Source of the DNA: Elusimicrobiota bacterium | Lineage (GTDB): Bacteria; Elusimicrobiota; Elusimicrobia; UBA1565; UBA9628 | Assembly: GCA_016218575.1 (NCBI GenBank) | Contig: JACRDN010000019.1 | Span: 248,001 to 312,000, forward strand | Direction: 5' to 3' | Length of the DNA stretch: 64,000 nt | Shown: one piece after another, positions 1 to 64,000 of the stretch | How positions within the stretch are numbered: position 1 is the first letter of the stretch | How the letters are laid out: every line of letters starts with the position of its first letter | Program-made: the position numbers and the translations under genes | The notes under the pieces: model-generated | Told to the model about the DNA's origin: nothing | Seen by the model: only the letters and a program-made list of their open reading frames with translations | Databases searched by the model: none

Positions 1-3000
1 AAGGACCAAAGCGGGCGCTCGCGCCAAATCCTCTCGGCTTTGCTGGGTCAAATCGAGGACAAGCAAAACGAGCTCTCCGAAGTCCTGGCCGACCCCGCGC
101 TCCAGGACGCTTTGCCCGCGGCCTTGGTCTCGCGCATCGAGAACCTGAGGCTCTCGCGCGGGATGTGGGCCATGCCGGGCGAGGGCAAGGACAAGGGCGC
201 GTCGGCCTTGGTGGTGCGCAAGTCCGAGTACTCGGCCTTTCTCGACGGGCTTCTCAAGATGATCCGCCCGCAGGGCGCCTCGCAGGATCTCTCGGCCATT
301 AAACAGGGCCTTTTGGGCAACCCGGCGGGGCTTTCGAGCTTCATCCCCCAGGCCCAGGTCCTGGACTTCGGGGACTCCGCGGACGGCTTCTATCTCGTCT
401 ACCAGACCCGCTTCTCCGTCCCCAACGGGCTCGAGACGGAAAGCTGGGTGACCTTGGGCAACATCGCCCGGGTCCTCGGCAACAACGTAAGCGTGGTGGG
501 CTGGCAGTTCGCCAGTCCCCCCAACGACCGCAACGCCCCCTACGGCGGCAAGGGCTTCGGCGTGCAGGTCGAGTCCATCCAGGGCCGGGACTGGGTCAAC
601 TACTTCATGATCACCTTGCACCGCTCGGTCTTGAACGTCCCCAAGGAGGCCACCTTCGCCTCGCAGAGCCAGGAGGTACGCGTCCAGGTGTTCGAGGACC
701 ACGCGCGCATGCTCCTGGGCGACACCCTCTACGTGGCCGCGGCGGGATACGCGGACTTCGCTTTGAACCACCCGGAGGAGCATCCTTATTATTACGGGGG
801 CAACTTCAAGACCTCGATCAAGTTCTTCCCGGTCATGAGGCTCAACTACGAGCACCAGGAGCTCTGGGCCAAGGACCCGCGCAAATTTGATCAGGAGGTG
901 AACCTTGACTTTGCCCACTACGACGAGTTCTTGAACAGGACCTTCCACATCCATGCCGAGGGCGCCAAGAAGCATTTCTCCCGCGACCAGCTGGGCCCGA
1001 GCTTCGACATAGGCTCTCTTCTCAACTCGGAGGACACGTTTACCTTGGACCTGTTCCTGGCCAGAAGCGGCGGCAGCGACGACATCACGCAGAGGTCCGC
1101 CGGGATCACCGTGCTCAAGGGATTTACCTTGCGCGACGACAAGGGCAAGCCCTGGATGCTCGTCAACAACGAGGCCACGGTCGAGCTCGGTGAGAAGTAC
1201 CCGACCTACGTGGACCGCCTGGCCGTCAATCTCCTCGACCAGGGCCTGGTCTTTAACGCGGAGGGCCGGCTCCTGGGCAAGGTCGGGGCCTACCATGTGG
1301 GCGTCTCCAAGACCCTCGACCAGGTGACGACCTTCAACGTGGGCTACGGCAATCCCTATCCCGGCGCCCCGCCCCGCGCCGAGGTCATGATCCGCACCTC
1401 CCAGGTCCTGGGCGAGCTCTGGGACAAGGTGACGGGCCAGGCCCGCCAGGACCTCCACGGGGGGGAGATCCTCAAGCCTTTCAACGACCGCTTGGACGAG
1501 TTCTACAAGGCCGAGGAAGGCGGCCCCTCGGCCCGCAAGGTGGCCGAGCTCAAGCGGCTCTTTGAAACTGACGTGGCCCGGCGCCTGATCAGCCAGGACA
1601 TGGGAATACTCGCCCGCGACATTCAAGCCCTGCGCAAGGCCGGGGCCATCCTCGACAACACCCGCATCGAAGGGATGGTGGGTTTCGTCTCCAAGCCAGT
1701 GGCCGACGGCCAGGCCGAGAAGGCCCTCACCGGAGGCCCGTCCCTGGGCACGCGCACCGAGCTCACCTTGAGCCGCGAGCAGAGGGGCCTTATCCAAGCC
1801 AAGGCTCAAAGCCTTTACCGCGAGGGCCTGCGCCTGCAGATGCGCCTTCTTGAGCTCGCCAAGGAGTGGCAGTCCACCGTGGTGGAGCTGGCCCAGGCCC
1901 AGTGGGAGCTCAAGCTCGCCAAGTACATGGCGGAGCGCGCCCCGAGCCCGGCCCTGCGCGCCGAGGGGGAGGTCAAGGCCGCCCAGGCCACCGCGCGCCT
2001 GCACCAGGCCCTCATACGCTACAACGTGCTTTCCGGCCGGCCTCCCACGGCCGAAAGCCCATTTAATAATTTAAACGCGCAAGATATAGAGGCGCTCCTC
2101 GCGGAAATAAGAAGCACCATCGCAGTTCCGGAACGTCTAAAGGAAATTCTGCTGTCTTTGAACCCCGAAGAGCTGGAGAAACGTCTAGGAACGAGCTCTT
2201 CCAATTTCTTGAACTGGATGACTTGGGTCGAGAAGCTTACTCTAGCCGTGGGGGTTCAGATTCAGGACCATTTGGCCGGCCAGCTCACCGGGGCGGGCCT
2301 CACTCTCAGCATCCCGGTCTGGGACCCCAACTCCAAGGCGGCGGATAAGGCCTTCGCTTTGGAGGGCCGGGCCGCGCTCGCGGAAATGAAGGAGGCCTAC
2401 CTTGGACAGCGCCTGGCCGCAGCGCAGAGCTTTCAAAGCGGCAAGATGTGGGACGCCGCGGCCGAGCAAATCGCCCCGCGCCTGCCCCAAGCGGCCTGGG
2501 ACCTAAGCCAGGCCATCCGGGGATACCGCAACGGGCTCGTCAGCGCCTCCGACCTCAAGAAGGCCTTCGACTCCTGGCAGTGGTACGCCGAGACCGCCTT
2601 GAAGGCCCGCAGCCAGGCCAGCCTTGCCCAGGCCTGGGCCGCGACCGAGCAGGGACTCCTGCGCGAGCCGGAGCAAGAGACCTCGGTTTTTCGATTGGAC
2701 TCCCTCGGCCAGGCTTTCGACGGGGCGGTCCGGCGCTCCTGGACCTTGGAGGAGGTGGGCCTGCGCCAGCTCGCCGCCAAGGCCATGGGCGAGGCCAACG
2801 CCTCCCGCATCCATAAAATCCTCCTCAACCTGAGCGTGGGCGCCAACCTCACCGCCTCGGGCGCGGGCTGGATCCCCCAGTTCGGGATCACCGGCATTCC
2901 CGTTTGGCCGATGCTCGGCTTCGAGTTCAAGCCAGAGGAGCTCAAGGATTTGCAGGTGGCCCAGGCCGAGGGCGAGGGGGAATACTACCAGGCCTTGAAG

Positions 3001-6000
3001 GCCAAGATCGAGGCGGGCCTGGCGGTCCAGCTTTACCAGAACATCGTGACCTTAAACAGTGCCGAGGCCGCCGCCCGCGAGCTCGAGAGCGGCCCCATGA
3101 CCGACCAAAACCGCCTCCAGGCGGGCGAGCTCCGGCTGGGGGCGCGCCAGGCCCTGGCCGCGATCAACTCGCTTTTGGGACGGCACCCGGAGGCGCCCCT
3201 GGAGGTTTCGCTTTCCTCCGAGCGGGCTTTGGAGGCCCTGCGCGGGATTCTCGCGGCCAAGGACCCCCAGGCCGCGGAGCGCAAAATACTCGAGGCCCGC
3301 CTCAAGGTGGCGAGAAAAGCCGAGGAGATCGCCGACAAGGGCCTCAAGATCGAGCAGTTGGCCTTGGAGCCGGTTTCCCTGGCCATGCGCTACCTGGGCC
3401 GCCTCGTCAACGCCCTGACCAGCCCCGAGGCCGCCGACCCGGATCTCGTGGCCGCGACCCGAGCCCAGACCTTGGGCGAGGAGCGCGCCTGGGAGGCCTT
3501 CCCGGAGATACTGGAGCAGCAACGGGCCAAGGCTCAAACCGCGCTGGCCTTGGTCCGCGCGGAGATCGCGCGCCTCCAAGGCGGCTCGGCGGCCGCGGGG
3601 CGCTCGCGCCTGGCCTGGCTCAAGGGGCAGGAGCTGGCTTTGAGGGGGGCTCTCCTCGTCCTCGGGGAGGAGCCCCGCCCGGCGGCCGCATCCCAGCCCC
3701 TTCCGGCGAGCTTCGAGAGCCTGAAAAGCCTCCTGATCGAGAAGGAGAGGCGGATTTCCGCGAGGGCCCCGCGCGAGCCCGCCTCCATCGCTTTGCCCGA
3801 CAAGGTGGAGCACCGGGCCGCGGGATTTCTGCGCTACTTCTACGCCTGGCAGAGCTTGGGCAAGGAGACAGTGGACAAGAGCTATATCGAAGGGTGGCTT
3901 GAGCTGAGGCTCAGAAGCCCCGAGACCCCGCCCGAGGCCCTGCTCCATTTGGCCAAGCTCCGCGAGGAGAAAATGGACCGGCTCTACCGCGAAAGCCTGG
4001 CCCAGGCGGCCTCCCGGGCCGAGATACTGACCGAGAATTTCGCGGCCGGCGTCAGGCTTTCGCGCATGGCCAAGGACCCCGAGGTCCTGCGCCGGATCGG
4101 GGAAAGGCTTTCCTCCCAGCGCGCCGAGATCGTGGCGTTGTTGGGTCTTGACCCGAGCACTCCCCTGGCGGCCCTGGCGGCCTTGGTCCCGGAGTCCGCG
4201 GACTTCGCGGCCGAGCTGGAGAGAACCCAGATCCCCCGCCTGCGCGCAAGCCTCTTCGAGGGCGGGCTCCCGGAGCCGGGCAAGGACGAGGACGGGCTCA
4301 TGTCCCAGATCCGGGCCGACGTGCTCGCCGAGCGCATGAGCTACAAGGGGGTCACCCCCGTGCTCGCCTTCGGCCTTTTCCGCGACAGGTTCATCTCCGG
4401 CGCCTTCCTGGAGGCCCCGGACCCGCGCGCCATCGAGAGGGAGCTCCGGAACATCATCTCGGAGGCCTTGAGAAAGGAGCTGGAGGCCACGGGCCGGATG
4501 CGCGAGCTGTCCTTGAGAATGCACTCCTTGATGAGCCGGGTGGAGGACGGGGCGCGCAAGGTAGAGGCCGAGCGCCTCCTCATCGAGGCTGCGGCCCGGG
4601 AGTACCGGGCCCTGACCGGACTTTCCTACTCTCCCGCGGATATGGGCGAGGCCGACGCCGCGCGCGAGCGCCTGGCCGCGGCCTGGCTGGCGTTCTCGGA
4701 TGGCGTGGCGGAGTTCAAGTCGAGCTTCATCGAGCTCGTGACCGAGCTCGAGGCTTTGGGGGCCGAGCCCTCGTCCCAACTGCGTCCCTTCTCGGCCCCC
4801 TTGGTCCGCGACGCGGCGGGCCTGCGCTCGGACCCCAAGGCCGAGCTCCTGAGCTATTGGGCCGAGCGCCTGGCAGACCCCGCCTTCGAGAAGGGTCAGG
4901 ACCTGGTTTTGGACGGGCTCGGCGGGCGGATTCCGACGGAGCTGCGGGCGCGCCTCTCGGAGCGGGCCCGGCTCCTGCGCGAGGCCTTGAGGGACGCCCA
5001 GGCCGTGAGGCTGCGCGATTTCACGCCGGCCGAGAGGCTCGAGCTCTTGAGCTTGAACGACGTCCAGGGCAAGCGCGAGGACTTGATGGCTGTCCTCTCC
5101 GAGGTCCTGGCCGCCTTGGGGGCCTTGGACGTAAAAGAGAACCCGGCCTGGGGCGGGCTCCTGAATTTCCTCAATAAGGACCTCGAGGCCTCCATTGCTC
5201 GCTCGGCCCAAGGCCGGGCGGATTACGTCGAGGCCGCAGCCGAGCTCCGCCAGGCTTATTGGCACGCGGTTCCCGCCCCGACCAAAGTGGAGGAGTCGTT
5301 CCAACGTTTGGAAGAGTTGAAAAGTCGTGTGGTAGAGCTTCGCCAAATTCTTCTTCAGAACTACTTACTGGACAGGCGAGAGGATCCGCGGTTTTTCCTC
5401 TTGAAGGACATGCAGCTCGACGCTTACCTCCGGGCCCAACAGGACTTCGACGCGGAGCTTGTGGCCGCGCTCGCGACAAGGCAGGTGAAGGAGAACCAAA
5501 GCCTGGCCCGGGGCTTGGACGGGCTCTACGACGTGGGGCGGGTCTTCGATCGCGCGATCGCCGCGCGCCGCTTCGGGCGCGGGATGCTCGCCTTGGACGC
5601 CCTCGTCATGCTGGAGGAGGCGAGGCTTGCCTCGGCGCGCTGGAGCGGGCGGGGTGCGGCTGAGATCTCCGCCATCGGAGAGGCTTTGGGCCGACTCAAG
5701 GAGACGCGGGAGCGTTGGCTCAAGGGCGGCTCGGATATGACCCCGCTCTACGCCGTGACCGGAGTCTCCAAGGACGGCAAGAGGCTGTGGACCATAGACG
5801 GCTGGCTTACCGCCGAGGAATTCGAGGCTAAGAAAAAATCTGGCGACATCCTCGAGGAAAGCGGGCGCTATTTTCTCCAGGCCGCCCCTGGCCGCGGGCG
5901 CTACGAGGTTCTTTCGGGAGCCGACCAAAACGATTTCCTGCGCGGCCGGGCCGAGGAGGGGCTGGCCGCGGCCCGGCAGTCCGCGGCCGTTCGGGAAAGG

Positions 6001-8274
6001 ATGAAGCGCCACGACTTCGCTCTCGACCGCCCCGCTCCCGATGGGAAGGAAGGCTACTCCGTGGCGGAGATATTCGGGACGGGGGGCAAGCACTCCCAGG
6101 GGCTCGTCCTTTTCTTCAGGGCCCCGGCCTCGGGCGACCGGCCGGGGAGCCTGCACGACGCCTTGCACCCCCTTGCGGCCTTGAGGGAGGCTCCAGAGAA
6201 GTATGTGATGTATCTGTACGCCGGCGGCGCAGCGCCTCCGCGCGGGAAATTCCCCACCCTCGAGAGTCTTAAGGGCTCTCCCGATTTTAAGAACTTTCGT
6301 CAACTGCTTCTCTCCGCCTCGGGAGCGACTGCCCTCAAGGCCGCCATCGAGAGCCGCCGCGACCTCGAGCTGCGCCGAGGCTACCTGGAGTTGAAGCTCG
6401 GCGGCTATGGATTCGCCCGCGACGCTCAGGGAAATATCGCGGATATGTACCTGGGGGAGGATGATTTCAAGGCCTTGCTCAAAGCCTTCGCCCACGCCGA
6501 GAGGGACTTGGAGAGGGCCAGGGAGGAACTTGCCAAGTCCCAGGCGCGAGAGAAGGAAGCGGAGGATGTCCTGAGGGCCCGGGATGAGGAGAACCGCAAG
6601 GCCGGGATAGACTACCAAGCGATGGCGGCTCTTTGGCGCGAGCGCCTGCGCCAGGAGGGCCTCCTTCAGTATCCCCAGAGGGAGGGGGAATCCGATGAAA
6701 AATACCAGGCCCGGATTTCCGCCGAGATCGAGAGGCGCCTCGTTAAGATCCCGGATTTCAAGAAGACCCAGGAGCTTTACGCTCCCTTCGCCAAGAGGTG
6801 GACCGAGGCCGCGGAAAAGCGGCGCTTCGCCGCGGCCCGGGCGGCCAACGCGGCCAAGGCCGTGAAAGGGGCCGAGGAGCTCTTGGAGCATTCCAAGAAT
6901 TGGAGCCTCTACGAGAGCCGCGACATGATCTTGGGCCTCGACCGGGAGGGCCGCCTCGTCTCGGTCAAGGCCGAGCCCGTCTACGGCCCCCAAAGGCTCG
7001 ATGCCTTCATCGGCGCGGGCGAGGTCGCCGTGAGCATCCAGGGCGAGGTCTGGGTGGCCTTCGCGGACGCCGAGGGGCGGGTCAAGCGCTATTACCAGGA
7101 CCGGGACCTGGCGGTCAAGGCCTTGGCGTCCTGCCGGATCAAATCCGTGACCATGGAGGCAGAGGACGCTCTCGCGGCCTCCGGCCGGAAGGCCAAGCCC
7201 TATTTCCGCATGAGCCATTACGAGGACCCCGAGAGCGGACTTTACGCCCTCATCAACGGCCGGTATCTGGCCGAGCGCGCTCGCGGCGCCAAATCGCAGA
7301 TCGGGAGCGCCCGCTCCTGGGGCGTCATGCCCTGGAATTGGGGCAACATCGCCCTCGAGATCCCGCGGGGCCTCGTCGGGACCTTGAAGGAGGTCCTGCT
7401 CGGGCAGGACATGCTGCAAGACGGCTACTTGGGGCGGATACAGGCCTACAAGACCGAGGGAGTCCTGACCGAGCGCCACGGGTTCTTCCGCCAAGTCCTC
7501 GGGGCGGTGGATCTCCTGAATCTCCTGCCCGATCCCGTGGGGAGGATTTACGACCCCAGCCAATTCCCGGCCGAAGTGGAACTCGACTCCCCGATAAGGC
7601 CCGGCCAGAACATCTCGGCCAAGGGCATGCATGACCCCAAGTCGAACAAGGACGTCAAGTACGGCGTCAAGTCCCTGCAGAGGCTCTGGGCCCAGAATCT
7701 TCAGGATGTGGCAGCCCTGCGCCTGCGGGTCTTGAGCCGCTTCCAAGGCGGCTGGGAGGAGGTGTCCATTCAAAAGGTGCGCGGCCGCGCCGGCTCCTAC
7801 GAGGAGTCCTCCCGGAGCGCGGGGCTCGGGGACAAATCCATGGAGAGAGAGCTTTCCGATCCCTTGATTTCTCAGGACCCCCGCTCGGACGGCACGGGGT
7901 CCGTGATTATCTCGGGCGATCCCGGGCACCTGGCCGTGGACCGAGTCCAGACCGAGGTCAAGATTCGCCCGGGCGCTACGCAGTACGAGACCCAGAGCCG
8001 GGCCTTGGACGGTTATGCCGAGAGGCTCGCGGCCCTCCCCCAGGCGGATGAACGCGCACCCGCCGAGGAGAAGGGCCGCCAGGAGCGGGCTCTGGCGCGG
8101 GAGGACGGCAGGCGCGGGACCTTGAGTCGGGCCGCGGACGCGCTCACGGCTCGGGCCCACCGGATCGCGGCGCGGCTGGCAGCGCAAAAAGCCCTGCGCC
8201 GGCATGTCGAGCGCCTGCGCCGTGAGATCGAGGCGGCGCGCCGAAAAATGGGCCTTTTGGCCCCGCAAAAATAG
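1..8274 (+). CDS. Giant exported multidomain protein with repeated TolC-like helical units (5' end outside window)
   Basis: The frame is open from the first base, so at least 2,757 residues are visible and the true start and any signal peptide lie upstream. The first ~480 visible residues are beta-rich and aromatic-rich without a family I can name. From about base 1760 the protein becomes helical and Ala/Leu/Glu-rich. Three or four segments look like TolC/outer-membrane-efflux helical hairpins: 1760-2500, 2790-3560, about 3830-4340 and 4340-5300. Each has the pattern of a glycine-rich beta stretch (for example GLTLSIPVWD, GITGIPVW) followed by long helices rich in Q/A/L. The part after 5700 is mixed, and basic coiled-coil helices end the protein. 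It is probably an envelope or surface protein; exact function is unknown. Long antisense frames reflect codon bias. Confidence 0.75.
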   Translation, partial: KDQSGRSRQILSALLGQIEDKQNELSEVLADPALQDALPAALVSRIENLRLSRGMWAMPGEGKDKGASALVVRKSEYSAFLDGLLKMIRPQGASQDLSAIKQGLLGNPAGLSSFIPQAQVLDFGDSADGFYLVYQTRFSVPNGLETESWVTLGNIARVLGNNVSVVGWQFASPPNDRNAPYGGKGFGVQVESIQGRDWVNYFMITLHRSVLNVPKEATFASQSQEVRVQVFEDHARMLLGDTLYVAAAGYADFALNHPEEHPYYYGGNFKTSIKFFPVMRLNYEHQELWAKDPRKFDQEVNLDFAHYDEFLNRTFHIHAEGAKKHFSRDQLGPSFDIGSLLNSEDTFTLDLFLARSGGSDDITQRSAGITVLKGFTLRDDKGKPWMLVNNEATVELGEKYPTYVDRLAVNLLDQGLVFNAEGRLLGKVGAYHVGVSKTLDQVTTFNVGYGNPYPGAPPRAEVMIRTSQVLGELWDKVTGQARQDLHGGEILKPFNDRLDEFYKAEEGGPSARKVAELKRLFETDVARRLISQDMGILARDIQALRKAGAILDNTRIEGMVGFVSKPVADGQAEKALTGGPSLGTRTELTLSREQRGLIQAKAQSLYREGLRLQMRLLELAKEWQSTVVELAQAQWELKLAKYMAERAPSPALRAEGEVKAAQATARLHQALIRYNVLSGRPPTAESPFNNLNAQDIEALLAEIRSTIAVPERLKEILLSLNPEELEKRLGTSSSNFLNWMTWVEKLTLAVGVQIQDHLAGQLTGAGLTLSIPVWDPNSKAADKAFALEGRAALAEMKEAYLGQRLAAAQSFQSGKMWDAAAEQIAPRLPQAAWDLSQAIRGYRNGLVSASDLKKAFDSWQWYAETALKARSQASLAQAWAATEQGLLREPEQETSVFRLDSLGQAFDGAVRRSWTLEEVGLRQLAAKAMGEANASRIHKILLNLSVGANLTASGAGWIPQFGITGIPVWPMLGFEFKPEELKDLQVAQAEGEGEYYQALKAKIEAGLAVQLYQNIVTLNSAEAAARELESGPMTDQNRLQAGELRLGARQALAAINSLLGRHPEAPLEVSLSSERALEALRGILAAKDPQAAERKILEARLKVARKAEEIADKGLKIEQLALEPVSLAMRYLGRLVNALTSPEAADPDLVAATRAQTLGEERAWEAFPEILEQQRAKAQTALALVRAEIARLQGGSAAAGRSRLAWLKGQELALRGALLVLGEEPRPAAASQPLPASFESLKSLLIEKERRISARAPREPASIALPDKVEHRAAGFLRYFYAWQSLGKETVDKSYIEGWLELRLRSPETPPEALLHLAKLREEKMDRLYRESLAQAASRAEILTENFAAGVRLSRMAKDPEVLRRIGERLSSQRAEIVALLGLDPSTPLAALAALVPESADFAAELERTQIPRLRASLFEGGLPEPGKDEDGLMSQIRADVLAERMSYKGVTPVLAFGLFRDRFISGAFLEAPDPRAIERELRNIISEALRKELEATGRMRELSLRMHSLMSRVEDGARKVEAERLLIEAAAREYRALTGLSYSPADMGEADAARERLAAAWLAFSDGVAEFKSSFIELVTELEALGAEPSSQLRPFSAPLVRDAAGLRSDPKAELLSYWAERLADPAFEKGQDLVLDGLGGRIPTELRARLSERARLLREALRDAQAVRLRDFTPAERLELLSLNDVQGKREDLMAVLSEVLAALGALDVKENPAWGGLLNFLNKDLEASIARSAQGRADYVEAAAELRQAYWHAVPAPTKVEESFQRLEELKSRVVELRQILLQNYLLDRREDPRFFLLKDMQLDAYLRAQQDFDAELVAALATRQVKENQSLARGLDGLYDVGRVFDRAIAARRFGRGMLALDALVMLEEARLASARWSGRGAAEISAIGEALGRLKETRERWLKGGSDMTPLYAVTGVSKDGKRLWTIDGWLTAEEFEAKKKSGDILEESGRYFLQAAPGRGRYEVLSGADQNDFLRGRAEEGLAAARQSAAVRERMKRHDFALDRPAPDGKEGYSVAEIFGTGGKHSQGLVLFFRAPASGDRPGSLHDALHPLAALREAPEKYVMYLYAGGAAPPRGKFPTLESLKGSPDFKNFRQLLLSASGATALKAAIESRRDLELRRGYLELKLGGYGFARDAQGNIADMYLGEDDFKALLKAFAHAERDLERAREELAKSQAREKEAEDVLRARDEENRKAGIDYQAMAALWRERLRQEGLLQYPQREGESDEKYQARISAEIERRLVKIPDFKKTQELYAPFAKRWTEAAEKRRFAAARAANAAKAVKGAEELLEHSKNWSLYESRDMILGLDREGRLVSVKAEPVYGPQRLDAFIGAGEVAVSIQGEVWVAFADAEGRVKRYYQDRDLAVKALASCRIKSVTMEAEDALAASGRKAKPYFRMSHYEDPESGLYALINGRYLAERARGAKSQIGSARSWGVMPWNWGNIALEIPRGLVGTLKEVLLGQDMLQDGYLGRIQAYKTEGVLTERHGFFRQVLGAVDLLNLLPDPVGRIYDPSQFPAEVELDSPIRPGQNISAKGMHDPKSNKDVKYGVKSLQRLWAQNLQDVAALRLRVLSRFQGGWEEVSIQKVRGRAGSYEESSRSAGLGDKSMERELSDPLISQDPRSDGTGSVIISGDPGHLAVDRVQTEVKIRPGATQYETQSRALDGYAERLAALPQADERAPAEEKGRQERALAREDGRRGTLSRAADALTARAHRIAARLAAQKALRRHVERLRREIEAARRKMGLLAPQK

Positions 8275-8309
8275 GACTAAAGACCCATGGTGCGGCGGGT
8301 AATTTGGTT

Positions 8310-8321
8310 TAAAATAAGATC
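8310..8321 (+). promoter_or_regulatory. -10 element placed for a leaderless start
   Basis: TAAAAT at 8310-8315 is followed by six bases and then the ATG at 8322, so the expected transcription start is the A of the start codon. No clear -35 box is visible. Confidence 0.45.
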
Positions 8322-9521
8322 ATGAAGCTCGCGGCCGCTCTCATTTTTTTGGCGCTTCCTCTTAGAGCCGGGCCGATCGTCGGCGCGCGGCGCGGCGGCG
8401 CCCTCCCCCAGGCCGGGGTCGGTGTCCTCCCTGCCCGCGGAATTCCCGGCGTAGGCGGGTTCGACCTGAGAGCGCCGGCTCAAGCAGGCACCGTCCGTTC
8501 GCAGGCGCCTGGCTTTGCGCCCGGTCAAGCCGCCGGCGGATCTCTCGTTTCGGGCCGCGAGCTGCGACTCGAGGACATGGTCCTGCCGCGGTCCGCCATT
8601 CAAGGCGCGGCCGATGTTCCGGCCTCCGCCTCGCGATTCTCGTCCGCTCGATGGGACGCGGGTTGGCGCGCGCTTCGGCGGGAGAGCCGGTCCGCCCCGC
8701 CATCCCCGGCCGGGCGCAGCGCGGACCCTGTCGCCGGGGCCGGTTTCGCGCCCGAGCTTGAGTCGAGTTGGGCCTTGGAGTCCGGGCGTTGGGACGAGGC
8801 CTCCGAGCCCGGTCGGGAAGTCGGTCTTGGCGAGATTGCGTCCGTTCTCGGGGGTTTTACTCCATCGCGCGGTATCGGAGCGCATGGCGGGGCATTCGGA
8901 GCCGCCCGAGCCGAGGCCCGGAGGCCGCGGGCGCGGCCTGTCCAGCAAGAATTGTCCTTGGCGATGGCCGCTCCGAACGCCGACGGCCTGTCCGGCCGAG
9001 CTCCCGAAGTCTCACGGGCGCGGGCTTCCGAGGGGCCTGGGGCTTTGAACGATTTTCCGGGCCCGGTGGCACGGCTGGCCATCACCACGGTGGGCAATGG
9101 GCTTGGATTTGCCATCGCCGAGGTCCCGGCGCGTCGGCTGGCCCAAGCCGGCTTGGCGGCAAGCAGCGAAGATCTAAGCGCGGCCGTGAACGCGGCCGCG
9201 CTCGAGGTTGTCTCCGTTGTCTCCGCGAGATCGGCGCCTGCCGTCCCCCTCCTCGAAGCCCGCGGCCAGCCGGCTGAAGCCGAGGCGTTTTCATCCGCGG
9301 CTGGCGCAAGGAACGGCCCTACGGCTTCCTCCGCCGCGCGCGAGGGCCGCGCGTCTAATAATATCCTGCGCCGGATCGTGGCGGCCCTGAGATTCTCTGC
9401 CGAGCCCGCGCGGGCGTACGAGGGGGCCTCTCCCCTCTCGCCGCCTGCTATCCCCTTGGCCTTCGCCTTCTTCTGGACTTTTTTCCTGGGCGCCGCCGCG
9501 CTCGCCTTGGATCGGCGTTAG
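8322..9521 (+). CDS. Exported Ala/Arg-rich protein with C-terminal membrane anchor, unknown function
   Basis: 399 residues. The N-terminus (MKLAAALIFLALPLRAG) is a clear signal peptide. The bulk is low-complexity Ala/Gly/Arg/Pro-rich sequence with no domain I recognise. The last ~30 residues are a Pro-containing stretch (SPPAIP), one hydrophobic helix and a terminal DRR. That arrangement resembles C-terminal sorting signals of the PEP-CTERM/GlyGly-CTERM type, but the residues match no named class. The gene follows the giant protein by 47 bases with its own -10 element, so it may be transcribed separately. The long alternative frames here are GC-bias artefacts; the signal peptide and start geometry support this one. 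Confidence 0.6.
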   Translation: MKLAAALIFLALPLRAGPIVGARRGGALPQAGVGVLPARGIPGVGGFDLRAPAQAGTVRSQAPGFAPGQAAGGSLVSGRELRLEDMVLPRSAIQGAADVPASASRFSSARWDAGWRALRRESRSAPPSPAGRSADPVAGAGFAPELESSWALESGRWDEASEPGREVGLGEIASVLGGFTPSRGIGAHGGAFGAARAEARRPRARPVQQELSLAMAAPNADGLSGRAPEVSRARASEGPGALNDFPGPVARLAITTVGNGLGFAIAEVPARRLAQAGLAASSEDLSAAVNAAALEVVSVVSARSAPAVPLLEARGQPAEAEAFSSAAGARNGPTASSAAREGRASNNILRRIVAALRFSAEPARAYEGASPLSPPAIPLAFAFFWTFFLGAAALALDRR

Positions 9522-9538
9522 GCGCGAAAGGCGGGGCA

Positions 9539-9567
9539 TTGACTTAATCCGCTTGCCGCTTTATACT
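9539..9567 (+). promoter_or_regulatory. Sigma-70 promoter of the histidine kinase gene
   Basis: TTGACT (9539-9544), 17-bp spacer, TATACT (9562-9567), then nine bases to the ATG at 9577. The leader would be only two or three nucleotides. This is one of the best promoter matches in the window. Confidence 0.8.
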
Positions 9568-9576
9568 TCGTAAGGC

Positions 9577-11724
9577 ATGGGACTCACGCGCTCCGGTCTG
9601 TTCCGCAAATTCGTCGGGGTGATGGGATTTCTCGCCCTGGTTCCCGTGGCCATCCTCGGCTATCAGCTCATCAACGTCAGCCGCCGGAGCGTGCACATGG
9701 TGCACACCAAACTGGTCCAAAAGCTGGCCGAGGGCGTGGACGAGTATTTCCGGATCAATAACGAGAAGCTCCTGACCGGGCTTGAGATGCTCAAGAAGGC
9801 TCCGGTTTCCCAGCGCTCGAAGGTGCTGCGCATGCTGGCGGAGGCGCCTTACTCGGATATAGCGGAAGTCTCCATCCTCGACGGGGAAGGAGTCGAGCGG
9901 GTCAAAGCGCGCAATCCCCTGTTCGGGGGGGGCGCGGCTTTTGCTTCCCACGCCCAGGAACCCGCCTTCAGGCAATTTTCCCGCACCCGCAGGAAGGTCT
10001 CGGTGGTGGTCCAGCAGGGTGCTGCCGCAGCGCTCGTCCTCTACTACCCTCTCTCGTCCCGGGAGGTCCTGCGGGCGGTCCTTTCCCTTCATTCGCTTTC
10101 CAACCGCATCGGAGAGCAGCGTATGGGCCGGACGGGCTACGCGGTGCTCCTGGATCACCGCGGGGTGCCGCTTCTTTACCCACGCGATCAATTCGACCCG
10201 GACAAGCTCAAGCAATTCCACCAGTGGCCCATCGTGTCATCGGCCCTGGGGTCGAGTAGCGCTGGCTCGAGCGAGTTCGTAAGCCCCACCGGGCGCGCCT
10301 ACATCGGCGCCTACGCCCCGGTATTCTTCATCGGCAACGCCGTCGTGCTCCTGCAGTCGCGCCAAGAAGCCTATCGGGCCGCCTCCGAGATGCTCCGCTC
10401 GGCGGCGGCCATGATTTTCGCGGTGGCCTGCATCTGCATCCTGGGGGCGACCTGGATGGCCCGCAGGCTCACCGAGCCCCTTCTGGCGCTGACCAAGGCG
10501 GCGGAAAGCGTGGCCCATGGCGACTTCCTGGCCCAGGTGGATATCCGCACGGGCGACGAGCTTCAGGAACTGGCGGATACCTTCAACCGCATGGTGGCTC
10601 AGCTTCGGGCCTATTCCCTCCTGCATGTGGACCGCTTGATAGCGGAGCAGCGCAAGACCGAGGCCATCCTCTTCTCCATCAACGACGGCATCATCATGAC
10701 AGACAAGGAGGGCAAGATCCAGCTCGCCAACCGCAGGGCCATCGAGATCTTCGAGCTTAAACCCGGCGAGTCTCTCGAGGGCAAGCCTTTGGCCGAGGTC
10801 CTGCCGGAGGGCAAGCTGCGAGACGCCGTGCTCGGGGCGGCCTCCCGTCTCAAGCCCGACTCCTTCAAGGAGGTGGACCTTTCCACGTCCGGGAGCTGCC
10901 GTTACCTGCGAGTGACCGCCCATCCGGTCCTGAGCGCTGGCCGCGCCTCTGGTTCGGGGGTGGTGATGGCGGTTCGCGACGTGACGGTCGAGCGGGAGCT
11001 CGACAAGATGAAGGAGGACTTCCTCCATTACATCACCCACGATTTAAGAAACCCATTGGGCTCCGTGATGGGATTTCTCGACGTGCTCTTGAGGGGGATT
11101 CCCGGCGTTCTGAACTCCAATCAGCAGAATATCGTCCTCTCCATCAAGCGCTCCACGAGCCGGCTCATGAACATGATCAACAACATCCTCGACATCGCCA
11201 AGATGGAGTCGGGGAAGATGCGCCTGCAACTCAAGAATGTCTCGCTGGCGGGGCTGGCGGGAAAGTCCATCAACATCCTCGAATCCCTGGCCCTTCAGAA
11301 AGGGATCAAGATGCGCCTAGAGGCCAGCGAGGAGTTCTCGATCGACGCCGACCCTGACCTCATCGAGCGGGTGCTGGTTAATCTCCTTGGAAACGCCATC
11401 AAATATTCTCCCGATCTGGGCGAGATCGCGCTTTTGATCGTGGACGAGGGGGCGCAGCTCAAGATCTGCGTCGAGGACCACGGCGAGGGCATTCCCCAGG
11501 AGTACCTGGACCGGCTTTTCGCGAAATTCGAGCAGGTGAAGGGCCGCCGCCGCGGGGGGACGGGCCTGGGCCTGACCATCTCCAAGTTTTTCGTGGAAAG
11601 CCACCTGGGCCGCATCTGGATCGAGTCGGAGTTGGGCCGCGGCTCGCGCTTCTGCTTCACCCTTCCCAAGGGCCTGGCCCTAGACTCCGAGGGCGTGGCT
11701 TATATCCGCGAGAGCGTTACTTAG
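9577..11724 (+). CDS. Membrane sensor histidine kinase (HAMP-PAS-HisKA-HATPase)
   Basis: 715 residues. A transmembrane helix at ~13-33 and a second at ~270-292 enclose a ~235-residue extracytoplasmic sensor region, of the size and type of a double-Cache domain. HAMP follows (~292-345), then a PAS domain (~356-460; motif INDGIIMTDKEGKI). The HisKA domain carries the phosphoacceptor His488 in ITHDLRNPLG. The HATPase_c domain has the N box (NLLGNAIKYSPD), G1 (DHGEGIP) and G2 (GGTGLGLTISK). It should autophosphorylate and pass phosphate to a response regulator, but none is encoded next to it, so it is an orphan kinase here. The signal sensed is not predictable. The gene is monocistronic with its own strong promoter and ends in a hairpin shared with the convergent gene. 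Confidence 0.93.
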   Translation: MGLTRSGLFRKFVGVMGFLALVPVAILGYQLINVSRRSVHMVHTKLVQKLAEGVDEYFRINNEKLLTGLEMLKKAPVSQRSKVLRMLAEAPYSDIAEVSILDGEGVERVKARNPLFGGGAAFASHAQEPAFRQFSRTRRKVSVVVQQGAAAALVLYYPLSSREVLRAVLSLHSLSNRIGEQRMGRTGYAVLLDHRGVPLLYPRDQFDPDKLKQFHQWPIVSSALGSSSAGSSEFVSPTGRAYIGAYAPVFFIGNAVVLLQSRQEAYRAASEMLRSAAAMIFAVACICILGATWMARRLTEPLLALTKAAESVAHGDFLAQVDIRTGDELQELADTFNRMVAQLRAYSLLHVDRLIAEQRKTEAILFSINDGIIMTDKEGKIQLANRRAIEIFELKPGESLEGKPLAEVLPEGKLRDAVLGAASRLKPDSFKEVDLSTSGSCRYLRVTAHPVLSAGRASGSGVVMAVRDVTVERELDKMKEDFLHYITHDLRNPLGSVMGFLDVLLRGIPGVLNSNQQNIVLSIKRSTSRLMNMINNILDIAKMESGKMRLQLKNVSLAGLAGKSINILESLALQKGIKMRLEASEEFSIDADPDLIERVLVNLLGNAIKYSPDLGEIALLIVDEGAQLKICVEDHGEGIPQEYLDRLFAKFEQVKGRRRGGTGLGLTISKFFVESHLGRIWIESELGRGSRFCFTLPKGLALDSEGVAYIRESVT

Positions 11725-11743
11725 GGGTTGTTTCACAACCCCT
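11723..11743. terminator. Shared hairpin between two convergent genes
   Basis: Perfect 9-bp stem (AGGGGTTGT / ACAACCCCT) with a 3-base loop. The stem or loop contains the stop codons of both the kinase gene (TAG at 11722-11724) and the opposite gene (TGA at 11735-11733). There is no U-tract, so it may act as a transcript-end stabiliser rather than a classical intrinsic terminator. Confidence 0.5.
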
Positions 11744-13369
11744 TAGGCAGCCTGACGGCGGCCAAGCGCTTGTCCCCGGAGAGGTTTTCCAAGAACGCCT
11801 TTTGCTGCTCCAGGGTTCCCACGATCCCGGCCACCCCCGCTCCCCCTTCCGCCTCCAAGGCCACGGCCAGGTAACCCCAGCGCTTTGGGTCGCCGCGCAG
11901 GAGGCCGCGCGGGATGCGGATCTTAACCGTCGAGCTTGAGGGATCGGTTTCGACCGCGAGCTCCCGCGCCGCGGCGGCCCCGACCGGGGTCGAACGGTAG
12001 AGAGTCGCTTGCGACCCCGAGATGGCCATGGCGTATTCCCAGCCGTCGGAGGATCTGAGGAAGGCCTTTCGGCCCTCAAGCAAGGAGGACGAGCCCGCAC
12101 CCGGCACGTGGTTGAGGTCTATGTAGACGTCGAGCCTGGGCGCGGCGCTCAACGCCGCCAGGCGCAGGATGAAGGAGAGGCCGGCTTCATCGTAGTCCAC
12201 TCTCAGACCCAGGATCCTGAAGGATTCCTCAAGGGGAAGGCTTCCTGGGGGGTTCTCGAAGGAAAGCCAGCCCTCTCCCTGCTCGGAGCGGACGTCCGTC
12301 GAGGTGGGCTCGGGCTCTGGATTGGGCTGGGAGTCCGAGATGAGGTTCTCGCCCAGGATGGAGTGGTACAGGGAATCGGGCGGGGTCTGCTTGATCCTGC
12401 GGTAAACCGCGATGAGGCGGCTTCTCAGCTCCTTGTCGAGGGCTTCCGGAGAGTCCCCGGGCAGGGGGGACCCCAGCCGGTAATAGCGGTTGGCCTGGGC
12501 TCGGTACAGCTCGTCGGTGGCTTTCTCTAGAGATCCTAGATCGGCCGCTCCCGAGTTGGTGTAACGCTCCAAGTCCTCGCAGGCCTTGGAGTAAAGGCGC
12601 CAGGCTTTTTGGGATAGCGCGTCGCCGGTCCAGGGCTCGAGGCCCGTGGTCCAGGTTGGCCAGCGGGAAACCCCGGCGGCGTCCACGGCGGCCTCCCGCT
12701 TCTCCTTGACGGCCTCGGAGACGGTGAGCCAAGAGTAGCGGCCGGAGAGCTCCGGCAGGGCATGGAGGAACTCTCCCGCCTGGGCAAGCCCATCGGCCTC
12801 GTCGATTACGAAGGTTGCCGCGTCCTCGATATCCGTTCTCAAGTCCTTGGCCTGGGCGGCTTTGAAAGGGACGAGGACGGTCCCGGAGGCCGAGGCCCAG
12901 CTTCCCGAGCTCGGCGAGTACTCCGCTGCGGCGACCCAGGACAGTCCCACTATCTTGAATGAGGGCAATAGCGAGGGCTTGAGGGCGCCGACGCCGGGGA
13001 CGAAACCGGCCGGCGTTTTGCCGAAGGTCAGGCGGTAGCTTTCGCGAGAGGCGGCGAGGCGGTTGAGCGGGTCCTGGGCGCGCAGCAAGGGAAGGAGGGG
13101 GTCTCCGGCCAGGCGCAGGGCTAGCTCGACTTGTCCCCCCGCGACCGGGCCCTCCAGGGCCTTGCGGGCCGGGCCGAGAGGCTTTCCGGCGCCACCGCGA
13201 TGGTCAGCTTGAGGTCCTGGCGCGCGTTTAGGATCTCGGCCAGGGCCTCCCAGTCCGAAAACGACTCGGGGGGTAGCCACAGGACCGCGAGCTTGGGCTT
13301 CTTGAGTCCCAAGCCCAAGGCCGGGAGCAGGCCCAGGAAAAGCAGGAGGCTTCTCAAGCTTGGCTTCAT
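11733..13369 (-). CDS. Secreted GH57-like protein with glucodextranase C-like domain, apparent frameshift
   Basis: Two frames together make one protein. The N-terminal frame starts at ATG 13369, overlapping the CBM48 gene stop as ATGA, with a signal peptide (MKPSLRSLLLFLGLLPALG) and continues to about LTIAVAPESLS. The sequence then makes sense only one frame over (ARKALEGPVAGGQVEL...), down to 11733. The junction lies in the GC-rich run 13161-13178 and needs one extra base, so it is a deletion or a sequencing error. The middle has SWLTVSEAV, typical of GH57/deacetylase-type (beta/alpha) folds. The C-terminal ~200 residues (YIDLNHVPGAG; WEYAMAISG) match the binding module of glucodextranase/pullulanases (Glucodextran_C type). 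It is probably an exported alpha-glucan hydrolase working with the neighbouring CBM48 protein; activity is uncertain. Confidence 0.65.
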
Positions 13370-13827
13370 CGGATTAGAATCACCGAGGTCTTCCTCGAGT
13401 TCAAGACAGCGGTCTCGGGATTGCCGGGGTCGGGCTTGAGATCCCCGTCCACGCTGAAGAGGTAGTGGTAGCGGCCCGGGGGCAGGGGCAGGAGGATTTC
13501 CCAGAGGCCCTGCGGCTGCTTGGAGAGGGGAAAAGTCTCCTCCTTCCAGGCGTTGAAGTCCCCGAGCAGATAGACTTTCTTGGCCTTGGGCGCCTTGAGC
13601 TTGAATTCCACGAATTGGAGCGTCTTTTCGACTCGAACCTGGCGGCCGAAGTTCTGGTGCGGCACGAAATGCACGGAGCGGGTCTTAAGGGGCACGGGCT
13701 CGTAGCCCTCGAGAAAGTCCCGGTAGTTCTTGAACGACTGGAGCAGGACCGTGGAAGGCACGCAGACAAGCGCTGTCAGGCCGAAGGCGGCGCCCCAAAA
13801 AGTCCACTTGTTTCTCTCGGAAACCAT
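13366..13827 (-). CDS. Membrane-anchored CBM48/AMPK-type glycogen-binding protein
   Basis: 153 residues. There is one transmembrane segment near residues 10-30, then a linker. The ~85-residue C-terminal module is a CBM48/early-set glycogen-binding fold, shown by VYLLGDFNAW, a WEILLPLPPGRYHYLF strand pair and the trailing DPGNPETA. The TM topology places the module outside the cytoplasm. It is translationally coupled to the GH57-like gene downstream (4-base ATGA overlap), which suggests a joint role in binding and cleaving alpha-glucans. A TAAAAT element sits exactly six bases before the ATG, so the operon probably starts with a leaderless mRNA. Confidence 0.8.
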   Translation of the reverse strand: MVSERNKWTFWGAAFGLTALVCVPSTVLLQSFKNYRDFLEGYEPVPLKTRSVHFVPHQNFGRQVRVEKTLQFVEFKLKAPKAKKVYLLGDFNAWKEETFPLSKQPQGLWEILLPLPPGRYHYLFSVDGDLKPDPGNPETAVLNSRKTSVILIR

Positions 13828-13857
13828 TTGCCCATTTTACCTAATTCTTTATAAAAT
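13828..13857 (+). promoter_or_regulatory. Promoter of glutamate dehydrogenase
   Basis: TTGCCC (13828-13833), 16-bp spacer, TATAAA (13850-13855; TAAAAT one register on at 13852-13857). The ATG at 13867 is 9-11 bases after the -10 box. It overlaps the divergent promoter of the CBM48 gene. Confidence 0.55.
13834..13839 (-). promoter_or_regulatory. -10 element of the CBM48 operon
   Basis: On the minus strand TAAAAT is followed by six bases and the ATG at 13827, the same spacing as at other leaderless starts. The -35 region is weak. Confidence 0.45.
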
Positions 13858-13866
13858 TTGATTTAT

Positions 13867-15153
13867 ATGGAGACAAAAACTGAAATGCCCGCGGAGCTGC
13901 GGGAAGCCCTTGAGACCAACCCTTGGCATCAGGCTATGGAGCAGCTGGATCGCGCCGGGGCCAAGATGGGAATGGAGCAGCTGGTCCTGGAGCGCCTGCG
14001 CCACTGCAAGAGGATTTTGACGGTCTCGGTTCCGGTCAAGATGGACGACGGCACGATCCGGGTTTTCGAGGGCTACCGCATCCAGCACAACCTGGACCGC
14101 GGACCGGCCAAGGGGGGCATCCGCTATCACCCCCAAGTCTCCCTCGATGAGATCAAGGCTTTGGCCTTTTGGATGACCATGAAGTGCGCGGTGGTCAACC
14201 TCCCCTACGGCGGAGCCAAGGGCGGGGTGATCTGCGACCCCAAAAAGATGTCGATGGCGGAGATAGAGCGGCTCACCCGCCGCTACACCTCGGAGATCTC
14301 GATCCTCATCGGGCCGGACAAGGACATCCCGGCCCCCGACGTGAACACCAACGAGCAGATCATGGGCTGGATCATGGACACCTATTCCATGACCATCGGC
14401 TACTCCTGCCCGGGCGTGGTCACCGGCAAACCCATCGACGCGGGCGGTTCCCTAGGCCGCCGAGAGGCCACCGGTCGGGGGGTCTTCTACGTCACTCGAG
14501 AACTCTCCAACCTCAAGGGCTTCGATTTGCGCAAGGCCCCGGTCGCGGTTCAGGGCTTCGGCAACGTGGGAGCCAACGCCGCCAAGATTTTCGCGGAGCA
14601 CGGCTGCAAGGTGGTCGCGGTCTCCGACGTCGGAGGGGGGCTCTACGACGCCAAGGGCCTCGACTTGGACGACATCATGGCTTACCGCGCCAAGAACGAG
14701 TCCATCGCGAATTATCCGAGGGCCGAGCACGTGCCGGTCGAAAAATTCGTGGAGGTGCCCTGCGACATCCTCGTCCCGGCGGCCATGGAGAACCAACTCA
14801 CCCACGAGAACGCGCCCCGCGTCAAGGCCAAGTACATCATCGAAGGCGCCAACGGCCCAACCACCAACGAGGCGGACCGCATCCTGCACCAGCGCGGGGT
14901 CGTCGTGGTGCCAGACATCCTGGCCAACGCGGGCGGCGTGACCGTGAGCTACTTCGAGTGGGTGCAGGACATCCAGGCTTACTTCTGGAGCGAGAAGGAC
15001 ATCAACGCCCGCCTCCAAGAGATCATGGTGCGCGCCTTCCGCGACGTCTACGACCTGGCCCAGAGGGAGAAGGTGGACATGCGCCTGGCCGCCTTCATGG
15101 TGGGGCTGGGGCGCCTGGCCAAGGCCGTCCGCATCCGCGGGATGTTTCCCTGA
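13867..15153 (+). CDS. gdhA: Glutamate dehydrogenase (Glu/Leu/Phe/Val dehydrogenase family)
   Basis: 428 residues from ATG 13867; a TTG nine bases upstream is also in frame but lies inside the promoter. It catalyses the reversible conversion of 2-oxoglutarate plus ammonia to glutamate with NAD(P)H. The substrate domain has GPAKGGIRYHP and the catalytic-lysine motif GGAKGGV near residue 118, followed by PAPDVNT. The Rossmann domain has GFGNVGANAAKIFAEHG and the conserved EGANGPTT. Length and motifs fit hexameric bacterial GDH. Cofactor preference cannot be read safely. It is apparently monocistronic, linking central carbon to nitrogen assimilation or amino-acid catabolism. Confidence 0.96.
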   Translation: METKTEMPAELREALETNPWHQAMEQLDRAGAKMGMEQLVLERLRHCKRILTVSVPVKMDDGTIRVFEGYRIQHNLDRGPAKGGIRYHPQVSLDEIKALAFWMTMKCAVVNLPYGGAKGGVICDPKKMSMAEIERLTRRYTSEISILIGPDKDIPAPDVNTNEQIMGWIMDTYSMTIGYSCPGVVTGKPIDAGGSLGRREATGRGVFYVTRELSNLKGFDLRKAPVAVQGFGNVGANAAKIFAEHGCKVVAVSDVGGGLYDAKGLDLDDIMAYRAKNESIANYPRAEHVPVEKFVEVPCDILVPAAMENQLTHENAPRVKAKYIIEGANGPTTNEADRILHQRGVVVVPDILANAGGVTVSYFEWVQDIQAYFWSEKDINARLQEIMVRAFRDVYDLAQREKVDMRLAAFMVGLGRLAKAVRIRGMFP

Positions 15154-15226
15154 CCGCGTCAGCGGTCAGGTACTCGCGCCATAAGGAAGTATGTTGGCGC
15201 GATGTGCAACCGCGTCAGCCCTCAGG
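15154..15226 (+). repeat. Pair of 17-bp near-identical repeats around a hairpin
   Basis: CCGCGTCAGCGGTCAGG (15154-15170) directly after the gdhA stop is repeated with two changes at 15210-15226. Between them is a 7-bp stem (CGCGCCA / TGGCGCG) with a 13-base loop. It may be a termination or processing structure, or a small operator pair. Confidence 0.5.
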
Positions 15227-15250
15227 ATATAGACCGGCTCTCCTATTTCC

Positions 15251-17095
15251 ATGCGTATTTTACTAGCCCCTAACGCATTCAAGGGCAGCCTCACCGCTCT
15301 GGAAGCGGCTAAAGCCATGGAGCAGGGAGTGAGGCGAGTTTTACCGCGCTCCAGAACGATCCTTCTGCCTCTTTCGGATGGGGGCGATGGCCTCATGGAG
15401 GTCCTGCTCCAAGCCAAGGGCGGGCGCAGGATTTGCGTCCCGGTCTTCGGCCCCTTGGGCGAAAAGCGCCGGGCCGCCTTCGCCCTTCTCAAGAGCGGCG
15501 CCGCGGTTGTGGAAATGGCCCAGGCCTCGGGCCTGGCGCTTGTTTGCGCCCATAAACGGGACCCATTGGGCGCCACCTCCTACGGGACTGGCCAGCTCAT
15601 CGCGACCGCGATCCAGGCTGGCGCCAAGGCCGTCGCCGTGGGCTTGGGCGGGAGCGCTACCAACGACGGCGGGGCCGGGATGGCCCAGGCCTTGGGGGCG
15701 CGGCTTCTCGACAAGGCTGGCCAGGAGATTGGCCCCGGGGTGGAGGCGCTCCTGAGGCTCGAGAAAATAGATGTTCGGGCCCTGCGCCAGAAGATCAAGG
15801 GGGTCCGGATATCCGGCATCGCCGATGTGGCCAACCCTCTCCTTGGCCCGAGAGGCTCGGCTCGGGTTTACGGCCCTCAGAAAGGGGCCACGCCGCGCAT
15901 GGTTAGGATCATGGAGGAGGCCCTGGCCCGCTACGCGCGGATCATCGAGCGGGATCTGGGGGTCTCGGTCGGGGCCGAACCGGGAGCGGGCGCTGCCGGG
16001 GGCCTGGGGGCCGGGCTTTTGGCGTTTCTTAAGGCTCGCATCAGGCCTGGAGCCGATTACGTGCTCGACGCCGTGGAGGCAGACGAGAACCTGGCCGGAA
16101 CCGGACTTGTCATGACCGGTGAGGGGCGCCTCGACCGCACCAGTTTTTTCGGCAAGGCCCCGGTCGCCATGGCGCGCCGCGCCAAGGCCAAGGGCATCCC
16201 CGTGGCCGTTGTTTGCGCGAGCCTCGAGACGGGGATTCAGGCCCGATTGAGGAGAGAGGGGATTTCCGAGGCCGTGACCTTGGCCCAAGCGGGCGCCGGG
16301 CCCGAGGACTCCTATTCCCGGGCCTCCTTTTGGGTGAGCCGCGCGGCCTCCCTGGCCGTCAAGAAAATATTGCTGGCCGCTGGATTATTCTGCGTTCCCC
16401 AGGCCTGGCCGGCGCATGCCGGCTCAGGGGGATTCTCCCCGATAGACGACGCATATTTCCACCGAGACCGGCCGAGGAACCTCGAGAAATCCCTGGAGCT
16501 CTGCGATAAGGCCCTGGCCGAGAATCCCGAGGACGCCCAGGCGCTTTGGCGAAAGGGCCGCTCCCTGGTGAGGCTGGGGGAAAGGGAGAAGAGTTCGAAG
16601 GACAAGCTCAGGCATTTCAAGCGGGCCGAGGAGGCCCTGCGCGCGGCTATCGCGAGCAAGTCCAAAGAGGCCGAGGCCCATTTTTGGCTCGGCATCGCTT
16701 TGGGCCGGCGGGGGCAGACCCAGGGGATATTCAAGTCCCTGTTCCTGGTGGGCCCCATCCGCGAGGAGATGCGGCGGACTTTGGAGCTCGACCCCAGGCA
16801 TGGGGGCGCCCATCACGTCCTGGGGGAGATGTATTTCCAGATTCCCGGGGGACGCAGGAAAAAGGAGCTCTCCGCGCGGGAGCTGGAGGAGGCGGTCCGG
16901 TTGTCCCCCAATTACACGGCCCACTATGTTCCGTTGGCCAGGGTCTACGAGTACCTGGGCGAAAAGGACAAGGCTGTGGCGGCCCTGCGCCGGGTTTCGG
17001 AGATAAAAGATCCCGAGGATCCCGCCGAATACCCTGAAAATCTGAAGGAAGCCGAGGAAGCGCTCAGAGCTGGTATTCTGAGTAAAGATCCTTGA
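15251..17095 (+). CDS. Glycerate kinase fused in frame to an exported-type TPR protein
   Basis: 614 residues. Residues 1-~372 are a GarK/GlxK-type glycerate kinase (phosphorylates D-glycerate, feeding lower glycolysis), with LAPNAFKGSLTA at the start, LSDGGDG, GLGGSATNDGGAGMAQALG and VMTGEGRLD. Kinases of this family normally stop there. Instead the frame continues through a hydrophobic stretch ending AHAG and then ~230 residues of TPR-like helices. A GTG at 16334 (codon 362) would begin MSRAASLAVKK..., giving a textbook signal peptide for the TPR part. So this may be two overlapping in-frame products rather than a true fusion. The 3' end overlaps the convergent HAMP gene by 32 bases. Confidence 0.85.
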   Translation: MRILLAPNAFKGSLTALEAAKAMEQGVRRVLPRSRTILLPLSDGGDGLMEVLLQAKGGRRICVPVFGPLGEKRRAAFALLKSGAAVVEMAQASGLALVCAHKRDPLGATSYGTGQLIATAIQAGAKAVAVGLGGSATNDGGAGMAQALGARLLDKAGQEIGPGVEALLRLEKIDVRALRQKIKGVRISGIADVANPLLGPRGSARVYGPQKGATPRMVRIMEEALARYARIIERDLGVSVGAEPGAGAAGGLGAGLLAFLKARIRPGADYVLDAVEADENLAGTGLVMTGEGRLDRTSFFGKAPVAMARRAKAKGIPVAVVCASLETGIQARLRREGISEAVTLAQAGAGPEDSYSRASFWVSRAASLAVKKILLAAGLFCVPQAWPAHAGSGGFSPIDDAYFHRDRPRNLEKSLELCDKALAENPEDAQALWRKGRSLVRLGEREKSSKDKLRHFKRAEEALRAAIASKSKEAEAHFWLGIALGRRGQTQGIFKSLFLVGPIREEMRRTLELDPRHGGAHHVLGEMYFQIPGGRRKKELSARELEEAVRLSPNYTAHYVPLARVYEYLGEKDKAVAALRRVSEIKDPEDPAEYPENLKEAEEALRAGILSKDP

Positions 17096-17615
17096 GCTTG
17101 GCCGCCACGGCCGAGAGCTCTTCTTGGGCCGCGTGCTCCCGGGAGAGCTTGGAGGATATGCCGTCCACCTTCTGGCTGAGGTCCTCGACCCGCTTCTTGT
17201 CCTTCTGTAGGCTGTGGCGCAGATGGTTCTGCATCCGGGAGAACTCTTCCACGAGCTCGTGATGGGTGTCCGTGCTGCGGATGCGCAGCGCCCCCGTGAA
17301 ATTGCCCTTCTGGAGCCGTTCCATGGCCGCCGAGAGCACTCGCAGGGGGCCGGCGAAGCGGTGCGACCAGAAGATCGTGAGCAGGCCGCTCGCGAGGATG
17401 GCCAGGCACGAGGATAGGAGCAGGGGGCCGCGGACGGTCTGGAGAATCCAGGCGATGGAATGGAAGAGCTGGCGCGACTCCGTGGAGGCCGACCGGAGGC
17501 TGTAGACGATGGTGAACGTGACGAGAAGAAGGCTCGCGGTGACCAGCATGAGCACGTAGCAGAGTATCTGAAGCTGGAGCGGGGGGTCTATCCAGACCTG
17601 CTTGCGCTTGCGCAT
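17064..17615 (-). CDS. Two-TM HAMP-domain membrane protein
   Basis: 183 residues. Transmembrane helices at ~15-38 and ~62-82 are followed by a HAMP domain (FAGPLRVLSAAMERLQKGNF) and a C-terminal coiled coil to the end. No kinase, cyclase or methyl-accepting domain follows. It resembles the short HAMP/coiled-coil adaptors found in many genomes; partner unknown. The promoter (TTGACA-18-GATAAT) lies inside the 3' end of panC, with seven bases between the -10 box and the ATG, predicting a leaderless message. Confidence 0.8.
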   Translation of the reverse strand: MRKRKQVWIDPPLQLQILCYVLMLVTASLLLVTFTIVYSLRSASTESRQLFHSIAWILQTVRGPLLLSSCLAILASGLLTIFWSHRFAGPLRVLSAAMERLQKGNFTGALRIRSTDTHHELVEEFSRMQNHLRHSLQKDKKRVEDLSQKVDGISSKLSREHAAQEELSAVAAKLKDLYSEYQL

Positions 17616-17622
17616 CCTCTGG

Positions 17623-17652
17623 ATTATCCCATCATGACGGGGATATTGTCAA
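17623..17652 (-). promoter_or_regulatory. Promoter of the HAMP gene, embedded in the end of panC
   Basis: On the minus strand TTGACA (17652-17647), 18-bp spacer and GATAAT (17628-17623) precede the ATG at 17615 by seven bases. The -10 box overlaps the panC stop codon. Confidence 0.75.
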
Positions 17653-18469
17653 TAAGACGGGTGGACCCCAGGCGCACGGCGGCCATGAGGCGCAGCTTTC
17701 CCGCGAGGGCGGAGGCTTCCCGCAGGCTTTCGGCTTCGACCAGGCTCACGTAATCTATGGACGCGCCGGGGATTCGGAGGATGCGGCGCTCGGCCACTGC
17801 CGCGACTTTTTTCGCGGGGCCTCCTTTCTTTGCGGCCCTGGCTCCGGCCTTGAGCGCCGCGTATAGCGCGGGAGCAAGCCTTCTCTCCTCCGGGCTCAGG
17901 TACTTGTTGCGGCTCGACAGAGCCAAGCCGTCCGCCTCGCGCACCGTGGGACAGCCGACGATCCTACAGGGCAGATTCAAATCCCGGGCCATGCGCTTGA
18001 CGATGATGAGTTGCTGGTAGTCCTTCTCTCCAAAGTAAGCCTTACTGGGTGAGACCATCTCCAGGAGTTTGAGCACGACCGTGGCCACTCCCCGGAAGTG
18101 CCCGGGCCGAAAGGCCCCGCACAGGATATCCGAAAGCCCCGCCACCTCCACGCAGGTCGCGTAGCCCTCGGGGTACATGCCCGCGGCGTCGGGATGGTAG
18201 AGGGCGTCCACGCCGAGGCCCGCGCAAAGCCGTGAGTCTTCGGCGAAGGGTCTCGGGTAGCGCGAGAAGTCCTCCCGAGGCCCGAATTGCGCCGGGTTGA
18301 CGAAGATGGAGACTGCGATCTTGAGGTTTTCCTTTCGCGCGCGCTTGATCAGGGATGCGTGCCCCCGGTGGAGAGCCCCCATGGTCGGCACGAAACCCAC
18401 GGATAGTCCCTGGGTGCGCCACAGAACGGACAGCCGAGCCATTTCCTGCGGCTTTTTAACGATTCGCAT
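17624..18469 (-). CDS. panC: Pantothenate synthetase
   Basis: 281 residues from ATG 18469; the frame stays open further upstream but this Met gives the family N-terminus. It condenses pantoate and beta-alanine using ATP. The HIGH-like motif (VPTMGALHRGHASLI), the pantoate/ATP region AYFGEKDYQQL and the KMSKS-like SSRNKYLSPEER are present. It is the last gene of the dapB-folK-panB-hydrolase-panC run and completes pantothenate synthesis together with panB. No panD is seen here. Confidence 0.96.
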   Translation of the reverse strand: MRIVKKPQEMARLSVLWRTQGLSVGFVPTMGALHRGHASLIKRARKENLKIAVSIFVNPAQFGPREDFSRYPRPFAEDSRLCAGLGVDALYHPDAAGMYPEGYATCVEVAGLSDILCGAFRPGHFRGVATVVLKLLEMVSPSKAYFGEKDYQQLIIVKRMARDLNLPCRIVGCPTVREADGLALSSRNKYLSPEERRLAPALYAALKAGARAAKKGGPAKKVAAVAERRILRIPGASIDYVSLVEAESLREASALAGKLRLMAAVRLGSTRLIDNIPVMMG

Positions 18470-18486
18470 TGGTGTCAGACTATTTG

Positions 18487-19374
18487 TTATAGGTACCGAT
18501 TGAAAAACCCCGCGACGCGAGCCTCGTACTCGATGCCCGCCAAGTCGTGGCACTTGGAGTGCCTGGCGCCGGGGATGATCCAGAGCTGCTTGGGCTCCTT
18601 GGCCGCGGCGTAGAAGGCGCGAACCTCCCTCTCGGGCATGAGCTCGTCGAGGCTGCCTCCGATCACCAGAAGCGGGCGCGGGGAAATCATCGCTGCCGCC
18701 CGGATGGGATGGTAACTGTCCACCTTGCCGTGCCCCACGCGAAGGCGCAGGAAGAACAAAGTCAGGACGATGAAGGGGAAATAGGGCAGGTGGAAGTGAT
18801 TCCAGGCCCATTGCCTGACCACTTCCCGGTAATTGGTGAAAGGGCTTTCCAGCACCGCGGCCTTGACCTCGGGATGCTTGGGCATGCAGAGAGTGGCCAC
18901 GGCCGCTCCCATGGACATCCCGAACACGCCCAGCCTCTTGAGGGTATGGGGTTTTTTCTCCCTCAGGAAATCCACGGCCGCGTCGAAGTCTATGGTTTCG
19001 AGGTAGCCGATGGTGGTGATCTCTCCGTCGCTCTCCCCGTGAGAGCGATTGTCGAAATAGAGCAGGTTGAATCCCGCGGCATGATTGAGGAAATTGGTGA
19101 TTTTCAGGAGATCGCCCTTGTTGTCTCCCCAGCCATGGCAGAGGACCAGGGTCCGCTCCTCGTCCGGGCCGCGGGGGGAGGGGATGAACCAGCCCCGCAA
19201 GGTCAGGCCGTCGCGCGTTTTGAAGGAGACTTTCTCGTAGGGCAGGCCGTACTGTTCCGGGAACGCCCCCAGGCGGTTCATCTTGGGGGGATGAAGGATG
19301 ATGCCGGAGCCGTAATAGCAGAAGGACATGAGGGCCAGGAGCAGGACGACGCCGAAGAGAGCCCAGACCGGCAC
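18487..19374 (-). CDS. Membrane-anchored alpha/beta hydrolase
   Basis: 295 residues. An N-terminal hydrophobic segment (residues ~3-24) probably anchors it. The fold is alpha/beta hydrolase with an oxyanion motif (VLCHGWGDNKGD), nucleophile elbow GMSMG, an Asp in GGSLDELMP and a His in GARHSKC. It resembles the BAAT/YqkD-like or Bem46-like membrane hydrolases; substrate is unknown. It sits between panB (start overlapping the panB stop) and panC, so it is co-transcribed with pantothenate genes although no link to that pathway is known to me. Confidence 0.85.
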   Translation of the reverse strand: MPVWALFGVVLLLALMSFCYYGSGIILHPPKMNRLGAFPEQYGLPYEKVSFKTRDGLTLRGWFIPSPRGPDEERTLVLCHGWGDNKGDLLKITNFLNHAAGFNLLYFDNRSHGESDGEITTIGYLETIDFDAAVDFLREKKPHTLKRLGVFGMSMGAAVATLCMPKHPEVKAAVLESPFTNYREVVRQWAWNHFHLPYFPFIVLTLFFLRLRVGHGKVDSYHPIRAAAMISPRPLLVIGGSLDELMPEREVRAFYAAAKEPKQLWIIPGARHSKCHDLAGIEYEARVAGFFNRYL

Positions 19375-20192
19375 TAAGATTTAAGCTCCGCGAACTCGTG
19401 CTCGGCGGCGGGAAAAGCCCCTTGCCGGACCTCTCGGCAAAAAGACGAAACGGCTTGGAGCATGGCGGGGCGCAGGTCCGCGTAGCGCTTGACGAACTTG
19501 AGTGCGGCGTTTTCGCCCAGGCCCAGCATGTCGTCAACCACGAGTATTTGGCCGTCGCAGTGTGGGCCCGCGCCGATCCCGATGGTGGGGATGGAAAGCT
19601 TGCGGGTGATCTCCTTGGCCAGGGCCGAGGGCACGCACTCCAGGACCAAGGCGAAGGCCCCGGCCCCCTCGATGATCTTGGCCTCGGTCACGAGCTTCTC
19701 TGCCTCCTGGGGCCGGCGCCCCTGGACCTTATAGCCGCCGAAGCGGTGGATGGCCTGGGGAGTGAGGCCGATGTGGCCCACGACCGGGATGTTGATCTTG
19801 AGAAGCTCCTTGATCATGGGCGTGATCTCAAGGCCGCCCTCGAGCTTGACGGCCTGGGCCCCGCCCTCCTTGACCAGGCGGCCTGCGTTGCGCAAAGTTT
19901 CCTTGATATCCATCTCATAACTGAGATAGGGCATGTCGGCGACGAGGAGAGCCCGGCTGTTGCCGCGCTTGACCGCCTTCAAGTGGTGGAGGATCTCCTC
20001 CAAGGTCACTGGCAAAGTGTTCTCGTAGCCGAGCTTGACCATGCCCACGGAATCGCCCACCAGGAGCACATCCACTCCGGCTTCGTTGAGGAGCCGGGCC
20101 GTGGGGGTGTCGTAGGCCGTAAGCGCCGCGATTTTCTCGCCCTTTTGCTTCATCAAGGCGAGGGAGGTTGTTGTGACCGCTTTAGCGCCCAT
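19374..20192 (-). CDS. panB: 3-methyl-2-oxobutanoate hydroxymethyltransferase (ketopantoate synthase)
   Basis: 272 residues, normal family length. It transfers a hydroxymethyl group from methylene-THF to 2-oxoisovalerate, the first step of pantothenate synthesis. Motifs: AYDTPTARLLNEAGVD, VGDSVGMVKLGYENT, the substrate-loop PYLSYE, KLEGG, VVGHIGLTPQ and GIGAGPHCDGQILV. Its start overlaps the folK 3' end by 11 bases, so the two are translationally coupled. Confidence 0.97.
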   Translation of the reverse strand: MGAKAVTTTSLALMKQKGEKIAALTAYDTPTARLLNEAGVDVLLVGDSVGMVKLGYENTLPVTLEEILHHLKAVKRGNSRALLVADMPYLSYEMDIKETLRNAGRLVKEGGAQAVKLEGGLEITPMIKELLKINIPVVGHIGLTPQAIHRFGGYKVQGRRPQEAEKLVTEAKIIEGAGAFALVLECVPSALAKEITRKLSIPTIGIGAGPHCDGQILVVDDMLGLGENAALKFVKRYADLRPAMLQAVSSFCREVRQGAFPAAEHEFAELKS

Positions 20193-20685
20193 TCGCGAGT
20201 ATTTTAGCTGTTTCGGGGCGGGGGTTCAATCGGCGCAGGAGTTCTAAAACCGTGCGCTTGCCGTCGAGCCTGCGGCGGGGGGCGATCTCGGCCAGGGGAG
20301 CCAGGGCGAAGGCGCGCGCGGCCGCGGCCGGGTGGGGGAGAGTTAGCCAGGGGCTTGCGAGCCGCAGGCCGCCGTAGTCGAGGATGTCGATGTCCAAGGG
20401 CCGGGGCCCCCAGCGCGGGCCCGGTTTTCTTCCGGCGAGGGTCTCGAGCCTCTTGAGCTCGACCAAAAGACCCATGGGGGAGAGAGAGGTGCCCAGGCGC
20501 GCCGCCATGTTGAGGAAAGGTCGGCGGCTGGGCCCCACGGGAGCCGTCTCGTAAATGCGCGACGCTGCGCGCAGGCGGCAGCCCGGCAGCCGGGCGAGCG
20601 CCGCCCGGGCTTGCTCGAGGCGTTTTTTGCGGTTGCCCATGTTGCCGCCCAGGAGAAGAAGGCAGGAAGCCTTACTTTTTGGCAC
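20182..20685 (-). CDS. folK: HPPK, 2-amino-4-hydroxy-6-hydroxymethyldihydropteridine pyrophosphokinase
   Basis: 167 residues. It transfers pyrophosphate from ATP to the pterin in folate synthesis. Conserved features are LLGGNMGNR at the start, YETAPVG, FLNMA and the signature RWGPRPLDIDIL with the metal-binding Asp pair, then LPHP. It overlaps the preceding membrane-protein gene by 14 bases. Placement next to panB is sensible because PanB uses a folate cofactor. Confidence 0.95.
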   Translation of the reverse strand: MPKSKASCLLLLGGNMGNRKKRLEQARAALARLPGCRLRAASRIYETAPVGPSRRPFLNMAARLGTSLSPMGLLVELKRLETLAGRKPGPRWGPRPLDIDILDYGGLRLASPWLTLPHPAAAARAFALAPLAEIAPRRRLDGKRTVLELLRRLNPRPETAKILANGR

Positions 20686-21043
20686 GGCGAAGAACCTCGA
20701 AATAAAGGTCGTGAAGGGCGCGCAGGAGAAGAATCGTCAAGATCAAGGCCATGAGGTTGCCGAGCCAGCCCTCGAAGGCGCCCATGGCGTAGGGCGCGCC
20801 GCGGTAGCCGTAGTCCTGCAGGGTCTTTGACGTGAAGAGAACGAAGAACAGGGCCTTAAGCTTTGAGAATATCCCGCCCTCGAAAACCAGAAGGGTCCAC
20901 AAAAGCCAGAACAGGGCTCCGGCGGCCGTCAAGCAAACGACCAGCATGGCGCCCAGATGAATGGGGTCGTAGTAAGGATCCTCCGGGTCGTCTTCCCGGA
21001 GGATCCAGGAGAGCTTTTTTAGGATTTCTCTCCTCTTGCTCAT
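20672..21043 (-). CDS. Small membrane protein, unknown function
   Basis: 123 residues with three predicted membrane segments, at ~30-52, ~60-75 and ~95-112. The acidic stretch DDPEDPYYDP lies before the first helix. I do not recognise the family. It overlaps dapB (4 bases) and folK (14 bases), so it is a real member of the operon. Confidence 0.7.
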   Translation of the reverse strand: MSKRREILKKLSWILREDDPEDPYYDPIHLGAMLVVCLTAAGALFWLLWTLLVFEGGIFSKLKALFFVLFTSKTLQDYGYRGAPYAMGAFEGWLGNLMALILTILLLRALHDLYFEVLRRAKK

Positions 21044-21693
21044 GGATGTTTAAGTCTATCCTCCATGGAATAGAATCCCGGCTTTTTGTCGCGCAGCCAA
21101 AGTGCTGCGTCCAGGGCCCCGCGTGCGAAAAGGGCCCGGGCATGGGCTTTATGCGTGAGCTCCAGCCTCTCGTAAGGTCCGGCGAGGATCAAGGTATGCT
21201 CTCCGGCCACGTCGCCCAAGCGCAGCGAGGCCGTGGGGATGGGCTCGGCGGAGCCGCGGCCCTCCCTAGCGGCTTGGGCTATTTTCAAGGCCGTGCCCGA
21301 GGGGGCGTCCTTCTTTAGTTTGTGGTGGGTTTCGCAAATCGAGGCGTCGTAGTCCTTGAGGAGGCCGGCCGCTTCCCGGACCAGGCGCAGGAGGATCTGC
21401 ACTCCCGGGCTGAAGTTGGGGGTCCAGAAAATGGGGGCTCGGCGGCCAAAGGCCTTGAGGCGGGCCATTTGCCGGGGAGAAAATCCCGTGGTGCCGATCA
21501 CGGCCGCCTTGCGGGCCTTGGCCGCCGCTGCTGCCGCGGCCAAGGAGCCTTCCGGCCACGAGAAATCAATGGCGACCTCGCATTCTTGGACGGCCGGGAC
21601 CAGTTGGAAGCGCGGGTCCTTAGCCGCGAGACCCACGACCTCCGAGCCCATGCGCCCCGCCGCCGCGCATACGACGACTCTCAAGGGCTTCAT
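21040..21693 (-). CDS. dapB: 4-hydroxy-tetrahydrodipicolinate reductase
   Basis: 217 residues, shorter than the usual ~250-270. It reduces HTPA for lysine and diaminopimelate synthesis. The nucleotide-binding start is VVVCAAAGRMGSEVV; the catalytic region reads ETHHKLKKDAPSGTALK with the expected His-His and Lys residues. The short length comes from a compact loop between the Rossmann strand pair (the second strand VAIDFSWPEG comes early). Lead gene of the dapB-folK-pan run, with a CTGACC-18-TATACT promoter ending nine bases before the ATG. Confidence 0.94.
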   Translation of the reverse strand: MKPLRVVVCAAAGRMGSEVVGLAAKDPRFQLVPAVQECEVAIDFSWPEGSLAAAAAAAKARKAAVIGTTGFSPRQMARLKAFGRRAPIFWTPNFSPGVQILLRLVREAAGLLKDYDASICETHHKLKKDAPSGTALKIAQAAREGRGSAEPIPTASLRLGDVAGEHTLILAGPYERLELTHKAHARALFARGALDAALWLRDKKPGFYSMEDRLKHP

Positions 21694-21702
21694 TTCGGTG
21701 AC

Positions 21703-21732
21703 AGTATACTTAATTCATGGCGAGACGGTCAG
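21703..21732 (-). promoter_or_regulatory. Promoter of the dapB-pan operon
   Basis: Minus strand: CTGACC (21732-21727), 18-bp spacer, TATACT (21708-21703), nine bases to ATG 21693. Predicted leader is two or three bases. Confidence 0.65.
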
Positions 21733-21808
21733 AGGGGTGGGCCCTTTGGGCCTGCGTTTAGGCCTAAAGGCCCTTGAAGCGATACTCAGCGCAAGGCATC
21801 CTTTGAAA

Positions 21809-23305
21809 ATGCGTTCGCACCTGCCCCTAGCGCTTATTTGCGCGGCTTTTTTGGCCGTCGGCGCGGCCATCCACCTATGGGTCATGCCGGCCGGCCAATT
21901 GACCATGGATGAGCCCTTTTATTATTTCCAGGCGTTCTTGGCGCGCAAGGGCGAATTCGTATGGTTTGCCGATATGGTTTCCGTTCTTTATCCGATATTT
22001 CTGGCCTTGTTTATCGGCGGGAGCCTTCCGTTCCTGCGTTTCCTGACGCCCCTTCTTTTTTGCTCGGGGGCGGTGGTATTATTCCGGCTTGTATTGAGGC
22101 ATGACGCCAATAACAGATGGGGGGCGCTTTGCGCCGCTGCTTTGTTGCTCTTCCACGCTCAGACTTTTCATCTTTCCCACTATTTGGCGTCGGAGGCCTT
22201 GTTCTCTCCCCTATTTTTTCTCGTGCTCCATGTTTTCTTGGACCTGTCTCAAACGCCCGGAACGGATGTCGGGAAAACCCTTCAGCTGGGCTGTCTTTGC
22301 GGCTTGTTGGGGTGGGTGAGAGCCCCGGGGTTCGTCATTTCGGCGTGGATCGGCCTTTGGCTGCTGGCATCGCGCTCCCTAAACTGGAGCGAGCGATTCA
22401 AGAGAGGGGGAACGGTTCTGGCAATAATCGCCGTAATGAGCGTTGTCCCGAAGCTGTTCCATACAAAAGATGGACTGACGGAATTGACTCTTAAATTAGC
22501 CATGAAAGGCCCGTTCTTTGGCGTGCCGCTTGCGGATTTGTTGGGGGTCCATGCTCCTTCGTTTTTCGGCTGGGGTTTCCTGGCGTTGTTGTGCGCGGCG
22601 CTCGTCTTTCAGTTGTTGAGGGGAAAATCGGCTCTCCTCCCGTTTCTTTTGGGCATGGAGGTTTTCTTTATCGTCGTCACCATTCTTCTTGACCGTTTTT
22701 TCCAGCCGAGGCACTTGTTCCCTCTCTTGATGATCAATTGCCTGCTTGCGGGGATATGCCTCGGCGGCGTTTCTTCAAAATGGCGCGGCTTCTTCGCGAT
22801 TGGTGTCGTGGGCGTCATCCTCCAGGGACTTCCGACCCTGGCGCGTATGCCCGTGATAGGCGGCAACAGCTATTATTTCGTGGAAGGCGACAAGGACGCG
22901 TTTGAGGTGAAGTCGCTTGAACTCATGGCTCCCAAGGGCAGGGCCTATCCCGTGCCTCTACCCTACTTTGACCAGCCGGATTACACCGTCTATACCTACC
23001 GAGCGCGGCTTTCAACGGCGAGTGATTTCGATTGGCTGTTTCTCTCCTATATTTCGGACGAAATCAAGATTTCGATAGATGGCCAGGAGGTCCTGCTTGA
23101 TTTTCTGCGGAGTCCCTTCGACCATCTTCTCGTTCCTTTTCATTTCAAGCCGGGAAGGCACGAAATAATCCTCAAAGTGCGCAGCAATTATCTCCTCAAT
23201 GGGATCGGGCAGGTGCTTTTGGTTCGGCGGAGCTTTCTCGATCGCCGCGTGCGCAAATACGGCCCTATTCGCGCCTTGAAAAATCAGAAAGCTGAATCCT
23301 CCTGA
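21809..23305 (+). CDS. Polytopic membrane glycosyltransferase (GT39/ArnT-like)
   Basis: 498 residues from ATG 21809; the frame is open further upstream but overlaps dapB. A first membrane helix (MRSHLPLALICAAFLAVGAA) is followed by a short loop carrying DEP in TMDEPFYYF, the position of the catalytic Asp in GT-C enzymes of the PMT/ArnT type. About nine further membrane helices follow, and then a ~150-residue C-terminal soluble beta domain. It would transfer sugar from a polyprenyl-phosphate donor to an envelope acceptor. The region is clearly AT-richer than its neighbours, suggesting acquisition. The 3' end overlaps the convergent creatininase gene by 41 bases. Confidence 0.7.
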   Translation: MRSHLPLALICAAFLAVGAAIHLWVMPAGQLTMDEPFYYFQAFLARKGEFVWFADMVSVLYPIFLALFIGGSLPFLRFLTPLLFCSGAVVLFRLVLRHDANNRWGALCAAALLLFHAQTFHLSHYLASEALFSPLFFLVLHVFLDLSQTPGTDVGKTLQLGCLCGLLGWVRAPGFVISAWIGLWLLASRSLNWSERFKRGGTVLAIIAVMSVVPKLFHTKDGLTELTLKLAMKGPFFGVPLADLLGVHAPSFFGWGFLALLCAALVFQLLRGKSALLPFLLGMEVFFIVVTILLDRFFQPRHLFPLLMINCLLAGICLGGVSSKWRGFFAIGVVGVILQGLPTLARMPVIGGNSYYFVEGDKDAFEVKSLELMAPKGRAYPVPLPYFDQPDYTVYTYRARLSTASDFDWLFLSYISDEIKISIDGQEVLLDFLRSPFDHLLVPFHFKPGRHEIILKVRSNYLLNGIGQVLLVRRSFLDRRVRKYGPIRALKNQKAESS

Positions 23306-24014
23306 TGTCCTCGATAATCTGTTTGACGAGGGCCTGGACCACGATCCGGCCCTTCTTGCGGCTCGCGAGGGTCGGGTCTCCCCAGGCTCCGGTGGGGGAG
23401 TAGACCCCGCACCGGGCGTTTGGGTCGCGGGTGAGGCCCCCCGGGCCCTTGCCGGTGTGGAAGTCCTTCCTGGCCAATTTCATGCGCACGATTTCCGGGG
23501 CGAGATAAAGCATCATGGAGGTCTCGATCTCATCGGCGTGGGTGCCGCCCGCGGACTCGCGTACCTGCGCCTCGATGGAGGAAAGCGCTCCCAGGTCCGT
23601 GTAGCCCAGCGTCACGCCATCTTGGGAGAGGGTTTGGCGGGCTTCTTCGAGGATTTTTCTGGTGCTGATTCCGGTGTTGAGCACGTAGAATTTTCTGGCC
23701 CCATGCGCTGCGAAGGAGCGGCAGATCTCGACCACGGTGGCGCAGGAGGTGGCGGGGCTCAGGCTCGCCGAGCCGGGGTATTCCACGAAGGCCGGGTAAT
23801 GGCTGTAGGCGAGGCCGGGCAGGACCAGGACTTGGGCCTTCTTCATCACAAGCGCGGTCAGGCGTTCGGCCAATATCCAGTCGTTGTTGAGCGGAAGATG
23901 CGGCCCATGCTCCTTGGCGCGCGCGCCCAAGGGGAGGAGAAGCACGGGATGGCGCTTGAGCGCCCTTTCGGCCTTAAGCCACGTCATGCTTTCCAAGAAC
24001 GCGCCTTTCGCCAT
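23265..24014 (-). CDS. Creatininase-family amidohydrolase
   Basis: 249 residues. Family motifs are LLPLGARAKEHGPHLPLNND (metal-binding Glu/His/Asp), YSHYPAFVEYPGSASL and GGTHADEIETSMML (metal-binding His and Glu). Members cleave creatinine or formylated pterin/riboflavin precursors and mycofactocin-type peptides; the substrate here is unknown. It starts two bases after the threonine-aldolase-like stop codon and is probably co-transcribed with it. Confidence 0.85.
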   Translation of the reverse strand: MAKGAFLESMTWLKAERALKRHPVLLLPLGARAKEHGPHLPLNNDWILAERLTALVMKKAQVLVLPGLAYSHYPAFVEYPGSASLSPATSCATVVEICRSFAAHGARKFYVLNTGISTRKILEEARQTLSQDGVTLGYTDLGALSSIEAQVRESAGGTHADEIETSMMLYLAPEIVRMKLARKDFHTGKGPGGLTRDPNARCGVYSPTGAWGDPTLASRKKGRIVVQALVKQIIEDIRRIQLSDFSRRE

Positions 24015-24015
24015 T

Positions 24016-25068
24016 CTATTTCCCAGGGAAGTTAAGTAAGTTTACTAAGTTAATGACTGGCACCCGAAGCCAAGTCTCGTTGATGACAAGGGGGACGCCT
24101 TCCCAGGCGGGGCGGTGCTCGCCCAAGAATACCCCGCGGTCCTTGAGGCGGCGAGACAGGCTCCGGGCTTCTCCTGGCGAGAGTCGCAGGAGGGCTGTGT
24201 TCGTGCCATCGGGAAATAGAACAAGGCGCTCTCCCATCCGACTCTTCAAGAGCCGCAACACTACCCGGCCATGGGAGAGGGCCTTGGCGTAGCGCTTGCG
24301 GAACCCTTCGACGGCGTCCAGGGCCGAAGCGGCGAGCCAAAACGCCTGGGGCGGGCTTCCCCCGAACATGCGGCGCTCGTCCGCCAGGCCCTTCAAAAGG
24401 GCCTTAGGTCCGGCCACAACGGCTCCGCTGGGAGCCCCAAAATACTTGTAGAGGGAAACATACACCGTGTCGAAGAGCTTGGCGTAGCGCGCGGCAGGCC
24501 GGCCCTCGGCCGCCGCGGCAAGAAATATCCGGGCGCCATCGAGGTGCGTCTTGATGCCCCGGCGGCGGCAAAGCTTGGAGATGGCTTCTAGTTCCTCGAA
24601 GGGGACGGCTTGGTTCAGGCGGCGCCGCACGGGAGACTCAATGGAGACGGCGCCAACGGGGCAGGGAACCTTGCCCTCGCCGTTTCTGTCGAGGGCCGCC
24701 TCCAGTTCCCGGGCCGTGAAATAGGTCTTGCCCTCGGCCAGGGGAACCGAAGTCAATCCCGCCAAGGCTGCGGCTCCGTCTCCGGCGTCGCGGAAGAGAT
24801 GGCTCTCCTCCTGGACGACGACGCGCCGGCGCCCGCCGCACAAGGCGCGCAGGGCCAGGAGATTGGCCAGTGTGCCGGTGGGCATGAAAACGGCTTCCTC
24901 CTTTCCCAGAAGCAGGGCCATCTTTTTCTCTAGGATCGCGATCGCGCCGCCGCGGGAGTATTCGTCTGGGGCGAGGAGCCCGCGCGTTTCAAGGGAGCGC
25001 AGCTTCTCGATATGCTCGGCCGGGCTCATGGGGACCCCATCGCCGTATAGAAACACGGTGCCAGTCAT
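24016..25068 (-). CDS. Threonine-aldolase-like PLP enzyme (beta-eliminating lyase family)
   Basis: 350 residues, usual length. It looks like a low-specificity threonine aldolase, with GGAIAILEKKMALLLGKEEAVFMPTGTLANLLAL, HLDGARIF and the PLP-lysine region YVSLYKYFGAPSGAVVAG. Phe/Tyr changes around the lysine make substrate prediction uncertain. The ATG and first four codons (MTGT) belong to a 12-bp repeat unit, and the last 12 residues or so plus the approach to the stop codon are encoded by a 36-bp copy of the same repeat. An in-frame GTG at codon 5 is an alternative start. Confidence 0.8.
   Translation of the reverse strand: MTGTVFLYGDGVPMSPAEHIEKLRSLETRGLLAPDEYSRGGAIAILEKKMALLLGKEEAVFMPTGTLANLLALRALCGGRRRVVVQEESHLFRDAGDGAAALAGLTSVPLAEGKTYFTARELEAALDRNGEGKVPCPVGAVSIESPVRRRLNQAVPFEELEAISKLCRRRGIKTHLDGARIFLAAAAEGRPAARYAKLFDTVYVSLYKYFGAPSGAVVAGPKALLKGLADERRMFGGSPPQAFWLAASALDAVEGFRKRYAKALSHGRVVLRLLKSRMGERLVLFPDGTNTALLRLSPGEARSLSRRLKDRGVFLGEHRPAWEGVPLVINETWLRVPVINLVNLLNFPGK
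24029..24064 (-). repeat. Short REP-like repeat, copy 1 (inside the 3' end of the aldolase gene)
   Basis: 36 bp ending in AAGTTAATGACTGGCACC on the plus strand. The left half is built from AAGTTTACTAAGTTAAG-like units, in a different order from copy 2. Read on the minus strand it encodes the last residues of the aldolase-like protein. Confidence 0.7.
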
Positions 25069-25109
25069 GGAGCAAGTTTACTAAGTTAAGAAAGTTAATG
25101 ACTGGCACC
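25057..25109 (-). repeat. REP-like repeat, copy 2, with a 12-bp inverted half-copy
   Basis: GGTGCCAGTCAT at 25057-25068 is the exact reverse complement of ATGACTGGCACC at 25098-25109, giving a 12-bp inverted repeat around an AT-rich core. The 36-bp unit at 25074-25109 is shared with copy 1. The left arm supplies the aldolase start codon; the right arm supplies the last four codons and stop of the solute-binding protein. Confidence 0.75.
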
Positions 25110-26840
25110 TTTTTTGTATATCTTTTCGAAGTGGGGATTCGGGGAAAGGGGGTCGTAAGTAAATCCCCGCACCCAGTCGCGCGCCACGCGCAGGGCCTTG
25201 GCCTCCACGAAGAGCACGTGGGGGAGATCCTCGTATTCGAGCTCCTGGAGCTTGAAATAGAGCTTGGCGCGCTTTTTGGCGTCGGTCTCGGCCAGGGCTT
25301 TCTCCACCAGCCTGTCGGCCTCGGGATTCTTGTAGCCTTGGACCGAGGCGGAGGCCCCCTGGGAGTGCATGACGTCGAAGGCCGGGCTGTGGGGGTCGGG
25401 ATAGTCGGGGTAGTGGGCGAAGAAAACCAAGGGCAGGCGCTTGGCGTGGTAGGCGTCGAGATATCCCGGCCATTCCAGGGCCCGGATGTCGAGCCGGAAC
25501 TTGGGGCTCAAGCTCTCCACCTGTCGCTTGAGCATTTGGCAGAGGATTTGCCGCGAGACGTTGCCCGCGTTGTAGACAAGAGTGAAATGGAAGCCCTTAT
25601 CCCAGGCTTGGCCTTGCCAGGCTTTTCGGAAATGCTCCCGGGCCTTGCCCAAGTCGTAGGATCGAACTCGCTGCGCCGGGTTGTGTCCCAAGATTCCGGT
25701 CGGGATGCAGCCCGTGGCGCGGCGGGCCTGGCCGCGGTAGACGTCGCGGATGAGTCCGCCGTAGTCGAAGGAGTAGGCGAAGGCCTCGCGCATGTCCTTG
25801 TCGGCGAAGAAATCCGGGGGTATGCCGTCGCCGTCGAGACGTCCCGAGCCGACGTAGGGATTGGCCGCGGGATTTGCCGCGAAGGAGAAATAGACGATGG
25901 GCTCGGCCCCCGGCGAGGGCAGGTCGTCCATGACGCGCACGCCGGGAAGGCCCGCGAGCTGGCTTGCGGTGCCGCGGTCGGCCGCGATCTGGTCGGCGTC
26001 GCCGGCCTGGAGCATGAGCTTTCGGGTTCCGAACTCCGGGATCGTCCTCAAGATCACGCGCGCGAGCTTGGCTGGGGCTCTCCAATACCCGTCGTGGCGC
26101 GCCAGCACCAGCTCCCGGTTCTTTCGATCCCAGCGCTCGAGATGAAATGGCCCGGTCCCGTTGGCCTGGGCCAGGAAAATGGAGTCGTCTTTGCGAGGGT
26201 TGTTGTGCCTTTCCCACGTTTGCGCTTTCCCATCCCAGTCCCCGTGCGATGCCGCCCAATTCTTGGAAACCACGGGCGCGCGTGTGGCCAGTATCGAAAG
26301 AAGAGGGGCGTAGGGCGCGGGCAGGCGCAGGACCAGGTTTTGCCCCTGGGCTTGGACGGCCTGGGCCGCGTTCTCGTGAATGCCGGGCTTCACCCGGCCT
26401 TGTTCATCGCGCGTGGAGGGGGTGCCTAGAATGGGCTCGAGCAGAAGAGACGAAGGACCCCCCGTTCGGTCTTGGAGGATGAAGCGCAGGAGGGAGTAGC
26501 GCGCATCCTCGGCAGTCAGGGGAGAACCGTCGTGAAACTTGATCCCCCGGCGGATGGGAATGGTGTAGGTCCGGCCATCGGCCGAGACGAGGCCGTTGGC
26601 CTTGGTCGGCACCTTCGCCGCGATTAGGGGAAGAAGAGCTCCGGGCTTGCCGGGATCGAAGTCGAAAAGCGTCTCATAGAGCGAAAGGATGACGCCCTGG
26701 CTCACCTTCTCGGTGGGCCAGGCTGGGTCCAAGGTCTCTAGCTCCGCGAAATCGAGGACCGTGTAGGTGTCGGGGTTTTTGACGGGAGACGCCCAAACCG
26801 CGCCTAGAAGCGCGGCTGCGAGGGAAATGGCCGTTATCAC
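25095..26840 (-). CDS. ABC transporter substrate-binding protein, family 5 (oligo/dipeptide type)
   Basis: About 581 residues from GTG 26840, which gives a signal peptide (MITAISLAAALLGAVWAS). The frame is open further upstream, but a TTG at 26864 lies inside tRNA-Glu and cannot be the start. The SBP_bac_5 fold is shown by TVLDFAELETLDPAW, RRGIKFHDGSPLTAEDARYSL and late segments of the C-terminal lobe. It would bind peptides, sugars or nickel-type ligands in the periplasm. No permease or ATPase genes are adjacent, so the importer partners are elsewhere. The last residues (GASH) are encoded by the repeat at 25095-25109. Confidence 0.85.
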   Translation of the reverse strand: MITAISLAAALLGAVWASPVKNPDTYTVLDFAELETLDPAWPTEKVSQGVILSLYETLFDFDPGKPGALLPLIAAKVPTKANGLVSADGRTYTIPIRRGIKFHDGSPLTAEDARYSLLRFILQDRTGGPSSLLLEPILGTPSTRDEQGRVKPGIHENAAQAVQAQGQNLVLRLPAPYAPLLSILATRAPVVSKNWAASHGDWDGKAQTWERHNNPRKDDSIFLAQANGTGPFHLERWDRKNRELVLARHDGYWRAPAKLARVILRTIPEFGTRKLMLQAGDADQIAADRGTASQLAGLPGVRVMDDLPSPGAEPIVYFSFAANPAANPYVGSGRLDGDGIPPDFFADKDMREAFAYSFDYGGLIRDVYRGQARRATGCIPTGILGHNPAQRVRSYDLGKAREHFRKAWQGQAWDKGFHFTLVYNAGNVSRQILCQMLKRQVESLSPKFRLDIRALEWPGYLDAYHAKRLPLVFFAHYPDYPDPHSPAFDVMHSQGASASVQGYKNPEADRLVEKALAETDAKKRAKLYFKLQELEYEDLPHVLFVEAKALRVARDWVRGFTYDPLSPNPHFEKIYKKGASH

Positions 26841-26852
26841 AATGTTCCGAAA

Positions 26853-26927
26853 TGGTGCCCCCAAGGAGAATCGAACTCCTATTTCCGCCTTGAAAGGGCG
26901 GCGTCCTAACCGCTAGACGATGGGGGC
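26853..26927 (-). tRNA. tRNA-Glu (anticodon UUC)
   Basis: Acceptor GCCCCCA pairs with TGGGGGC; anticodon loop CTTTCAA; T-loop TTCGATT. The CCA tail is encoded (26855-26853). Confidence 0.96.
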
Positions 26928-27017
26928 TAGTGGCGGCCTCTCCTCCTGGAGAGGCTCGCAGCAGCATATTTAAGGAACTTTTATAGTCGCGCCCGAATAA
27001 CGCTTCGGGCGCGGACA

Positions 27018-27091
27018 TGAGTCCGGAGGGATTCGAACCCTCGACCCCACGCTTAAAAGGCGCGTGCTCTACCAGGCTGAGCTACGGACTC
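27018..27091 (-). tRNA. tRNA-Lys (anticodon UUU)
   Basis: Starts GAGTCCG and ends CGGACTC plus discriminator A; anticodon loop CTTTTAA; T-loop TTCGAAT. No encoded CCA. Confidence 0.96.
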
Positions 27092-27125
27092 AATTGGAAG
27101 ATTGTACAAAATAACATGGGAAATC

Positions 27126-28754
27126 TTAGGGAGCGGCTTGACTCTGCCGCTTGAACTCGCTGCCGGGCTTCCATGTGGGCCAATTCGGGGCGTCCGCCAC
27201 GCGCCGCCCGACCTCGAAGAGGAGCCGCAGGTCCTCCACCGCCCCGGAGAAATCCCAGTCGGGTTTGACCTCGTCGGTGACCTTGTGGTAGTCCCGGGCC
27301 GTGTACTCGTCGCGCTTGCGCTTGGCGAAGTCCGGGTCCTTGCCGATGAACTCGGTCCCGCCCCCGTATTCCAGGGCGGGAACCCCCTTCTTGACGAACT
27401 CGAAGTGGTCGGAGCGAAAGAAGGTCCCCTTTTCCGGCTCCGGCTCCGGCTTGACCACGCGGCTTTTTTTCGCGGCCGCCTCGCCGAGGACCTCGTCCAA
27501 GGTGGAATGCCCGAGGCCCACGGCCACGATGTCCTTGGTGAGCCCCCAGGGGTTGAGCCCATCCATGTTGATCACGGCCAGGGTCTTATCCAGGGGATAG
27601 AGGGGGTTTTCCGCGTAATGCTTTGCCCCCAAAAGCCCCTTTTCCTCGGCCGTTACCGACAAAAACAGGAGGGAGCGTCTCGGGCGAGCCTTCAAGCGGA
27701 CGAAAGCCTTGGCTATCTCCAAGAGTCCGGCCACGCCGGAGGCGTTGTCTATGGCGCCGTTGTATATCTGGTCTCCGGGGAGCTTATCGTCCTTGCCCAA
27801 GTGGTCCCAGTGGGCGGTGTAGAGCACGTGCTCGTCCTTGAGGGCTGGGTCCGAGCCCTCGAGCTTGGCCGCGACATTGGCGGATTGGATGGGCCTCAGG
27901 GCGTTGGCCACCGTGAAGTCGGCCTTAAGGCCCAGCGGGACCGGCTTGAAATCGGGGCCTAAGGCCTGCTTCTTCAAGGACTCGAGGTCGCGGCCTGCCA
28001 GGGCCAGGAGCCGCGCGGCCGCTCCGGGGCTTAGCCAAGCCTCCACCGCCACGCGCCCGGTATTGCCGTCGGGCCTCTGAATCTCGAAATTCTCGCGGCC
28101 GAAGGACGCCGAAACCACCTCGTATGGGTAGCCGGCCGGGCCGGTCTCATGGATGATGACGGCCGCGGCCGCCTTCTTGGCGGAGGCGATCTCGTACTTG
28201 TAGGTCCAGCGGCCGTAGTAGGTCATGGCCTTGCCCTTGAACATTCGCGGATCGGGGAGGGGGGGATCGTTTATCAGCATGAGCAAGGTCTTTCCGGTCA
28301 GGTCCATGCCCTTGTAGTCGTCCCAGCCGTATTCAGGAGCCTCGATCCCATAGCCCACGAACACGACCTCGGAATCCTTGACGGATACCTCGGTAACGAA
28401 GCGTCGGGTCGCGGCCACGTACTCCTCCGGGAACGTGAAGGCCGCGGACTCCGAGGGCGAGGAGAAGCGGGCCGTGGGCCTGGAAGTAAATCCCATCAGC
28501 GGGACTTTCTGGATGAAAGTTCCGCTGGGGTTTCCCGGAGCCAGGCCCATATCCTGAAACTGCTTGACCAAATAACCGACGCTTTTCTCTTCTCCCGGCG
28601 TGCCCGGCGCGCGGCCCTCGAAATCGTCGGAGGCCAGGACTCGGATATGTCCAAGAAGGCCTCGACTGGAGATAGAGCGCGCGGTCCGCAAGTTCGCGCA
28701 GGAGCAGAGAGGAGCGGTCAGGGCGAAAATCGCGAGCAAGCCATGTTTTTGCAT
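27126..28754 (-). CDS. M28-family zinc aminopeptidase with PA domain, exported (likely lipoprotein)
   Basis: 542 residues. The N-terminus ([19 protein letters not shown]) is a signal peptide with an LCSC lipobox-like site. An inserted PA-like domain covers ~120-300. The M28 catalytic core has the zinc ligands and general base in [44 protein letters not shown] and a late HKVTDE. It should trim N-terminal residues from peptides outside the cytoplasm, in keeping with the peptide-binding protein nearby. A TATAAT box lies five bases before the ATG. Confidence 0.93.
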
Positions 28755-28759
28755 GGTAA

Positions 28760-28765
28760 ATTATA
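28760..28765 (-). promoter_or_regulatory. Consensus -10 box of the M28 peptidase gene
   Basis: Minus-strand TATAAT followed by TTACC and the ATG at 28754. The start of transcription should fall on the start codon. The -35 region is poor. Confidence 0.6.
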
Positions 28766-28802
28766 ACAAAATCTCGGTTATTCACAGAACTTCGCCGCGA
28801 AG

Positions 28803-28833
28803 TTGTGGGGACAACTCGGCGATTTAGTAGAAT
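28803..28833 (+). promoter_or_regulatory. Promoter of the SCO1-like gene
   Basis: TAGAAT (28828-28833) ends exactly six bases before the GTG at 28840. A TTGTGG at 28803-28808 with a 19-bp spacer is a weak -35 candidate. Confidence 0.5.
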
Positions 28834-28839
28834 GCTTTT

Positions 28840-29439
28840 GTGTCGAGTAGAAATTGGGCCGGAATAGTCCTGATCGCGGCGGGAGTCTTGGCGTATTTGG
28901 GGGGAAGAGTTCTTCTTGACCAGGGGCGGCAAAAGGAGCGGGCTCCGGCTTACGCCCTTCCTGAATTCGAGCTCACGGCAGTCACTGCCGCCTCGGAGGG
29001 GCCGCTTTCCAAGGCGAGCCTCCTCGGCAAACCCTGGATCGCGGATTTTATATTCACGTCCTGCGCCGGACCTTGCCCGGCCTTGAGCCTGTGCATGGCG
29101 GCCTTGCAGCGCGAGCTTCCCGCCTCGGTGGGGTTGGTGAGCTTTACCGTGGACCCGGATTACGACAATCCGGAGCGGCTCAAGGCCTATGCGGCCCGTT
29201 TCGGGGCCAAGCCCGGGCGCTGGTTCTTCGCGACCGGCCCTAAGGCGCGGCTTTACTCCTTGCTCACGAATGGCTTCAAGCTCCCGGTGGCTGAAAATCC
29301 GGGGGCTCCTGCCGGACAGCGCGTCATCCACAGCACGAAGTTCACCCTGGTGGACTCACGGGGGTTCGTGGTCGGCTATTACGACTCCGACGATGTCGGC
29401 GACCTGCGCAGGCTTAAGCGGGACGCTCTGAGCCTCTAA
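28840..29439 (+). CDS. SCO1/SenC-family copper/redox protein, membrane-anchored
   Basis: 199 residues from GTG 28840. An N-terminal helix (IVLIAAGVLAYLGGRVLL) anchors a thioredoxin-fold domain. The copper-binding CxxxC is present as CAGPC within FTSCAGPCPALS, and a C-terminal His occurs in VIHSTKFTLVD. SCO proteins deliver copper to the CuA site of cytochrome oxidase or act as thiol reductases. No oxidase genes are in the window. The gene is alone, followed directly by the MITE-like element. Confidence 0.88.
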   Translation: MSSRNWAGIVLIAAGVLAYLGGRVLLDQGRQKERAPAYALPEFELTAVTAASEGPLSKASLLGKPWIADFIFTSCAGPCPALSLCMAALQRELPASVGLVSFTVDPDYDNPERLKAYAARFGAKPGRWFFATGPKARLYSLLTNGFKLPVAENPGAPAGQRVIHSTKFTLVDSRGFVVGYYDSDDVGDLRRLKRDALSL

Positions 29440-29768
29440 GGCCCTGTCAAGTAATAATATGATCAATTTGGCCGAGCGATTTTGGAGCGAGACAAGGAGC
29501 AAGGAGCGAGCATACCCGCAGCGGTATGTGAGCAACGAGCGACGCAGTCGCAGCCCAAAAGCGCTTGGCCCCTTCGGGGCAGCCCGAGCTTGGCCGATTT
29601 CTTCGTTGCTCCCGTCCGGAAAGGATGTACTTCCTCCCGGACGGGACCTGGCGCGCATATCGCGCCAGGTCCTCGGTCACAGAGCTACCGCTATGCTCCC
29701 TCGTCGCGCCTCGAACTCGTCTCAAGCTCGGGCTGCCAAATTGATCATATTATTACTTGACAGGGCCT
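29439..29768. mobile_element. MITE-like element with 34-bp perfect terminal inverted repeats
   Basis: The outermost 34 bases (AGGCCCTGTCAAGTAATA..., 29439-29472) recur as a perfect reverse complement at 29735-29768. If the true tips are GGCCCTG/CAGGGCC, both sides are flanked by TAA, a 3-bp target duplication of the TNA kind seen in some IS5-type elements. The inside has no convincing ORF but is full of hairpins, for example CCCGTCCGG...CCGGACGGG and the palindrome CCTGGCGCGC/ATATCGCGCCAGG. It looks like a non-autonomous element that landed between two genes. Its right end reaches the stop codon of the following minus-strand gene. Confidence 0.8.
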
Positions 29769-31287
29769 AATGCCCCAGTTGGTCTAGGGTGCGCTTGTAA
29801 ACTCGATAGAGGTCCGAGTATTTGCGCTCTCCGGGGAGCATCTGGTCCAAAGTCTGCCACCAGAAGACCCCGCAGAGGGAACGCGGGAAGGCGCAGGAGG
29901 CCGCGGAGTAGAGGTTGACGAGGTCCTTGCGCGCGCCCTCCACGTCCTGGGGGTCGAGCCACCACCAGCCCTTGAGTTCGGAACCCTCGACGTAGCCGAG
30001 GCTGGAGACCATGAGCTTCTTGTCCGGGAGGAAAAGCCGCGTGCGCTCGAAAATCCTCTCGAGGCTCAAGCCCACGGGATTCTCATCGGGCTGGAGGCTG
30101 AGCCCCACCACGTCCAAGTTCTGCCCGAAACCCTCTGGCACGAAGCGGGAGAGCCAGCCGAATAGGGAATGGGCCTCGTCTGGCGAGGCCGCCTCCTGCC
30201 AGTAGAGCGTGGCCACGGTCTCCAGGCTCGCCTCGACGGCCTTGACCTGGGCCGCGGCCTCGGAATAGATCCTGAAGGCCTGCTCGGGGGGCAGCGGGGC
30301 GGCCCGGCCCCCCAGCCAATGCCCGTTGATCTCGCTTCCCACTTCCCAGCTGTGGATGAGCCCGCGGTAGTGGAGAACCAGATTCTTGGCGCGCTCGGCG
30401 TAGATCGCGGGGGTGAGCGCTGCGGGCCACTGGGACGTGTCCAGGACGCAGCCCATGACGCGGATGTTCTTGTCGCGCAGGGCCTTGACCACGGCGTCGT
30501 ACTCGTTGAAGGAGCCCGGCTGGGCGTAGGTGAAGTCCCGGGGGTTGCTGCGAAAGACGACCCTCACCCAGTTGGCTCCCGAGCGCTGGATCATGTCTAT
30601 GATCCAGTCGTAGTCGCTCATGCGCTGGAGGACTGCCTCGTGCAAGGTCAGGCCGAAGCGCAGCCCCGGCCCTCGTTTGGGGTCCTGCGCGATTTGGACT
30701 CCGTGCTCGAAAAGCATGGTCTGCCAGGAGCGCGCGGTCTGGCTCAAGGCGCGGTTAAAGAGCGCTGCGCGCTTGGCGGGGCTCGCTTGGGCCTGGGCCC
30801 TCTCGAGCAGGGACTGCGCTGCGGCGAGGGTCTTCTCGGCCTTTCGGCTCGGACGGTAGGCCGGCTCCATTTCCCGTGAGTGCTTGGTCCAAGCCTCCTT
30901 GAGGGCGCGATACTGGGAGAGGGCGATCTCCTCGTTGAGCTGGAGGGTCTCCCCTTCGGAGTAGCCGGGACCGCCCTTATCGAGCCAGACGGCCGAGAAG
31001 CCGTCCTCGGCCACGGGCCAGACCATGCTCAGGCTCACCCGGGAAAGCCCCTCCCAGCCCAGGACGAGCGAGGCCCCCTCCTGCTTGAGGGTCGGTTTCT
31101 GGGCCGTTAGGCCGTCGGGGGAGGAGACGAGGATGGCAGGAGGCGCCTTGGTCTTGTCGGCGCGGCCGATGAAGCCGAGGAAGGCCTGCAAATCCATGAC
31201 GCGGCCTTGGGCGTCGAAAGCCGTGAATTTGATCTCGTTGGCTTGTAGTGCCAAGCATGATAGGGTGAGAATCTTTAACCAAAGCAT
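29767..31287 (-). CDS. Secreted TIM-barrel glycoside-hydrolase-like protein
   Basis: 506 residues from ATG 31287, two bases before which the rhomboid-like gene ends. Signal peptide MLWLKILTLSCLALQA. An N-terminal beta domain (~20-150) and a helical linker lead to a (beta/alpha)8 barrel from ~220. Barrel strands include WVRVVFRSNPRDFTY, IHSWEVGSEINGHW (candidate acid/base Glu after strand 4), LDVVGLSLQPDENP and GVFWWQTLDQM. This fits clan A hydrolases of the GH5/GH39/cellulase-like kind; family and substrate are not assignable. A candidate nucleophile Glu near strand 7 (SSLGYVEGSELKGW) is uncertain. Co-transcribed with the rhomboid-like gene. Confidence 0.7.
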   Translation of the reverse strand: MLWLKILTLSCLALQANEIKFTAFDAQGRVMDLQAFLGFIGRADKTKAPPAILVSSPDGLTAQKPTLKQEGASLVLGWEGLSRVSLSMVWPVAEDGFSAVWLDKGGPGYSEGETLQLNEEIALSQYRALKEAWTKHSREMEPAYRPSRKAEKTLAAAQSLLERAQAQASPAKRAALFNRALSQTARSWQTMLFEHGVQIAQDPKRGPGLRFGLTLHEAVLQRMSDYDWIIDMIQRSGANWVRVVFRSNPRDFTYAQPGSFNEYDAVVKALRDKNIRVMGCVLDTSQWPAALTPAIYAERAKNLVLHYRGLIHSWEVGSEINGHWLGGRAAPLPPEQAFRIYSEAAAQVKAVEASLETVATLYWQEAASPDEAHSLFGWLSRFVPEGFGQNLDVVGLSLQPDENPVGLSLERIFERTRLFLPDKKLMVSSLGYVEGSELKGWWWLDPQDVEGARKDLVNLYSAASCAFPRSLCGVFWWQTLDQMLPGERKYSDLYRVYKRTLDQLGH

Positions 31288-31288
31288 T

Positions 31289-31912
31289 TCAGCGGAATTG
31301 ATTCTGCTTGCGCCAGCGGCGCCAGGCGAGCTTTGCGCCGCGCCAATGGTCGGCCCCAAAGAAGAGGAAGTAATTGGCCAGGCCTCCGGCCAGGGCGACG
31401 CGCACGGATGAGTCGGCGAAGAGGAGATCCCAGCCGGTCAGGGCCCAGATGACGGCCGCCACCCATTTCATCCTCACCGGGATGGCGAAGAAGATGAGGA
31501 CCTGAAATTCGGGGTTGAGCCGGGCGAAGGCCAAGAAGAGGCTCGTGTGGAAGTAATGGTCCGAGATTTCCTGACTGATGGCCAAGGCCGCCGCGGTGAT
31601 GCCGGCAAGTCCGGCCAGGCAAAAGAGCGTGAACTTGAAGTCCCCCCAGGCCGCCTCCAGCATGCGGGTGTAGCCGTAATAGAGCATGAGCCACAGGAAG
31701 GTCCAGAATGGTGTCGAGGCCGGCGGGATCAGGGCGAAGGTGAATACCCGCCACCATTGCCCCGAGCGCAGGAGTCCCGGATCGAGCGCCAACTGGGCGG
31801 GAAACTCCGGCTTGAGCAAGGCGAGGAGCGCGACCACGGCGCTCATGCCGGCCAGGAAGGCCGGCAGGCCCGGGACGGCGATAAACCCGAGCCGGCGTTC
31901 GAGACGGTCCAT
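31289..31912 (-). CDS. Rhomboid-like six-TM membrane protein lacking the catalytic serine motif
   Basis: 207 residues from ATG 31912. Six membrane helices with the rhomboid L1 pattern (SGQWWRVFTFALIPP) and early WTFLWLMLYYGYTRMLEAAWG. The GxSG nucleophile motif of TM4 is absent; the corresponding region reads ISDHYFHTSLFLAF. It is therefore probably a rhomboid-fold pseudoprotease. It leads a two-gene unit with the secreted hydrolase. A minus-strand TAGTAT at 31924-31929 lies 11 bases upstream. Confidence 0.7.
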   Translation of the reverse strand: MDRLERRLGFIAVPGLPAFLAGMSAVVALLALLKPEFPAQLALDPGLLRSGQWWRVFTFALIPPASTPFWTFLWLMLYYGYTRMLEAAWGDFKFTLFCLAGLAGITAAALAISQEISDHYFHTSLFLAFARLNPEFQVLIFFAIPVRMKWVAAVIWALTGWDLLFADSSVRVALAGGLANYFLFFGADHWRGAKLAWRRWRKQNQFR

Positions 31913-31936
31913 TGGGGCCCATGATACTATTTTTGA

Positions 31937-31942
31937 TATAGT
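31937..31942 (+). promoter_or_regulatory. -10 box for murB
   Basis: TATAGT, then exactly six bases, then ATG 31949. It interleaves with the divergent TAGTAT for the rhomboid-like gene within a 36-bp intergenic space. Confidence 0.55.
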
Positions 31943-31948
31943 TGCCGC

Positions 31949-32860
31949 ATGACCGAGCTCAGCGACGCGTGCCGCGCGGAGCTCGAGAAAATTCTTCCGC
32001 AAGCCCGCTTCGATGAGTCCCTGGGCCCGCACACCACCTTCCGAGTCGGAGGCCCGGCCGACTGCTACGCGGAGGTCATGAGTCGTCGGGAGCTCTCCGG
32101 CCTCCTTGAGATCTGCCGCCGGCGCGCCCTGCCCTTCATGCTTTTGGGCTGGGGTTCCAATGTCCTGGTCAAGGACAAGGGCGTGCGCGGCGTTGTGGCG
32201 AGGCTGCGCGGAGACTTCGAGCGGATCGAGTTCCTGGAGGGCCGCAGGGTTCTCTCCGGGGCCGGGGTGCGGGTGCCTCAACTCGTGAGCCTCTGCGCCG
32301 AGAGGGGGCTTTCCGGGCCGGAGCCTCTGGTGGGCGTGCCGGGCACCGTGGGGGGGGCGCTTGTCATGAACGCCGGAACCCGAGATGGAGAGATCGCCCG
32401 GCTCGTCGCGCAGATCGAGACGATCGATCCGGGCACATTGGAGTTCCGTTGGGCTCCGGCCTCCGAATTCTCCTTCTCTTATCGCCGGACGAGCCTCGAG
32501 GGCCGCGTGGTGCTCGGGTGCCTGCTTCAATTGAAAGCCGGGGACAAAGGTGATATAATCAGGCGCATTCAACGGCACCAACAAAAACGCCTCCAAACCC
32601 AGCCCATCCATACCTATAACGTGGGATCAACCTTCAAGAATCCTCCCGGGCGCTATGTCGCGGAGCTCATCGAGAGGGCCGGGCTCAAGGGGAAGGCGTT
32701 CGGCGGCGCGCGCATATCCCCGATGCACGCCAATTTCATAGAAAATTTTTCCCATGCCACCGCCTCTGACATCCTGGAGCTGGTGCGCCTGGCGGGCGAG
32801 AAGGTGAAGTCCGAAACTGGGATCGACTTGGAGCTGGAAATGAAGGTGGTTGGTGAGTAA
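31949..32860 (+). CDS. murB: UDP-N-acetylenolpyruvoylglucosamine reductase
   Basis: 303 residues. An FAD enzyme that makes UDP-MurNAc for peptidoglycan. Motifs: HTTFRVGGPADCYAEV, the FAD-binding LGWGSNVLVKD, GVPGTVGGALVMNAGT, SYRRTS, and the catalytic serine region GSTFKNPPG, plus ISPMHANFIEN. It is the compact type II (Bacillus/Thermotoga-like) form. First gene of the division cluster; its end overlaps ftsQ by eight bases. Confidence 0.97.
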   Translation: MTELSDACRAELEKILPQARFDESLGPHTTFRVGGPADCYAEVMSRRELSGLLEICRRRALPFMLLGWGSNVLVKDKGVRGVVARLRGDFERIEFLEGRRVLSGAGVRVPQLVSLCAERGLSGPEPLVGVPGTVGGALVMNAGTRDGEIARLVAQIETIDPGTLEFRWAPASEFSFSYRRTSLEGRVVLGCLLQLKAGDKGDIIRRIQRHQQKRLQTQPIHTYNVGSTFKNPPGRYVAELIERAGLKGKAFGGARISPMHANFIENFSHATASDILELVRLAGEKVKSETGIDLELEMKVVGE

Positions 32861-33680
32861 GACTCGCAGGACCCGCGCGGGCCGCAAGCGCCACCATGTG
32901 GTCATGAGGCCCAAGGTGCGCCGCGGCCGCCTGCGTCAGGCCGCGATGCTCTCCCTGATCCTGGTGCTGGGGGCCACGGCGGCCTTGACCTTGCGCCACA
33001 TCAACCGGACCATGCTCCTCCCGCGGCTCGCTTATAAAGGAACGCCCCGAGCGGCCCAGCCGCGCGCATTCTTCCGAGGAGACAAGATATCCGTGGAGCT
33101 CTCCGGCATGCCGGAGAGCCTCGGCGCCGCCGTGCTCGCCTACTGGAACTCCCAGGCCCAAGCTTCTCTCGCCGAAAGGACGAAGGCCGTCAAGTCGCGA
33201 TTTCCCTGTCTCAAGGAGCCGCGGGTGCGGCGCCAATGGCTGAGAAGAAGCGCCCAGGTTCGCCTGGAGGCGCGCGCCTGCGCGGCGCGGATCGCGGGCG
33301 GGGTTCGGTATCTGAGCGACGCGGGCGAGGTTTTCGAGGCTTGCCCGGGGTTGGCGCCCGAGGGTTTGGTCGAGCTTGAGCCGGGCCGGGCCGATGACAA
33401 GTCCCTGCGGGAGCTCGCGCGGGCGCTTGCGGCCGCGGTCAAGCCAGGGGTGCTGGCCTCGCCTCTCGCGCGGGCGCGCTGGATCTCCCCATCGGACGGC
33501 TGGGAGGCGGAGCTCGCCGACGGGACCACGGTGCGATGGGGCGATTTGGCCTGGACTTCCGACAAGCTCATGAGGCTGCGCCAGGTCATCGCCGACGCGC
33601 GGCTCGACCATCCCGGGCGCTTGGCGGTGGATCTTAGATATTTCGAGGACGGAAAAATTCTCGTAAAACCTGTAAAATAG
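32853..33680 (+). CDS. ftsQ: Cell division protein FtsQ/DivIB-like
   Basis: 275 residues from GTG 32853, preceded by AAGGTGG. The topology is that of FtsQ: a very basic cytoplasmic N-terminus (KTRRTRAGRKRHH), one TM helix (~28-50) and an extracytoplasmic domain. Sequence similarity is weak; I see POTRA/beta-domain-like features such as VRRQWLRRSAQVRLEARACAARI and the late DLAWTSDKLMRLRQVI, which is typical of FtsQ (lysine/leucine-rich segment before the last beta strand). Position between murB and ftsA supports the call. It bridges the divisome across the membrane. Confidence 0.82.
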   Translation: MSKTRRTRAGRKRHHVVMRPKVRRGRLRQAAMLSLILVLGATAALTLRHINRTMLLPRLAYKGTPRAAQPRAFFRGDKISVELSGMPESLGAAVLAYWNSQAQASLAERTKAVKSRFPCLKEPRVRRQWLRRSAQVRLEARACAARIAGGVRYLSDAGEVFEACPGLAPEGLVELEPGRADDKSLRELARALAAAVKPGVLASPLARARWISPSDGWEAELADGTTVRWGDLAWTSDKLMRLRQVIADARLDHPGRLAVDLRYFEDGKILVKPVK

Positions 33681-33695
33681 ATTCGTCAAAAAACC

Positions 33696-34937
33696 ATGGC
33701 AAAACAGGATGTGATCGCGGGAGTGGACATGGGCAGCGGCCGGGTGACTTGCCTGATCGCCGCCGCGGACGCCGATAGCCAGCGCCTCCGGATAGCGGGA
33801 GGCGCTAGCGTTGCCTGCCGGGGCATCAAGGGCGGGGTGGTCATCAACATCCACGAAACGGCGCGCGCCGTGGCCCAGGTGGTGGAGGAGGCGGAGGCCA
33901 TGGCCAAGGCCGTGGTGTCGAGTCTTTATCTCGGCGTGCGCGGAGGGCATCTACAATCCTTCAACAACCGAGGCGCCTTCAACATCGCCAGGACGGACAA
34001 GGAGATCACCGCCGAGGACGTGGGCAGCGTGGTCGACAACGCCAAGGCCATTCCGCTTTCCTCCGACCGGGAGATCCTCCACGTCATTCCCCAGGGCTTC
34101 AGCCTCGACCGTCAGCGCGGGGTGCCGCATCCGGTGGGCATGGAAGGCTCGCTCCTCGAGGTCGAGGTCCACATCGTCACGGCCTCGAGCGCTCACTTGA
34201 ACAATCTTTTCAAGACCGTAGCCGAGGCCGGCTTCGAGGTGGTCGAGCCCGTCTATGGGCTCCTGGCCGCCGGGGAGATGCTGGTGACCCCGGAGGAGAA
34301 GGACTTGGGCTGCCTGCTCATCGACCTGGGCGGCCAGTCGATCTCTTTGGGGGTCTACTCCGAGGGAAGCATCCGCTACTCCAAGGAGCTCTCGATAGGC
34401 TCTGACTTCATCACCCGCGACCTCGCGATGGGCCTGCGCACTTCCCTGGTGACCGCCGAGAAGATCAAGGTGGAGCACGGAGTGGCGCACCCGTCTCTGC
34501 TCAATGGAGACGATGAGATCAATTTTAACGGAGTGGACGGGCGGACCGCCAACCGCGTGAAGACCTCGACCATGATGGGCATCATCCTGCCCCGCGTCGA
34601 GGAGATATTCTCGCTCATCGGGGAGGAGCTGCAGAACTCCTCCTACGCGGACCTCGTGGTTCCAGGGGGCGTGGTCCTGACCGGGGGAGGGTCCCTTTTG
34701 CGCGGGACCGCGGCCGCGGCCGAGCAGATCCTGGGGATGTCGGTGCGCGTGGGCGTGCCCCACCCCGATCTTTTCATCGCCGACGACGAGTGGTTGAAGC
34801 CCAGCTACGCCACGGCCCTGGGGCTTCTGTATTTTTCCAAGCAGCTGCGCTGGGGCTCCGGCTCTGGCCGGGTGTTCGGGCGCAAGAAGGCCATGTGGCT
34901 CAGGCGCGTGACCTCTCTCTTCGAGGACCTGTTTTAG
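33696..34937 (+). CDS. ftsA: Cell division protein FtsA
   Basis: 413 residues. Actin-like ATPase that tethers FtsZ to the membrane. It has the phosphate-1 motif IAGVDMGSGRVTCLIA, the SHS2-like 1C domain (~85-165), phosphate-2 LIDLGGQSISLGV, VVLTGGGSLLRG and a C-terminal amphipathic helix (WLRRVTSLFEDLF) for membrane binding. A TAAAAT 17 bases upstream could provide extra transcription. Its stop is directly followed by the ftsZ ATG. Confidence 0.96.
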   Translation: MAKQDVIAGVDMGSGRVTCLIAAADADSQRLRIAGGASVACRGIKGGVVINIHETARAVAQVVEEAEAMAKAVVSSLYLGVRGGHLQSFNNRGAFNIARTDKEITAEDVGSVVDNAKAIPLSSDREILHVIPQGFSLDRQRGVPHPVGMEGSLLEVEVHIVTASSAHLNNLFKTVAEAGFEVVEPVYGLLAAGEMLVTPEEKDLGCLLIDLGGQSISLGVYSEGSIRYSKELSIGSDFITRDLAMGLRTSLVTAEKIKVEHGVAHPSLLNGDDEINFNGVDGRTANRVKTSTMMGIILPRVEEIFSLIGEELQNSSYADLVVPGGVVLTGGGSLLRGTAAAAEQILGMSVRVGVPHPDLFIADDEWLKPSYATALGLLYFSKQLRWGSGSGRVFGRKKAMWLRRVTSLFEDLF

Positions 34938-36065
34938 ATGCGCATACAAGTCAGCGAGGACCTCAAGGAATCGCGGGCCGTCATTAAGGCGATCGGCGTG
35001 GGCGGGGCCGGCGGCAACGCCATCAATCGCATGGCCGAGATCGGAATCCAGGGGGTCGAGCTCATCGCCGCCAATTCCGACGCGCAGGATTTGAGGAGGA
35101 GCGCTGCCGAGGTCCGCGTCCAGGTGGGAGAGACCTTGACCCGCGGCCTCGGGGTCGGCGGGGACGCGGCCAAGGGGCGCCTGGCCATGATGGAGTCCGA
35201 GGAGCAGATCCGCGAGGTTCTCTCCGGCACCGACCTTGTCTTTATCACCGCGGGCATGGGGGGCGGCACCGGCACCGGGGGAGCCCCCGTGGTGTCCAGA
35301 TGGGCCAAGGAAATGGGAGCGCTCACCATCGGGGTTGTGACCCGGCCCTTTGAATTCGAGAAGCTCCAGCGCGCCACCATCGCCGAGCAGGGTATCCAGG
35401 AGATGCGCCAAAACGTGGATACTTTGCTCGTGATCCCGAACCAGCGCCTTCTCGACATCGTGGACCCCGACACTCCCGACGACATGGCCTTCCGCTTGGC
35501 CGACGACGTCCTGCGCAAGTCCATACAGTCCATCTCGGACGTCATCATCACTCCCGGCCAGATCAACATGGACTTGAACGACATCCGTGCCGTCATGCAG
35601 AACGCCGGGGAGGCCTTGATCGGCATGGGAGAGGCTTCCGGGGCCGGCCGCGCCATCAAGGCGGCCAAGGCCGCGATCCATTCGCCCCTGCTCGAGAACG
35701 TGGTCATGGACGGGGCCAAGGGCCTCATCGTGAACATCACGGCCAAGAAATCCACCCTCAAGCTCTCCGAGACCGAGGAGGCCATGGGACTCATCGCCGG
35801 GGCCGCCAGTCAGGACGCCAAGATCAAGGTCGGCAAGGCTTGGGACGAGTCGCTGGAGGAGTCCATCCGCATCACGGTGATCGCCACGGGATTTCCCGCG
35901 CGCCGCGGCAACCGCAATCTGATCCGCGCGGGCTATAAGCGCTTTTCGGGCGGAGGCCAGGGACAGGGGGAGCCGTCCGACGCATCCATGCTGGGTGCGC
36001 CGAGCGCCCCCGAGCTTTGGAACAAGCCGGCCTTCCTGCGCCTTAAAGTGAGGAAACTAAAATGA
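34938..36065 (+). CDS. ftsZ: Cell division protein FtsZ
   Basis: 375 residues. Tubulin-like GTPase forming the Z ring. It has IGVGGAGGNAINRM, the tubulin signature GGGTGTGGAPVVS, the T7 loop region INMDLNDIRAVM and the C-terminal conserved peptide NKPAFLRLK that binds FtsA. The linker before the peptide is short. No spacer separates it from ftsA. The last four bases overlap the pilT start (ATGA). Confidence 0.98.
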   Translation: MRIQVSEDLKESRAVIKAIGVGGAGGNAINRMAEIGIQGVELIAANSDAQDLRRSAAEVRVQVGETLTRGLGVGGDAAKGRLAMMESEEQIREVLSGTDLVFITAGMGGGTGTGGAPVVSRWAKEMGALTIGVVTRPFEFEKLQRATIAEQGIQEMRQNVDTLLVIPNQRLLDIVDPDTPDDMAFRLADDVLRKSIQSISDVIITPGQINMDLNDIRAVMQNAGEALIGMGEASGAGRAIKAAKAAIHSPLLENVVMDGAKGLIVNITAKKSTLKLSETEEAMGLIAGAASQDAKIKVGKAWDESLEESIRITVIATGFPARRGNRNLIRAGYKRFSGGGQGQGEPSDASMLGAPSAPELWNKPAFLRLKVRKLK

Positions 36066-37141
36066 CCCTCCAGAGCCTGTTGAAGACGCTGGTCGACAAG
36101 CAGGGCAGCGACCTGCACGTGCGCGCCGGAGGCCCGGCCTACATGCGCTTGGATGGGGATCTGGCTCAGGTGGGCGCGGAGTCCGTCGGCGCTCAGGAGG
36201 CGGAGGCCATGCTCCTGGAGTTCGCCACGACCCGGGCCCGCAAGCAGTTCGAGAGCCGCGGGGAGTGCGATTTTTCCTTTCAACTGGGGGAGGAGGCGCG
36301 CTTTCGCGTCAACGCTTTTCGGCAGAGGTCTAAGCTGTCCCTGGCCGTGCGCCGCATCGCCATGACGATCCCGTCCATGCAGGACTTAAAGCTTCCAGCC
36401 GCAACCTTGCGCAAGATCGCCGACAACCAGAGGGGACTCATCTTGGTCACCGGCATCACCGGATCCGGGAAATCCTCCACTCTGGCGTCCATCCTCGACT
36501 ACATCAACGAGTCTCGCCACGACCATATTTTGACCATCGAGGACCCCATCGAGTTCGTGCACAAGGACAAGAAGGCCATCGTCACCCAGCGAGAGATCGG
36601 CGAGGATACGGCGACCTTCGCCGACGGACTGCGCATGGCCATGCGCCAGGACCCCGACGTGATCATGGTGGGCGAGATGCGCGATCTCGAGACGACGTCG
36701 GCCGCCCTCACCGCGGCCTTGACCGGGCACCTGGTTCTGGCCACCATGCACACGGTGGACTCGGTCCAAACCATCGCTCGTGTGATCGACCTTTATCCTC
36801 CCCACCAGCAGCCCCTGATGCGCATCCAGTTGGCGGAGAGCCTGCGGGCCGTGATCGGGCAGAGGCTGCTTTCCTGCGTCAAGGGCGGGCGCGTGCCGGC
36901 CATCGAAATCCTGGTGGTCACGCCCCACGTGCGCAAACTCATCGAGGACAACAATTCCGTCGGGATCAATCAAGCCTGCGCCAAGGGGCAGTTCTACGGC
37001 ATGCAGACCTTCAACCAGTCCCTGGTCAAGCTCTTCAAGGAAGGCCTGGCCACCGAGGCCGACATCATGGAGGCGGCCTCGAGCCCCGACGACGTGAAGC
37101 TGGCGCTGAGAGGGATAGAGCAGGAAATAAAGCCAGGGTAA
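36062..37141 (+). CDS. pilT: Type IV pilus retraction ATPase, PilT/PilU type
   Basis: 359 residues, usual length. N-terminal PAS-like domain (SDLHVRAGGPAYMRLDG), Walker A GITGSGKSST, Asp box TIEDPIEFVH, Walker B PDVIMVGEMRD and the His box GHLVLATMHT. Hexameric motor for pilus depolymerisation. GAGGAAACTAAAATG gives a good Shine-Dalgarno inside ftsZ. Coupling of a pilus motor to ftsZ is unusual, and no other pilus gene is in the window. PilU cannot be excluded. Confidence 0.93.
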   Translation: MTLQSLLKTLVDKQGSDLHVRAGGPAYMRLDGDLAQVGAESVGAQEAEAMLLEFATTRARKQFESRGECDFSFQLGEEARFRVNAFRQRSKLSLAVRRIAMTIPSMQDLKLPAATLRKIADNQRGLILVTGITGSGKSSTLASILDYINESRHDHILTIEDPIEFVHKDKKAIVTQREIGEDTATFADGLRMAMRQDPDVIMVGEMRDLETTSAALTAALTGHLVLATMHTVDSVQTIARVIDLYPPHQQPLMRIQLAESLRAVIGQRLLSCVKGGRVPAIEILVVTPHVRKLIEDNNSVGINQACAKGQFYGMQTFNQSLVKLFKEGLATEADIMEAASSPDDVKLALRGIEQEIKPG

Positions 37142-37170
37142 GACTTCTCTACTAAAACAGAAACATTAAA

Positions 37171-37193
37171 GCGCTCCCTCAGGCCGGGAGCGC
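37171..37193 (+). terminator. Perfect 8-bp hairpin between pilT and the deoxynucleoside kinase gene
   Basis: GCGCTCCC (37171-37178) and GGGAGCGC (37186-37193) enclose a 7-base loop. There is no U-tract; instead GCGGAGG follows and serves as the next gene's Shine-Dalgarno. It may attenuate transcription or stabilise RNA ends. Confidence 0.45.
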
Positions 37194-37208
37194 AGCGGAG
37201 GCCAACTT

Positions 37209-37934
37209 ATGTTCGCGGAAGGATACATCGGCATCGCCGGAGTGATTGGAGTCGGGAAGTCCACCTTGACCGTGGAGCTGGCGCGAGCCTTGAATTTCGA
37301 GCCAATCCTGGAGGAGGTGGACGGCAACCCCTACCTGGACTATTTCTACCGCGACATGAAGTCCTACGGCACGATGATGCAGGTCTGGCTCTTGAATCAT
37401 CGCTTTCGCCAGCATCGGGAGTTCGTGACGCGCATAAGCCTCGGCAAGATACGCGGCGTGATCCAGGACCGCACGATCTGGGAGGACACGATTTTCGCGC
37501 GCATGCTCAACGCCCATCCGGACAAGATCATCTCGGACCTCGACTACAACACTTACCTCGACCTCTTCGACAATATGGTCCTTCGCGAACTGGTCTTTCC
37601 CCAGCTTCTCATCTATCTCGAGTGCGATCCGCAAACCGCCATGGAGAGGATACGCATGAGGGGCCGCTCCATGGAGAGAACCATCAATCTCGACTACCTG
37701 CGCGCTCTCCACGAGAACTACGAGCAGTTCATCGGAGAGATGGAGCAGGCCGGCGTGAGGGTTTTGAGGCTCAAGTGGCAGCCCTTCAAGCCCATAGCCG
37801 AGGTGGTGAGGCTGGTGCACGAGTATTCCCTCAAACCCTCGCATTTCACCAAGTGGGTCAGGCCCTTGCGCCGCATCCCAGGGGCTTCCAAGGCGCTTGC
37901 CCCGAAGCCGGAAGCCGTCCATGTGGGCCGATGA
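37209..37934 (+). CDS. Deoxynucleoside kinase
   Basis: 241 residues. dNK family (deoxyadenosine/deoxyguanosine kinase-like) that salvages deoxynucleosides. P-loop GVIGVGKST; EEVDGNPYLDYFY for base recognition; the ERS/DRS-equivalent QDRTIWEDTIF; LID region RIRMRGRSMER. A C-terminal tail of ~25 basic residues extends past the fold. Substrate (dA, dG or dC) cannot be decided. Shine-Dalgarno GGAGG lies nine bases before the ATG. Overlaps pgeF by 14 bases. Confidence 0.9.
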   Translation: MFAEGYIGIAGVIGVGKSTLTVELARALNFEPILEEVDGNPYLDYFYRDMKSYGTMMQVWLLNHRFRQHREFVTRISLGKIRGVIQDRTIWEDTIFARMLNAHPDKIISDLDYNTYLDLFDNMVLRELVFPQLLIYLECDPQTAMERIRMRGRSMERTINLDYLRALHENYEQFIGEMEQAGVRVLRLKWQPFKPIAEVVRLVHEYSLKPSHFTKWVRPLRRIPGASKALAPKPEAVHVGR

Positions 37935-38619
37935 GCGCTGGACTCCGGAGGGCCTGGTAGGCGGGGTGACGAGCAAGGCTTTGGGAGACATGAACTTCGA
38001 CGAAAACCGCCGCAAGGCCCTGGCTCGGGCGGGTTTGGGGGGCTTCCCGGCCTATTTTGCCAAGCAAGTCCACGGGACCGGAGTCGTCGCCCTGGAGCGG
38101 GGCCGGTCCCCGGATCCCTGGCCGGAGGCCGACGGCTGGGCGACCCGGGAGGCAGGGCTGTGCCTGGGGGTTTTCGCGGCGGACTGCATGCCCTTGTTTG
38201 TCTGGCGCAGGGGCCGTGAAGGCGGCTCCGTCATAGGGCTTTTCCATTCCGGCTGGCGCGGCACCCGGGCGGGGATGCCCAGGGAGGCGGCCGAGTCTTT
38301 CCGGAGCCTCTACGGAGTGCCGGGGGAGGCTCTGGCGGCTTCCATCGGTCCGCACATCGGCCCCTGCTGCTACGAGGTAAGTTCGGAAACCGCGCGGGGA
38401 TTTCCCGCCGGCGCCGTTTCGCGCCGGGAAGGGAAAATTTTCCTGGACTTGGGCGTTGCGGCCGCGCTTCAGCTCTCCGAGGCCGGCCTCGACCAATCCG
38501 ACATCGCGACTTCCTCCGCCTGCACCTCCTGTGGGAAAGATGAATTTTATTCCTTCAGGCGCGACAAGCAGAGCTCCAGGATGCTGGCGTTTTTCGCGAT
38601 CTCGGGGGCGGTCTCGTGA
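37921..38619 (+). CDS. pgeF: Peptidoglycan editing factor / purine nucleoside phosphorylase-like (YfiH family)
   Basis: 232 residues from ATG 37921. Multicopper-oxidase-like 'laccase domain' fold with zinc. Motifs: KQVHGTGV, ADCMPLFV, FHSGWRGT and IGPHIGPCCYEV, containing the His/Cys/His ligands. Known family roles are removal of L-Ser-containing muropeptides in E. coli and adenosine phosphorylase/deaminase activity in other members. Both would suit its neighbours (cell-wall cluster, nucleoside kinase). Confidence 0.92.
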   Translation: MWADERWTPEGLVGGVTSKALGDMNFDENRRKALARAGLGGFPAYFAKQVHGTGVVALERGRSPDPWPEADGWATREAGLCLGVFAADCMPLFVWRRGREGGSVIGLFHSGWRGTRAGMPREAAESFRSLYGVPGEALAASIGPHIGPCCYEVSSETARGFPAGAVSRREGKIFLDLGVAAALQLSEAGLDQSDIATSSACTSCGKDEFYSFRRDKQSSRMLAFFAISGAVS

Positions 38620-39716
38620 ACGCGGTAGAGACCCCCTCCGCCCGGCGCTGCCTTCGGGCCGTAACCCCTTATTCCCCCGGCAAATCCATCGCCTCGGTGC
38701 GCAGGGAGCTGGGGCTCAAGAAGGTCGTCAAGCTCGCCTCCAACGAGAACCCCTTGGGCTCATCGGGGCGGGCCGCCGCCGCGTACCGCAAGGCCGCGGG
38801 GGTCCTGCGCCTCTACCCGGAGGGGGGAAGCCCGGAGCTGCGCCAGGCCCTGGCGCGGTTCCATGGGGTGGAGTTCGACCGGGTGCTGGCGGGCAACGGC
38901 TCCGATGAGATCATCCGGCTTCTCTGCGAGGCCTTCATCGAGCCGGAGGACGAGGTCATCCTGTCGCAATACGGGTTCATCCGCTTCAAGCAGCAGGCCG
39001 CCATGATGGGTGCCCGGATCATAGAGGTCCCCATGGTGGACTGGACCTATGATTTGAAGACCATGCTCGCCGCGGTGAGCCCGCGCACGAAGCTCTTATT
39101 CATCGCCAATCCCAACAATCCCACCGGAACCTACAATAATGAGGGGGAGATCCTGGAGCTCCTGGGTGCTGTGCCGAGCTCGGTCCTGGTGGTGCTCGAC
39201 GAGGCCTACTGCCAGTACGCGCGGGAGTGGGGGGATTACCCCGACAGCGTCCCCGGACTCCTCGATCGCCACGAGAATCTCGTCGTCTTGAGGACTTTTT
39301 CCAAGGTGTACGGCTTGGCCGGCCTGCGCGCGGGCTACGCCCTGGCCAGCCCCGAGGTGATCGGCTGGCTCGACCGGATCCGCATGCCCTTCAACGTGAG
39401 CCTGCCCGCCCAAGAGGCCTGCGTCCTGGCCCTGAAGGACGAGGCTTTCGTGCGCCGCAGCGTGGCCCTCGTCTCCAAGGAGAGGCCCTGGCTCTGCGCG
39501 GCCTTGAGGGACCTTGGCTTCGCGGTGGAGGAATCGGCCGCCAATTTCCTGTTCGCGCGCTCTCCCATCCCGGGCCGGGAGCTGTTCTCTCGGCTGCTCA
39601 AACTCGGCGTCATTATCCGGCCGCTCGACGAGTACGGCTTGGCCCAAAACGTCCGCATCACCATCGGGACTCGTCCCGAAAACCAGGCCCTCCTAGCATG
39701 CCTAAAAAAAATATAA
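38616..39716 (+). CDS. hisC: Histidinol-phosphate aminotransferase
   Basis: 366 residues from GTG 38616, overlapping the pgeF stop by four bases. Class I/II aminotransferase with LASNENPLG, GNGSDEIIRLL, FIANPNNPTGTY, VVLDEAYCQYA and the PLP lysine in RTFSKVYGLAGLRAGY. It converts imidazole-acetol phosphate to histidinol phosphate, and often also acts on aromatic amino acids. No other his genes are nearby, so an aromatic-transaminase role is possible. Confidence 0.93.
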   Translation: MNAVETPSARRCLRAVTPYSPGKSIASVRRELGLKKVVKLASNENPLGSSGRAAAAYRKAAGVLRLYPEGGSPELRQALARFHGVEFDRVLAGNGSDEIIRLLCEAFIEPEDEVILSQYGFIRFKQQAAMMGARIIEVPMVDWTYDLKTMLAAVSPRTKLLFIANPNNPTGTYNNEGEILELLGAVPSSVLVVLDEAYCQYAREWGDYPDSVPGLLDRHENLVVLRTFSKVYGLAGLRAGYALASPEVIGWLDRIRMPFNVSLPAQEACVLALKDEAFVRRSVALVSKERPWLCAALRDLGFAVEESAANFLFARSPIPGRELFSRLLKLGVIIRPLDEYGLAQNVRITIGTRPENQALLACLKKI

Positions 39717-40405
39717 AGCGCCCAAAGGGCTTAATCATCGCCATGGACGGCCCCGCGGGGGTGGGGAAATCCACGGTCGGGCAGTTCGTGGCCAAGAGGC
39801 TCGGCTATCATTTCATCAACACGGGGGAGATGTACCGGGCCTTGACCTGGAAGGGGCTCGAGGTCGGTCTCGACTTGAAGGACGAGGTCGCGGTGGCGGC
39901 TCTGGCTCGCAAAATCCGTTGGGATTTCCGCCCCAGCGAGGAGGGAGGGACCGCCCTCAAGACTTGGATAGACGGGGAGGCCGTGACGAGCCAGATACGA
40001 AACGAGGCCGTGAGCGAGAAATCGAGCCTCGTCGCCGCGCATAAAAAGGTCCGCCAATTTTTTTGCCGCCTGCAGAGGCATCTCGGAAGCGGCGGCGGCA
40101 TCGTCATGGAGGGGCGCGACATCACCACCCACGTGTTCCCGGACGCCGATTTCAAGATATACCTAGACGCATCCGTGGACGAGCGCGCCGCTCGCCGCTG
40201 CCGCCAGCTCAAAGCCGCCGGCCTTCCGGCGGACCTCCACAAGATCAGGGAGGCGATTCTCACTCGAGATTTGAACGATATCAAGAGAAAGATCAATCCT
40301 CTTTCCCAGGCGAGCGATGCCTTCCTCCTCGACTCTACCTCGCTTACCATGCGCCAAGTGGCCCAGAAAATCCTGCGCCTGGTCAAGAACGGCGGAGCGC
40401 GGTGA
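39698..40405 (+). CDS. cmk: Cytidylate kinase
   Basis: 235 residues from ATG 39698, which lies inside the hisC end (19-base overlap). Phosphorylates CMP/dCMP. P-loop MDGPAGVGKSTVGQFVAKRL, then FINTGEMYRALT, the CMP-binding region with an insert typical of bacterial Cmk, VMEGRDITTHVFP, and LID residues ERAARRCRQL and RDLNDIKRKINPL. The larger open frame upstream is spurious. Cmk-plsC-S1 protein order is common in bacteria. Confidence 0.96.
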   Translation: MPKKNIKRPKGLIIAMDGPAGVGKSTVGQFVAKRLGYHFINTGEMYRALTWKGLEVGLDLKDEVAVAALARKIRWDFRPSEEGGTALKTWIDGEAVTSQIRNEAVSEKSSLVAAHKKVRQFFCRLQRHLGSGGGIVMEGRDITTHVFPDADFKIYLDASVDERAARRCRQLKAAGLPADLHKIREAILTRDLNDIKRKINPLSQASDAFLLDSTSLTMRQVAQKILRLVKNGGAR

Positions 40406-40406
40406 G

Positions 40407-41012
40407 TTGGAAGCCGGAGAGCTCGAAAGCGAACCCTTGCTGCGCCGCGGGCCCGCGCTCGTGGCCAAATGGCTGGCCAGGAGCGTGTGGAGGCTCAAGG
40501 TTTCCGGCCTCGAGCACGTTCCTCGCCGCGGCCCCGTGATTCTGGCGGCCAACCACGTATCCTTGGCGGACGGCCCTGTCCTGGCGGTGGCCGCCGGCTC
40601 GGTGAGGTCTCCGCATTTTTTGGGAAAGGCGGAGCTCTTCTTGGTGCCTCTTTTGGGCTGGTATTTGCGGCGGACCGGCGTAATCCCCCTGGAACGGCGC
40701 GGCGGGGACATCTCGGCCATGCGGGCGGCCGTGGAGCACCTGCGCGGCGGCGGGTGCCTCGCCCTGTTTCCCGAGGGAACGCGCTCCAAGACAGGGGTTC
40801 CCGGCGCGCCCAAGGCGGGCGTTTCTTTTCTGGCCGGCCGGACCGGGGCCGAGGTGGTGCCGGTGCGTCTTGTCAACACCGCCCGGGCGGCGCGCCTTTA
40901 TCCCTTGGAGGCCCGCTTCGGACCGGGGCTTAGATTCGAGGGCGACATCGCCGACCGGGACGCATGCCTTGCTTTTGCCCGAGACGTGATGGCCCATATT
41001 TTGGCATTATAG
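40407..41012 (+). CDS. plsC: 1-acyl-sn-glycerol-3-phosphate acyltransferase
   Basis: 201 residues from TTG 40407, one base after the cmk stop; a GGAGCGCGGTGAG stretch upstream can act as Shine-Dalgarno. It makes phosphatidic acid from lysophosphatidate at the inner membrane face. Motif I NHVSLAD (NHx4D), motif II region GVIPLER, motif III FPEGTRS and motif IV VVPVRLVN are all present. Short form without extra domains. Its stop codon overlaps the -10 box of the next gene. Confidence 0.93.
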   Translation: MEAGELESEPLLRRGPALVAKWLARSVWRLKVSGLEHVPRRGPVILAANHVSLADGPVLAVAAGSVRSPHFLGKAELFLVPLLGWYLRRTGVIPLERRGGDISAMRAAVEHLRGGGCLALFPEGTRSKTGVPGAPKAGVSFLAGRTGAEVVPVRLVNTARAARLYPLEARFGPGLRFEGDIADRDACLAFARDVMAHILAL

Positions 41013-41013
41013 T
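41008..41013 (+). promoter_or_regulatory. -10 box for the S1 protein gene, overlapping the plsC stop
   Basis: TATAGT, six bases, ATG 41020. No good -35. A second in-frame ATG at 41044 has its own GGAGAG Shine-Dalgarno, so short and long forms are possible. Confidence 0.45.
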
Positions 41014-41019
41014 AGCGTC

Positions 41020-42237
41020 ATGACCTCTAACGGAGAGACGACCATGGAAACCGCGAAACACCACGAGGACGAAAGCCAGGACAATCCGCCCGCCGAGCTC
41101 GAAGCCGCGCAGGACGAAAGCATGGAGGCTCTCCTGGCCCAGGAGGCCGCGACCAAGCAGAAATTGGCCAGCCGCCAGATCGCCTGGGTCAAGATCATTC
41201 AGGTGACCGCGGATCAGGTTTTGGTGGACGTCGGCGAAAAACGCGAAGGCATCATTGATTTGAGCGAGTTCTCGCCGTCGCAGGACAAGCCGGCCCAGCC
41301 CCCGGCCGTGGGCCAGCGCGTGCCTGTCCTCGCGGCGGGGAAGACCCGGGAGGGGGCGACCAAGCTATCCTACCGCCGGGCCAAGGCGGAGCTAGCCTGG
41401 CAATCCTGCCAAAAGGCCTTCCAGGACAAGGTCCGCGTGAGGGGACGCGTCACTTCCGCGATCAAGGGCGGGTTCCTGGTGGATTTGGGCGGGGTGCAGG
41501 GATTTTTGCCGGCGTCTCTGGCCGACCTTCGGCCGGTGCGAGAGCCCTCGCGCATGGTCGGGACCGGCGTGCGCTGCGTGATCCTCGAGCTCAACGACTC
41601 CAAGCGCCAGGCAGTGCTTTCCCGCAAGGCCGTTCTAGAGGAGGAGGTGGGCAAGAGAAAGCAGAAGGTTCTTTCCGAGCTCAAAGCGGGCGAGATACGC
41701 ATTGGCCGGGTGGTCCGGGTCGCCCCGGAGGGGCTGACGGTGGATATAGGGGGCCTCGAGGGTCTTGTGCGGACGGCCGATATCTCGTGGGGCGCGCCCG
41801 CGGCACCCTCCGCCCAGCAAAGGGGGACCAAGGTCCGGGTCAAGGTCCTGTCCAAGCCCGCCCAGGAGGCGGAGAAGGTGCTTCTCGGCATCAAGCAGCT
41901 GCTCCCCAATCCCGTCGACGCCGTGCGAAAGAAGTACCCTCTTAAGTCCGTGGTCCGCGGCAAGGTGCTCGAGGCCGGTCCGGCCGGAGTCAGGATCGCG
42001 GTGGGCGAGAAGCAGAAGGCTTTTTGCCCGGTTTCGGAATGCGATCCCGAGGCTTCCTGCAAGGCAGGAGACGCTGTTTCAGGGTTTGTCATCGGAGTCA
42101 ACGCCGAGACTTTCGAGATTTTGTTCTCCATGGCCAAATTCAACGAGATCCAGGATAAGAAGCGGGTGGCCCAGTATTTGAAGGCCCCCCGGCCCCTGAC
42201 GCTCGGTCAGGTCCTCGGGCCGGAGCAGGAGGAATAA
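41020..42237 (+). CDS. rpsA: Multi-S1-domain RNA-binding protein (ribosomal protein S1-like)
   Basis: 405 residues from ATG 41020 (397 from ATG 41044). An acidic, Gln-rich N-terminal tail is followed by four S1 OB-folds at about 48-112, 128-198, 215-285 and 305-378. Typical S1 sentences are seen: DKVRVRGRVTSAIKGGFLVDLGG, VQGFLPASL, IGRVVRVAPEGLTVDIGG and VVRGKVLEAGPAGVRIAVG. It should help mRNA docking on the 30S subunit, of interest given the many leaderless starts here. Four domains are fewer than the six of E. coli S1 and closer to the Firmicutes type. Confidence 0.88.
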   Translation: MTSNGETTMETAKHHEDESQDNPPAELEAAQDESMEALLAQEAATKQKLASRQIAWVKIIQVTADQVLVDVGEKREGIIDLSEFSPSQDKPAQPPAVGQRVPVLAAGKTREGATKLSYRRAKAELAWQSCQKAFQDKVRVRGRVTSAIKGGFLVDLGGVQGFLPASLADLRPVREPSRMVGTGVRCVILELNDSKRQAVLSRKAVLEEEVGKRKQKVLSELKAGEIRIGRVVRVAPEGLTVDIGGLEGLVRTADISWGAPAAPSAQQRGTKVRVKVLSKPAQEAEKVLLGIKQLLPNPVDAVRKKYPLKSVVRGKVLEAGPAGVRIAVGEKQKAFCPVSECDPEASCKAGDAVSGFVIGVNAETFEILFSMAKFNEIQDKKRVAQYLKAPRPLTLGQVLGPEQEE

Positions 42238-42241
42238 AAAT

Positions 42242-43213
42242 TTGAGTCATCCCAATCCCGAGGGGCTGGCCCATCGGGTGAGGCCCGTTCGTCACGGCGG
42301 CGTGAGCCTTTACTGGCTCGGCACCAAGACCCTATGGGCGCTGGCGGCCTTCTCCCTCTTGAGCTTTTTGGCCGTCCTCTACCTCGTGTTCCGAGACCTT
42401 GGCCTGGAGAGGCCCAAGACCGCCGCCGTGTACCCTCCGCCCCAGATCGACACGGCCATCGCCCAGGCCCAGGACAAGCTCAAGGCCGATCCCCAGGACC
42501 TGGCGGCCCTGGTGGAGCTGGGCAGCCTCCATTTCGAGCAAGGCAAGGACCACTACGTCGAGGCCATCAACGAGCTGGAGGAGGCGCGCGATCTCGGGGC
42601 CTTGGACGCCCGCATTTTCTATTGCCTGGGGACCATGTACCAGGAGGTGGGGCTTTACCCCTTCGCCTTGGAGGAGTACAAGAGGTTTCTGCGGCACTTC
42701 CCGAACGATCGCGAGGTGCGCATGCTTTTGGCCAAGCTTCTCTACAAGCAGGGGCGTTTCCCCGAGGCGGTGGCCGAGTATGAAAGGCTGAAATTCCATT
42801 ACCCCAAGGACAGCCTGATCCTGGAAAATTTCGGCTTGAGCCTCTGGGCGGCCAAGGCCTTGGGCCGGGCCTTGGAGGCCTTCTCGGGACTCAAGGCCAT
42901 GGGCCCCGAGGAGGCCAAGCGGGCCTCTTTCTACATCGGGCAGATCCATTACGAGCAGGAGCAGTACAAGCAGGCCCTGGAGCAGCTCCTGCAATGCCGC
43001 GGCCAGGCCGGAGCCCCGGGGTTCGGCATACAGCCAGAGAAAATCTACGCGGCCCTGGCCATGACCTATCAAAAGTTGGGCGACCTTGCCTCCGCCAAGG
43101 AGGCCTGGGAGATGGTCTTGTCCCAGACCCCCAACGACTCCAAGGCCCAGGTGGCCTTCAAGGACGTCGAGCGCCGCCTTTCCCGCGCCAAAAAATCCGC
43201 GAAAAAGACGTAG
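42242..43213 (+). CDS. Membrane-anchored TPR protein
   Basis: 323 residues from TTG 42242, chosen because GCAGGAGG lies just upstream. One TM helix (~33-52), then about six TPR units from ~75 to ~310 (for example ALVELGSLHFEQGKDHYVEAINELEEA). A Lys-rich tail ends it. It probably scaffolds an envelope complex; no enzymatic motif. It follows the S1 gene by four bases and precedes the metalloprotease/barrel gene by six. Confidence 0.85.
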   Translation: MSHPNPEGLAHRVRPVRHGGVSLYWLGTKTLWALAAFSLLSFLAVLYLVFRDLGLERPKTAAVYPPPQIDTAIAQAQDKLKADPQDLAALVELGSLHFEQGKDHYVEAINELEEARDLGALDARIFYCLGTMYQEVGLYPFALEEYKRFLRHFPNDREVRMLLAKLLYKQGRFPEAVAEYERLKFHYPKDSLILENFGLSLWAAKALGRALEAFSGLKAMGPEEAKRASFYIGQIHYEQEQYKQALEQLLQCRGQAGAPGFGIQPEKIYAALAMTYQKLGDLASAKEAWEMVLSQTPNDSKAQVAFKDVERRLSRAKKSAKKT

Positions 43214-43219
43214 CGGTCC

Positions 43220-46054
43220 ATGAGCGTCGCTTCCTGGCTGCTGACGCTCCTGGCCTGGAACGTCGTCTCTGCCCAGGAGTTCGGACAGAACCAGGTGATC
43301 CGGCGGGACTTCGATTGGAAGGTCCGCTCGAGCCCCCACTTCGATCTGTACTACTACGATGAAGGGGCGGGGCTCGTGGTCGAGGCCGCCGGAATCCTTG
43401 AAGCGTCGTTCGAGCGCCTGACGCGGGAGCTCAGGATTTTGCCCAACGGCCCATCCTGGCTCCCGGAGCGCCTTAAAAAAAAGCGGAAATGGAGGCGGCG
43501 CCCCTTCTTCCTTTACGCCAGCCCCAACGACTTTCAGCAATCCGCCATCGCCGAGGCCGGAGACGGCACCGGGGGCATCACCGAGCCATTCAAGGACCGC
43601 TTCATGGTCTACAACGACGGCTCGCGCCAGTGGCTCTGCGAGGTGTCCGCTCACGAGCTCGTCCACATCCTGCAGTTCGAGGTGCTCATGAGCGGGTTTT
43701 GGAAAACCGGGAAAATACTGAAGTCGTTTCTCTATCCCCTTTGGATGATGGAGGGCATGCCCGGGTTCTTGACCCGCGACATCGAATCCGCCCTCGAGGA
43801 GACCGTGATCCGCGACGCGGCGACCTCGGGCGGGCTCATCCCCTTGACCCATCTCGAGCATTTCGGGCATTTAAAACCCCATCAGATCGTCCTGGCCTAC
43901 CGGGAGGGTGCCCAGGCCATGGAGTTCCTGGCCGAGCAATACGGCTCCCGCAAGCCCGGCGACATGCTGAGAATTTTCGAGAGCCGCTTCGAGACCTCCC
44001 AGGTCCTACAGGAGCTCGTGGGTCTCAACGCCCGCAAGTTCAGCGCCAAGTTCCTCGAGTACGTGGAGAATAAGTACAAGCGCGTCGCGCGGGCGCAAGG
44101 CCTGCGCGAGCCGGAGACCTTCGGTTCGCCGCTCACGGCTTCGAAAGGCCGCATCCCCGAGTTCAACAGTGGCCCGGCCTTGAGCCCGGACTTAAAGACC
44201 GCGTACTACGCCACGACCGCGGACGGGCACCCTCCCGAGATCCGCGCCCTCGATCTGGGTACGGGGCGCTCGCGCAAAATCCTGGGCTATCGGCCCTCCC
44301 GGATCGAAAACCTCCCCCTCGGCCGCTTCGCCAATATCTCCCGGGTCTTGGCGGTTTCACCGAACGGGCGGAGGCTGGCGTTTTCCGCCACGAAAAACCA
44401 CAGGGACGCGCTCTATATTTACGATATTGCGTCCAAGCGCCTGGAACGCAGGGAGCTTCCCGGCTTCTCGGCTCTGAACCAGCCGGCGTTCTCGCCCGAC
44501 TCGAAATTCCTGGCCTTCTCGGCCATGGAAAACGCGGGCACCGATCTTTACCTTTACGAGCTCGCCTCCGGCCGCCTGCGGCGGCTGACCGATGACTCCG
44601 AGGACGACGACATGCCGGCCTTCACCCCGGACGGCGCGGCGCTCATCTACTCCAAGGAGATCGGCCCGGGGCGGCGGCTCTACCGCCTGAGCCTGGCCGA
44701 TTCGCGGCAGACCCGCCTCGAGAATTCTGGCGGCGAAGCCCGAGATCCCGTGGTGTCGCCGGACGGCAAGAGGGCGCTTTTCATCTTGGAGGGGTCCGAC
44801 TCATCGGAGATCGCCGAGCTGGACCTGGAAACAGGGAAAGTCTCCAGGCTCACCAAGAGCCTGGGGGCCTGCTACACCCCGAGCTACGCGGGACGGGGCG
44901 AGATCGTATTCGCCGCCCTGCGCCGGGGGAGCGTCCACTTGTACAAAGGACCGCGTTCCAAGTTCCTAGACGAGGCAGTGCCTCAGGAGCTTGCGGGGGA
45001 TGCCTTTGAGCCCGCAAGGAGCTCGGCCGCTTTGTCCGGAGAGCGCCCGTACCAATTCTCCTACTCCACCGACCTTTTCATCCCCGCCCTCTTCTATTCC
45101 TCGGAGGGAGGGCTGTTCATGGCCGGCTATTGGCAGGGCTCGGACCTTCTAGGGCGCCACCAGAACCAGGCCCTCTTCAATTACCACTCCGCCAAGAGCT
45201 ACTCCTACCAAACGAGCTACCTGTACCGGCGCTGGCGGCCGCAGCTCTTCGCCGGGGTGACGGGGTTCAGCCAGGAGGACCTGATCGACGCGGACTTGCA
45301 CCGCGTGGACGACGTCGCGCATTCCCAATTCGCCGGGGTGCGCTACCCCTTCGACCGCTTCCACCGCGTGGACGCCTTCCTGCAGTCGGCCAGCGAGCAG
45401 GTCGTGGACCGCGCCGACAGGACCCAAGAGGACCGCCAGGCCAGGCTCTACGGCCTGTCCTTGACCCGGGATACGGTGCGAGGCCGGTATCTCGTGCCCA
45501 ACCAGGGCAGCCGCTTGGAGTTCTCCTATTCCCGGGCCGTGGCCGCGGCGGGGGGAAACCGGAGCTATTACGTCGCGGGGGCCGAAGGGCACAAGTTCGT
45601 GGCCACCGGAAGCCAGAGCGCGCTTTCGTTTCGCGCGGCCGCGGCCCGGGCCCTGGGGCCGGACCGGCCCCAGCTTCTTCTGGGAGGGCTCGGGGGCGTG
45701 CGCGGCTACGCCCGGGCCTCGAAGCGGGACCTGGGCGGCCATTTGGGGCTTCTCAACGCGGAGTGGCGCTTTCCCCTGATTCGGGACCTCAACTACTATA
45801 TGTGGTACATCTTCCCCGATTTCTACTTCAAGGCGGTATTTGGTACGATTTTCGCCGATGCGGGTTATGCCTGGGATTCCGAGGGTCAATTGTCGCGCAG
45901 CCGCTGGCGGGACCTGCGCCAATCCGTGGGCCTCGGGATCCGGATACACACCTTCATCCTTCAGCAATTTCCCTTCGTGATTTCCATGGACTACGCCCGC
46001 CGCACCACGCAGAACGGCGGGATTTTCTACGTCTACCTGGGGCAGGTATTCTGA
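43220..46054 (+). CDS. Outer-membrane barrel fused to a metalloprotease-like domain and a PD40 beta-propeller
   Basis: 944 residues. Signal peptide MSVASWLLTLLAWNVVSAQE. Residues ~25-300 form a peptidase-MA-like (gluzincin) domain with HELVH at 145-149 and a candidate third zinc ligand, Glu178, in MMEGMPGF. Residues ~310-600 are a TolB/PD40 propeller (repeats such as AFSPDSKFLAFSA, FTPDGAALIYSK, VSPDGKRALFI). The last ~300 residues are a BamA/D15-like beta-barrel (GGLGGVRGYARASKRDLGGHLGLLNAEWRFPL is the typical VRGY region; C-terminal YVYLGQVF). So a surface- or periplasm-facing protease appears to be anchored by its own barrel. Stop overlaps the lysA start (TGATG). Confidence 0.85.
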   Translation: MSVASWLLTLLAWNVVSAQEFGQNQVIRRDFDWKVRSSPHFDLYYYDEGAGLVVEAAGILEASFERLTRELRILPNGPSWLPERLKKKRKWRRRPFFLYASPNDFQQSAIAEAGDGTGGITEPFKDRFMVYNDGSRQWLCEVSAHELVHILQFEVLMSGFWKTGKILKSFLYPLWMMEGMPGFLTRDIESALEETVIRDAATSGGLIPLTHLEHFGHLKPHQIVLAYREGAQAMEFLAEQYGSRKPGDMLRIFESRFETSQVLQELVGLNARKFSAKFLEYVENKYKRVARAQGLREPETFGSPLTASKGRIPEFNSGPALSPDLKTAYYATTADGHPPEIRALDLGTGRSRKILGYRPSRIENLPLGRFANISRVLAVSPNGRRLAFSATKNHRDALYIYDIASKRLERRELPGFSALNQPAFSPDSKFLAFSAMENAGTDLYLYELASGRLRRLTDDSEDDDMPAFTPDGAALIYSKEIGPGRRLYRLSLADSRQTRLENSGGEARDPVVSPDGKRALFILEGSDSSEIAELDLETGKVSRLTKSLGACYTPSYAGRGEIVFAALRRGSVHLYKGPRSKFLDEAVPQELAGDAFEPARSSAALSGERPYQFSYSTDLFIPALFYSSEGGLFMAGYWQGSDLLGRHQNQALFNYHSAKSYSYQTSYLYRRWRPQLFAGVTGFSQEDLIDADLHRVDDVAHSQFAGVRYPFDRFHRVDAFLQSASEQVVDRADRTQEDRQARLYGLSLTRDTVRGRYLVPNQGSRLEFSYSRAVAAAGGNRSYYVAGAEGHKFVATGSQSALSFRAAAARALGPDRPQLLLGGLGGVRGYARASKRDLGGHLGLLNAEWRFPLIRDLNYYMWYIFPDFYFKAVFGTIFADAGYAWDSEGQLSRSRWRDLRQSVGLGIRIHTFILQQFPFVISMDYARRTTQNGGIFYVYLGQVF

Positions 46055-47292
46055 TGCTGGGCTACCGCGGGGGCGAGCTTTATTTGGATGGAGTCTCGGC
46101 GCGCGCGGTAGCACAGCGCTTCGGCACGCCGCTTTACGTCTACTCCCGGGACCTCGTTTTGGAGCGATTCAGGGCGCTGAAGAAGGCCTTCAAAGCGCGC
46201 TCGCCGCTTATCTGCTACGCCCTCAAGGCCAACTCCAACGCGGCCCTCTGCCGGGCCTTGGCCAAGGCCGGGGCCGGTGCGGACATCGTGTCCGGAGGGG
46301 AGCTCCAAAGAGCCCTGCGGGCCGGTTTCAAGCCCCGCAGGATCGTCTTCTCCGGAGTCGGAAAAACCCAGGAGGAAATGGCCCTGGCCCTGCGCTCGGG
46401 CGTGCTCACCCTCAACGTGGAGTCGAGGGAGGAACTGGAGGCCCTGGAAAGGACCGCCCGGCGCCTGCGCATCCCAGCCCCGGTCTCGGTGAGGCTCAAC
46501 CCCGATGTGGACCCGGGAACCCACCCCCATATCACCACGGGGATCTCGGAGAACAAGTTCGGGGTCGAGGCCGGGGAGGCCTTGGAGCTCTACGAGAAAG
46601 CCGTTAAAAGTCCCTGGCTCAAGATCCAAGGCATACAGTGCCATATCGGCTCTCAGATCACGTCGGTGGAGCCCTATCTTCGGGCCGCGCGCTCGCTCGC
46701 GCGGGTCGCGGCAAGGCTTCAAAAAAAAGGCATAAGGCTCGGGCTCATGGATATGGGCGGGGGGCTCGGGATCACTTACGACAGAGAAAAACCATTGAAG
46801 CTGAAGGTCCTGGCCCAAGGGCTTGCGAGGATATTGGCGCCCTGGCCCCAGGCCCGGCTTCTCCTCGAGCCGGGGCGCTATCTCGTGGCCGAGGCCGGGG
46901 TGCTGCTCACGACAGTGCTCTACCGGAAAAAAACCGCGAGGCGGCGCTTCGCCGTCGTGGACGCGGCCATGAACGACCTGGCCCGTCCCGCGCTTTACGG
47001 CGCGCGCCACCCCGTCTGGCCCGCTCTCCGGCGCTCGGGGCCCGCTCTCCCCATGGACGTGGTCGGCCCGGTCTGCGAGTCCGGGGACTTCCTGGCCAAG
47101 GGCTGCCTCCTTGCCGAGCCCGAGCCCGGAGACGTCTTGGCCGTTCTCAAGGCCGGGGCCTACGGGTTCTCCATGAGCTCCCAGTACAACTCGCGCCCTC
47201 GGGCCGCCGAGGTCCTGCTCAAGGGGGGGAAGGCGAAGCTCTCGCGCCGCCGCGAGACCCTCGAGGATTTGATCCGCTGTGAAGAAGTATAG
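46054..47292 (+). CDS. lysA: Diaminopimelate decarboxylase
   Basis: 412 residues from ATG 46054. PLP fold III enzyme making lysine from meso-DAP. It has the PLP lysine in CYALKANSN, SGGELQRAL, GISENKFGV, GIQCHIGSQI, the glycine-rich phosphate site DMGGGLGITY, EPGRYLVAEAG, and the dimer-interface motif CESGDFLAKG with AYGFSMSSQYN. Together with dapB at 21 kb this shows a DAP/lysine pathway. Confidence 0.96.
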   Translation: MLGYRGGELYLDGVSARAVAQRFGTPLYVYSRDLVLERFRALKKAFKARSPLICYALKANSNAALCRALAKAGAGADIVSGGELQRALRAGFKPRRIVFSGVGKTQEEMALALRSGVLTLNVESREELEALERTARRLRIPAPVSVRLNPDVDPGTHPHITTGISENKFGVEAGEALELYEKAVKSPWLKIQGIQCHIGSQITSVEPYLRAARSLARVAARLQKKGIRLGLMDMGGGLGITYDREKPLKLKVLAQGLARILAPWPQARLLLEPGRYLVAEAGVLLTTVLYRKKTARRRFAVVDAAMNDLARPALYGARHPVWPALRRSGPALPMDVVGPVCESGDFLAKGCLLAEPEPGDVLAVLKAGAYGFSMSSQYNSRPRAAEVLLKGGKAKLSRRRETLEDLIRCEEV

Positions 47293-47982
47293 CGGCTAAA
47301 AAAACCATGGAAGAGTCCGGGCTGTCTTTTTTTCAGAGAACCGTTGTCGCGGTTCGCAAGTTTTCCGGATTTTTCTCCGCGGGAGCTTCCTCCCGTGGTT
47401 TTTTTAGGAATCGTCCTTCATGAGAGTTCTGCCTTCGGTTCTTCTCTGGTCTTTCCAGCCTTTCCTGAAATTGCGCTGATTTTTGGGCTGAGTTCAGCCT
47501 TCCCGCCCTTCTGGTTTTTGCCTCCACCGAGCTTGCTTCGCTGGTTTTCCCAGAAGGGCCCGAATTGAGCTGAAAATCAGCCGAAAACTTGCCAACTTTT
47601 CGCCTGCTTCCAGCCCTTGCCTTTTGGGGTCCTGTCCGGATCTGCCTGCCCGCCTTTCCTTGGTGCCATGGTTTTTTAAAAGCGCCGTCCGGGGATTCCG
47701 GGCTTATTGAAATTCCCCGGGAATTGGCAACTTTTTGCCCATTTTGAGCGGTGTATTTCGGGCCGTCAGGAGGTTGGGGGAAGGGCTGTGGAAGCCCCAG
47801 GACCGCCAATTTTGGAAATCTCACAAAACCCGACGGTTAATTTAAAAACGCATTCATTTTCATGGGGAATTGTGAATTTTCTGAGAAAGATTCTTGATGG
47901 CCCAGGGTTGTTCTCTTGCCATATTATGAAACATAATATTTATTATCGTTAGTAGTAGAATCCGCCCCCGCGGGAGGCCCCC
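47293..47982. other. 690-bp non-coding region, AT-richer than surroundings
   Basis: No convincing ORF on either strand. It contains an inverted repeat, CTAAAAAAACCATGG near 47296-47310 against CCATGGTTTTTTAAA at 47666-47680, enclosing about 355 bp; a small hairpin GAACCG-N6-CGGTTC near 47339; two TTGGCAACTTTTTGCC-like segments; and the palindrome ATATTATG-AAA-CATAATAT at 47921-47939. It could be a decayed insertion or an RNA gene; I cannot tell which. Confidence 0.5.
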
Positions 47983-48507
47983 TTACGACAGGCCGGTGAT
48001 GGCCGCGGTCAGCTGATTGGCCAGGATGTAGGCTTTTAGGCGGCCGGGGGCGGTAAGCTCGTAGCGGCGGGCGCGGCGCGATCCCGAGGAGAGGATTTCG
48101 CCCTTCGCAACGCCTTCTTGGAGGGCCCTGTCCATGCGCAAGATCGGGTAGCCGGAGGCTCTGAGCCACTTGGCGAGCTGGGTGGCCGTGGGTTTGGGCT
48201 GGTTGAGGAGTTTTTGAGAGGCGGCCAGGAGCACCAGGCAGGCGTCTTTTTCGCTCTTATCCTGGCTTAATTTGGCCCGCAATTGGATGTTCCGGCCCTT
48301 GGCCTCGGTGAGTACGTCCCAGGCGATATTGGGATGCCCTAGAGCGTTTTGAGGCCCATAGAGGGATGTTTCCACGCTCCCCGGCCTGTTCCAAAGGCTC
48401 GTAAATTCCCGCCTTTCCCGGTAGATGAACTCGGGGGTCCCTTCGGCCTCGAACTCGGCGCCGTTGGGCCATTTGATCTTGATGCGATGGGGCTTGTCTT
48501 CCGGCAT
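47983..48507 (-). CDS. Uncharacterised protein with a winged-helix-like C-terminus
   Basis: 174 residues. The first ~30 residues form a beta-hairpin module (HRIKIKWPNGAEFEAEGTPE) of a kind that occurs in front of various regulators. The C-terminal ~75 residues (ATQLAKWLRASGYPILRMDR..., RRARRYELTAPGRLKAY) look like a winged helix-turn-helix. So it may sense something and bind DNA or a protein; no firm family. The promoter TTGACT-17-CAAAAT ends six bases before the ATG. Confidence 0.6.
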   Translation of the reverse strand: MPEDKPHRIKIKWPNGAEFEAEGTPEFIYRERREFTSLWNRPGSVETSLYGPQNALGHPNIAWDVLTEAKGRNIQLRAKLSQDKSEKDACLVLLAASQKLLNQPKPTATQLAKWLRASGYPILRMDRALQEGVAKGEILSSGSRRARRYELTAPGRLKAYILANQLTAAITGLS

Positions 48508-48513
48508 GTCGTG

Positions 48514-48542
48514 ATTTTGTCAAATAGATATTTATAAGTCAA
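48514..48542 (-). promoter_or_regulatory. Promoter of the winged-helix-like gene
   Basis: Minus strand: TTGACT (48542-48537), 17-bp spacer, CAAAAT (48519-48514), six bases, ATG 48507. Confidence 0.6.
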
Positions 48543-48547
48543 TGACA

Positions 48548-48681
48548 TGTGGATATTCGGTGAATATTGTTTTATAGCGAATTAAACACGCAGTATAAGT
48601 CAAAACTTATGACATTAAAATCTTAATGAAAAATTTTATGCCAAATATAAGACAGTGAAATGTGGATAGCGCTGTGGATAA
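48548..48681. other. AT-rich intergenic segment with three DnaA-box-like sites
   Basis: TGTGGATAT (48548-48556), TGTGGATAG (48661-48669) and TGTGGATAA (48673-48681; the perfect complement of the TTATCCACA box) share one orientation. The last two start 12 bp apart. The stretch between the first and second sites is strongly AT-rich. No dnaA, dnaN or parAB is nearby, so an origin is only one possibility; a DnaA-regulated promoter or titration site is another. The rest of the gap (48690-48886) shows G/C-rich tracts but no gene. Confidence 0.4.
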
Positions 48682-48886
48682 TTATGGGAAGCGGAGGGGG
48701 AAGTCAGGGGGGATTTAGGTTTTCCCCCTCCTCGAGAAAATGAAAGTTTCCACGTAGAAAAAACTATGTAAGACGGCGGAATTCTCCCCCTCTCGCTGAG
48801 AAAAACCAGGGCAGAAGAGTCTCTGACTTAAAAATGCGGAGTTCGATGCTCGGATGAGCCGCTGATTTCAGGCCGGCCGTGTAATT

Positions 48887-48991
48887 TTAAGGCAAGGATT
48901 TCAGTTCTTTGGCCAGCTTTTTCAGGAGTTGATTTTGCCTTTCGAATTCGGCTCGAAGCGTAGCCGTCCGGCGCAAGGAGGCGATCTCCAA
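48887..48991 (-). CDS. Possible 34-residue coiled-coil peptide or gene remnant
   Basis: A TTG-started frame just downstream of the barrel gene encodes a protein-like amphipathic helix (LRAEFERQNQLLKKLAKEL). The frame is open upstream into the barrel gene. No Shine-Dalgarno is obvious. It may be a real small protein or the end of a decayed gene. Confidence 0.25.
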   Translation of the reverse strand: MEIASLRRTATLRAEFERQNQLLKKLAKELKSLP

Positions 48992-49017
48992 GGCGGCCTG
49001 GTGGAGGGCGATTCGAC

Positions 49018-50382
49018 CTAGAACCGACCGGAGGCTTCGAGGGCGTACTTGTGGGCGCTGCCATGGGCCGCGTTCGAGGCGGAACCCACGCTGAACAGGG
49101 CCGCGGAGGCGGAGAGGGTGAAACGGTCTTGGATCTGGTAGCGCAGCCTAAAATCCCATTCCGAGCCCAAATTGCGGGGTCCCGCGCGTATCCTGTCGGC
49201 CTGGAACAGGAAATAATCCAGGTCCAGGGCCACTCCCTTGTAGGCCGGAGGGGTAAAGCCCCCTCCCGCCACCAAGATGCCGCTGGCGTTGGCGTTGAGG
49301 CCGCTGGAGACCGCGTAATTGCCCCCCCAGGCGTCATAAGGGGAGGCCCCGAAGAAATCGCCGAAGCCGCCGCGCTCGAGACCGTTGTAGCGGTGTCCCC
49401 GGGTTGGAAAAAAAGCCTCGTCGGTGGTGGGCGTCCCCGGCTTGTCTCCGCTGGCTCTGGCCACCGAGAGGCGGGCGATGCCTTCCCCGAGGCGGGGAAG
49501 GTTCTGCTTCCATTTGGCCTTGAATACCTGCGCGTCTCCTTGATAGGTGACGTGGTTGGCCAAGGGAACGCCCCCGGTGGGGGTTCCCGCCCCCCGCTCC
49601 AAGGCGAGCTCCCCATCGAAGACCAGGGGGCCGTAGCTCATCTGGTAATGCAGGCTCGTGAAGCTCCGCATGGCCTTCGAAATCATGCAATTCTGGCCCA
49701 CCCAGGTCGTGTTCGCGCAGCCGAACACGGTTTGGACGGTTCTATCCCGCTCCAGGAGCTGGCTTAACTGCCAGAGCCCATCGGTGGGCAGGCTCAGGGA
49801 CAGCCCCAGGAGATCCAGGTTGTTGGGCGCCCCAAACAGGGGGTTCTTGTCCTGGAAGACGAAGCCCTCGAGCTTGAGCCCCCCCCATGGGAGCTCCCCT
49901 CCGGCCTTGATTCCGGTGAGCCCGGCCCCGTCATCATCGAGGAGGAGCCCGCTTCCCAGCTTGTAGCTCTGCCGCCCGAAGACGGCCTCGAGATTCTTGC
50001 CGAACAGATGGTTGGCCTTGATGTAGGCGTTCTCGAAGAAAGGGGTGAAGTTCGAGCTCGGGTAGATGGCCGCCGCCCTATCAAAGGGCGCTGAGAGGGT
50101 CGCGGTCGAACCAGAGACCCCCAAGGCGCGCAGGAGGATGGCCACGTCCAGGCTCGGCTCCTCCGCCCCCGCCGCGTCTTCAAGAGCGATCTTTCGCACC
50201 GCGAACCCCAGTCGGGCGTCGTTCTCGATGAAGGAGCGCTTGTTGGAGGAGTTCGCCGAGCTTAGGTCCAGGTTCGTGTAGGAGAGGGCGCGCAGGCGGT
50301 AGGCGGCCGTGACGTCGAGGTTGGAGGCCCGCGCCGAGGCGGCCAAAAACGGCAGGACTAGGGCCAACGCTGGGGCGCGCAT
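49018..50382 (-). CDS. Outer-membrane beta-barrel (alginate-export/porin-like)
   Basis: 454 residues from ATG 50382 (a Met six codons upstream is less likely because it precedes the signal peptide MRAPALALVLPFLAASARA). The mature part has alternating hydrophobic strands starting LDVTAAYRLRALSYTNLDL, a VFGRQSYKLGSGLLLDD turn typical of AlgE-like porins, and ends in Phe (YALEASGRF), the usual BAM signal. No plug or TonB box seen. It probably forms a channel for small organic solutes. Confidence 0.8.
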   Translation of the reverse strand: MRAPALALVLPFLAASARASNLDVTAAYRLRALSYTNLDLSSANSSNKRSFIENDARLGFAVRKIALEDAAGAEEPSLDVAILLRALGVSGSTATLSAPFDRAAAIYPSSNFTPFFENAYIKANHLFGKNLEAVFGRQSYKLGSGLLLDDDGAGLTGIKAGGELPWGGLKLEGFVFQDKNPLFGAPNNLDLLGLSLSLPTDGLWQLSQLLERDRTVQTVFGCANTTWVGQNCMISKAMRSFTSLHYQMSYGPLVFDGELALERGAGTPTGGVPLANHVTYQGDAQVFKAKWKQNLPRLGEGIARLSVARASGDKPGTPTTDEAFFPTRGHRYNGLERGGFGDFFGASPYDAWGGNYAVSSGLNANASGILVAGGGFTPPAYKGVALDLDYFLFQADRIRAGPRNLGSEWDFRLRYQIQDRFTLSASAALFSVGSASNAAHGSAHKYALEASGRF

Positions 50383-50419
50383 TTGAAAAAATCCTATCAA
50401 ATTTGCCAGACACTAAAGA

Positions 50420-51664
50420 TCATTCTTTAGTCCAGGCATCTTCAGGTTCTTCGATTCGCGGCGTTCCGTCCTCATTCACGTATTGAGGGCGCGCTGGTTG
50501 GGGAGGGTAAGGTTGGAAGTCATTGTTCCCCCTTTCGATTGCCCATCTTCGTTTTACTTCTTGGACATAGGCTGAGTCTTGGAAGTACTCCGGGATTGTG
50601 GCGTTGCCGGAGTATTTTTCGAGAGGCTTTAGATATAAGGTGGCATCATAAGCGTCCTTGTATGTCTGGCCATCGACGCGGTAGTTGGTCGAAATTCCGT
50701 CGAAGGGCGTTTGAGCGAAGGGGCTGCTTTGATCGAAAGGGACGGCCACGGGAGCTCTGTCGGCCAGCCTGAAGGCCGTATCCCAAAGTCCGTGCTGAAT
50801 TCTTAGAGTATGCGATTCTTTTGTCTGGGTGTCATAATAAGGGTTCGCGTCATGAATTTTGATCGAATATGAAAATCCGGGATGGCGCTGATGGAAATAC
50901 GTGGCCGTATTGTCGCCGAAGGTCCCATCTTGTCTTCTAAGATTAATGGTTCCGTGCCGCGTGTTGATGATAAAAATGCCTTTGGAGCCTTCATCGGGCG
51001 ATTGATCGAGCGTTTCCTTGGCGACCTTGTACATGTGGAAATCACGTTGGTCCAGAGTGGCGTAGGCCTTATCGTAATCTTCGCGGGTGCGGATTTTGTC
51101 CCAGTCCCAGGGCATGTCCGTTAAATGCACTTTGAGTCGTTTCTTAATGGGACGGCTTTTATTGATCCGCCATATTTCTTCCATAAATTCCACGACAGCG
51201 AGATTGTCCCAACCAATGGCCCAACTGCTGTTCTGGTAAACCTTCAGGAGAGTCGTTCTGTTCAGGGTGTCCGCGTTAAAAAAAGCATCCAGCGCGGGCT
51301 GCATGTTGATTGAGCCGACCTCAACAAAAATGTGGCCAACTTTCGCGATAAGGTCCTCGTTGCGTATGAGTTCTTTTAAGAATTGATACTGATCCGCGTT
51401 GAAATGCCTCCCCTCCACAAGGAATACGAGGCGGAATTTGTCCAGCTTGTCCAGGACAAACGGAATGGGGTCTTGACCCTTCTGCTTGATGAAGTCGACG
51501 TAAGGTTCCACCGGGGATTTTTGGGCAATTATGCGGGGTAGCATGGGCATGACCGCGGCCGGGCTGTCCATGGGTGGTTTGGAGCCATCGAAAGAAACGC
51601 CCCCCGGCACGGCCCAAGCCGCGCAACCTGCCGCTATTGTCAGAAGAACTGCTGGAATTTGCAT
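50420..51664 (-). CDS. Secreted ChaN/erythromycin-esterase/Tiki-like protein
   Basis: 414 residues from ATG 51664, which opens a signal peptide (MQIPAVLLTIAAGCAAWA). Central segments FRLVFLVEGRHFNADQYQFL and HIFVEVGSINMQPALDAFFN resemble the Glu-x-x-His and VE motifs of the EreA/ChaN/TraB (Tiki) superfamily, and IFIINTRHGTINLRR matches the late GxxH strand. The C-terminus is Pro-rich. Codon use is clearly AT-richer than neighbours, suggesting transfer. Substrate unknown; haem binding or hydrolysis are possible for the family. Confidence 0.5.
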   Translation of the reverse strand: MQIPAVLLTIAAGCAAWAVPGGVSFDGSKPPMDSPAAVMPMLPRIIAQKSPVEPYVDFIKQKGQDPIPFVLDKLDKFRLVFLVEGRHFNADQYQFLKELIRNEDLIAKVGHIFVEVGSINMQPALDAFFNADTLNRTTLLKVYQNSSWAIGWDNLAVVEFMEEIWRINKSRPIKKRLKVHLTDMPWDWDKIRTREDYDKAYATLDQRDFHMYKVAKETLDQSPDEGSKGIFIINTRHGTINLRRQDGTFGDNTATYFHQRHPGFSYSIKIHDANPYYDTQTKESHTLRIQHGLWDTAFRLADRAPVAVPFDQSSPFAQTPFDGISTNYRVDGQTYKDAYDATLYLKPLEKYSGNATIPEYFQDSAYVQEVKRRWAIERGNNDFQPYPPQPARPQYVNEDGTPRIEEPEDAWTKE

Positions 51665-51692
51665 GGTTGACGGTCTTGAATTTCTATTGTAA

Positions 51693-51730
51693 TAAAAAGA
51701 AGACCCCCCCGGGGTCGCCGGGGGGGTCCC
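51693..51730 (-). terminator. Rho-independent terminator after the porin gene (bidirectional)
   Basis: An 11-bp stem GACCCCCCCGG / CCGGGGGGGTC (51702-51712 and 51718-51728) with a 5-base loop is followed on the minus strand by TTCTTTTTATT. On the plus strand eight T residues (51731-51738) follow, so it could work both ways. Confidence 0.85.
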
Positions 51731-51755
51731 TTTTTTTTGGAACAGTTGGTTAAGT

Positions 51756-53315
51756 TTAGAACCTAACGCGCATGTCCATGTAGGCCAAGGTCGCCGGGTT
51801 GGTCGGCTGCTGGGAAACTGCCGTCCCGCCGCCGGCTGCAACGCTCTGGTTTCCTTCCTTGATCAGCCCGCCGGGCTGATAGGTGCCCCAGCCGAAGCCG
51901 AGACCGATGTTGTCCGAGTGCTTCCACTCGAAGTCCAGGTCTACCTCGGAGCCCACATGCTTGTTGCCGCCCAAGGGCCTGCGATTGCCCTCGGCGGTCA
52001 AGAGCTTCTGGGCGCTGAAGTCCCAGTAAGAAAGCCCGGCCGTGAGCTTGGCCAAAGAGGCGGGATTGACCTTCACGCCGAAGCCGTAGAGGACGGCGTT
52101 GGAGAGGGTCGCGGGGGAGATGCCGGTCGCGCCGACTCCATTGGGAACCAAGGCGCCCAGAGCGGCGCCGCTGGCGTTGGTGAAGCGCCCGGAAATGCTG
52201 CCCGGGCGGTAGTCGCCAGCGATGGCCGTGAACTGCTCGTTGGTGGCCGAGCGGCGATCCCCGGCTCCGGTGCCGTAGCCGAACTCGCCCCAGGGGGTGA
52301 CGGCTCCGACTCCGTTGACCTCGGCCTTGTACCCGCCGTTAAGCAGGAAGGCAAAGCCGGTGTAGGTCTTGGCGCCGTGGGTGGCCACGGTTCCGGCCAC
52401 GCGGTTGTCGCCGAAGTTCTTGGCGATCTCGCCCTTGACCCAGGCTCCGCCCATGGTGGCCTTCACTTTGGCTCCCAGGACGTAAAGGTTGTCGTTCTTG
52501 CCTCCGGCGACGGCCGCCGCGTCGGAGGAAGGAGCGCCCAATCCGCCGTTGGCCGCGGCCGCGCTGCCGTTCTGGGTCTGGCGGTTCCAGAGGTAGACGG
52601 CGGGGTGGACATTTTCATGCCGCTTGCAGGAAAGGACGAGGCCGCGGACGTTGATGCTGTTCTGAGGAATACCGCCGACTCCGGCTCCGATGCTGGTCTT
52701 TCCGACCAGGGCCGTGAGGCCCATGTTGTCGTTGGCCCAGTCGAAGCGCGCCGCGTCGATGGCGGTCACGTTCATGCCGTACATGGCCTTGTCGGAGGGT
52801 CCGAAGTAGATGATGAGGTCCCCGGAGTCGCCGAAGAACTGGCGGCCCACGGTGACGTCAGCGTCGCCCGCGAGTTTGTCGATTTTTACGTTTGCCTGAT
52901 CCACCGCGATGCGGCCGAGCACGTTGGACCCCGCGGTGCTCAGGGTCTCGCTGCCGCCCGCGGCGGCCGTGCCCTGCACGTAGTCGGAGCCGGCCACGCC
53001 GCCTGTGCCCCAGACCCTGTTGTTCTTGCGCAGGGTTACCTTGGAATGGACATCGTCCAAGAGGTCCCAATCCAGGTTCACCATGAGCCGGGTCTGAGTG
53101 TCGCTGATGCGGTCATTGTTGTTGAACGAGGCCGGGACTACGGATCCGGCACCGAGCGGGTTGGCCCGGGTCGCGAAGTCCACGGTGTTGCGTGCGGCGG
53201 TGGCTTGTATGTCGAGTTGACCGCTGACCTTGAGGTTCTTCAGCAGTTCGGCGCTAGCCTGGCTATACGGAAAGAGCATCGCCAGGGCTAACGTAAGTCC
53301 CAGGAGCTTCTTCAT
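51756..53315 (-). CDS. Major porin-like outer-membrane protein
   Basis: 519 residues. Signal peptide MKKLLGLTLALAMLFPYSQASA; mature part of Gly/Ala/Asn-rich amphipathic strands and long loops, ending in MDMRVRF with the terminal Phe. Strong Shine-Dalgarno AAGGAGG. Its own strong promoter, long leader and strong terminator suggest high expression, as for a major porin. No family signature beyond the barrel pattern. The +-strand 457-residue frame opposite is a shadow. Confidence 0.82.
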   Translation of the reverse strand: MKKLLGLTLALAMLFPYSQASAELLKNLKVSGQLDIQATAARNTVDFATRANPLGAGSVVPASFNNNDRISDTQTRLMVNLDWDLLDDVHSKVTLRKNNRVWGTGGVAGSDYVQGTAAAGGSETLSTAGSNVLGRIAVDQANVKIDKLAGDADVTVGRQFFGDSGDLIIYFGPSDKAMYGMNVTAIDAARFDWANDNMGLTALVGKTSIGAGVGGIPQNSINVRGLVLSCKRHENVHPAVYLWNRQTQNGSAAAANGGLGAPSSDAAAVAGGKNDNLYVLGAKVKATMGGAWVKGEIAKNFGDNRVAGTVATHGAKTYTGFAFLLNGGYKAEVNGVGAVTPWGEFGYGTGAGDRRSATNEQFTAIAGDYRPGSISGRFTNASGAALGALVPNGVGATGISPATLSNAVLYGFGVKVNPASLAKLTAGLSYWDFSAQKLLTAEGNRRPLGGNKHVGSEVDLDFEWKHSDNIGLGFGWGTYQPGGLIKEGNQSVAAGGGTAVSQQPTNPATLAYMDMRVRF

Positions 53316-53532
53316 TCTATTTCTGTCCTCCTTAGTTTCGTAAGCCCCACCCGAGGCGGGGATACGTTTGCTTATACCCCGCTTCTGGCGGGGCCTACGT
53401 TTTTTGCAGAGGAGTTCCGCAAGCTAGGCTTGCGCCTCAGTTGACGGCGGCGCACTGGACCGCAAGCTCTCTCTCCGGTCGGCTTGCGGCCTTGCATCTG
53501 CGTCAGTTGCACTGAGCCTCCTTCATTGTAAC
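53316..53532 (-). promoter_or_regulatory. Structured ~217-nt leader of the porin mRNA
   Basis: Between the predicted start of transcription (~53532) and the porin Shine-Dalgarno lie several hairpins. Two GC-rich ones are adjacent: CCCCGCC-AGAA-GCGGGG (about 53376-53393) and CCCCGCC-TCG-GGTGGGG (about 53345-53361). The arms of the two can also pair across (outer CGTAGGCCCC with GGGGCTTACG, and inner GCGGGG with CCCCGCC), so two mutually exclusive folds exist. The upstream ORF stops between them. Further upstream is CGCAAG-CCTAG-CTTGCG. Confidence 0.5.
53372..53512 (-). CDS. Possible 46-residue upstream ORF in the porin leader
   Basis: GTG at 53512, four bases after a perfect AAGGAGG (53523-53517), opens a 46-codon frame rich in Arg/Lys/Gln that ends with TAA at 53374-53372, between the two alternative hairpins. 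It could be a regulatory leader peptide. An even shorter frame (ATG AAG GAG GCT..., 8 codons) overlaps its Shine-Dalgarno. Confidence 0.35.
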   Translation of the reverse strand: MQLTQMQGRKPTGERACGPVRRRQLRRKPSLRNSSAKNVGPARSGV

Positions 53533-53538
53533 GGCCTG

Positions 53539-53568
53539 ATTCTAATAAACATATCCATTTTGTGTCAA
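53539..53568 (-). promoter_or_regulatory. Strong promoter of the porin gene
   Basis: Minus strand TTGACA (53568-53563), 18-bp spacer, TAGAAT (53544-53539). The surrounding 53530-53660 is AT-rich with no gene. Confidence 0.75.
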
Positions 53569-53691
53569 TAGGCTTGACGTGTCATGAAGTGCCATTTATT
53601 TTTTGACCCAGTCCATGATGTGTTGTTTAGTGTTATTAAACATTACAAGAGGCTGATTTTTCGCGGCAGGGCGGTGAAAGCCCGCGCAAGC

Positions 53692-53742
53692 AAAAAAGCC
53701 CCGAGACGGCGAGCGGGAAGCTGCCGTTTTCTAGAGCCGTCT
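53692..53742 (-). terminator. Terminator of the TPR membrane-protein gene
   Basis: AGACGGC and GCCGTCT arms with a 25-base internal hairpin, followed on the minus strand by CGGGGCTTTTTT. T residues also follow on the plus side. Confidence 0.6.
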
Positions 53743-53746
53743 TTTA

Positions 53747-54412
53747 TTATTTGCTGCTAGGGAGTGCGGTTTGGGCCTTGGCCCATGCGGCCCAGGAGGT
53801 CTCGGGGTACTGAAGCGCTATTTTTTGATACGCGGCCTTGGCTTGGTCGGCCTGCCCTAGGGCCTTGAGGCAGCGGGCCAGAGAACTGTGGATTTGGGGC
53901 GCTAGGAAGTGCTCGGAATAGGAGTCGAGGAAGCGCTGGTCGGTCTGGGCGGCGTCCCGGCATCGCCCAAGGGCCTCTTGGGCCAGCCCCACATTGCCCA
54001 CGGCCAGGGGCTTCAAAACCTCGGGAGCCGAGCCCTCGGAGAGCGCGGAATACTCGGCCAAGGCTTCCTTATACTGCCCCTTGAGAAAATGAAGGTCCCC
54101 CGCCAGGAGGCGGGCATAGCCGGCGGCTTGGGTGTTGGGATAATTGGCCGAGGTTTCCTGTATTTGCTTCAAGGCCTGGTCGGGCATGCCGCTGAAGGCC
54201 ATGCTCTGGGCCAGACCCAAGCTCTGCCAGGCTTGGGCGTTTTGGTTGCGCCGGACATGGTAGGTCCCCCCTCCCACGAGGGACAGGAGAAGAATCAGGC
54301 CTATGGCGATGGCCGCGGCCCGGCGGTGGCCCTTGACCCAAACCAGCCCCCTTTCCAGGACGTCCTGGAGCTCGTTGTGCCTGACCTGCTGCCTGACCCA
54401 ATGTTTGCTCAT
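53747..54412 (-). CDS. Single-TM TPR protein, YfgM-like
   Basis: 221 residues from ATG 54412 (a Met seven codons upstream is possible; GGGGGAA lies before the chosen one). Short basic N-terminus, TM helix at ~37-58, then periplasmic TPR repeats (GYARLLAGDLHFLKGQYKEALAEYSAL; IHSSLARCLKALGQADQAKAAYQKIA). This is the YfgM/ancillary SecYEG translocon layout. Function by analogy: handing exported proteins to periplasmic chaperones. Preceded by tRNA-Arg on the same strand. Confidence 0.75.
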   Translation of the reverse strand: MSKHWVRQQVRHNELQDVLERGLVWVKGHRRAAAIAIGLILLLSLVGGGTYHVRRNQNAQAWQSLGLAQSMAFSGMPDQALKQIQETSANYPNTQAAGYARLLAGDLHFLKGQYKEALAEYSALSEGSAPEVLKPLAVGNVGLAQEALGRCRDAAQTDQRFLDSYSEHFLAPQIHSSLARCLKALGQADQAKAAYQKIALQYPETSWAAWAKAQTALPSSK

Positions 54413-54443
54413 GACATATTCCCCCAAAAACAAAAAATAGAAC

Positions 54444-54515
54444 TGCCCCGAGAGGGAATCGAACCCCCATCCTCTCCTTAGGACGGAGTAGCTCTATCCA
54501 TTGAGCTATCGGGGC
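54444..54515 (-). tRNA. tRNA-Arg (anticodon CCU)
   Basis: Starts GCCCCGA, ends TCGGGGC plus discriminator A; loop GTCCTAA gives CCU; T-loop TTCGATT. No encoded CCA. The 5' 27 bases are duplicated at 55278-55304. Confidence 0.95.
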
Positions 54516-54555
54516 GAATCGATCGTATTTTACAAATTTATTGGCTGTTCTAGCT

Positions 54556-54969
54556 TTATCGCCCTGGGTTTTTCCCGTGAATTGAAATGGCATTTCCTTC
54601 GGGGTCAAGCACCACGGCCATACGGCACACCGGAGTCGAGAAAGGTTCCATCTTGACGACGGCCTTCCTGGCGCGCAGCTTATCCACCATCACGTCCACG
54701 TCATCCACCTCGAAGGCGATGCTGCCTCCTGAGTTGGCGCTGGGAGCTACGTCTTCGGCCATGGTCGTGATGGCGAAACAGCCGTTATTGAGGTGGTACT
54801 CGACCCACTGGTCCCGGAAGTTGTTCGTGAGCTTTAGGCCGAGCCCCCCCTCGTAGAACTGCCGTGCACGCGGCATGTCCTTCACCGGGTACATCGTGAA
54901 GGCGATGTGCTTCACTATCCCTGTCGAGTTTTTGTTCAACCGCGCAGGTTCAATCATCGTTTTCTTCAT
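54556..54969 (-). CDS. VOC-family (glyoxalase/dioxygenase fold) protein
   Basis: 137 residues from ATG 54969, with AAGGAGG seven bases upstream. A paired beta-alpha-beta-beta-beta VOC fold: IAFTMYPVKDMPRARQFYEGGLGLK, WVEYHLNNGCFAITT, IAFEVDDVDVMVDKL and MAVVLDPEGNAISIHGK. Candidate metal residues are His at the start of strand 1 and Glu in the middle. Substrate unknown. It lies between tRNA-Arg and its duplicated fragment, in a compositionally atypical 0.8-kb segment. Confidence 0.82.
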   Translation of the reverse strand: MKKTMIEPARLNKNSTGIVKHIAFTMYPVKDMPRARQFYEGGLGLKLTNNFRDQWVEYHLNNGCFAITTMAEDVAPSANSGGSIAFEVDDVDVMVDKLRARKAVVKMEPFSTPVCRMAVVLDPEGNAISIHGKNPGR

Positions 54970-55032
54970 GAATACGGCCTCCTTCAGCTTGCGCAATAGA
55001 ATCTGCTGTTGCGATGCGATTGTGATTTTTGC

Positions 55033-55183
55033 CCGCGTGAAAATGCAGGAAGGCTTTTGACCCTCGATAAAAGACGCCGGCGGATTTTTCCTTGAGCCCA
55101 GGCAGCACATCCGGAGCTGCTTCATGCTTCAAAAGCGGCTCCAATCTCTCCAGCGTCTTCGATCCTGCGTGCTTCACGCGCAT
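55033..55183 (-). pseudogene. Truncated small conserved-type gene
   Basis: From ATG 55183 the frame reads like a known short protein type (TLERLEPLLKH...PGLKEKSAGVFYRGSKAFLHFH) and then loses sense after about residue 50, running into the leader of the VOC gene. I recall full-length relatives continuing with a D-x-x-G-L-F-A-D-V-type segment, absent here. Probably a 3'-truncated remnant. Confidence 0.4.
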
Positions 55184-55275
55184 CTTCCGTCCCTGCTTTT
55201 GGCGTAGCTTGGTTCATGTCTTGCAGGGGGAATCCTGTGTTCTTAATACGAATCGTCCCCTAGTATATTGGAGCT

Positions 55276-55304
55276 TAGCTCTATCCATTGAGCTATCGGG
55301 GCGA
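55276..55304 (-). repeat. 29-bp duplicate of the 5' part of tRNA-Arg (attachment-site-like)
   Basis: Identical to 54489-54517, covering the tRNA 5' acceptor strand, D-arm and start of the anticodon arm plus two flanking bases. The rest of the tRNA is missing. The two copies are direct repeats that bound 787 bp holding the VOC gene and the truncated gene. Confidence 0.8.
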
Positions 55305-55320
55305 CTAAAAAACCAACAAA

Positions 55321-55875
55321 TCATTTTACTATTTCAGAAGGAGCGAGCGGCAGAGCTAGTCGGAACAGCAACATGAATGTAAAGTCACAGATGGCATGAG
55401 CGACGGCGGGAACGAACAGGTTGTTGCCGGAACGCTGGAAGGCAAAGCCGAAATAAACTCCAAGTAGGGAAGCAATGACAAAATGCACCGGGGATGTCGC
55501 ATGGAGTACACCGAACACCAGAGACGCGATGACTAACCCCCATCGAGTCTGTAAAACACCTCTAAATAGCAGTTCCTCGCTACCGCCCGCGAGCAAACAG
55601 CCAAGCGCGACCAATATCAGATTGCTTTGAATTAACTCTCTGCCCCGCCCATTCTTGAAGAGTTCCTGAACGGCAAGGAATGGGCCGAAGGATGTTAGAG
55701 CCATGGCTGCCGCGAGGCCGGCCGGTAGTATGGACCATAATAACGCCTTCATCCAAACATCCGAATTTAACTGCGGCATCAGATGGCGGGGCTCGGTCAA
55801 CAGAAAACGAGATAGAAGTAAGCCGATCGCCAGCACGCATAATTCAACCCCGATAAAGATGAGGCCCATTTTCAT
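55321..55875 (-). CDS. CPBP-family intramembrane metalloprotease (CAAX-like)
   Basis: 184 residues with about five membrane helices. Motif 1 GGSEELLFRG (Glu-Glu-x3-Arg), motif 2 FGVLHATSPVHF, and motif 3 AVAHAICDF supply the catalytic Glu/His. Members process prenylated proteins in eukaryotes and bacteriocin or immunity-linked substrates in bacteria. ATGA overlap with the Bro-N gene suggests co-translation. Confidence 0.85.
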   Translation of the reverse strand: MKMGLIFIGVELCVLAIGLLLSRFLLTEPRHLMPQLNSDVWMKALLWSILPAGLAAAMALTSFGPFLAVQELFKNGRGRELIQSNLILVALGCLLAGGSEELLFRGVLQTRWGLVIASLVFGVLHATSPVHFVIASLLGVYFGFAFQRSGNNLFVPAVAHAICDFTFMLLFRLALPLAPSEIVK

Positions 55876-56765
55876 GCCGCCCTCTTAGGGCCTTTCTTGT
55901 TTCGCTTTGGAGTTTTACGCGTCAACTGCTTGGCTCTCTTCGCCGACTGCGCCAAAGAGAGATAGTTCTCTCGGGTAACGACTTTCCGCCCGCTCTTTTT
56001 TTCCAGTTCGCGGCGGGCGTTGCCGGCCACCGATCCGCCTGCGGTGGCGGCGTGCTTATTCTGGGAGAAGCCCTGGGCGTCGCGGTTGCGGGCGATCTCG
56101 GTGGTGGCGGCTTCGCCCAGCATGGAGAAGATCAGCTCGAGATCGGTCATGTGGTCGCGGAGGTTTTCGCGCTTGAGGCGCTTGAACTCGGCGTATTGGC
56201 CGGGCGTCATGCCGAAGGTCGCTTTGGATATCTCGGCGGTGAGGATGGCGTACTCGCGCTGTTCTCTCACTCCGCGCTTCTTCCATTCGTCGGTCAGCTC
56301 GTCGCGGATGGTGATGGAGCGCATCCGCTTCTCGATCCAGTCGTCGGAGTAGCCTTTAGCCTTGTAGAGCGCGCGGGTGCGCTTGGTGGCGAGTTCGGGG
56401 TCCTCGATCTCTTGGATGCGCTCGTAGCCGACCTTGGCGAGCCAGCGCTTGAACGGCTCGGCTCTGGGGCTTGGGATGGACTGGATCAGGCGGAAAACGC
56501 CCTCGGTGTTGGCGCATAGCATCGCCTGCGGCCCCCCCTCGGTGGGCACGGGAAGGGTATGTACAATCTGTACCCATCCTTTACGAAGTTCGGGGTCGCG
56601 TTGTTTTAGACGCTGGATATACTGCTTGGCGTCGCGAGAGTCGATCAGCGCGAGGACGACGTCCTCCACGACGAACCACCATTCGTTGTTATGGATGGTG
56701 CGGCGGACTTCCTTACGCTGAAATAGGGCGATGCGAGTCTCGGGGTTTGACGAAGGTTCACTCAT
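55872..56765 (-). CDS. Bro-N domain protein (DinD/phage-antirepressor-like)
   Basis: 297 residues. The N-terminal ~105 residues are a Bro-N domain (IALFQRKEVRRTIHNNEWWF, VEDVVLALIDSRDAKQYIQRL, FRLIQSIPSPRAEPFKRWLAKVG). The C-terminal half has the layout of DinD-like proteins (ERIQEIEDPELA; ILTAEISKATFGMTPGQYAEFK; NRDAQGFSQNKHAA) and ends in a Lys/Arg-rich tail. Bro-N proteins bind DNA in phages and transposons; DinD inhibits RecA filaments in E. coli. It marks the segment as mobile in origin. The stop overlaps the CPBP start; its start lies inside the end of the PD40 gene. Confidence 0.85.
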   Translation of the reverse strand: MSEPSSNPETRIALFQRKEVRRTIHNNEWWFVVEDVVLALIDSRDAKQYIQRLKQRDPELRKGWVQIVHTLPVPTEGGPQAMLCANTEGVFRLIQSIPSPRAEPFKRWLAKVGYERIQEIEDPELATKRTRALYKAKGYSDDWIEKRMRSITIRDELTDEWKKRGVREQREYAILTAEISKATFGMTPGQYAEFKRLKRENLRDHMTDLELIFSMLGEAATTEIARNRDAQGFSQNKHAATAGGSVAGNARRELEKKSGRKVVTRENYLSLAQSAKRAKQLTRKTPKRNKKGPKRAA

Positions 56766-57831
56766 GGCTTGTGGGAGGGGAAAATTGTTGCCGTGAGGCC
56801 GATCCCTTCACCTCGAGATATGTGCCGGGAAAGAATATCCTCTGATCGCCGCCGCCGATCCAGGAGGGCCAGCCCACGCGGCCGAAGATCACGGTGTTTC
56901 TTCCCAGAGGCACCCGGACGCCGCCGCCGACCAGGGGGATGCTGCGGCTTGCGCCATCTTGAAGATTCTTCACGACGATGGAGTAGGTTCCATCGAAAGA
57001 GACCCACAGCAACCTGCGGCCATCCCGGCTCCACATCGGCCAATAACCACGCGCCTGGCCCTGATTCAATATTTGCTCGCTGCCGTCTTGGGCTCGCAGG
57101 ACGATTTCCCACTTTCCGTCTTCTTCGTCATCTGCGACCTTGCGCGAATAGACCAACTGGGAGCCGTCCGGCGAATACTTGGGGTCGGCCGCGCAGCAAT
57201 GGCGTCCCAGGTCGGCCGTGAAGTAAGTGAGCTGTGTCCAATCTTCCGGACGATCCGCGGGGAAGGCGAAAACATTCCCGATTCCGGGCTTGCCTCGCCG
57301 CCAGTCCTGAGCGACGAGGGTGATTGTCCCGTTCTCGTTCCAATGATTGTCGCTTTCCATCAATTCCGGCGTATTGGTCAAGTTCCGCAAAGCGCCCGAG
57401 CGCGCGTCGTAGCGGTACAGGTCGGGGGCGGAGGCGCTCGACGCGCTTGAATGCATGTAGATCGCGGATCCGCCGTCGGGAGACCAGTTCGGGTAATCGT
57501 TGAAGCCCCCCTCTGGCTTGCCGATCACCGCGCGGTTGGAGCCGTCCATATCCGCGATGACGACTTGCTTCGCCTTGTATTCCGATTCGTCGCAAAGGCA
57601 GTTGTCATCGATATCCTCGACGCATTCAAGGAATACCATGCGTTTCATGTCGGGAGACGGCCGCACCTTGTCATAGGACACGGCCGTCTTCAGCTTCCGG
57701 ATCAGCCGCAGATCGGTGCCGTCGGGGCGCATCGAGAAAAGGCCGTGCGTCATCCCGTATTCGCGGCAAATGTTCTCGGCGCTTGCGATGGGAGCAAATC
57801 CCAGCAGGATGAGGATGGGGAGTCGAGTCAC
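56758..57831 (-). CDS. Exported TolB-like PD40 beta-propeller protein
   Basis: 357 residues from GTG 57831. Signal peptide (LPILILLGFAPIASA). About five PD40/WD40-like repeats: GLFSMRPDGTDLRLI, VRPSPDMKRMVFLE, YPNWSPDGGSAIYM, PKYSPDGSQLVYSRK and PMWSRDGRRLLWVS. Two Cys-rich loops (CLCDES; HCCAADP). A periplasmic or secreted scaffold without enzyme motifs. TAGAAT lies seven bases before the start. Overlaps the Bro-N gene by eight bases. Confidence 0.78.
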   Translation of the reverse strand: MTRLPILILLGFAPIASAENICREYGMTHGLFSMRPDGTDLRLIRKLKTAVSYDKVRPSPDMKRMVFLECVEDIDDNCLCDESEYKAKQVVIADMDGSNRAVIGKPEGGFNDYPNWSPDGGSAIYMHSSASSASAPDLYRYDARSGALRNLTNTPELMESDNHWNENGTITLVAQDWRRGKPGIGNVFAFPADRPEDWTQLTYFTADLGRHCCAADPKYSPDGSQLVYSRKVADDEEDGKWEIVLRAQDGSEQILNQGQARGYWPMWSRDGRRLLWVSFDGTYSIVVKNLQDGASRSIPLVGGGVRVPLGRNTVIFGRVGWPSWIGGGDQRIFFPGTYLEVKGSASRQQFSPPTSHE

Positions 57832-57838
57832 TTCTTTT

Positions 57839-57844
57839 ATTCTA
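57839..57844 (-). promoter_or_regulatory. -10 box of the PD40 gene
   Basis: Minus-strand TAGAAT (with preceding TTG), seven bases, GTG 57831. Confidence 0.45.
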
Positions 57845-57927
57845 CAAAGGATTTAAAGACACGGGTAGGACCTTTGGCCCGGCTCGGCCTAGACCATTCG
57901 GCCCTCGACCCCGGCCGGCGCGGGGCC

Positions 57928-57933
57928 TACAAT
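57928..57933 (+). promoter_or_regulatory. -10 box of the exported 172-residue protein gene
   Basis: TACAAT followed by exactly six bases and GTG 57940. No clear -35. Confidence 0.45.
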
Positions 57934-57939
57934 TACCTC

Positions 57940-58458
57940 GTGAAGACGATGATCGCCCTGGGCCTTTGTCTCGGCGCGCCCCGGGGCTGGGCCAACGCGG
58001 TCGCGCGCCTGCCCGAGGGGACTATCATCAGCCTGCGCAGCAGCTCCGCGTTGAACACGGAGCACGCCAAGCCCGACAATGAACGCCCGCTACTGGGCCA
58101 GGCCTGCCTATTCGAGGTGGCCAGGGACGTGCGCGTGGGCGAGCATTTGATCGTTCGACAGGGGACCCCGGTCAACGCCCACGTGGCATACTCCTCCGCG
58201 CCCGGCTACGTAAAGACTCCGGCCAGCCTGACCTTGGCGCTCGACCCCATACCGGCTCTGGGCGGGTCGCTGATTTCGGTCGAGCCGCTAAGGGTGGAGG
58301 GATCCCGGGGCTCGGGAGGCGTGCCGCGGGGTTACGTGCTTTGGCTGGGTTTCGACGGACGATCCCGGCCCATCATGGATGACCCCGACAACAAGGGCGG
58401 GCACGTTCGAATAATGCCTGGCGACATCCACCAGGTTCGCGTCAAGGGAGCGCGGTAA
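57940..58458 (+). CDS. Small exported protein, unknown function
   Basis: 172 residues from GTG 57940; the signal peptide is MKTMIALGLCLGAPRGWANA. A longer upstream frame is opposite the PD40 gene and spurious. The mature part looks all-beta (LIVRQGTPVNAHVAYSSAP; LTLALDPIPALGGSLISVEPL), like the small envelope domains that modify surface charge or bind glycans, but I cannot name it. Convergent with apt, whose stop is two bases away. Confidence 0.65.
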   Translation: MKTMIALGLCLGAPRGWANAVARLPEGTIISLRSSSALNTEHAKPDNERPLLGQACLFEVARDVRVGEHLIVRQGTPVNAHVAYSSAPGYVKTPASLTLALDPIPALGGSLISVEPLRVEGSRGSGGVPRGYVLWLGFDGRSRPIMDDPDNKGGHVRIMPGDIHQVRVKGAR

Positions 58459-58459
58459 T

Positions 58460-58993
58460 TCAATAGGCCAGAAGCGAGTGGATCTTCCTGCCGGGGAGCT
58501 TGCGGCGGCCGCTTAGGAATCCGAGCTCGATGAGGAATGCGATCCCCTCGAGGGCTCCCCCCATCTTCTCGATGAGCTCGCAGGCCGCGGCGGCGGTGCC
58601 GCCCGTGGCCAGGACGTCGTCCACAATGAGGACCTTGGTCCCCGCGGCGAAGGCGTCCGCGTGGGCCTCGATGTGGTCCTGCCCGTACTCCAGGTCGTAG
58701 CTCGCCGAGTGCGTGCGCCGGGGGAGCTTGCCTTTCTTGCGGATGGGCACCACGCCCGCTCCCAGGCGGTAGGCGATGGGAGTGGCCAGGAGGAACCCCC
58801 GCGATTCGATCCCTGCCACGATGCGGATGCCGCGTCCGAGGAAGGGCTCGGCCATGCGGTCTATGGCCGAGGCGAAGGCCTGGGGATCGGCCAGCATGGG
58901 AGTGATGTCTTTGAAGATGATTCCTTTCTTGGGGAAGTCCGGCACATCCTGGATGAGGGACTTGAGATCTATGGATTTCGCGGAAGCGGTCAT
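58460..58993 (-). CDS. apt: Adenine phosphoribosyltransferase
   Basis: 177 residues from ATG 58993. Salvages adenine to AMP. Family motifs PDFPKKGIIFKDITPML, IVAGIESRGFLLATPIA, and the PRPP loop VLIVDDVLATGGTA. It begins five bases after the sigma-factor stop, with AAGGTGA as Shine-Dalgarno, so it is in the acyP-sigma-apt operon. Confidence 0.96.
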   Translation of the reverse strand: MTASAKSIDLKSLIQDVPDFPKKGIIFKDITPMLADPQAFASAIDRMAEPFLGRGIRIVAGIESRGFLLATPIAYRLGAGVVPIRKKGKLPRRTHSASYDLEYGQDHIEAHADAFAAGTKVLIVDDVLATGGTAAAACELIEKMGGALEGIAFLIELGFLSGRRKLPGRKIHSLLAY

Positions 58994-58998
58994 GGGAG

Positions 58999-60048
58999 TC
59001 ACCTTTTCTTGGCCGGGATTTTCTTGCCCGACTTGGAATGAGAGGCGGAGAGCCATTGGCGGGGCACGGCGGATTGAGGCTTCCTCGCGATCTGCGCGGC
59101 GGTGGGAGCGGTCCGCCGGCCCTTGGGAATCACCTGGCCCAGGATGTCGGTCCGCACCTTCGGGGCGTTCCAGCCTGGCTGGAGGTTCGGAGTCATGGAC
59201 CGGGTCTCCGAGACCTCGATGAGCCCCATGCGGTTGGCCACCCGCCGCAGCCGCAGAAGCGCTCTTTCCTCGATCTGCCGTATGCGCTCGCGCGAGAGCT
59301 TGAGCCTCTTGCCCACCTCCTCCAAGGTCATGGGGGTCTGGCCGGTGAGTCCGTGCCGGAACTCCAGGATCATGCGCTCGCGGTCGCCGATCTCGCGCAG
59401 GGCTTGGTTGAGCTCGTCATGGAGCTTGAGTACGGCGATGAGGTTCTCCGGCGATTGGTTGTTCGACTCCGAGATCATATCCTCGACCGTGATGCTCTCG
59501 TCCTCGCTGTCGATGGGGGCCTCTAGGGAGCCCATCCCCTTGGCGGCCTCGGCGGCGTCCAAGACCCCGCGCACCTGGCGGGCCGTCCAATGCATCTTGC
59601 GCGCCATCTCCGCCAAGGTGGGGTCGCGGCCCAGAAGCGCGTGCATCTTCTCCCACTGCTTGAGCCACTTGCGCAGGGCTTCCCAGGCGTGGGGAGGGAT
59701 GCGGATGGTCTTGGACTGCTCCTCGACCGCGCGGCGGATAGACTGCTCGATCCAGTAGGAGGCGTAGGTCGAGAAGCGGTAGCCCTTCTTGGGCTCGAAT
59801 TTGTCGATGGAGTGCATGAGGCCGAGGTTTCCCTCCTCGATCAAATCCATGAAGTCGATGCCCTGGCGGTGGTATTTCTTCGCCAAGGGAACCACGAGCC
59901 GCAGGTTGGCCTCCATGATTCGCTGCTTGGCGTCGCGGTCTCCCCGCTTGGCCTTCCTCCAGAGCTTGTGCATCTCCTCGCGGTCGACCAGGACCAGCTT
60001 CTGGATGCCTCGAAAGTATTGGCTTATCGTGTCCGTGCTGGGTTCCAT
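58999..60048 (-). CDS. Sigma-70 family RNA polymerase sigma factor (RpoD/RpoS type)
   Basis: 349 residues. Region 1.2 starts at ~6; region 2 has IMEANLRLVVPLAKKYHRQGIDFMDLIEEGN, then the 2.4 helix RFSTYASYWIEQSIRRAV; region 3 follows; region 4 has the HTH EEVGKRLKLSRERIRQIEERAL. Region 1.1 is absent, so it is a group 2 factor or a short primary sigma. An unusual ~75-residue basic C-terminal extension (TPNLQPGWNAPK...KIPAKKR) follows region 4. Upstream GGAGGCTGAATAGGAG provides Shine-Dalgarno. It may read the consensus promoters of this window. Confidence 0.93.
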   Translation of the reverse strand: MEPSTDTISQYFRGIQKLVLVDREEMHKLWRKAKRGDRDAKQRIMEANLRLVVPLAKKYHRQGIDFMDLIEEGNLGLMHSIDKFEPKKGYRFSTYASYWIEQSIRRAVEEQSKTIRIPPHAWEALRKWLKQWEKMHALLGRDPTLAEMARKMHWTARQVRGVLDAAEAAKGMGSLEAPIDSEDESITVEDMISESNNQSPENLIAVLKLHDELNQALREIGDRERMILEFRHGLTGQTPMTLEEVGKRLKLSRERIRQIEERALLRLRRVANRMGLIEVSETRSMTPNLQPGWNAPKVRTDILGQVIPKGRRTAPTAAQIARKPQSAVPRQWLSASHSKSGKKIPAKKR

Positions 60049-60055
60049 TTGGCTC

Positions 60056-60340
60056 CTATTCAGCCTCCTCCGCCAGGATATTGAAGGACTCCTCTCCCTC
60101 TCGAGCCGCCAGAGGGCGGCTCTCCAACTCGTCCACGCGCGCGTAAGGGTGGTCTTTTCTCAAAATCGCTTGAAACCGTTCCAGGGCCTCGCCTTTGCCT
60201 TGGGCTTCCAGCTCCACCGATCCGTCGCGGCGGTTGCGCACCCAGCCGGTCAGGCCGAGCTTCGAAGCCATGTCGCGCGCGAACCACCGGTAGCCGACGC
60301 CCTGCACGCGGCCGCTCAAGCGCAGATATAGACGCGTCAA
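60056..60340 (-). CDS. acyP: Acylphosphatase
   Basis: 94 residues from TTG 60340, preceded by AAGGGG. Catalytic motif GRVQGVGYRWFARDMASKLGL contains the phosphate-binding Arg (GYRWF), and the second catalytic residue is Asn in GWVRNRRDGSVE. Cleaves acyl phosphates such as 1,3-bisphosphoglycerate or acetyl phosphate. Leads the operon with the sigma factor and apt. An in-frame Met is not near the N-terminus, so TTG is required. Confidence 0.93.
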   Translation of the reverse strand: MTRLYLRLSGRVQGVGYRWFARDMASKLGLTGWVRNRRDGSVELEAQGKGEALERFQAILRKDHPYARVDELESRPLAAREGEESFNILAEEAE

Positions 60341-60419
60341 GGGCTTACCCCTTGCGATTCTACTATATTGTCAAGTATACAAGACAAGTTGTTGCAATTT
60401 GGTTACGCGGGGGAAAACA

Positions 60420-60492
60420 TCGGGGTACTGAGATTTGAACTCAGAACCTCTTGGTCCCGAACCAAGCGCTCTGCCAATTGAGCTATACCCCG
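60420..60492 (-). tRNA. tRNA-Pro (anticodon CGG)
   Basis: Starts CGGGGTA, ends TACCCCG plus discriminator A; anticodon loop TTCGGGA; T-loop TTCAAAT. No encoded CCA. Confidence 0.95.
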
Positions 60493-60496
60493 AAAA

Positions 60497-60595
60497 TCAG
60501 TGCGCATGGTCGGGGACCCGGGAATCGAACCCGGAGCCTCTCCCACCCCAAGGGAGCGCTCTACCATTGAGCCAGTCCCCGACCATATGCACTGA
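60497..60595. repeat. 21-bp imperfect inverted repeat extending the tRNA-Pro(GGG) acceptor stem
   Basis: 60497-60517 and 60575-60595 pair with only two mismatches, running 14 bp beyond the acceptor stem. A long rod-like helix would form in the precursor. Confidence 0.6.
60507..60581 (-). tRNA. tRNA-Pro (anticodon GGG)
   Basis: Starts CGGGGAC, ends GTCCCCG, discriminator A and encoded CCA; anticodon loop TTGGGGT; T-loop TTCGATT. Flanked by an extended inverted repeat. Confidence 0.95.
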
Positions 60596-60615
60596 TGCCC
60601 CATGCTGTCTCGGGC

Positions 60616-60993
60616 TCACGAATTCTTGAGCTCCTCGACCAGGATGCGAATTTCCTTCTTGATCTCGCGCAGGAGCTTGAGCGTCGAGGAAGGAACCGCC
60701 CCCCCCGCCGCGTCCTTGCCTTGCGCGCGCGCCCCCCTCCTTTCCTCGAGGAGGGCTTTCCTGGCGCCGGCCATGGTCATTTTTCTTCGTTCCACGAATT
60801 CCCTGATGCGGCAAATCGTCTCTATGTCCTCCCGGCTGTAGCGCCGGTGTCCGCTCGACCTGCGGGAGGGCTTGAGCAAGCCTATCCGCGCCTCCCAGTA
60901 CCTCAAAGTGTGCGGCGGCACGCGAAGCAGTCGGCTCACCTCGCCCATCGTGAACGACTCCTGCTCCGGCAGGATGGGCCGGTCGATAGCCAT
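60616..60993 (-). CDS. MerR-family regulator
   Basis: 125 residues. Winged HTH EESFTMGEVSRLLRVPPHTLRYWEARIGLLKPSR is the classic MerR start, then RRYSREDIETICRIREFV. A short C-terminal coiled coil (LKLLREIKKEIRILVEEL) for dimerisation; no metal-binding Cys. This resembles the short MerR-like proteins paired with HU/IHF genes in many bacteria (often misnamed HspR/MlrA-like). It starts 19 bases after the HU-type gene and is likely in the same operon. Confidence 0.9.
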   Translation of the reverse strand: MAIDRPILPEQESFTMGEVSRLLRVPPHTLRYWEARIGLLKPSRRSSGHRRYSREDIETICRIREFVERRKMTMAGARKALLEERRGARAQGKDAAGGAVPSSTLKLLREIKKEIRILVEELKNS

Positions 60994-61011
60994 CCTGAGC
61001 AGTTCCTTGTC

Positions 61012-61272
61012 CTAGCCCAGCAAATTCTTGGATGCCTTGAAGCGCACGCCCTTGCGGGGCGGCACCATGACGTTCTCGCCGGTCTTGGGGTTGCGCCCCT
61101 GGCGCTGCTGGCGGTGCTTGACGCGAAACGTGCCGAAATTGGAGATCACGACTTTTTGGTCCTTGTTGAGGGCTTCTCGTATGGTGTCAAAAGTCGTTTC
61201 CACGGCGCGCGCCGCCTCCCCCTTGGTGGAGAGGACTTTGGCTACTGCCCTGATGATGTCGAGTCTATTCAT
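61012..61272 (-). CDS. HU/IHF-family nucleoid protein
   Basis: 86 residues. DNABII fold: MNRLDIIRAVAK at the start, KVVISNFGTFRVKHRQQRQGRNPKTGENV with the conserved Arg-Asn-Pro beta-arm tip, and FKASKNLLG at the end. Bends and compacts DNA. AAGGAAG serves as Shine-Dalgarno. HU or IHF subunit type cannot be settled. Confidence 0.95.
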   Translation of the reverse strand: MNRLDIIRAVAKVLSTKGEAARAVETTFDTIREALNKDQKVVISNFGTFRVKHRQQRQGRNPKTGENVMVPPRKGVRFKASKNLLG

Positions 61273-61288
61273 CGCTGCTTCCTTATCC

Positions 61289-61855
61289 TTACTTTTTAGG
61301 ATCGTCTTTCCCGGGCTCGTTTTTCTTTCCTTGCAGCCCCTTGAAGATGTCCTCCGGCTTGAGATTCTTGAGCTCCGACTTGAACTTGCCGACTTCCTCT
61401 TCGGTGATCGGCTTGCTCAAGGTCTGGCAGCGGTTGAAGACTTTCTCCTCCACGAGTATGGAGCAGCCCGACCGCACCGCCACCGCGATGGCGTCCGAGG
61501 GGCGCGAGTCCACTGCCAGGGAGGAGCTTCCCTTATGGAGGTGGATCTTGGCGTAAAAAGTGTTGTCCTTGATGTCGCAAATCACCACTTTTTGGACGTC
61601 GTAGCCCAGGCCCTTGGTGATGGAAAGAAGAAGGTCGTGGGTAAGGGGCCTGGGCAGGACGATGCCGGAGAAGCGGATGGCGATGGCCTGGCCCTCGGTC
61701 AGCCCGATCCAAATGGGCAGAAGCCGGTTGCCGGCAAGCTCCTCCAGGAAAATGATGCATTCGTTGACCGTGGTGGCCAGGGAATAGATCCTCACTTCCC
61801 GCTCTTGGGGCTCGGGATTCTTTTCCTTGGAGGACTCCTTGTCGTTTTTAGCCAT
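61289..61855 (-). CDS. Bifunctional nuclease-family protein (BFN/DUF151)
   Basis: 188 residues from ATG 61855; the ATG at 61879 begins only two bases after a TACAAT box, so it would not be on the message. The BFN fold reads ECIIFLEELAGNRLLPIWIGLTEGQAIAIRFSG, PLTHDLLLSI, and SLAVDSRPSDAIAVAVR. Members have been reported as RNase/DNases in plants; bacterial function is poorly known. A highly charged ~35-residue C-terminal tail. Upstream of HU in the same run. Confidence 0.9.
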   Translation of the reverse strand: MAKNDKESSKEKNPEPQEREVRIYSLATTVNECIIFLEELAGNRLLPIWIGLTEGQAIAIRFSGIVLPRPLTHDLLLSITKGLGYDVQKVVICDIKDNTFYAKIHLHKGSSSLAVDSRPSDAIAVAVRSGCSILVEEKVFNRCQTLSKPITEEEVGKFKSELKNLKPEDIFKGLQGKKNEPGKDDPKK

Positions 61856-61868
61856 CCGTGGCCTTGCT

Positions 61869-62876
61869 TTAAGGCCCATCTATTGTACCACGAGAGAAAC
61901 CCAGCGCGCTAATGACAATTTCCGAATCGCGTCCGCCATGGACCGCCTGCCAGATGGCCTCGAGCACGGGAGCCTTGAGCTTTAGCCTGCGGCAGAGGGC
62001 CCGGGCGCTGGCTGAGGCCTCGACTCCCTCCACCACGGTGGGAATCTCCTTGAGGGCCTGCTCGCGGGTCTTGCCCTCCCCCAGCTTTTCTCCGAAGGCC
62101 CGATTGCGCGACTCCGGAGAGGTCCCGGTGGCGATGAGATCTCCGAGTCCGGCCAGCCCGTAAATCGTCTCTCGGCGGCCGCCGGAGCGCTCTATGAGCT
62201 CTCCCATTTCCGCGATGCCTTGGATGAGCAGCGCCGCCTTGGTATTGGCTCCGGCCTTGAGCCCGTCCAAGATCCCGCAGCCGATGGCCAGAGCGTTCTT
62301 GAGAGAGCCCCCGAGCTCCACGCCCCTGCGGTCCGGGCTCCAGCGCGCGCGCAGGGCCCCCGCGTTGAACAAGGGCAGGAGCTTGCGGCCCGCGGCGGCC
62401 GGCCCGGCCAGGACCAAGCAGGTCGGGATTTGCTTGGCGACTTCCCGCGCGAAGCTCGGGCCAGAGAGGGTGCACAGGCAAACGCCCCGCGGCAGCTCCG
62501 ACAGGATGGCGTCGCCCATGGTGCGGAGGCTCCCGGGCTCGATGCCCTTGGAGGCGTTGATAAGCAATGGACGGGCTTTTCCTAGGAAGCTCCTGAGCTT
62601 CCTGGCCGTTTGACGCACGAACGCCGAAGGGAGAACGAAGAGGACGAGCCCCGCTTGCTCCGCGGCCATGGCGAGGTCCGAGGTGACCTCCACTCCCGTG
62701 TGGAGGTCGAAGCCCGGGATATGCGGGTGACTGCGGCTGCGGGCCAGCCCCTCGGCCAGCTTCGGGACGAACTCCCAGAGCCGGACTTCTCCGAAGCCGC
62801 CCCGACTCAGATGGTCGGCCAGAACCGTGCCCCAGAGTCCCCCTCCGAGCACGGTGATCTTGAGGTTATCGGCCAT
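61869..62876 (-). CDS. gpsA: Glycerol-3-phosphate dehydrogenase [NAD(P)+]
   Basis: 335 residues. Makes sn-glycerol-3-phosphate for phospholipids. Rossmann motif VLGGGLWGTVLADHLSRGGFGE, then LINASKGIE, LSGPSFAREVAKQIPT, and the catalytic lysine region GGSLKNALAIGCGILDGLKAGANTKAAL; LGDLIATGTSPESRN. Start overlaps the plsY end by 11 bases, pairing substrate supply with the acyltransferase. Confidence 0.97.
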   Translation of the reverse strand: MADNLKITVLGGGLWGTVLADHLSRGGFGEVRLWEFVPKLAEGLARSRSHPHIPGFDLHTGVEVTSDLAMAAEQAGLVLFVLPSAFVRQTARKLRSFLGKARPLLINASKGIEPGSLRTMGDAILSELPRGVCLCTLSGPSFAREVAKQIPTCLVLAGPAAAGRKLLPLFNAGALRARWSPDRRGVELGGSLKNALAIGCGILDGLKAGANTKAALLIQGIAEMGELIERSGGRRETIYGLAGLGDLIATGTSPESRNRAFGEKLGEGKTREQALKEIPTVVEGVEASASARALCRRLKLKAPVLEAIWQAVHGGRDSEIVISALGFSRGTIDGP

Positions 62877-63465
62877 GGACGCCCAGCTCCGACCCTTTCC
62901 AGAGCCTCTTCATGTTGGGGATATGCTTGAACAAAATGAGAGCGGCAGCACAGGCCGACATTGAAGTAAGCGCGGCGGGAGCTCCGCAGAGCCCGGCGCC
63001 CAGGGGCAGGACTAGGGCGGCGGCGAGCGAGCCCACCGATATATGGCCGGAGAAGGCCGTTCCCAGGATGAAGGCCATGGCGCTGGCGGCCGCGGCCTTG
63101 GGCAGGAGTGCCGCGAAAACCCCGGCCGAGGTGGCCACGCCCTTGCCGCCCTTGAAGCCCAGGAAAATCGTCCAGTCGTGGCCGATGATGGCCGCCGCCC
63201 CGCAGAGCACGGCCACGGCGAGTTGGCGCGGGTAGAGCTGTTGGGCGAGATAGACCGGTAAATAGCCCTTGGAAGCGTCGCCTAAAAGCGTGATAGCGCC
63301 AGGGCCCGCCCCGGCCACGCGATAGACATTGGCCGTGCCCGGGTTTCCCGACCCGTGCTCTCGGATGTCCAGGCCTCTCAGGCGTTTGACCGCCCAGTAC
63401 CCGGTGGGAACAGCGCCCGCGAAATAGCTTAGCAGAACCAGCCCCCACGCTCCCGGACCCAGCAT
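62866..63465 (-). CDS. plsY: Glycerol-3-phosphate acyltransferase PlsY
   Basis: 199 residues from ATG 63465 (an in-frame TTG at 63483 is possible). Five-helix membrane enzyme using acyl-phosphate to acylate G3P. Motif 1 GSGNPGTANVYR, motif 2 GHDWTIFLGFKGGKGVAT, motif 3 HIPNMKRLWKGSE. The TACACT box eight bases before this ATG would again give a very short leader. First step of phosphatidate synthesis; plsC at 40 kb performs the second. Confidence 0.96.
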   Translation of the reverse strand: MLGPGAWGLVLLSYFAGAVPTGYWAVKRLRGLDIREHGSGNPGTANVYRVAGAGPGAITLLGDASKGYLPVYLAQQLYPRQLAVAVLCGAAAIIGHDWTIFLGFKGGKGVATSAGVFAALLPKAAAASAMAFILGTAFSGHISVGSLAAALVLPLGAGLCGAPAALTSMSACAAALILFKHIPNMKRLWKGSELGVHGR

Positions 63466-63487
63466 AGAAAGTGAGTGTAGCAAAGTT

Positions 63488-64000
63488 TTACCGCTGGGCC
63501 TTGGTCTTGGCTTGAAGCCGCTCCCAATTCTCCTGCGTCATGCGCAGTCGGTACCGGGCCCTGTCCTTGAGGTGCTTTACGGAAAGCACCTGGCAGGAGC
63601 GGTAGACCTCGGCCACGGCGGCCTTGGCGGAGTAAGGCATGTCGAGCTCCCGGAGAAGCCATCGGCGGCTCAAGAGCCCCTGGATTTTCTTCAGGGCCTC
63701 CGGCAGGCCTTCCCCCGTGGCCGCGGAGACGAGCAGGGCCCCGGGCTCCTCGTGTTGAAGCCCGCGGCGCTCGGAGGCGGGCAGACGGTCGGCCTTGTTG
63801 AGGACCTTGACTTGCGGCACGCCTTGGGCGCCCAGATCTTTTAATATGCCTTGCACCGCCTCCTCTTGGCTTTTGCGATCGGGGGAGGATGCGTCGGAAA
63901 TGAGGAGCAGGCAGTCGGCCCAGCGCGCTTCCTCTAGAGTGGCGCGGAAGGCCGCCACGAGGTTGGTGGGCAGGCGCTGGATGAAGCCGACCGTGTCGGT
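63488..64000 (-). CDS. hflX: GTPase HflX, C-terminal part (5' end outside window)
   Basis: The frame is open to the window edge. The visible ~170 residues cover the G3 region onward: DTVGFIQRLPTNLVAAFRATLEE is diagnostic for HflX, then LLLISDASSPD, NKAD (G4), LVSAATGEGL (G5) and the C-terminal domain. HflX splits stalled ribosomes. plsY begins 23 bases after its stop. Confidence 0.94.
   Translation of the reverse strand, partial: TDTVGFIQRLPTNLVAAFRATLEEARWADCLLLISDASSPDRKSQEEAVQGILKDLGAQGVPQVKVLNKADRLPASERRGLQHEEPGALLVSAATGEGLPEALKKIQGLLSRRWLLRELDMPYSAKAAVAEVYRSCQVLSVKHLKDRARYRLRMTQENWERLQAKTKAQR

Follow-up and report, generated by a model that had tools for sequence, protein, structure and literature searches.

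A giant Elusimicrobiota protein with six tandem TolC-related units: a possible single-chain channel

The giant gene and its surroundings

The window (the whole 64,000-nucleotide stretch analysed, C19:248001-312000) opens inside a giant gene. Frame +1 is open over 2,757 codons, in agreement with the initial annotation, which had noted more than 2,700 visible residues, and the gene continues upstream. What the window holds is the C-terminal two thirds of an open reading frame (ORF) that runs from ATG to stop at C19:243786-256274 and encodes 4,162 amino acids, its true start lying 4,215 bases before the window. We number residues along the 4,162-aa protein, such that window base = 3 x (aa - 1406) + 1; the features are collected in the table. 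The N-terminus, judged by eye, resembles a Sec-type signal peptide, and most of the helical region that follows it (aa ~36-1535) is upstream of the window. The frame is not a product of chance in GC-rich DNA: it is open in relatives that are 38-49% identical over the full 2.7 kaa, and close pairs give dN/dS values of 0.03-0.16 in each region tested, which is purifying selection. The lowest values fall in the beta-rich domain and unit 1, and those of units 4-6 tend to be higher. The long antisense ORFs over the gene appear to follow mechanically from the GC-rich composition of the coding DNA.

Homologues with an open frame were found in 50 of 97 related Elusimicrobiota genomes, the identities given above being those of the best, and complete homologue ORFs span 3.6-5.6 kaa. 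Scanning 84,980 species, each represented by one genome, yielded 43 loci, all in records labelled Elusimicrobia, Elusimicrobiota or plain 'bacterium'; since two short peptide patterns served as the query, relatives that lack these patterns are not found. In an even draw across the phylum the core was present in 38 of 295 genomes, nearly all from one order. Several genomes (G011, G028, G030, G033, G044, G046, G047 and others) encode on another contig a second, more diverged paralogue of 3.3-4.4 kaa, at 36-41% identity. A diverged sister clade (class family f5; L124, 3,794 aa) is about 25% identical and retains all six units in unchanged order; in profile comparisons every unit matches its counterpart at 99.7-100%.

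Upstream of the giant lies a second giant gene (L012:13170 to L009:6513; C19:235170-242513), whose 2,447-aa product has a signal-peptide-like N-terminus and, by eye, a Walker-A-like AHTGAGKS, and has no match in Pfam, NCBIfam or PDB. Its motifs seemed SecA-like by eye, but this kinship was not confirmed, hhalign giving only 0.1-0.2% against the SecA of the source genome. Relatives of the second giant occur in 15 genomes, 15/15 of which also carry the TolC-related giant, and the two genes are adjacent on the same strand, the second giant just upstream, in at least seven (G000, G001, G002, G003, G005, G011, G050). Directly upstream of the window's giant is a Y1/IS200-like transposase gene (L009:6709-7626; C19:242709-243626), with a weak, below-cut-off DnaA-C-like match. 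Transposase-related ORFs lie at the equivalent position in 12 of 30 giant loci, a constancy that is unusual for a mobile gene.

Downstream, window 8322-9521 (+) encodes a 399-aa protein without a family match that has a signal-peptide-like start and ends in a hydrophobic helix and DRR; in several other loci, too, the giant is followed by an unmatched ORF of similar size. Further along, at window 43220-46054 (+), a 944-aa protein fuses PD40 (WD40-like beta-propeller) repeats to an Omp85-superfamily barrel domain. Among the neighbours of the giant that we examined, we identified neither a transporter nor an adaptor gene. Four TolC genes of ordinary length (445-577 aa) coexist with the giant in the source genome (G000 contigs C5, C14, C19:448989-450113 and C23).

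Table. Features of the giant gene within the window, with residue numbers of the 4,162-aa protein.
Feature	Residues (aa)	Window position	Strand	Details	Basis
Giant gene, part in window	1406-4162	1-8274	+		ORF, homologues, dN/dS
End of long N-terminal region (aa ~36-1535)	1406-1535	1-390	+	by eye mostly helical	sequence; control segments without TolC match
Outer-membrane beta-barrel-like domain (tentative)	1536-1874	391-1407	+	~20 consecutive antiparallel strands	AlphaFold; Foldseek
Unit 1, TolC half-1 type	1940-2095	1603-2070	+	strand hairpin 1959-1996, long helix 1998-2051, helix 2055-2083	model; TolC columns 143-211 (43%)
Unit 2, TolC half-2 type	2096-2300	2071-2685	+	strands 2150-2179 (LTLAVGVQI..LTLSIPVW), 66-residue helix 2183-2248, turn YRNGLVSASDLKKAF	model; columns 284-399 (81%); L110 OEP
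Unit 3, TolC half-1 type	2301-2475	2686-3210	+	strands 2342-2381, helix 2384-2435, SLLGRHP end	model; columns 9-213 (94%); sister-family OEP
Unit 4, expected half-2 position	2476-2640	3211-3705	+	helix pair kept, hairpin reduced to one short strand (E624-628 of the model)	model; no sequence match; kept in sister family (99.7%)
Unit 5, expected half-1 position	2641-2795	3706-4170	+	strands 2679-2686, 2699-2706; helices 2716-2761, 2765-2786; LLGLDPSTPL end	model; undetectable by sequence
Unit 6, TolC half-2 type	2796-3000	4171-4785	+	strands 2857-2864, 2869-2876; helices 2904-2945, 2950-2990	model; columns 330-404 (42%); L089 OEP
C-terminal region, no recognised fold	3040-4162	4903-8271	+	conserved PRG...LGR..YKTEG...HGFFR...DLLPDP..DPSQFP block; no C-terminal TM helix, unlike most homologues	

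Six repeated units and their kinship with TolC

Whole-protein searches of Pfam, NCBIfam and PDB sequences with the window's giant gave no match, and Pfam OEP had no direct match on it; alignments were therefore needed. Using hhalign, we compared a giant-family profile (50 non-redundant sequences) with one built from 38 ordinary TolCs of the same class. Units 1 and 2 together (P1) matched TolC with a global probability of 96.8% (E 3.5e-10, 331/410 columns), units 3 and 4 with 95.4%, the signal coming from unit 3, and units 5 and 6 with 30%, the signal coming from unit 6, and reversed-profile controls of the paired blocks gave 0-4% globally and at most 9% locally. When single units were aligned, units 1 and 3 found the first half of TolC and units 2 and 6 the second, at the columns and probabilities listed in the table; the match of unit 3 was nearly full length (93.9%, E 1.5e-7), its second-best alignment being to half 2 (85%), and for units 4 and 5 no match to TolC could be detected by this comparison. 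The order read from the profiles is half 1, half 2, half 1, two unassigned units and half 2. In addition, units 1 and 3 match each other at 92%, and in the sister clade both match TolC half 1 nearly full length (unit 1 at 76%, columns 6-210; unit 3 at 83%). The other helical segments of the giant had no TolC match, the best of these controls reaching 18%, so a general coiled-coil effect does not explain the resemblance.

The alignments place strands on strands, QLTGAGLTLSIPVWDP lying over the TolC segment SLGLSLSIPLFSG (consensus), and the unit 2 turn YRNGLVSASDLKKAF (YRNGL..DL) aligns with the TolC turn YREGLGDQLELKDAE. Five of 34 homologues matched Pfam OEP at E <= 1, the lowest E being 4.7e-6; the match is weak in unit 2 of L110 and reaches 21.2 bits (E 2.8e-4) in unit 6 of L089, and a member of the sister family exceeds the curated cut-off in unit 3, with 30.3 bits. 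A plain HMM of the class TolCs gave weak matches only, almost all of them falling in units 2, 3 and 6, and a profile of the TolC region found nothing beyond chance matches among PDB sequences. TolC homology of the giant is well supported; it is strong for units 1-3 and moderate for unit 6.

Structure prediction is consistent with this. An AlphaFold2 model of aa 1900-3060, built on 34 sequences (pTM 0.69, mean pLDDT 69), divides residues ~1940-3000 into six consecutive units, each a strand hairpin, a long helix and a further helix, in line with the repeated glycine-strand/long-helix segments that had been noticed by the initial annotation. The modelled long helices measure 54, 66, 52, 46, 46 and 42 residues in units 1 to 6; those of OprM have 67 (PMC8277102). 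Units 1, 2, 3, 5 and 6 are complete in the model, and unit 4 has a single 5-residue strand and no hairpin; that units 4 and 5 share the topology of the others is a prediction only. The strands are mostly amphipathic. In Foldseek searches against the PDB, ranks 1-34 were all channels of the outer membrane factor (OMF) family (TolC, ST50, OprM, SilC, CusC, OprN, VceC), followed by CmeC, with E from 5.8e-6, a probability of 1.00 and 11-16% identity; TM-scores against single TolC chains were 0.31-0.58, normalised by target. That tandem TolC-like units follow one another here had been the central proposal of the initial annotation, which had named profile-profile search and structure prediction of the segments as the way to check it, and both came out positive for TolC.

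The beta-rich domain and the ends of the protein

The initial annotation had also described a beta-rich N-terminal half and a coiled-coil end. A beta-rich part does exist, yet it comprises only ~340 residues ahead of the units, and the final ~1,100 residues are of mixed character, containing helical stretches, rather than plain coiled coil. We modelled the beta domain separately (aa 1480-1990, 40 sequences, pTM 0.51), obtaining pLDDT values of 70-93 across much of the core. Its leading Foldseek matches were LptD, siderophore receptors (PirA), ZnuD, BtuB and OmpG, with low TM-scores (~0.2-0.5); no sequence family and no Pfam family, PF04453 included, matched it. Residue alternation is strong in many, not all, of its strands. 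On the model, then, the domain resembles an outer-membrane barrel, an assignment that remains tentative because of the low TM-scores, the lack of a sequence family and the strands that are not clearly amphipathic.

Since LptD headed the Foldseek list and PF04453 seemed to be absent from giant-bearing genomes, we considered whether the giant replaces LptD. An LptD query found LptD in 90 of 97 genomes, the source genome included; a separate LptD in nearly all genomes means that the giant does not replace it. LpxC is likewise encoded in nearly all related genomes, and the presence of both LptD and LpxC indicates an outer membrane of the LPS type.

The C-terminal region matched no family or structure. 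Signal peptides are seen in many nearly complete homologues. In about 27 homologues, the stretch from the signal peptide to the helical region contains one to four hydrophobic segments, and 21 homologues (13 by a hydropathy threshold and 8 by eye) have a hydrophobic helix at the C-terminal end, with arginines or lysines after it and often a proline-rich stretch before it. The window's giant has neither the N-terminal segments nor the C-terminal helix, and a frameshifted helix was ruled out, as no frame past the stop encodes one. Located after the signal peptide and before the helical region, in the N-terminal 1.5 kaa of L084 (5,612 aa), L095, L097 and in other homologues, is a conserved module that is hydrophobic, has several TM-like segments and contains repeated domains of ~100 residues; it has no confident Pfam match and is absent from the window's giant. 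Hydrophobic segments near both ends suggest that most homologues may bridge both membranes. Conceivably, these would be one polypeptide across the whole envelope, with the N-terminal segments and C-terminal helix in the inner membrane and the beta-barrel and a complete single-chain TolC tunnel in the outer, together a one-protein trans-envelope export conduit, an idea that we regard as speculative and rather unlikely.

A proposed single-chain channel, its alternatives and known systems

Our data establish six repeats, with TolC ancestry strongly supported for units 1-3 and moderately for unit 6, in a conserved gene that is under purifying selection and that encodes, as judged by eye, an export-type N-terminus. 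The OMF protomer consists of two repeats, so that a trimer draws 12 strands and 12 helices from six of them (PMC8277102); six units in one chain are therefore the content of one whole OMF trimer. The initial annotation had left open a single-chain channel, a decoy channel or a long periplasmic spacer. Exactly six half-repeats make the single-chain channel the best of these three, nothing was found for the decoy, and a spacer or tether is still possible. We consider it reasonably probable, with considerable room for doubt, that the giant is a secreted outer-membrane protein whose middle forms a fused pseudo-trimeric TolC-type channel; that the channel is closed within a single chain is the best inference and is unproven.

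In this proposed mechanism, the giant would be exported by Sec and then inserted into the outer membrane. Three ancestral TolC protomers, each of half 1 and half 2, would lie in tandem within the chain, and their six half-repeats would fold side by side around one tunnel as a covalent pseudo-trimer, a single chain supplying twelve equivalents of the long helices for the periplasmic alpha-barrel and, for the membrane barrel, ten to eleven of its twelve strands. The tips of the helical hairpins would point toward the inner membrane, the ~20-strand domain before the units could anchor the chain in the outer membrane, and the N-terminal helical and C-terminal regions may extend into the periplasm, where channels of TolC-type pumps meet their inner-membrane partner. 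In the model, the helix count fits a 12-helix periplasmic barrel, with ten clear strands and one short one. Tunnel closure, like outer-membrane location, export function, conductance and cargo, is an inference. The main weak point is unit 4: without its hairpin the strand number would drop to 10-11, unless the barrel closes differently, and a canonical 12-strand barrel is not assured. Also against a channel are the failure to detect units 4 and 5 by sequence, a model resting on 34 sequences with a mean pLDDT of only 69, the modest TM-scores against single TolC chains (0.31-0.58), the lack of a Pfam match in the giant itself, the absence of an adjacent transporter or adaptor and the presence of ordinary TolCs in the genome.

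The main rival is that the TolC-derived repeats have no open pore and serve as a structural spacer or tether, a long, rigid periplasmic scaffold that would connect the outer membrane with either peptidoglycan or the inner membrane. The loss of strands in unit 4, the short strands of units 5 and 6, the shortening of the helices along the chain (from 66 to 42 residues) and the tendency of units 4-6 to evolve faster than units 1-3 all speak for such a scaffold, as do the huge flanking regions and the hydrophobic segments near both ends of homologues. However, hairpins are kept in five of six units, most strands are amphipathic and the units are retained in the sister family; the turn and strand motifs of the channel persist in units 1-3, and the unit number is constant at six, which a spacer does not require. 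We therefore hold a pore-less scaffold to be unlikely, though a serious contender. Alternatively, the giant could be one subunit of a larger oligomer such as a dimer or trimer, with only units 1-2 or 1-3 building a shared channel and the rest as decoration. Normal OMFs are indeed trimers (PMC8277102), and most of the detectable TolC signal is in units 1-3, but the same topology runs through all six units under purifying selection, and a trimer of the giant would contain 18 half-units, so that this arrangement seems quite improbable. Convergence of plain coiled coil and amphipathic strands, for which one could cite the helix-rich composition of the giant and its empty Pfam search, is hardly credible and already contradicted by the failure of its other helical parts and of reversed profiles to match TolC, by the OEP matches of homologues, one above the curated cut-off, and by a Foldseek top made up of OMFs only.

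If the fused channel is correct, this natural fusion of six half-repeats would be the first single-chain member of the TolC type within the literature that we searched: no single-chain or tandem TolC was found in open-access papers, subscription papers and bioRxiv preprints being outside that scope. Threefold symmetry would then be broken and the units could diverge independently, as has happened in units 4-6, offering a natural system for asking whether symmetry matters for opening and partner binding. OMFs are homotrimers of ~430-470 aa. The giant is like the OMF family (PF02321 OEP; TolC, OprM, CusC, VceC) in its half-repeat of hairpin, long helix and shorter helices, in its turn and strand motifs and in the alternation of half 1 and half 2. 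Unlike the ~450-aa protomer of an OMF, it fuses six halves in one 4,162-aa chain (4-5.6 kaa across the family), one half has no hairpin, and a separate ~20-strand domain precedes the channel units. Since the homotrimer feature is not met, the giant is not an ordinary OMF member, despite kinship in profile and fold. With large outer-membrane beta-barrels (LptD, TonB-dependent receptors, OmpG) it shares ~20 antiparallel modelled strands, many of them amphipathic, whereas its barrel-like domain lies mid-chain and not at the C-terminus, belongs to no sequence family and has low TM-scores. Elusimicrobiota and Omnitrophota are known for huge uncharacterised proteins, the phylum being rich in proteins of >5,000 aa without assigned function (PMC11573180); such proteins also figure in the West-Roberts preprint cited in PMC12057145. 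A fused channel would give one uncharacterised Elusimicrobiota giant a concrete role, and this protein differs from the others in that a concrete channel-type fold and domain order can be assigned to it.

Follow-up and report, generated by a model that had tools for sequence, protein, structure and literature searches.

The major porin-like gene of the window, a 64,000-nt stretch of an Elusimicrobiota genome, is preceded by a structured leader that is best read as a new leader RNA, common to many Elusimicrobiota of one class and located before major outer-membrane proteins. The RNA is conserved, it contains three helices (P1-P3), it is linked to outer-membrane genes, and two of its short strands (a and b) and the Shine-Dalgarno sequence (SD) are complementary in turn. 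We consider it slightly better than an even bet (probability about 0.5) that this is a cis-acting leader RNA which sets outer-membrane protein translation by occlusion and release of the SD. The relevant features, all on the minus strand, are:

51756..53315, minus strand, outer-membrane porin-like gene, 519 aa, with a weak, below cut-off match to Pfam Alginate_exp
53326..53331, minus strand, SD of the porin, GGAGGA
53339..53344, minus strand, P1 3' strand, CUUACG
53345..53361, minus strand, hairpin P3 (CCCCG/UGGGG)
53377..53393, minus strand, hairpin P2 (CCCCGC/GCGGGG)
53394..53399, minus strand, P1 5' strand, CGUAGG
53408..53414, minus strand, strand b, CUCCUCU (anti-SD), able to pair with either strand a or the porin SD
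53518..53522, minus strand, strand a, AGGAG, which mimics an SD and lies 10 nt from the inferred 5' end
53372..53512, minus strand, GTG open reading frame of 46 codons, probably not a gene
53539..53568, minus strand, promoter TTGACA-18-TAGAAT, read directly (-35 at 53568-53563, 18-nt spacer, -10 at 53544-53539)

The label "porin" is a reading of the gene product, as its Pfam match is sub-threshold. Transcription probably starts at about 53532, giving a leader of 217 nt up to the ATG at 53315. An initial annotation of this DNA had described this promoter and a leader of about 217 nt, and both are present on re-reading of the sequence; by eye, the leaders of relatives have the same kind of promoter in front. 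Predicted folding energy of the window leader is -96.6 kcal/mol, versus -74.8 +/- 4.4 for shuffled sequences (z -4.9; 0 of 200 as low), and the last 122 nt alone give z -6.25. The two GC-rich hairpins noted earlier can indeed re-pair with each other: the minimum-energy fold is a rod in which P2 is re-paired with P3. The predicted fold also contains a pairing absent from the initial annotation, that of the porin SD (53331-53326) with UCCUCU at 53413-53408.

Families of the phylum were labelled f1, f2 and so on, the window genome belonging to f1. Porin relatives occur in 35 of 56 genomes of the order and, by profile search, in 176 of 340 genomes of the phylum. To locate the element itself, we used a profile (R1) made from eight cores of f1 only. 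It matched 22 of 57 genomes at E <= 0.01. At E <= 1e-6 there were 17 sense-strand places in 16 of the 57 genomes, all of them directly upstream of the porin, with two places in G029 before two porin copies. Since the element is nearly palindromic, it gives a weaker R1 echo on the opposite strand. Weak single matches were obtained in G010, G015, G025, G034 and G041. The window genome has the porin leader as its sole place at E <= 0.01. Downstream of the porin lies a second outer-membrane-like gene (49018-50400), likewise with a sub-threshold Alginate_exp match, and R1 found no P1-P3 leader before it.

The element is not universal. Porin leaders of L003, L010, L026 and L027 are without P1-P3, and L018 keeps P1-P3 without strands a and b. 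No such element was seen in the rows read for f7, f9, f12, f13 and f15; two hairpins of similar shape occur in L107 (f12). Within f14, L118 and L146 (both of genus g45) and L133 are without it.

On comparative grounds, the 3' half of the leader is a stem, P1, that closes the two hairpins P2 and P3, all kept by compensatory changes. The common core found upstream of the porin in relatives is CGTAGGCCCCG-loop-CGGGG-linker-CCCCG-loop-CGGGGCTTACG, with an alternative ATCCC form. A MAFFT alignment of 18 cores (A1) misplaced P2 and P3, and pairing was therefore counted on helix arms; the 3' arm of P2 and the 5' arm of P3 were picked for best pairing, which biases the count towards structure. Counted were 28 cores of f1, f2, f3, f4 and f10, some of them from close relatives (the core of L014 and L068 is identical to that of L011 and was counted once). 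Four variant f2 leaders (L006, L008, L019 and L024) were excluded because of an insert in P2. This insert is a conserved G+C-rich stretch of about 45 nt, GCCGCCGAC...GCCGGCGGCG, perhaps a further domain.

Mean pairing over the 28 cores is 5.93 of 6 for P1, 4.86 of 5 for P2 and 4.96 of 5 for P3. Two-sided changes include C-G to A-U, C-G to U-A and G-C to C-G. In P2, position 2 is C-G in 21 cores and A-U in five, position 3 is C-G in 22 and U-A in five, and position 5 is G-C in 19 and C-G in nine; position 5 of P1 is G-U in 21, G-C in five and A-U in two. These few helix forms largely track families and thus stand for few independent events. For P1, counted on 19 of the 28 cores, 112 of 114 cells pair on the sense strand versus 95 of 114 on the antisense strand; after sliding, 21-53% pair. 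It is therefore the RNA of the sense strand that is conserved.

Both separate hairpins and the rod may occur. The rod arms pair on average 4.79 and 4.71 of 5, nearly equal to P2 and P3 as separate hairpins, re-pairing being kept because P2 and P3 change together, and RNAalifold on alignment A2 preferred the rod. P2/P3 are favoured on one arm or other in L025, L031, L071, L073, L078 and L089, although P3 of L071 and P2 of L078 themselves pair in only 4 of 5 positions; in L089, P3 is one pair shorter on both sides, which favours separate hairpins. L091 is the opposite case, with 4 pairs in P2 and 5 in both rod arms.

Known RNA families do not account for the leader. Rfam returned only tRNAs for the whole window at gathering threshold; for the window leader at E up to 10 the best hit had E 0.99 (14 bits versus a threshold of 60), and leaders of six relatives gave no match at E 0.1. 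The earlier statement that no known riboswitch was recognised agrees with Rfam, and the suggestion of a structured regulatory RNA is borne out by compensated helices and conserved alternative P2-P3 pairing. We found no report of such a leader RNA for Elusimicrobiota in the largely open-access literature covered.

Further, we examined the strands around this module. By pattern, an AGGAG-like strand a is present in the first 40 nt of 65 of 69 leaders, and 62 of 69 have both strand a and a b-like strand before P1 (the b pattern also takes CUCU and CUUCU). Leaders lacking a or b by pattern (L006, L008, L010, L018, L025, L029 and L071) were excluded from ensemble folding. In L008, the SD may be enclosed in a separate small hairpin (GAGGU-CAU-ACCUC), perhaps another way to hide it. 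Predicted b-SD pairing exceeds 0.5 in 39 of the 62 folded leaders, and a-b pairing in 11. The best-partner and permutation tests additionally left out L131 and L152; of the 60 leaders remaining, 55 have a best SD partner that overlaps b.

For the 26 leaders of f1-f3 and f10, a leader's own b-SD combination beats shuffled partners in 2000 of 2000 permutations and its own a-b combination in 1994 of 2000, relatedness being ignored in both. No partner-permutation signal was obtained for the 34 leaders of f14, because a, b and SD hardly vary there. An equally good anti-SD arises in at most 10 of 100 dinucleotide shuffles for 7 of 33 leaders outside f14 versus 30 of 36 in f14. The window leader taken by itself is not above chance (as good in 71 of 100 dinucleotide shuffles). 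Considered as a candidate riboswitch-type platform, the a/b/SD triad is conserved in position, and in the window leader alone it does not exceed chance. When strand a was blocked in silico, mean b-SD pairing rose from 0.63 to 0.78 and SD openness changed little, from 0.35 to 0.31, in a folded set made up of leaders with both a and b by pattern. Nine leaders that precede other outer-membrane genes were compared in the same way: in six, nothing pairs with the SD region better than b does, and L159, L160 and L161 each contain a stretch that pairs more strongly than b. By eye, the b-SD match of L154 and L155 extends to nine positions when G-U pairs are counted.

These observations suggest the following mechanism, in which switching between a-b and b-SD, its direction and its signal are what we infer. 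Strand a (AGGAG), near the 5' end, would be made first. Strand b (CUCCU) stands just before the three-way junction P1-P3, and the SD just after it, so that the module would bring b and SD side by side. With a paired to b, the SD would be free and protein would be made. Binding of a by a factor, or refolding of the RNA, would release b, which could then pair with the SD across the P1-P3 module and stop translation. Re-pairing of P2 and P3 into the rod may be part of the same change.

Expression platforms of translational riboswitches consist of anti-anti-SD, anti-SD and SD, that is of mutually exclusive strands. The porin leader may resemble them, with three putative strands of this kind at the SD, but has no recognised ligand domain and no Rfam match. 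Partial similarity is also seen with the ompA RNA thermometer of Yersinia pseudotuberculosis, where structure in the 5' UTR may, according to PMC8245352, repress translation until opened. Both concern an outer-membrane protein mRNA whose 5' UTR structure possibly represses translation; the porin leader differs in belonging to another phylum and in its three-way junction and additional anti-anti-SD strand.

A possible, if doubtful, extension is a 5' domain with a metabolite, an ion or a protein as its ligand, as in a riboswitch or a protein-binding autoregulatory leader, with a, b and SD as its expression platform. It is partly nested in the SD-occlusion reading, since only a signal is added. 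The case for sensing comes mainly from f14, where the leader is longer and its 5' domain is strongly conserved in primary sequence. GCUCUGU is found in 32 of 32 aligned rows (alignment A5, from which four leaders with long inserts were excluded), and GCGGAGCGCC and GGCGCUUCUCC are nearly invariant. RNAalifold predicts 11 pairs in this domain, of which one has changed on both sides, and its covariation term is zero; the domain thus rests on sequence conservation, not on covariation. A candidate f14 pseudoknot, 5'-GCUCUGU/GCGGAGC, was dropped, as its sides do not covary and it is broken in L106 and L114 (by eye).

Attachment of the leader to different outer-membrane protein families likewise fits sensing. 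A profile of the f14 5' domain (R2) matched 50 places, spread over 46 of the 340 genomes and confined to f14. The porin follows at 36 of them and an outer-membrane-type gene of another family at 13; a contig end cuts off the remaining one. The Pfam model OMP_b-brl was over cut-off in three of four tested non-porin proteins and below it in the fourth (L163); the remaining non-porin genes were judged by likeness. In L155 the gene after the leader is broken after 40 codons. Although none of its cores comes from f14, R1 recovers the f14 core where it should lie in many R2 loci (best E 5e-4), which supports a probable common origin of the f1 and f14 cores. In L165, P1 reads CGUCGGCC/GGCCGGCG, by eye another compensated change. 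Against sensing, the 5' domain of f1-f3 is short and variable with no conserved unpaired pocket seen by eye, and the missing Rfam match also counts against it.

Rather unlikely in our estimate, though like sensing a serious rival, is a pure mRNA stabiliser, in which the 5' hairpin and tight fold would shield an abundant outer-membrane mRNA from 5'-end-dependent decay; there would be no switching, and the identity of a and b would be incidental. The 5' UTR of E. coli ompA is such a stabiliser, a structured leader with a hairpin near its 5' end. The porin leader is similarly structured, with a 5'-proximal hairpin before an outer-membrane protein gene, and differs in its conserved three-way junction and anti-SD strand. 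In favour of this rival are a first helix that can begin some 10 nt into the presumed transcript, an unusually stable fold, helices that retain their pairing as their sequence changes, and downstream genes for outer-membrane proteins, likely bulk products (their abundance is a guess). Stabilisation, however, needs neither an anti-SD strand at a fixed place nor the invariant GCUCUGU of f14, and the SD is predicted to be buried in most leaders.

As to origin, P1-P3 might descend from two GTAG-tagged REP palindromes in inverted arrangement (a REPIN), taken up and kept in the leader, which we regard as improbable. GTAG-tagged REP dimers, as described in PMC3733652, are inverted hairpins that may form separately or combine into a single large stem. 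P1-P3 shares the GTAG foot, the paired inverted hairpins and this apart-or-one-stem folding: two G+C-rich hairpins, inverted relative to each other, have GTAG at their base, and this tag is present in 25 of 28 cores (L016, L028 and L029 have GTGG or GTGA). Y1_Tnp-type genes, which code for REP-associated transposases, occur in 24 of 28 genomes of the order, with as many as 12 in one. A dispersed CGTC-tagged palindrome of similar shape in G047 and G050 also speaks for this origin. Unlike REPINs, P1-P3 is a single copy at a fixed position before one kind of gene, with sense-strand pairs kept by compensation. It is not dispersed in the window genome, where besides the single place at E <= 0.01 one further match, a half-unit at 57909-57930, lacks the second hairpin; identification as REP/REPIN by dispersal, which implies many copies per genome, was accordingly rejected there. 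P1 of L165 has lost the GTAG tag and still pairs (by eye).

The dispersed palindromes of G047 and G050 (L055-L063), CGTCATTCCCGC...GCGGGAATGACG, account for five weak R1 matches in each genome. They look like the CGTC-tagged REP super-family, described along with GTAG-tagged REPs in PMC3733652.

Very unlikely is translation-coupled attenuation through the 46-codon open reading frame, as the initial annotation had proposed. The frame, its Shine-Dalgarno (GGAGG, 4 nt upstream) and its TAA stop between P2 and P3 (53374-53372) are all real and where it had placed them. A start codon 2-12 nt past strand a, however, occurs in only 8 of 65 leaders with that strand, the window's included, so strand a is the better reading of the frame's "perfect Shine-Dalgarno". 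Leaders of about 114-150 nt in many relatives leave little or no space for the frame; its length is within chance, a closed frame of at least 46 codons arising in 270 of 2000 mononucleotide shuffles of the window leader; and no U-run terminator was seen by eye in that leader. Comparison with relatives, which the annotation had named both as check and as possible refutation, therefore went against the reading frame and in favour of the helices, which relatives keep with compensation. CsrA-type control via the GGA motifs read directly in a and SD can be set aside, a CsrA gene having been found in one of 37 genomes searched and not in the window genome as assembled, and that one genome (G001, locus L003) having a porin leader without the element.

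A wider, tentative reading, which we hold at rather below even odds, is a new modular regulatory RNA family, a class-wide controller of major outer-membrane proteins set on unrelated barrel genes, with a 5' domain sensing a metabolite or envelope state. If true, a structured leader RNA would be tied to a role, the output of outer-membrane protein, and not to one gene family. Barrels of several families carry this leader in a single bacterial family, which suggests a signal common to them and makes this a question that reporter constructs can test.
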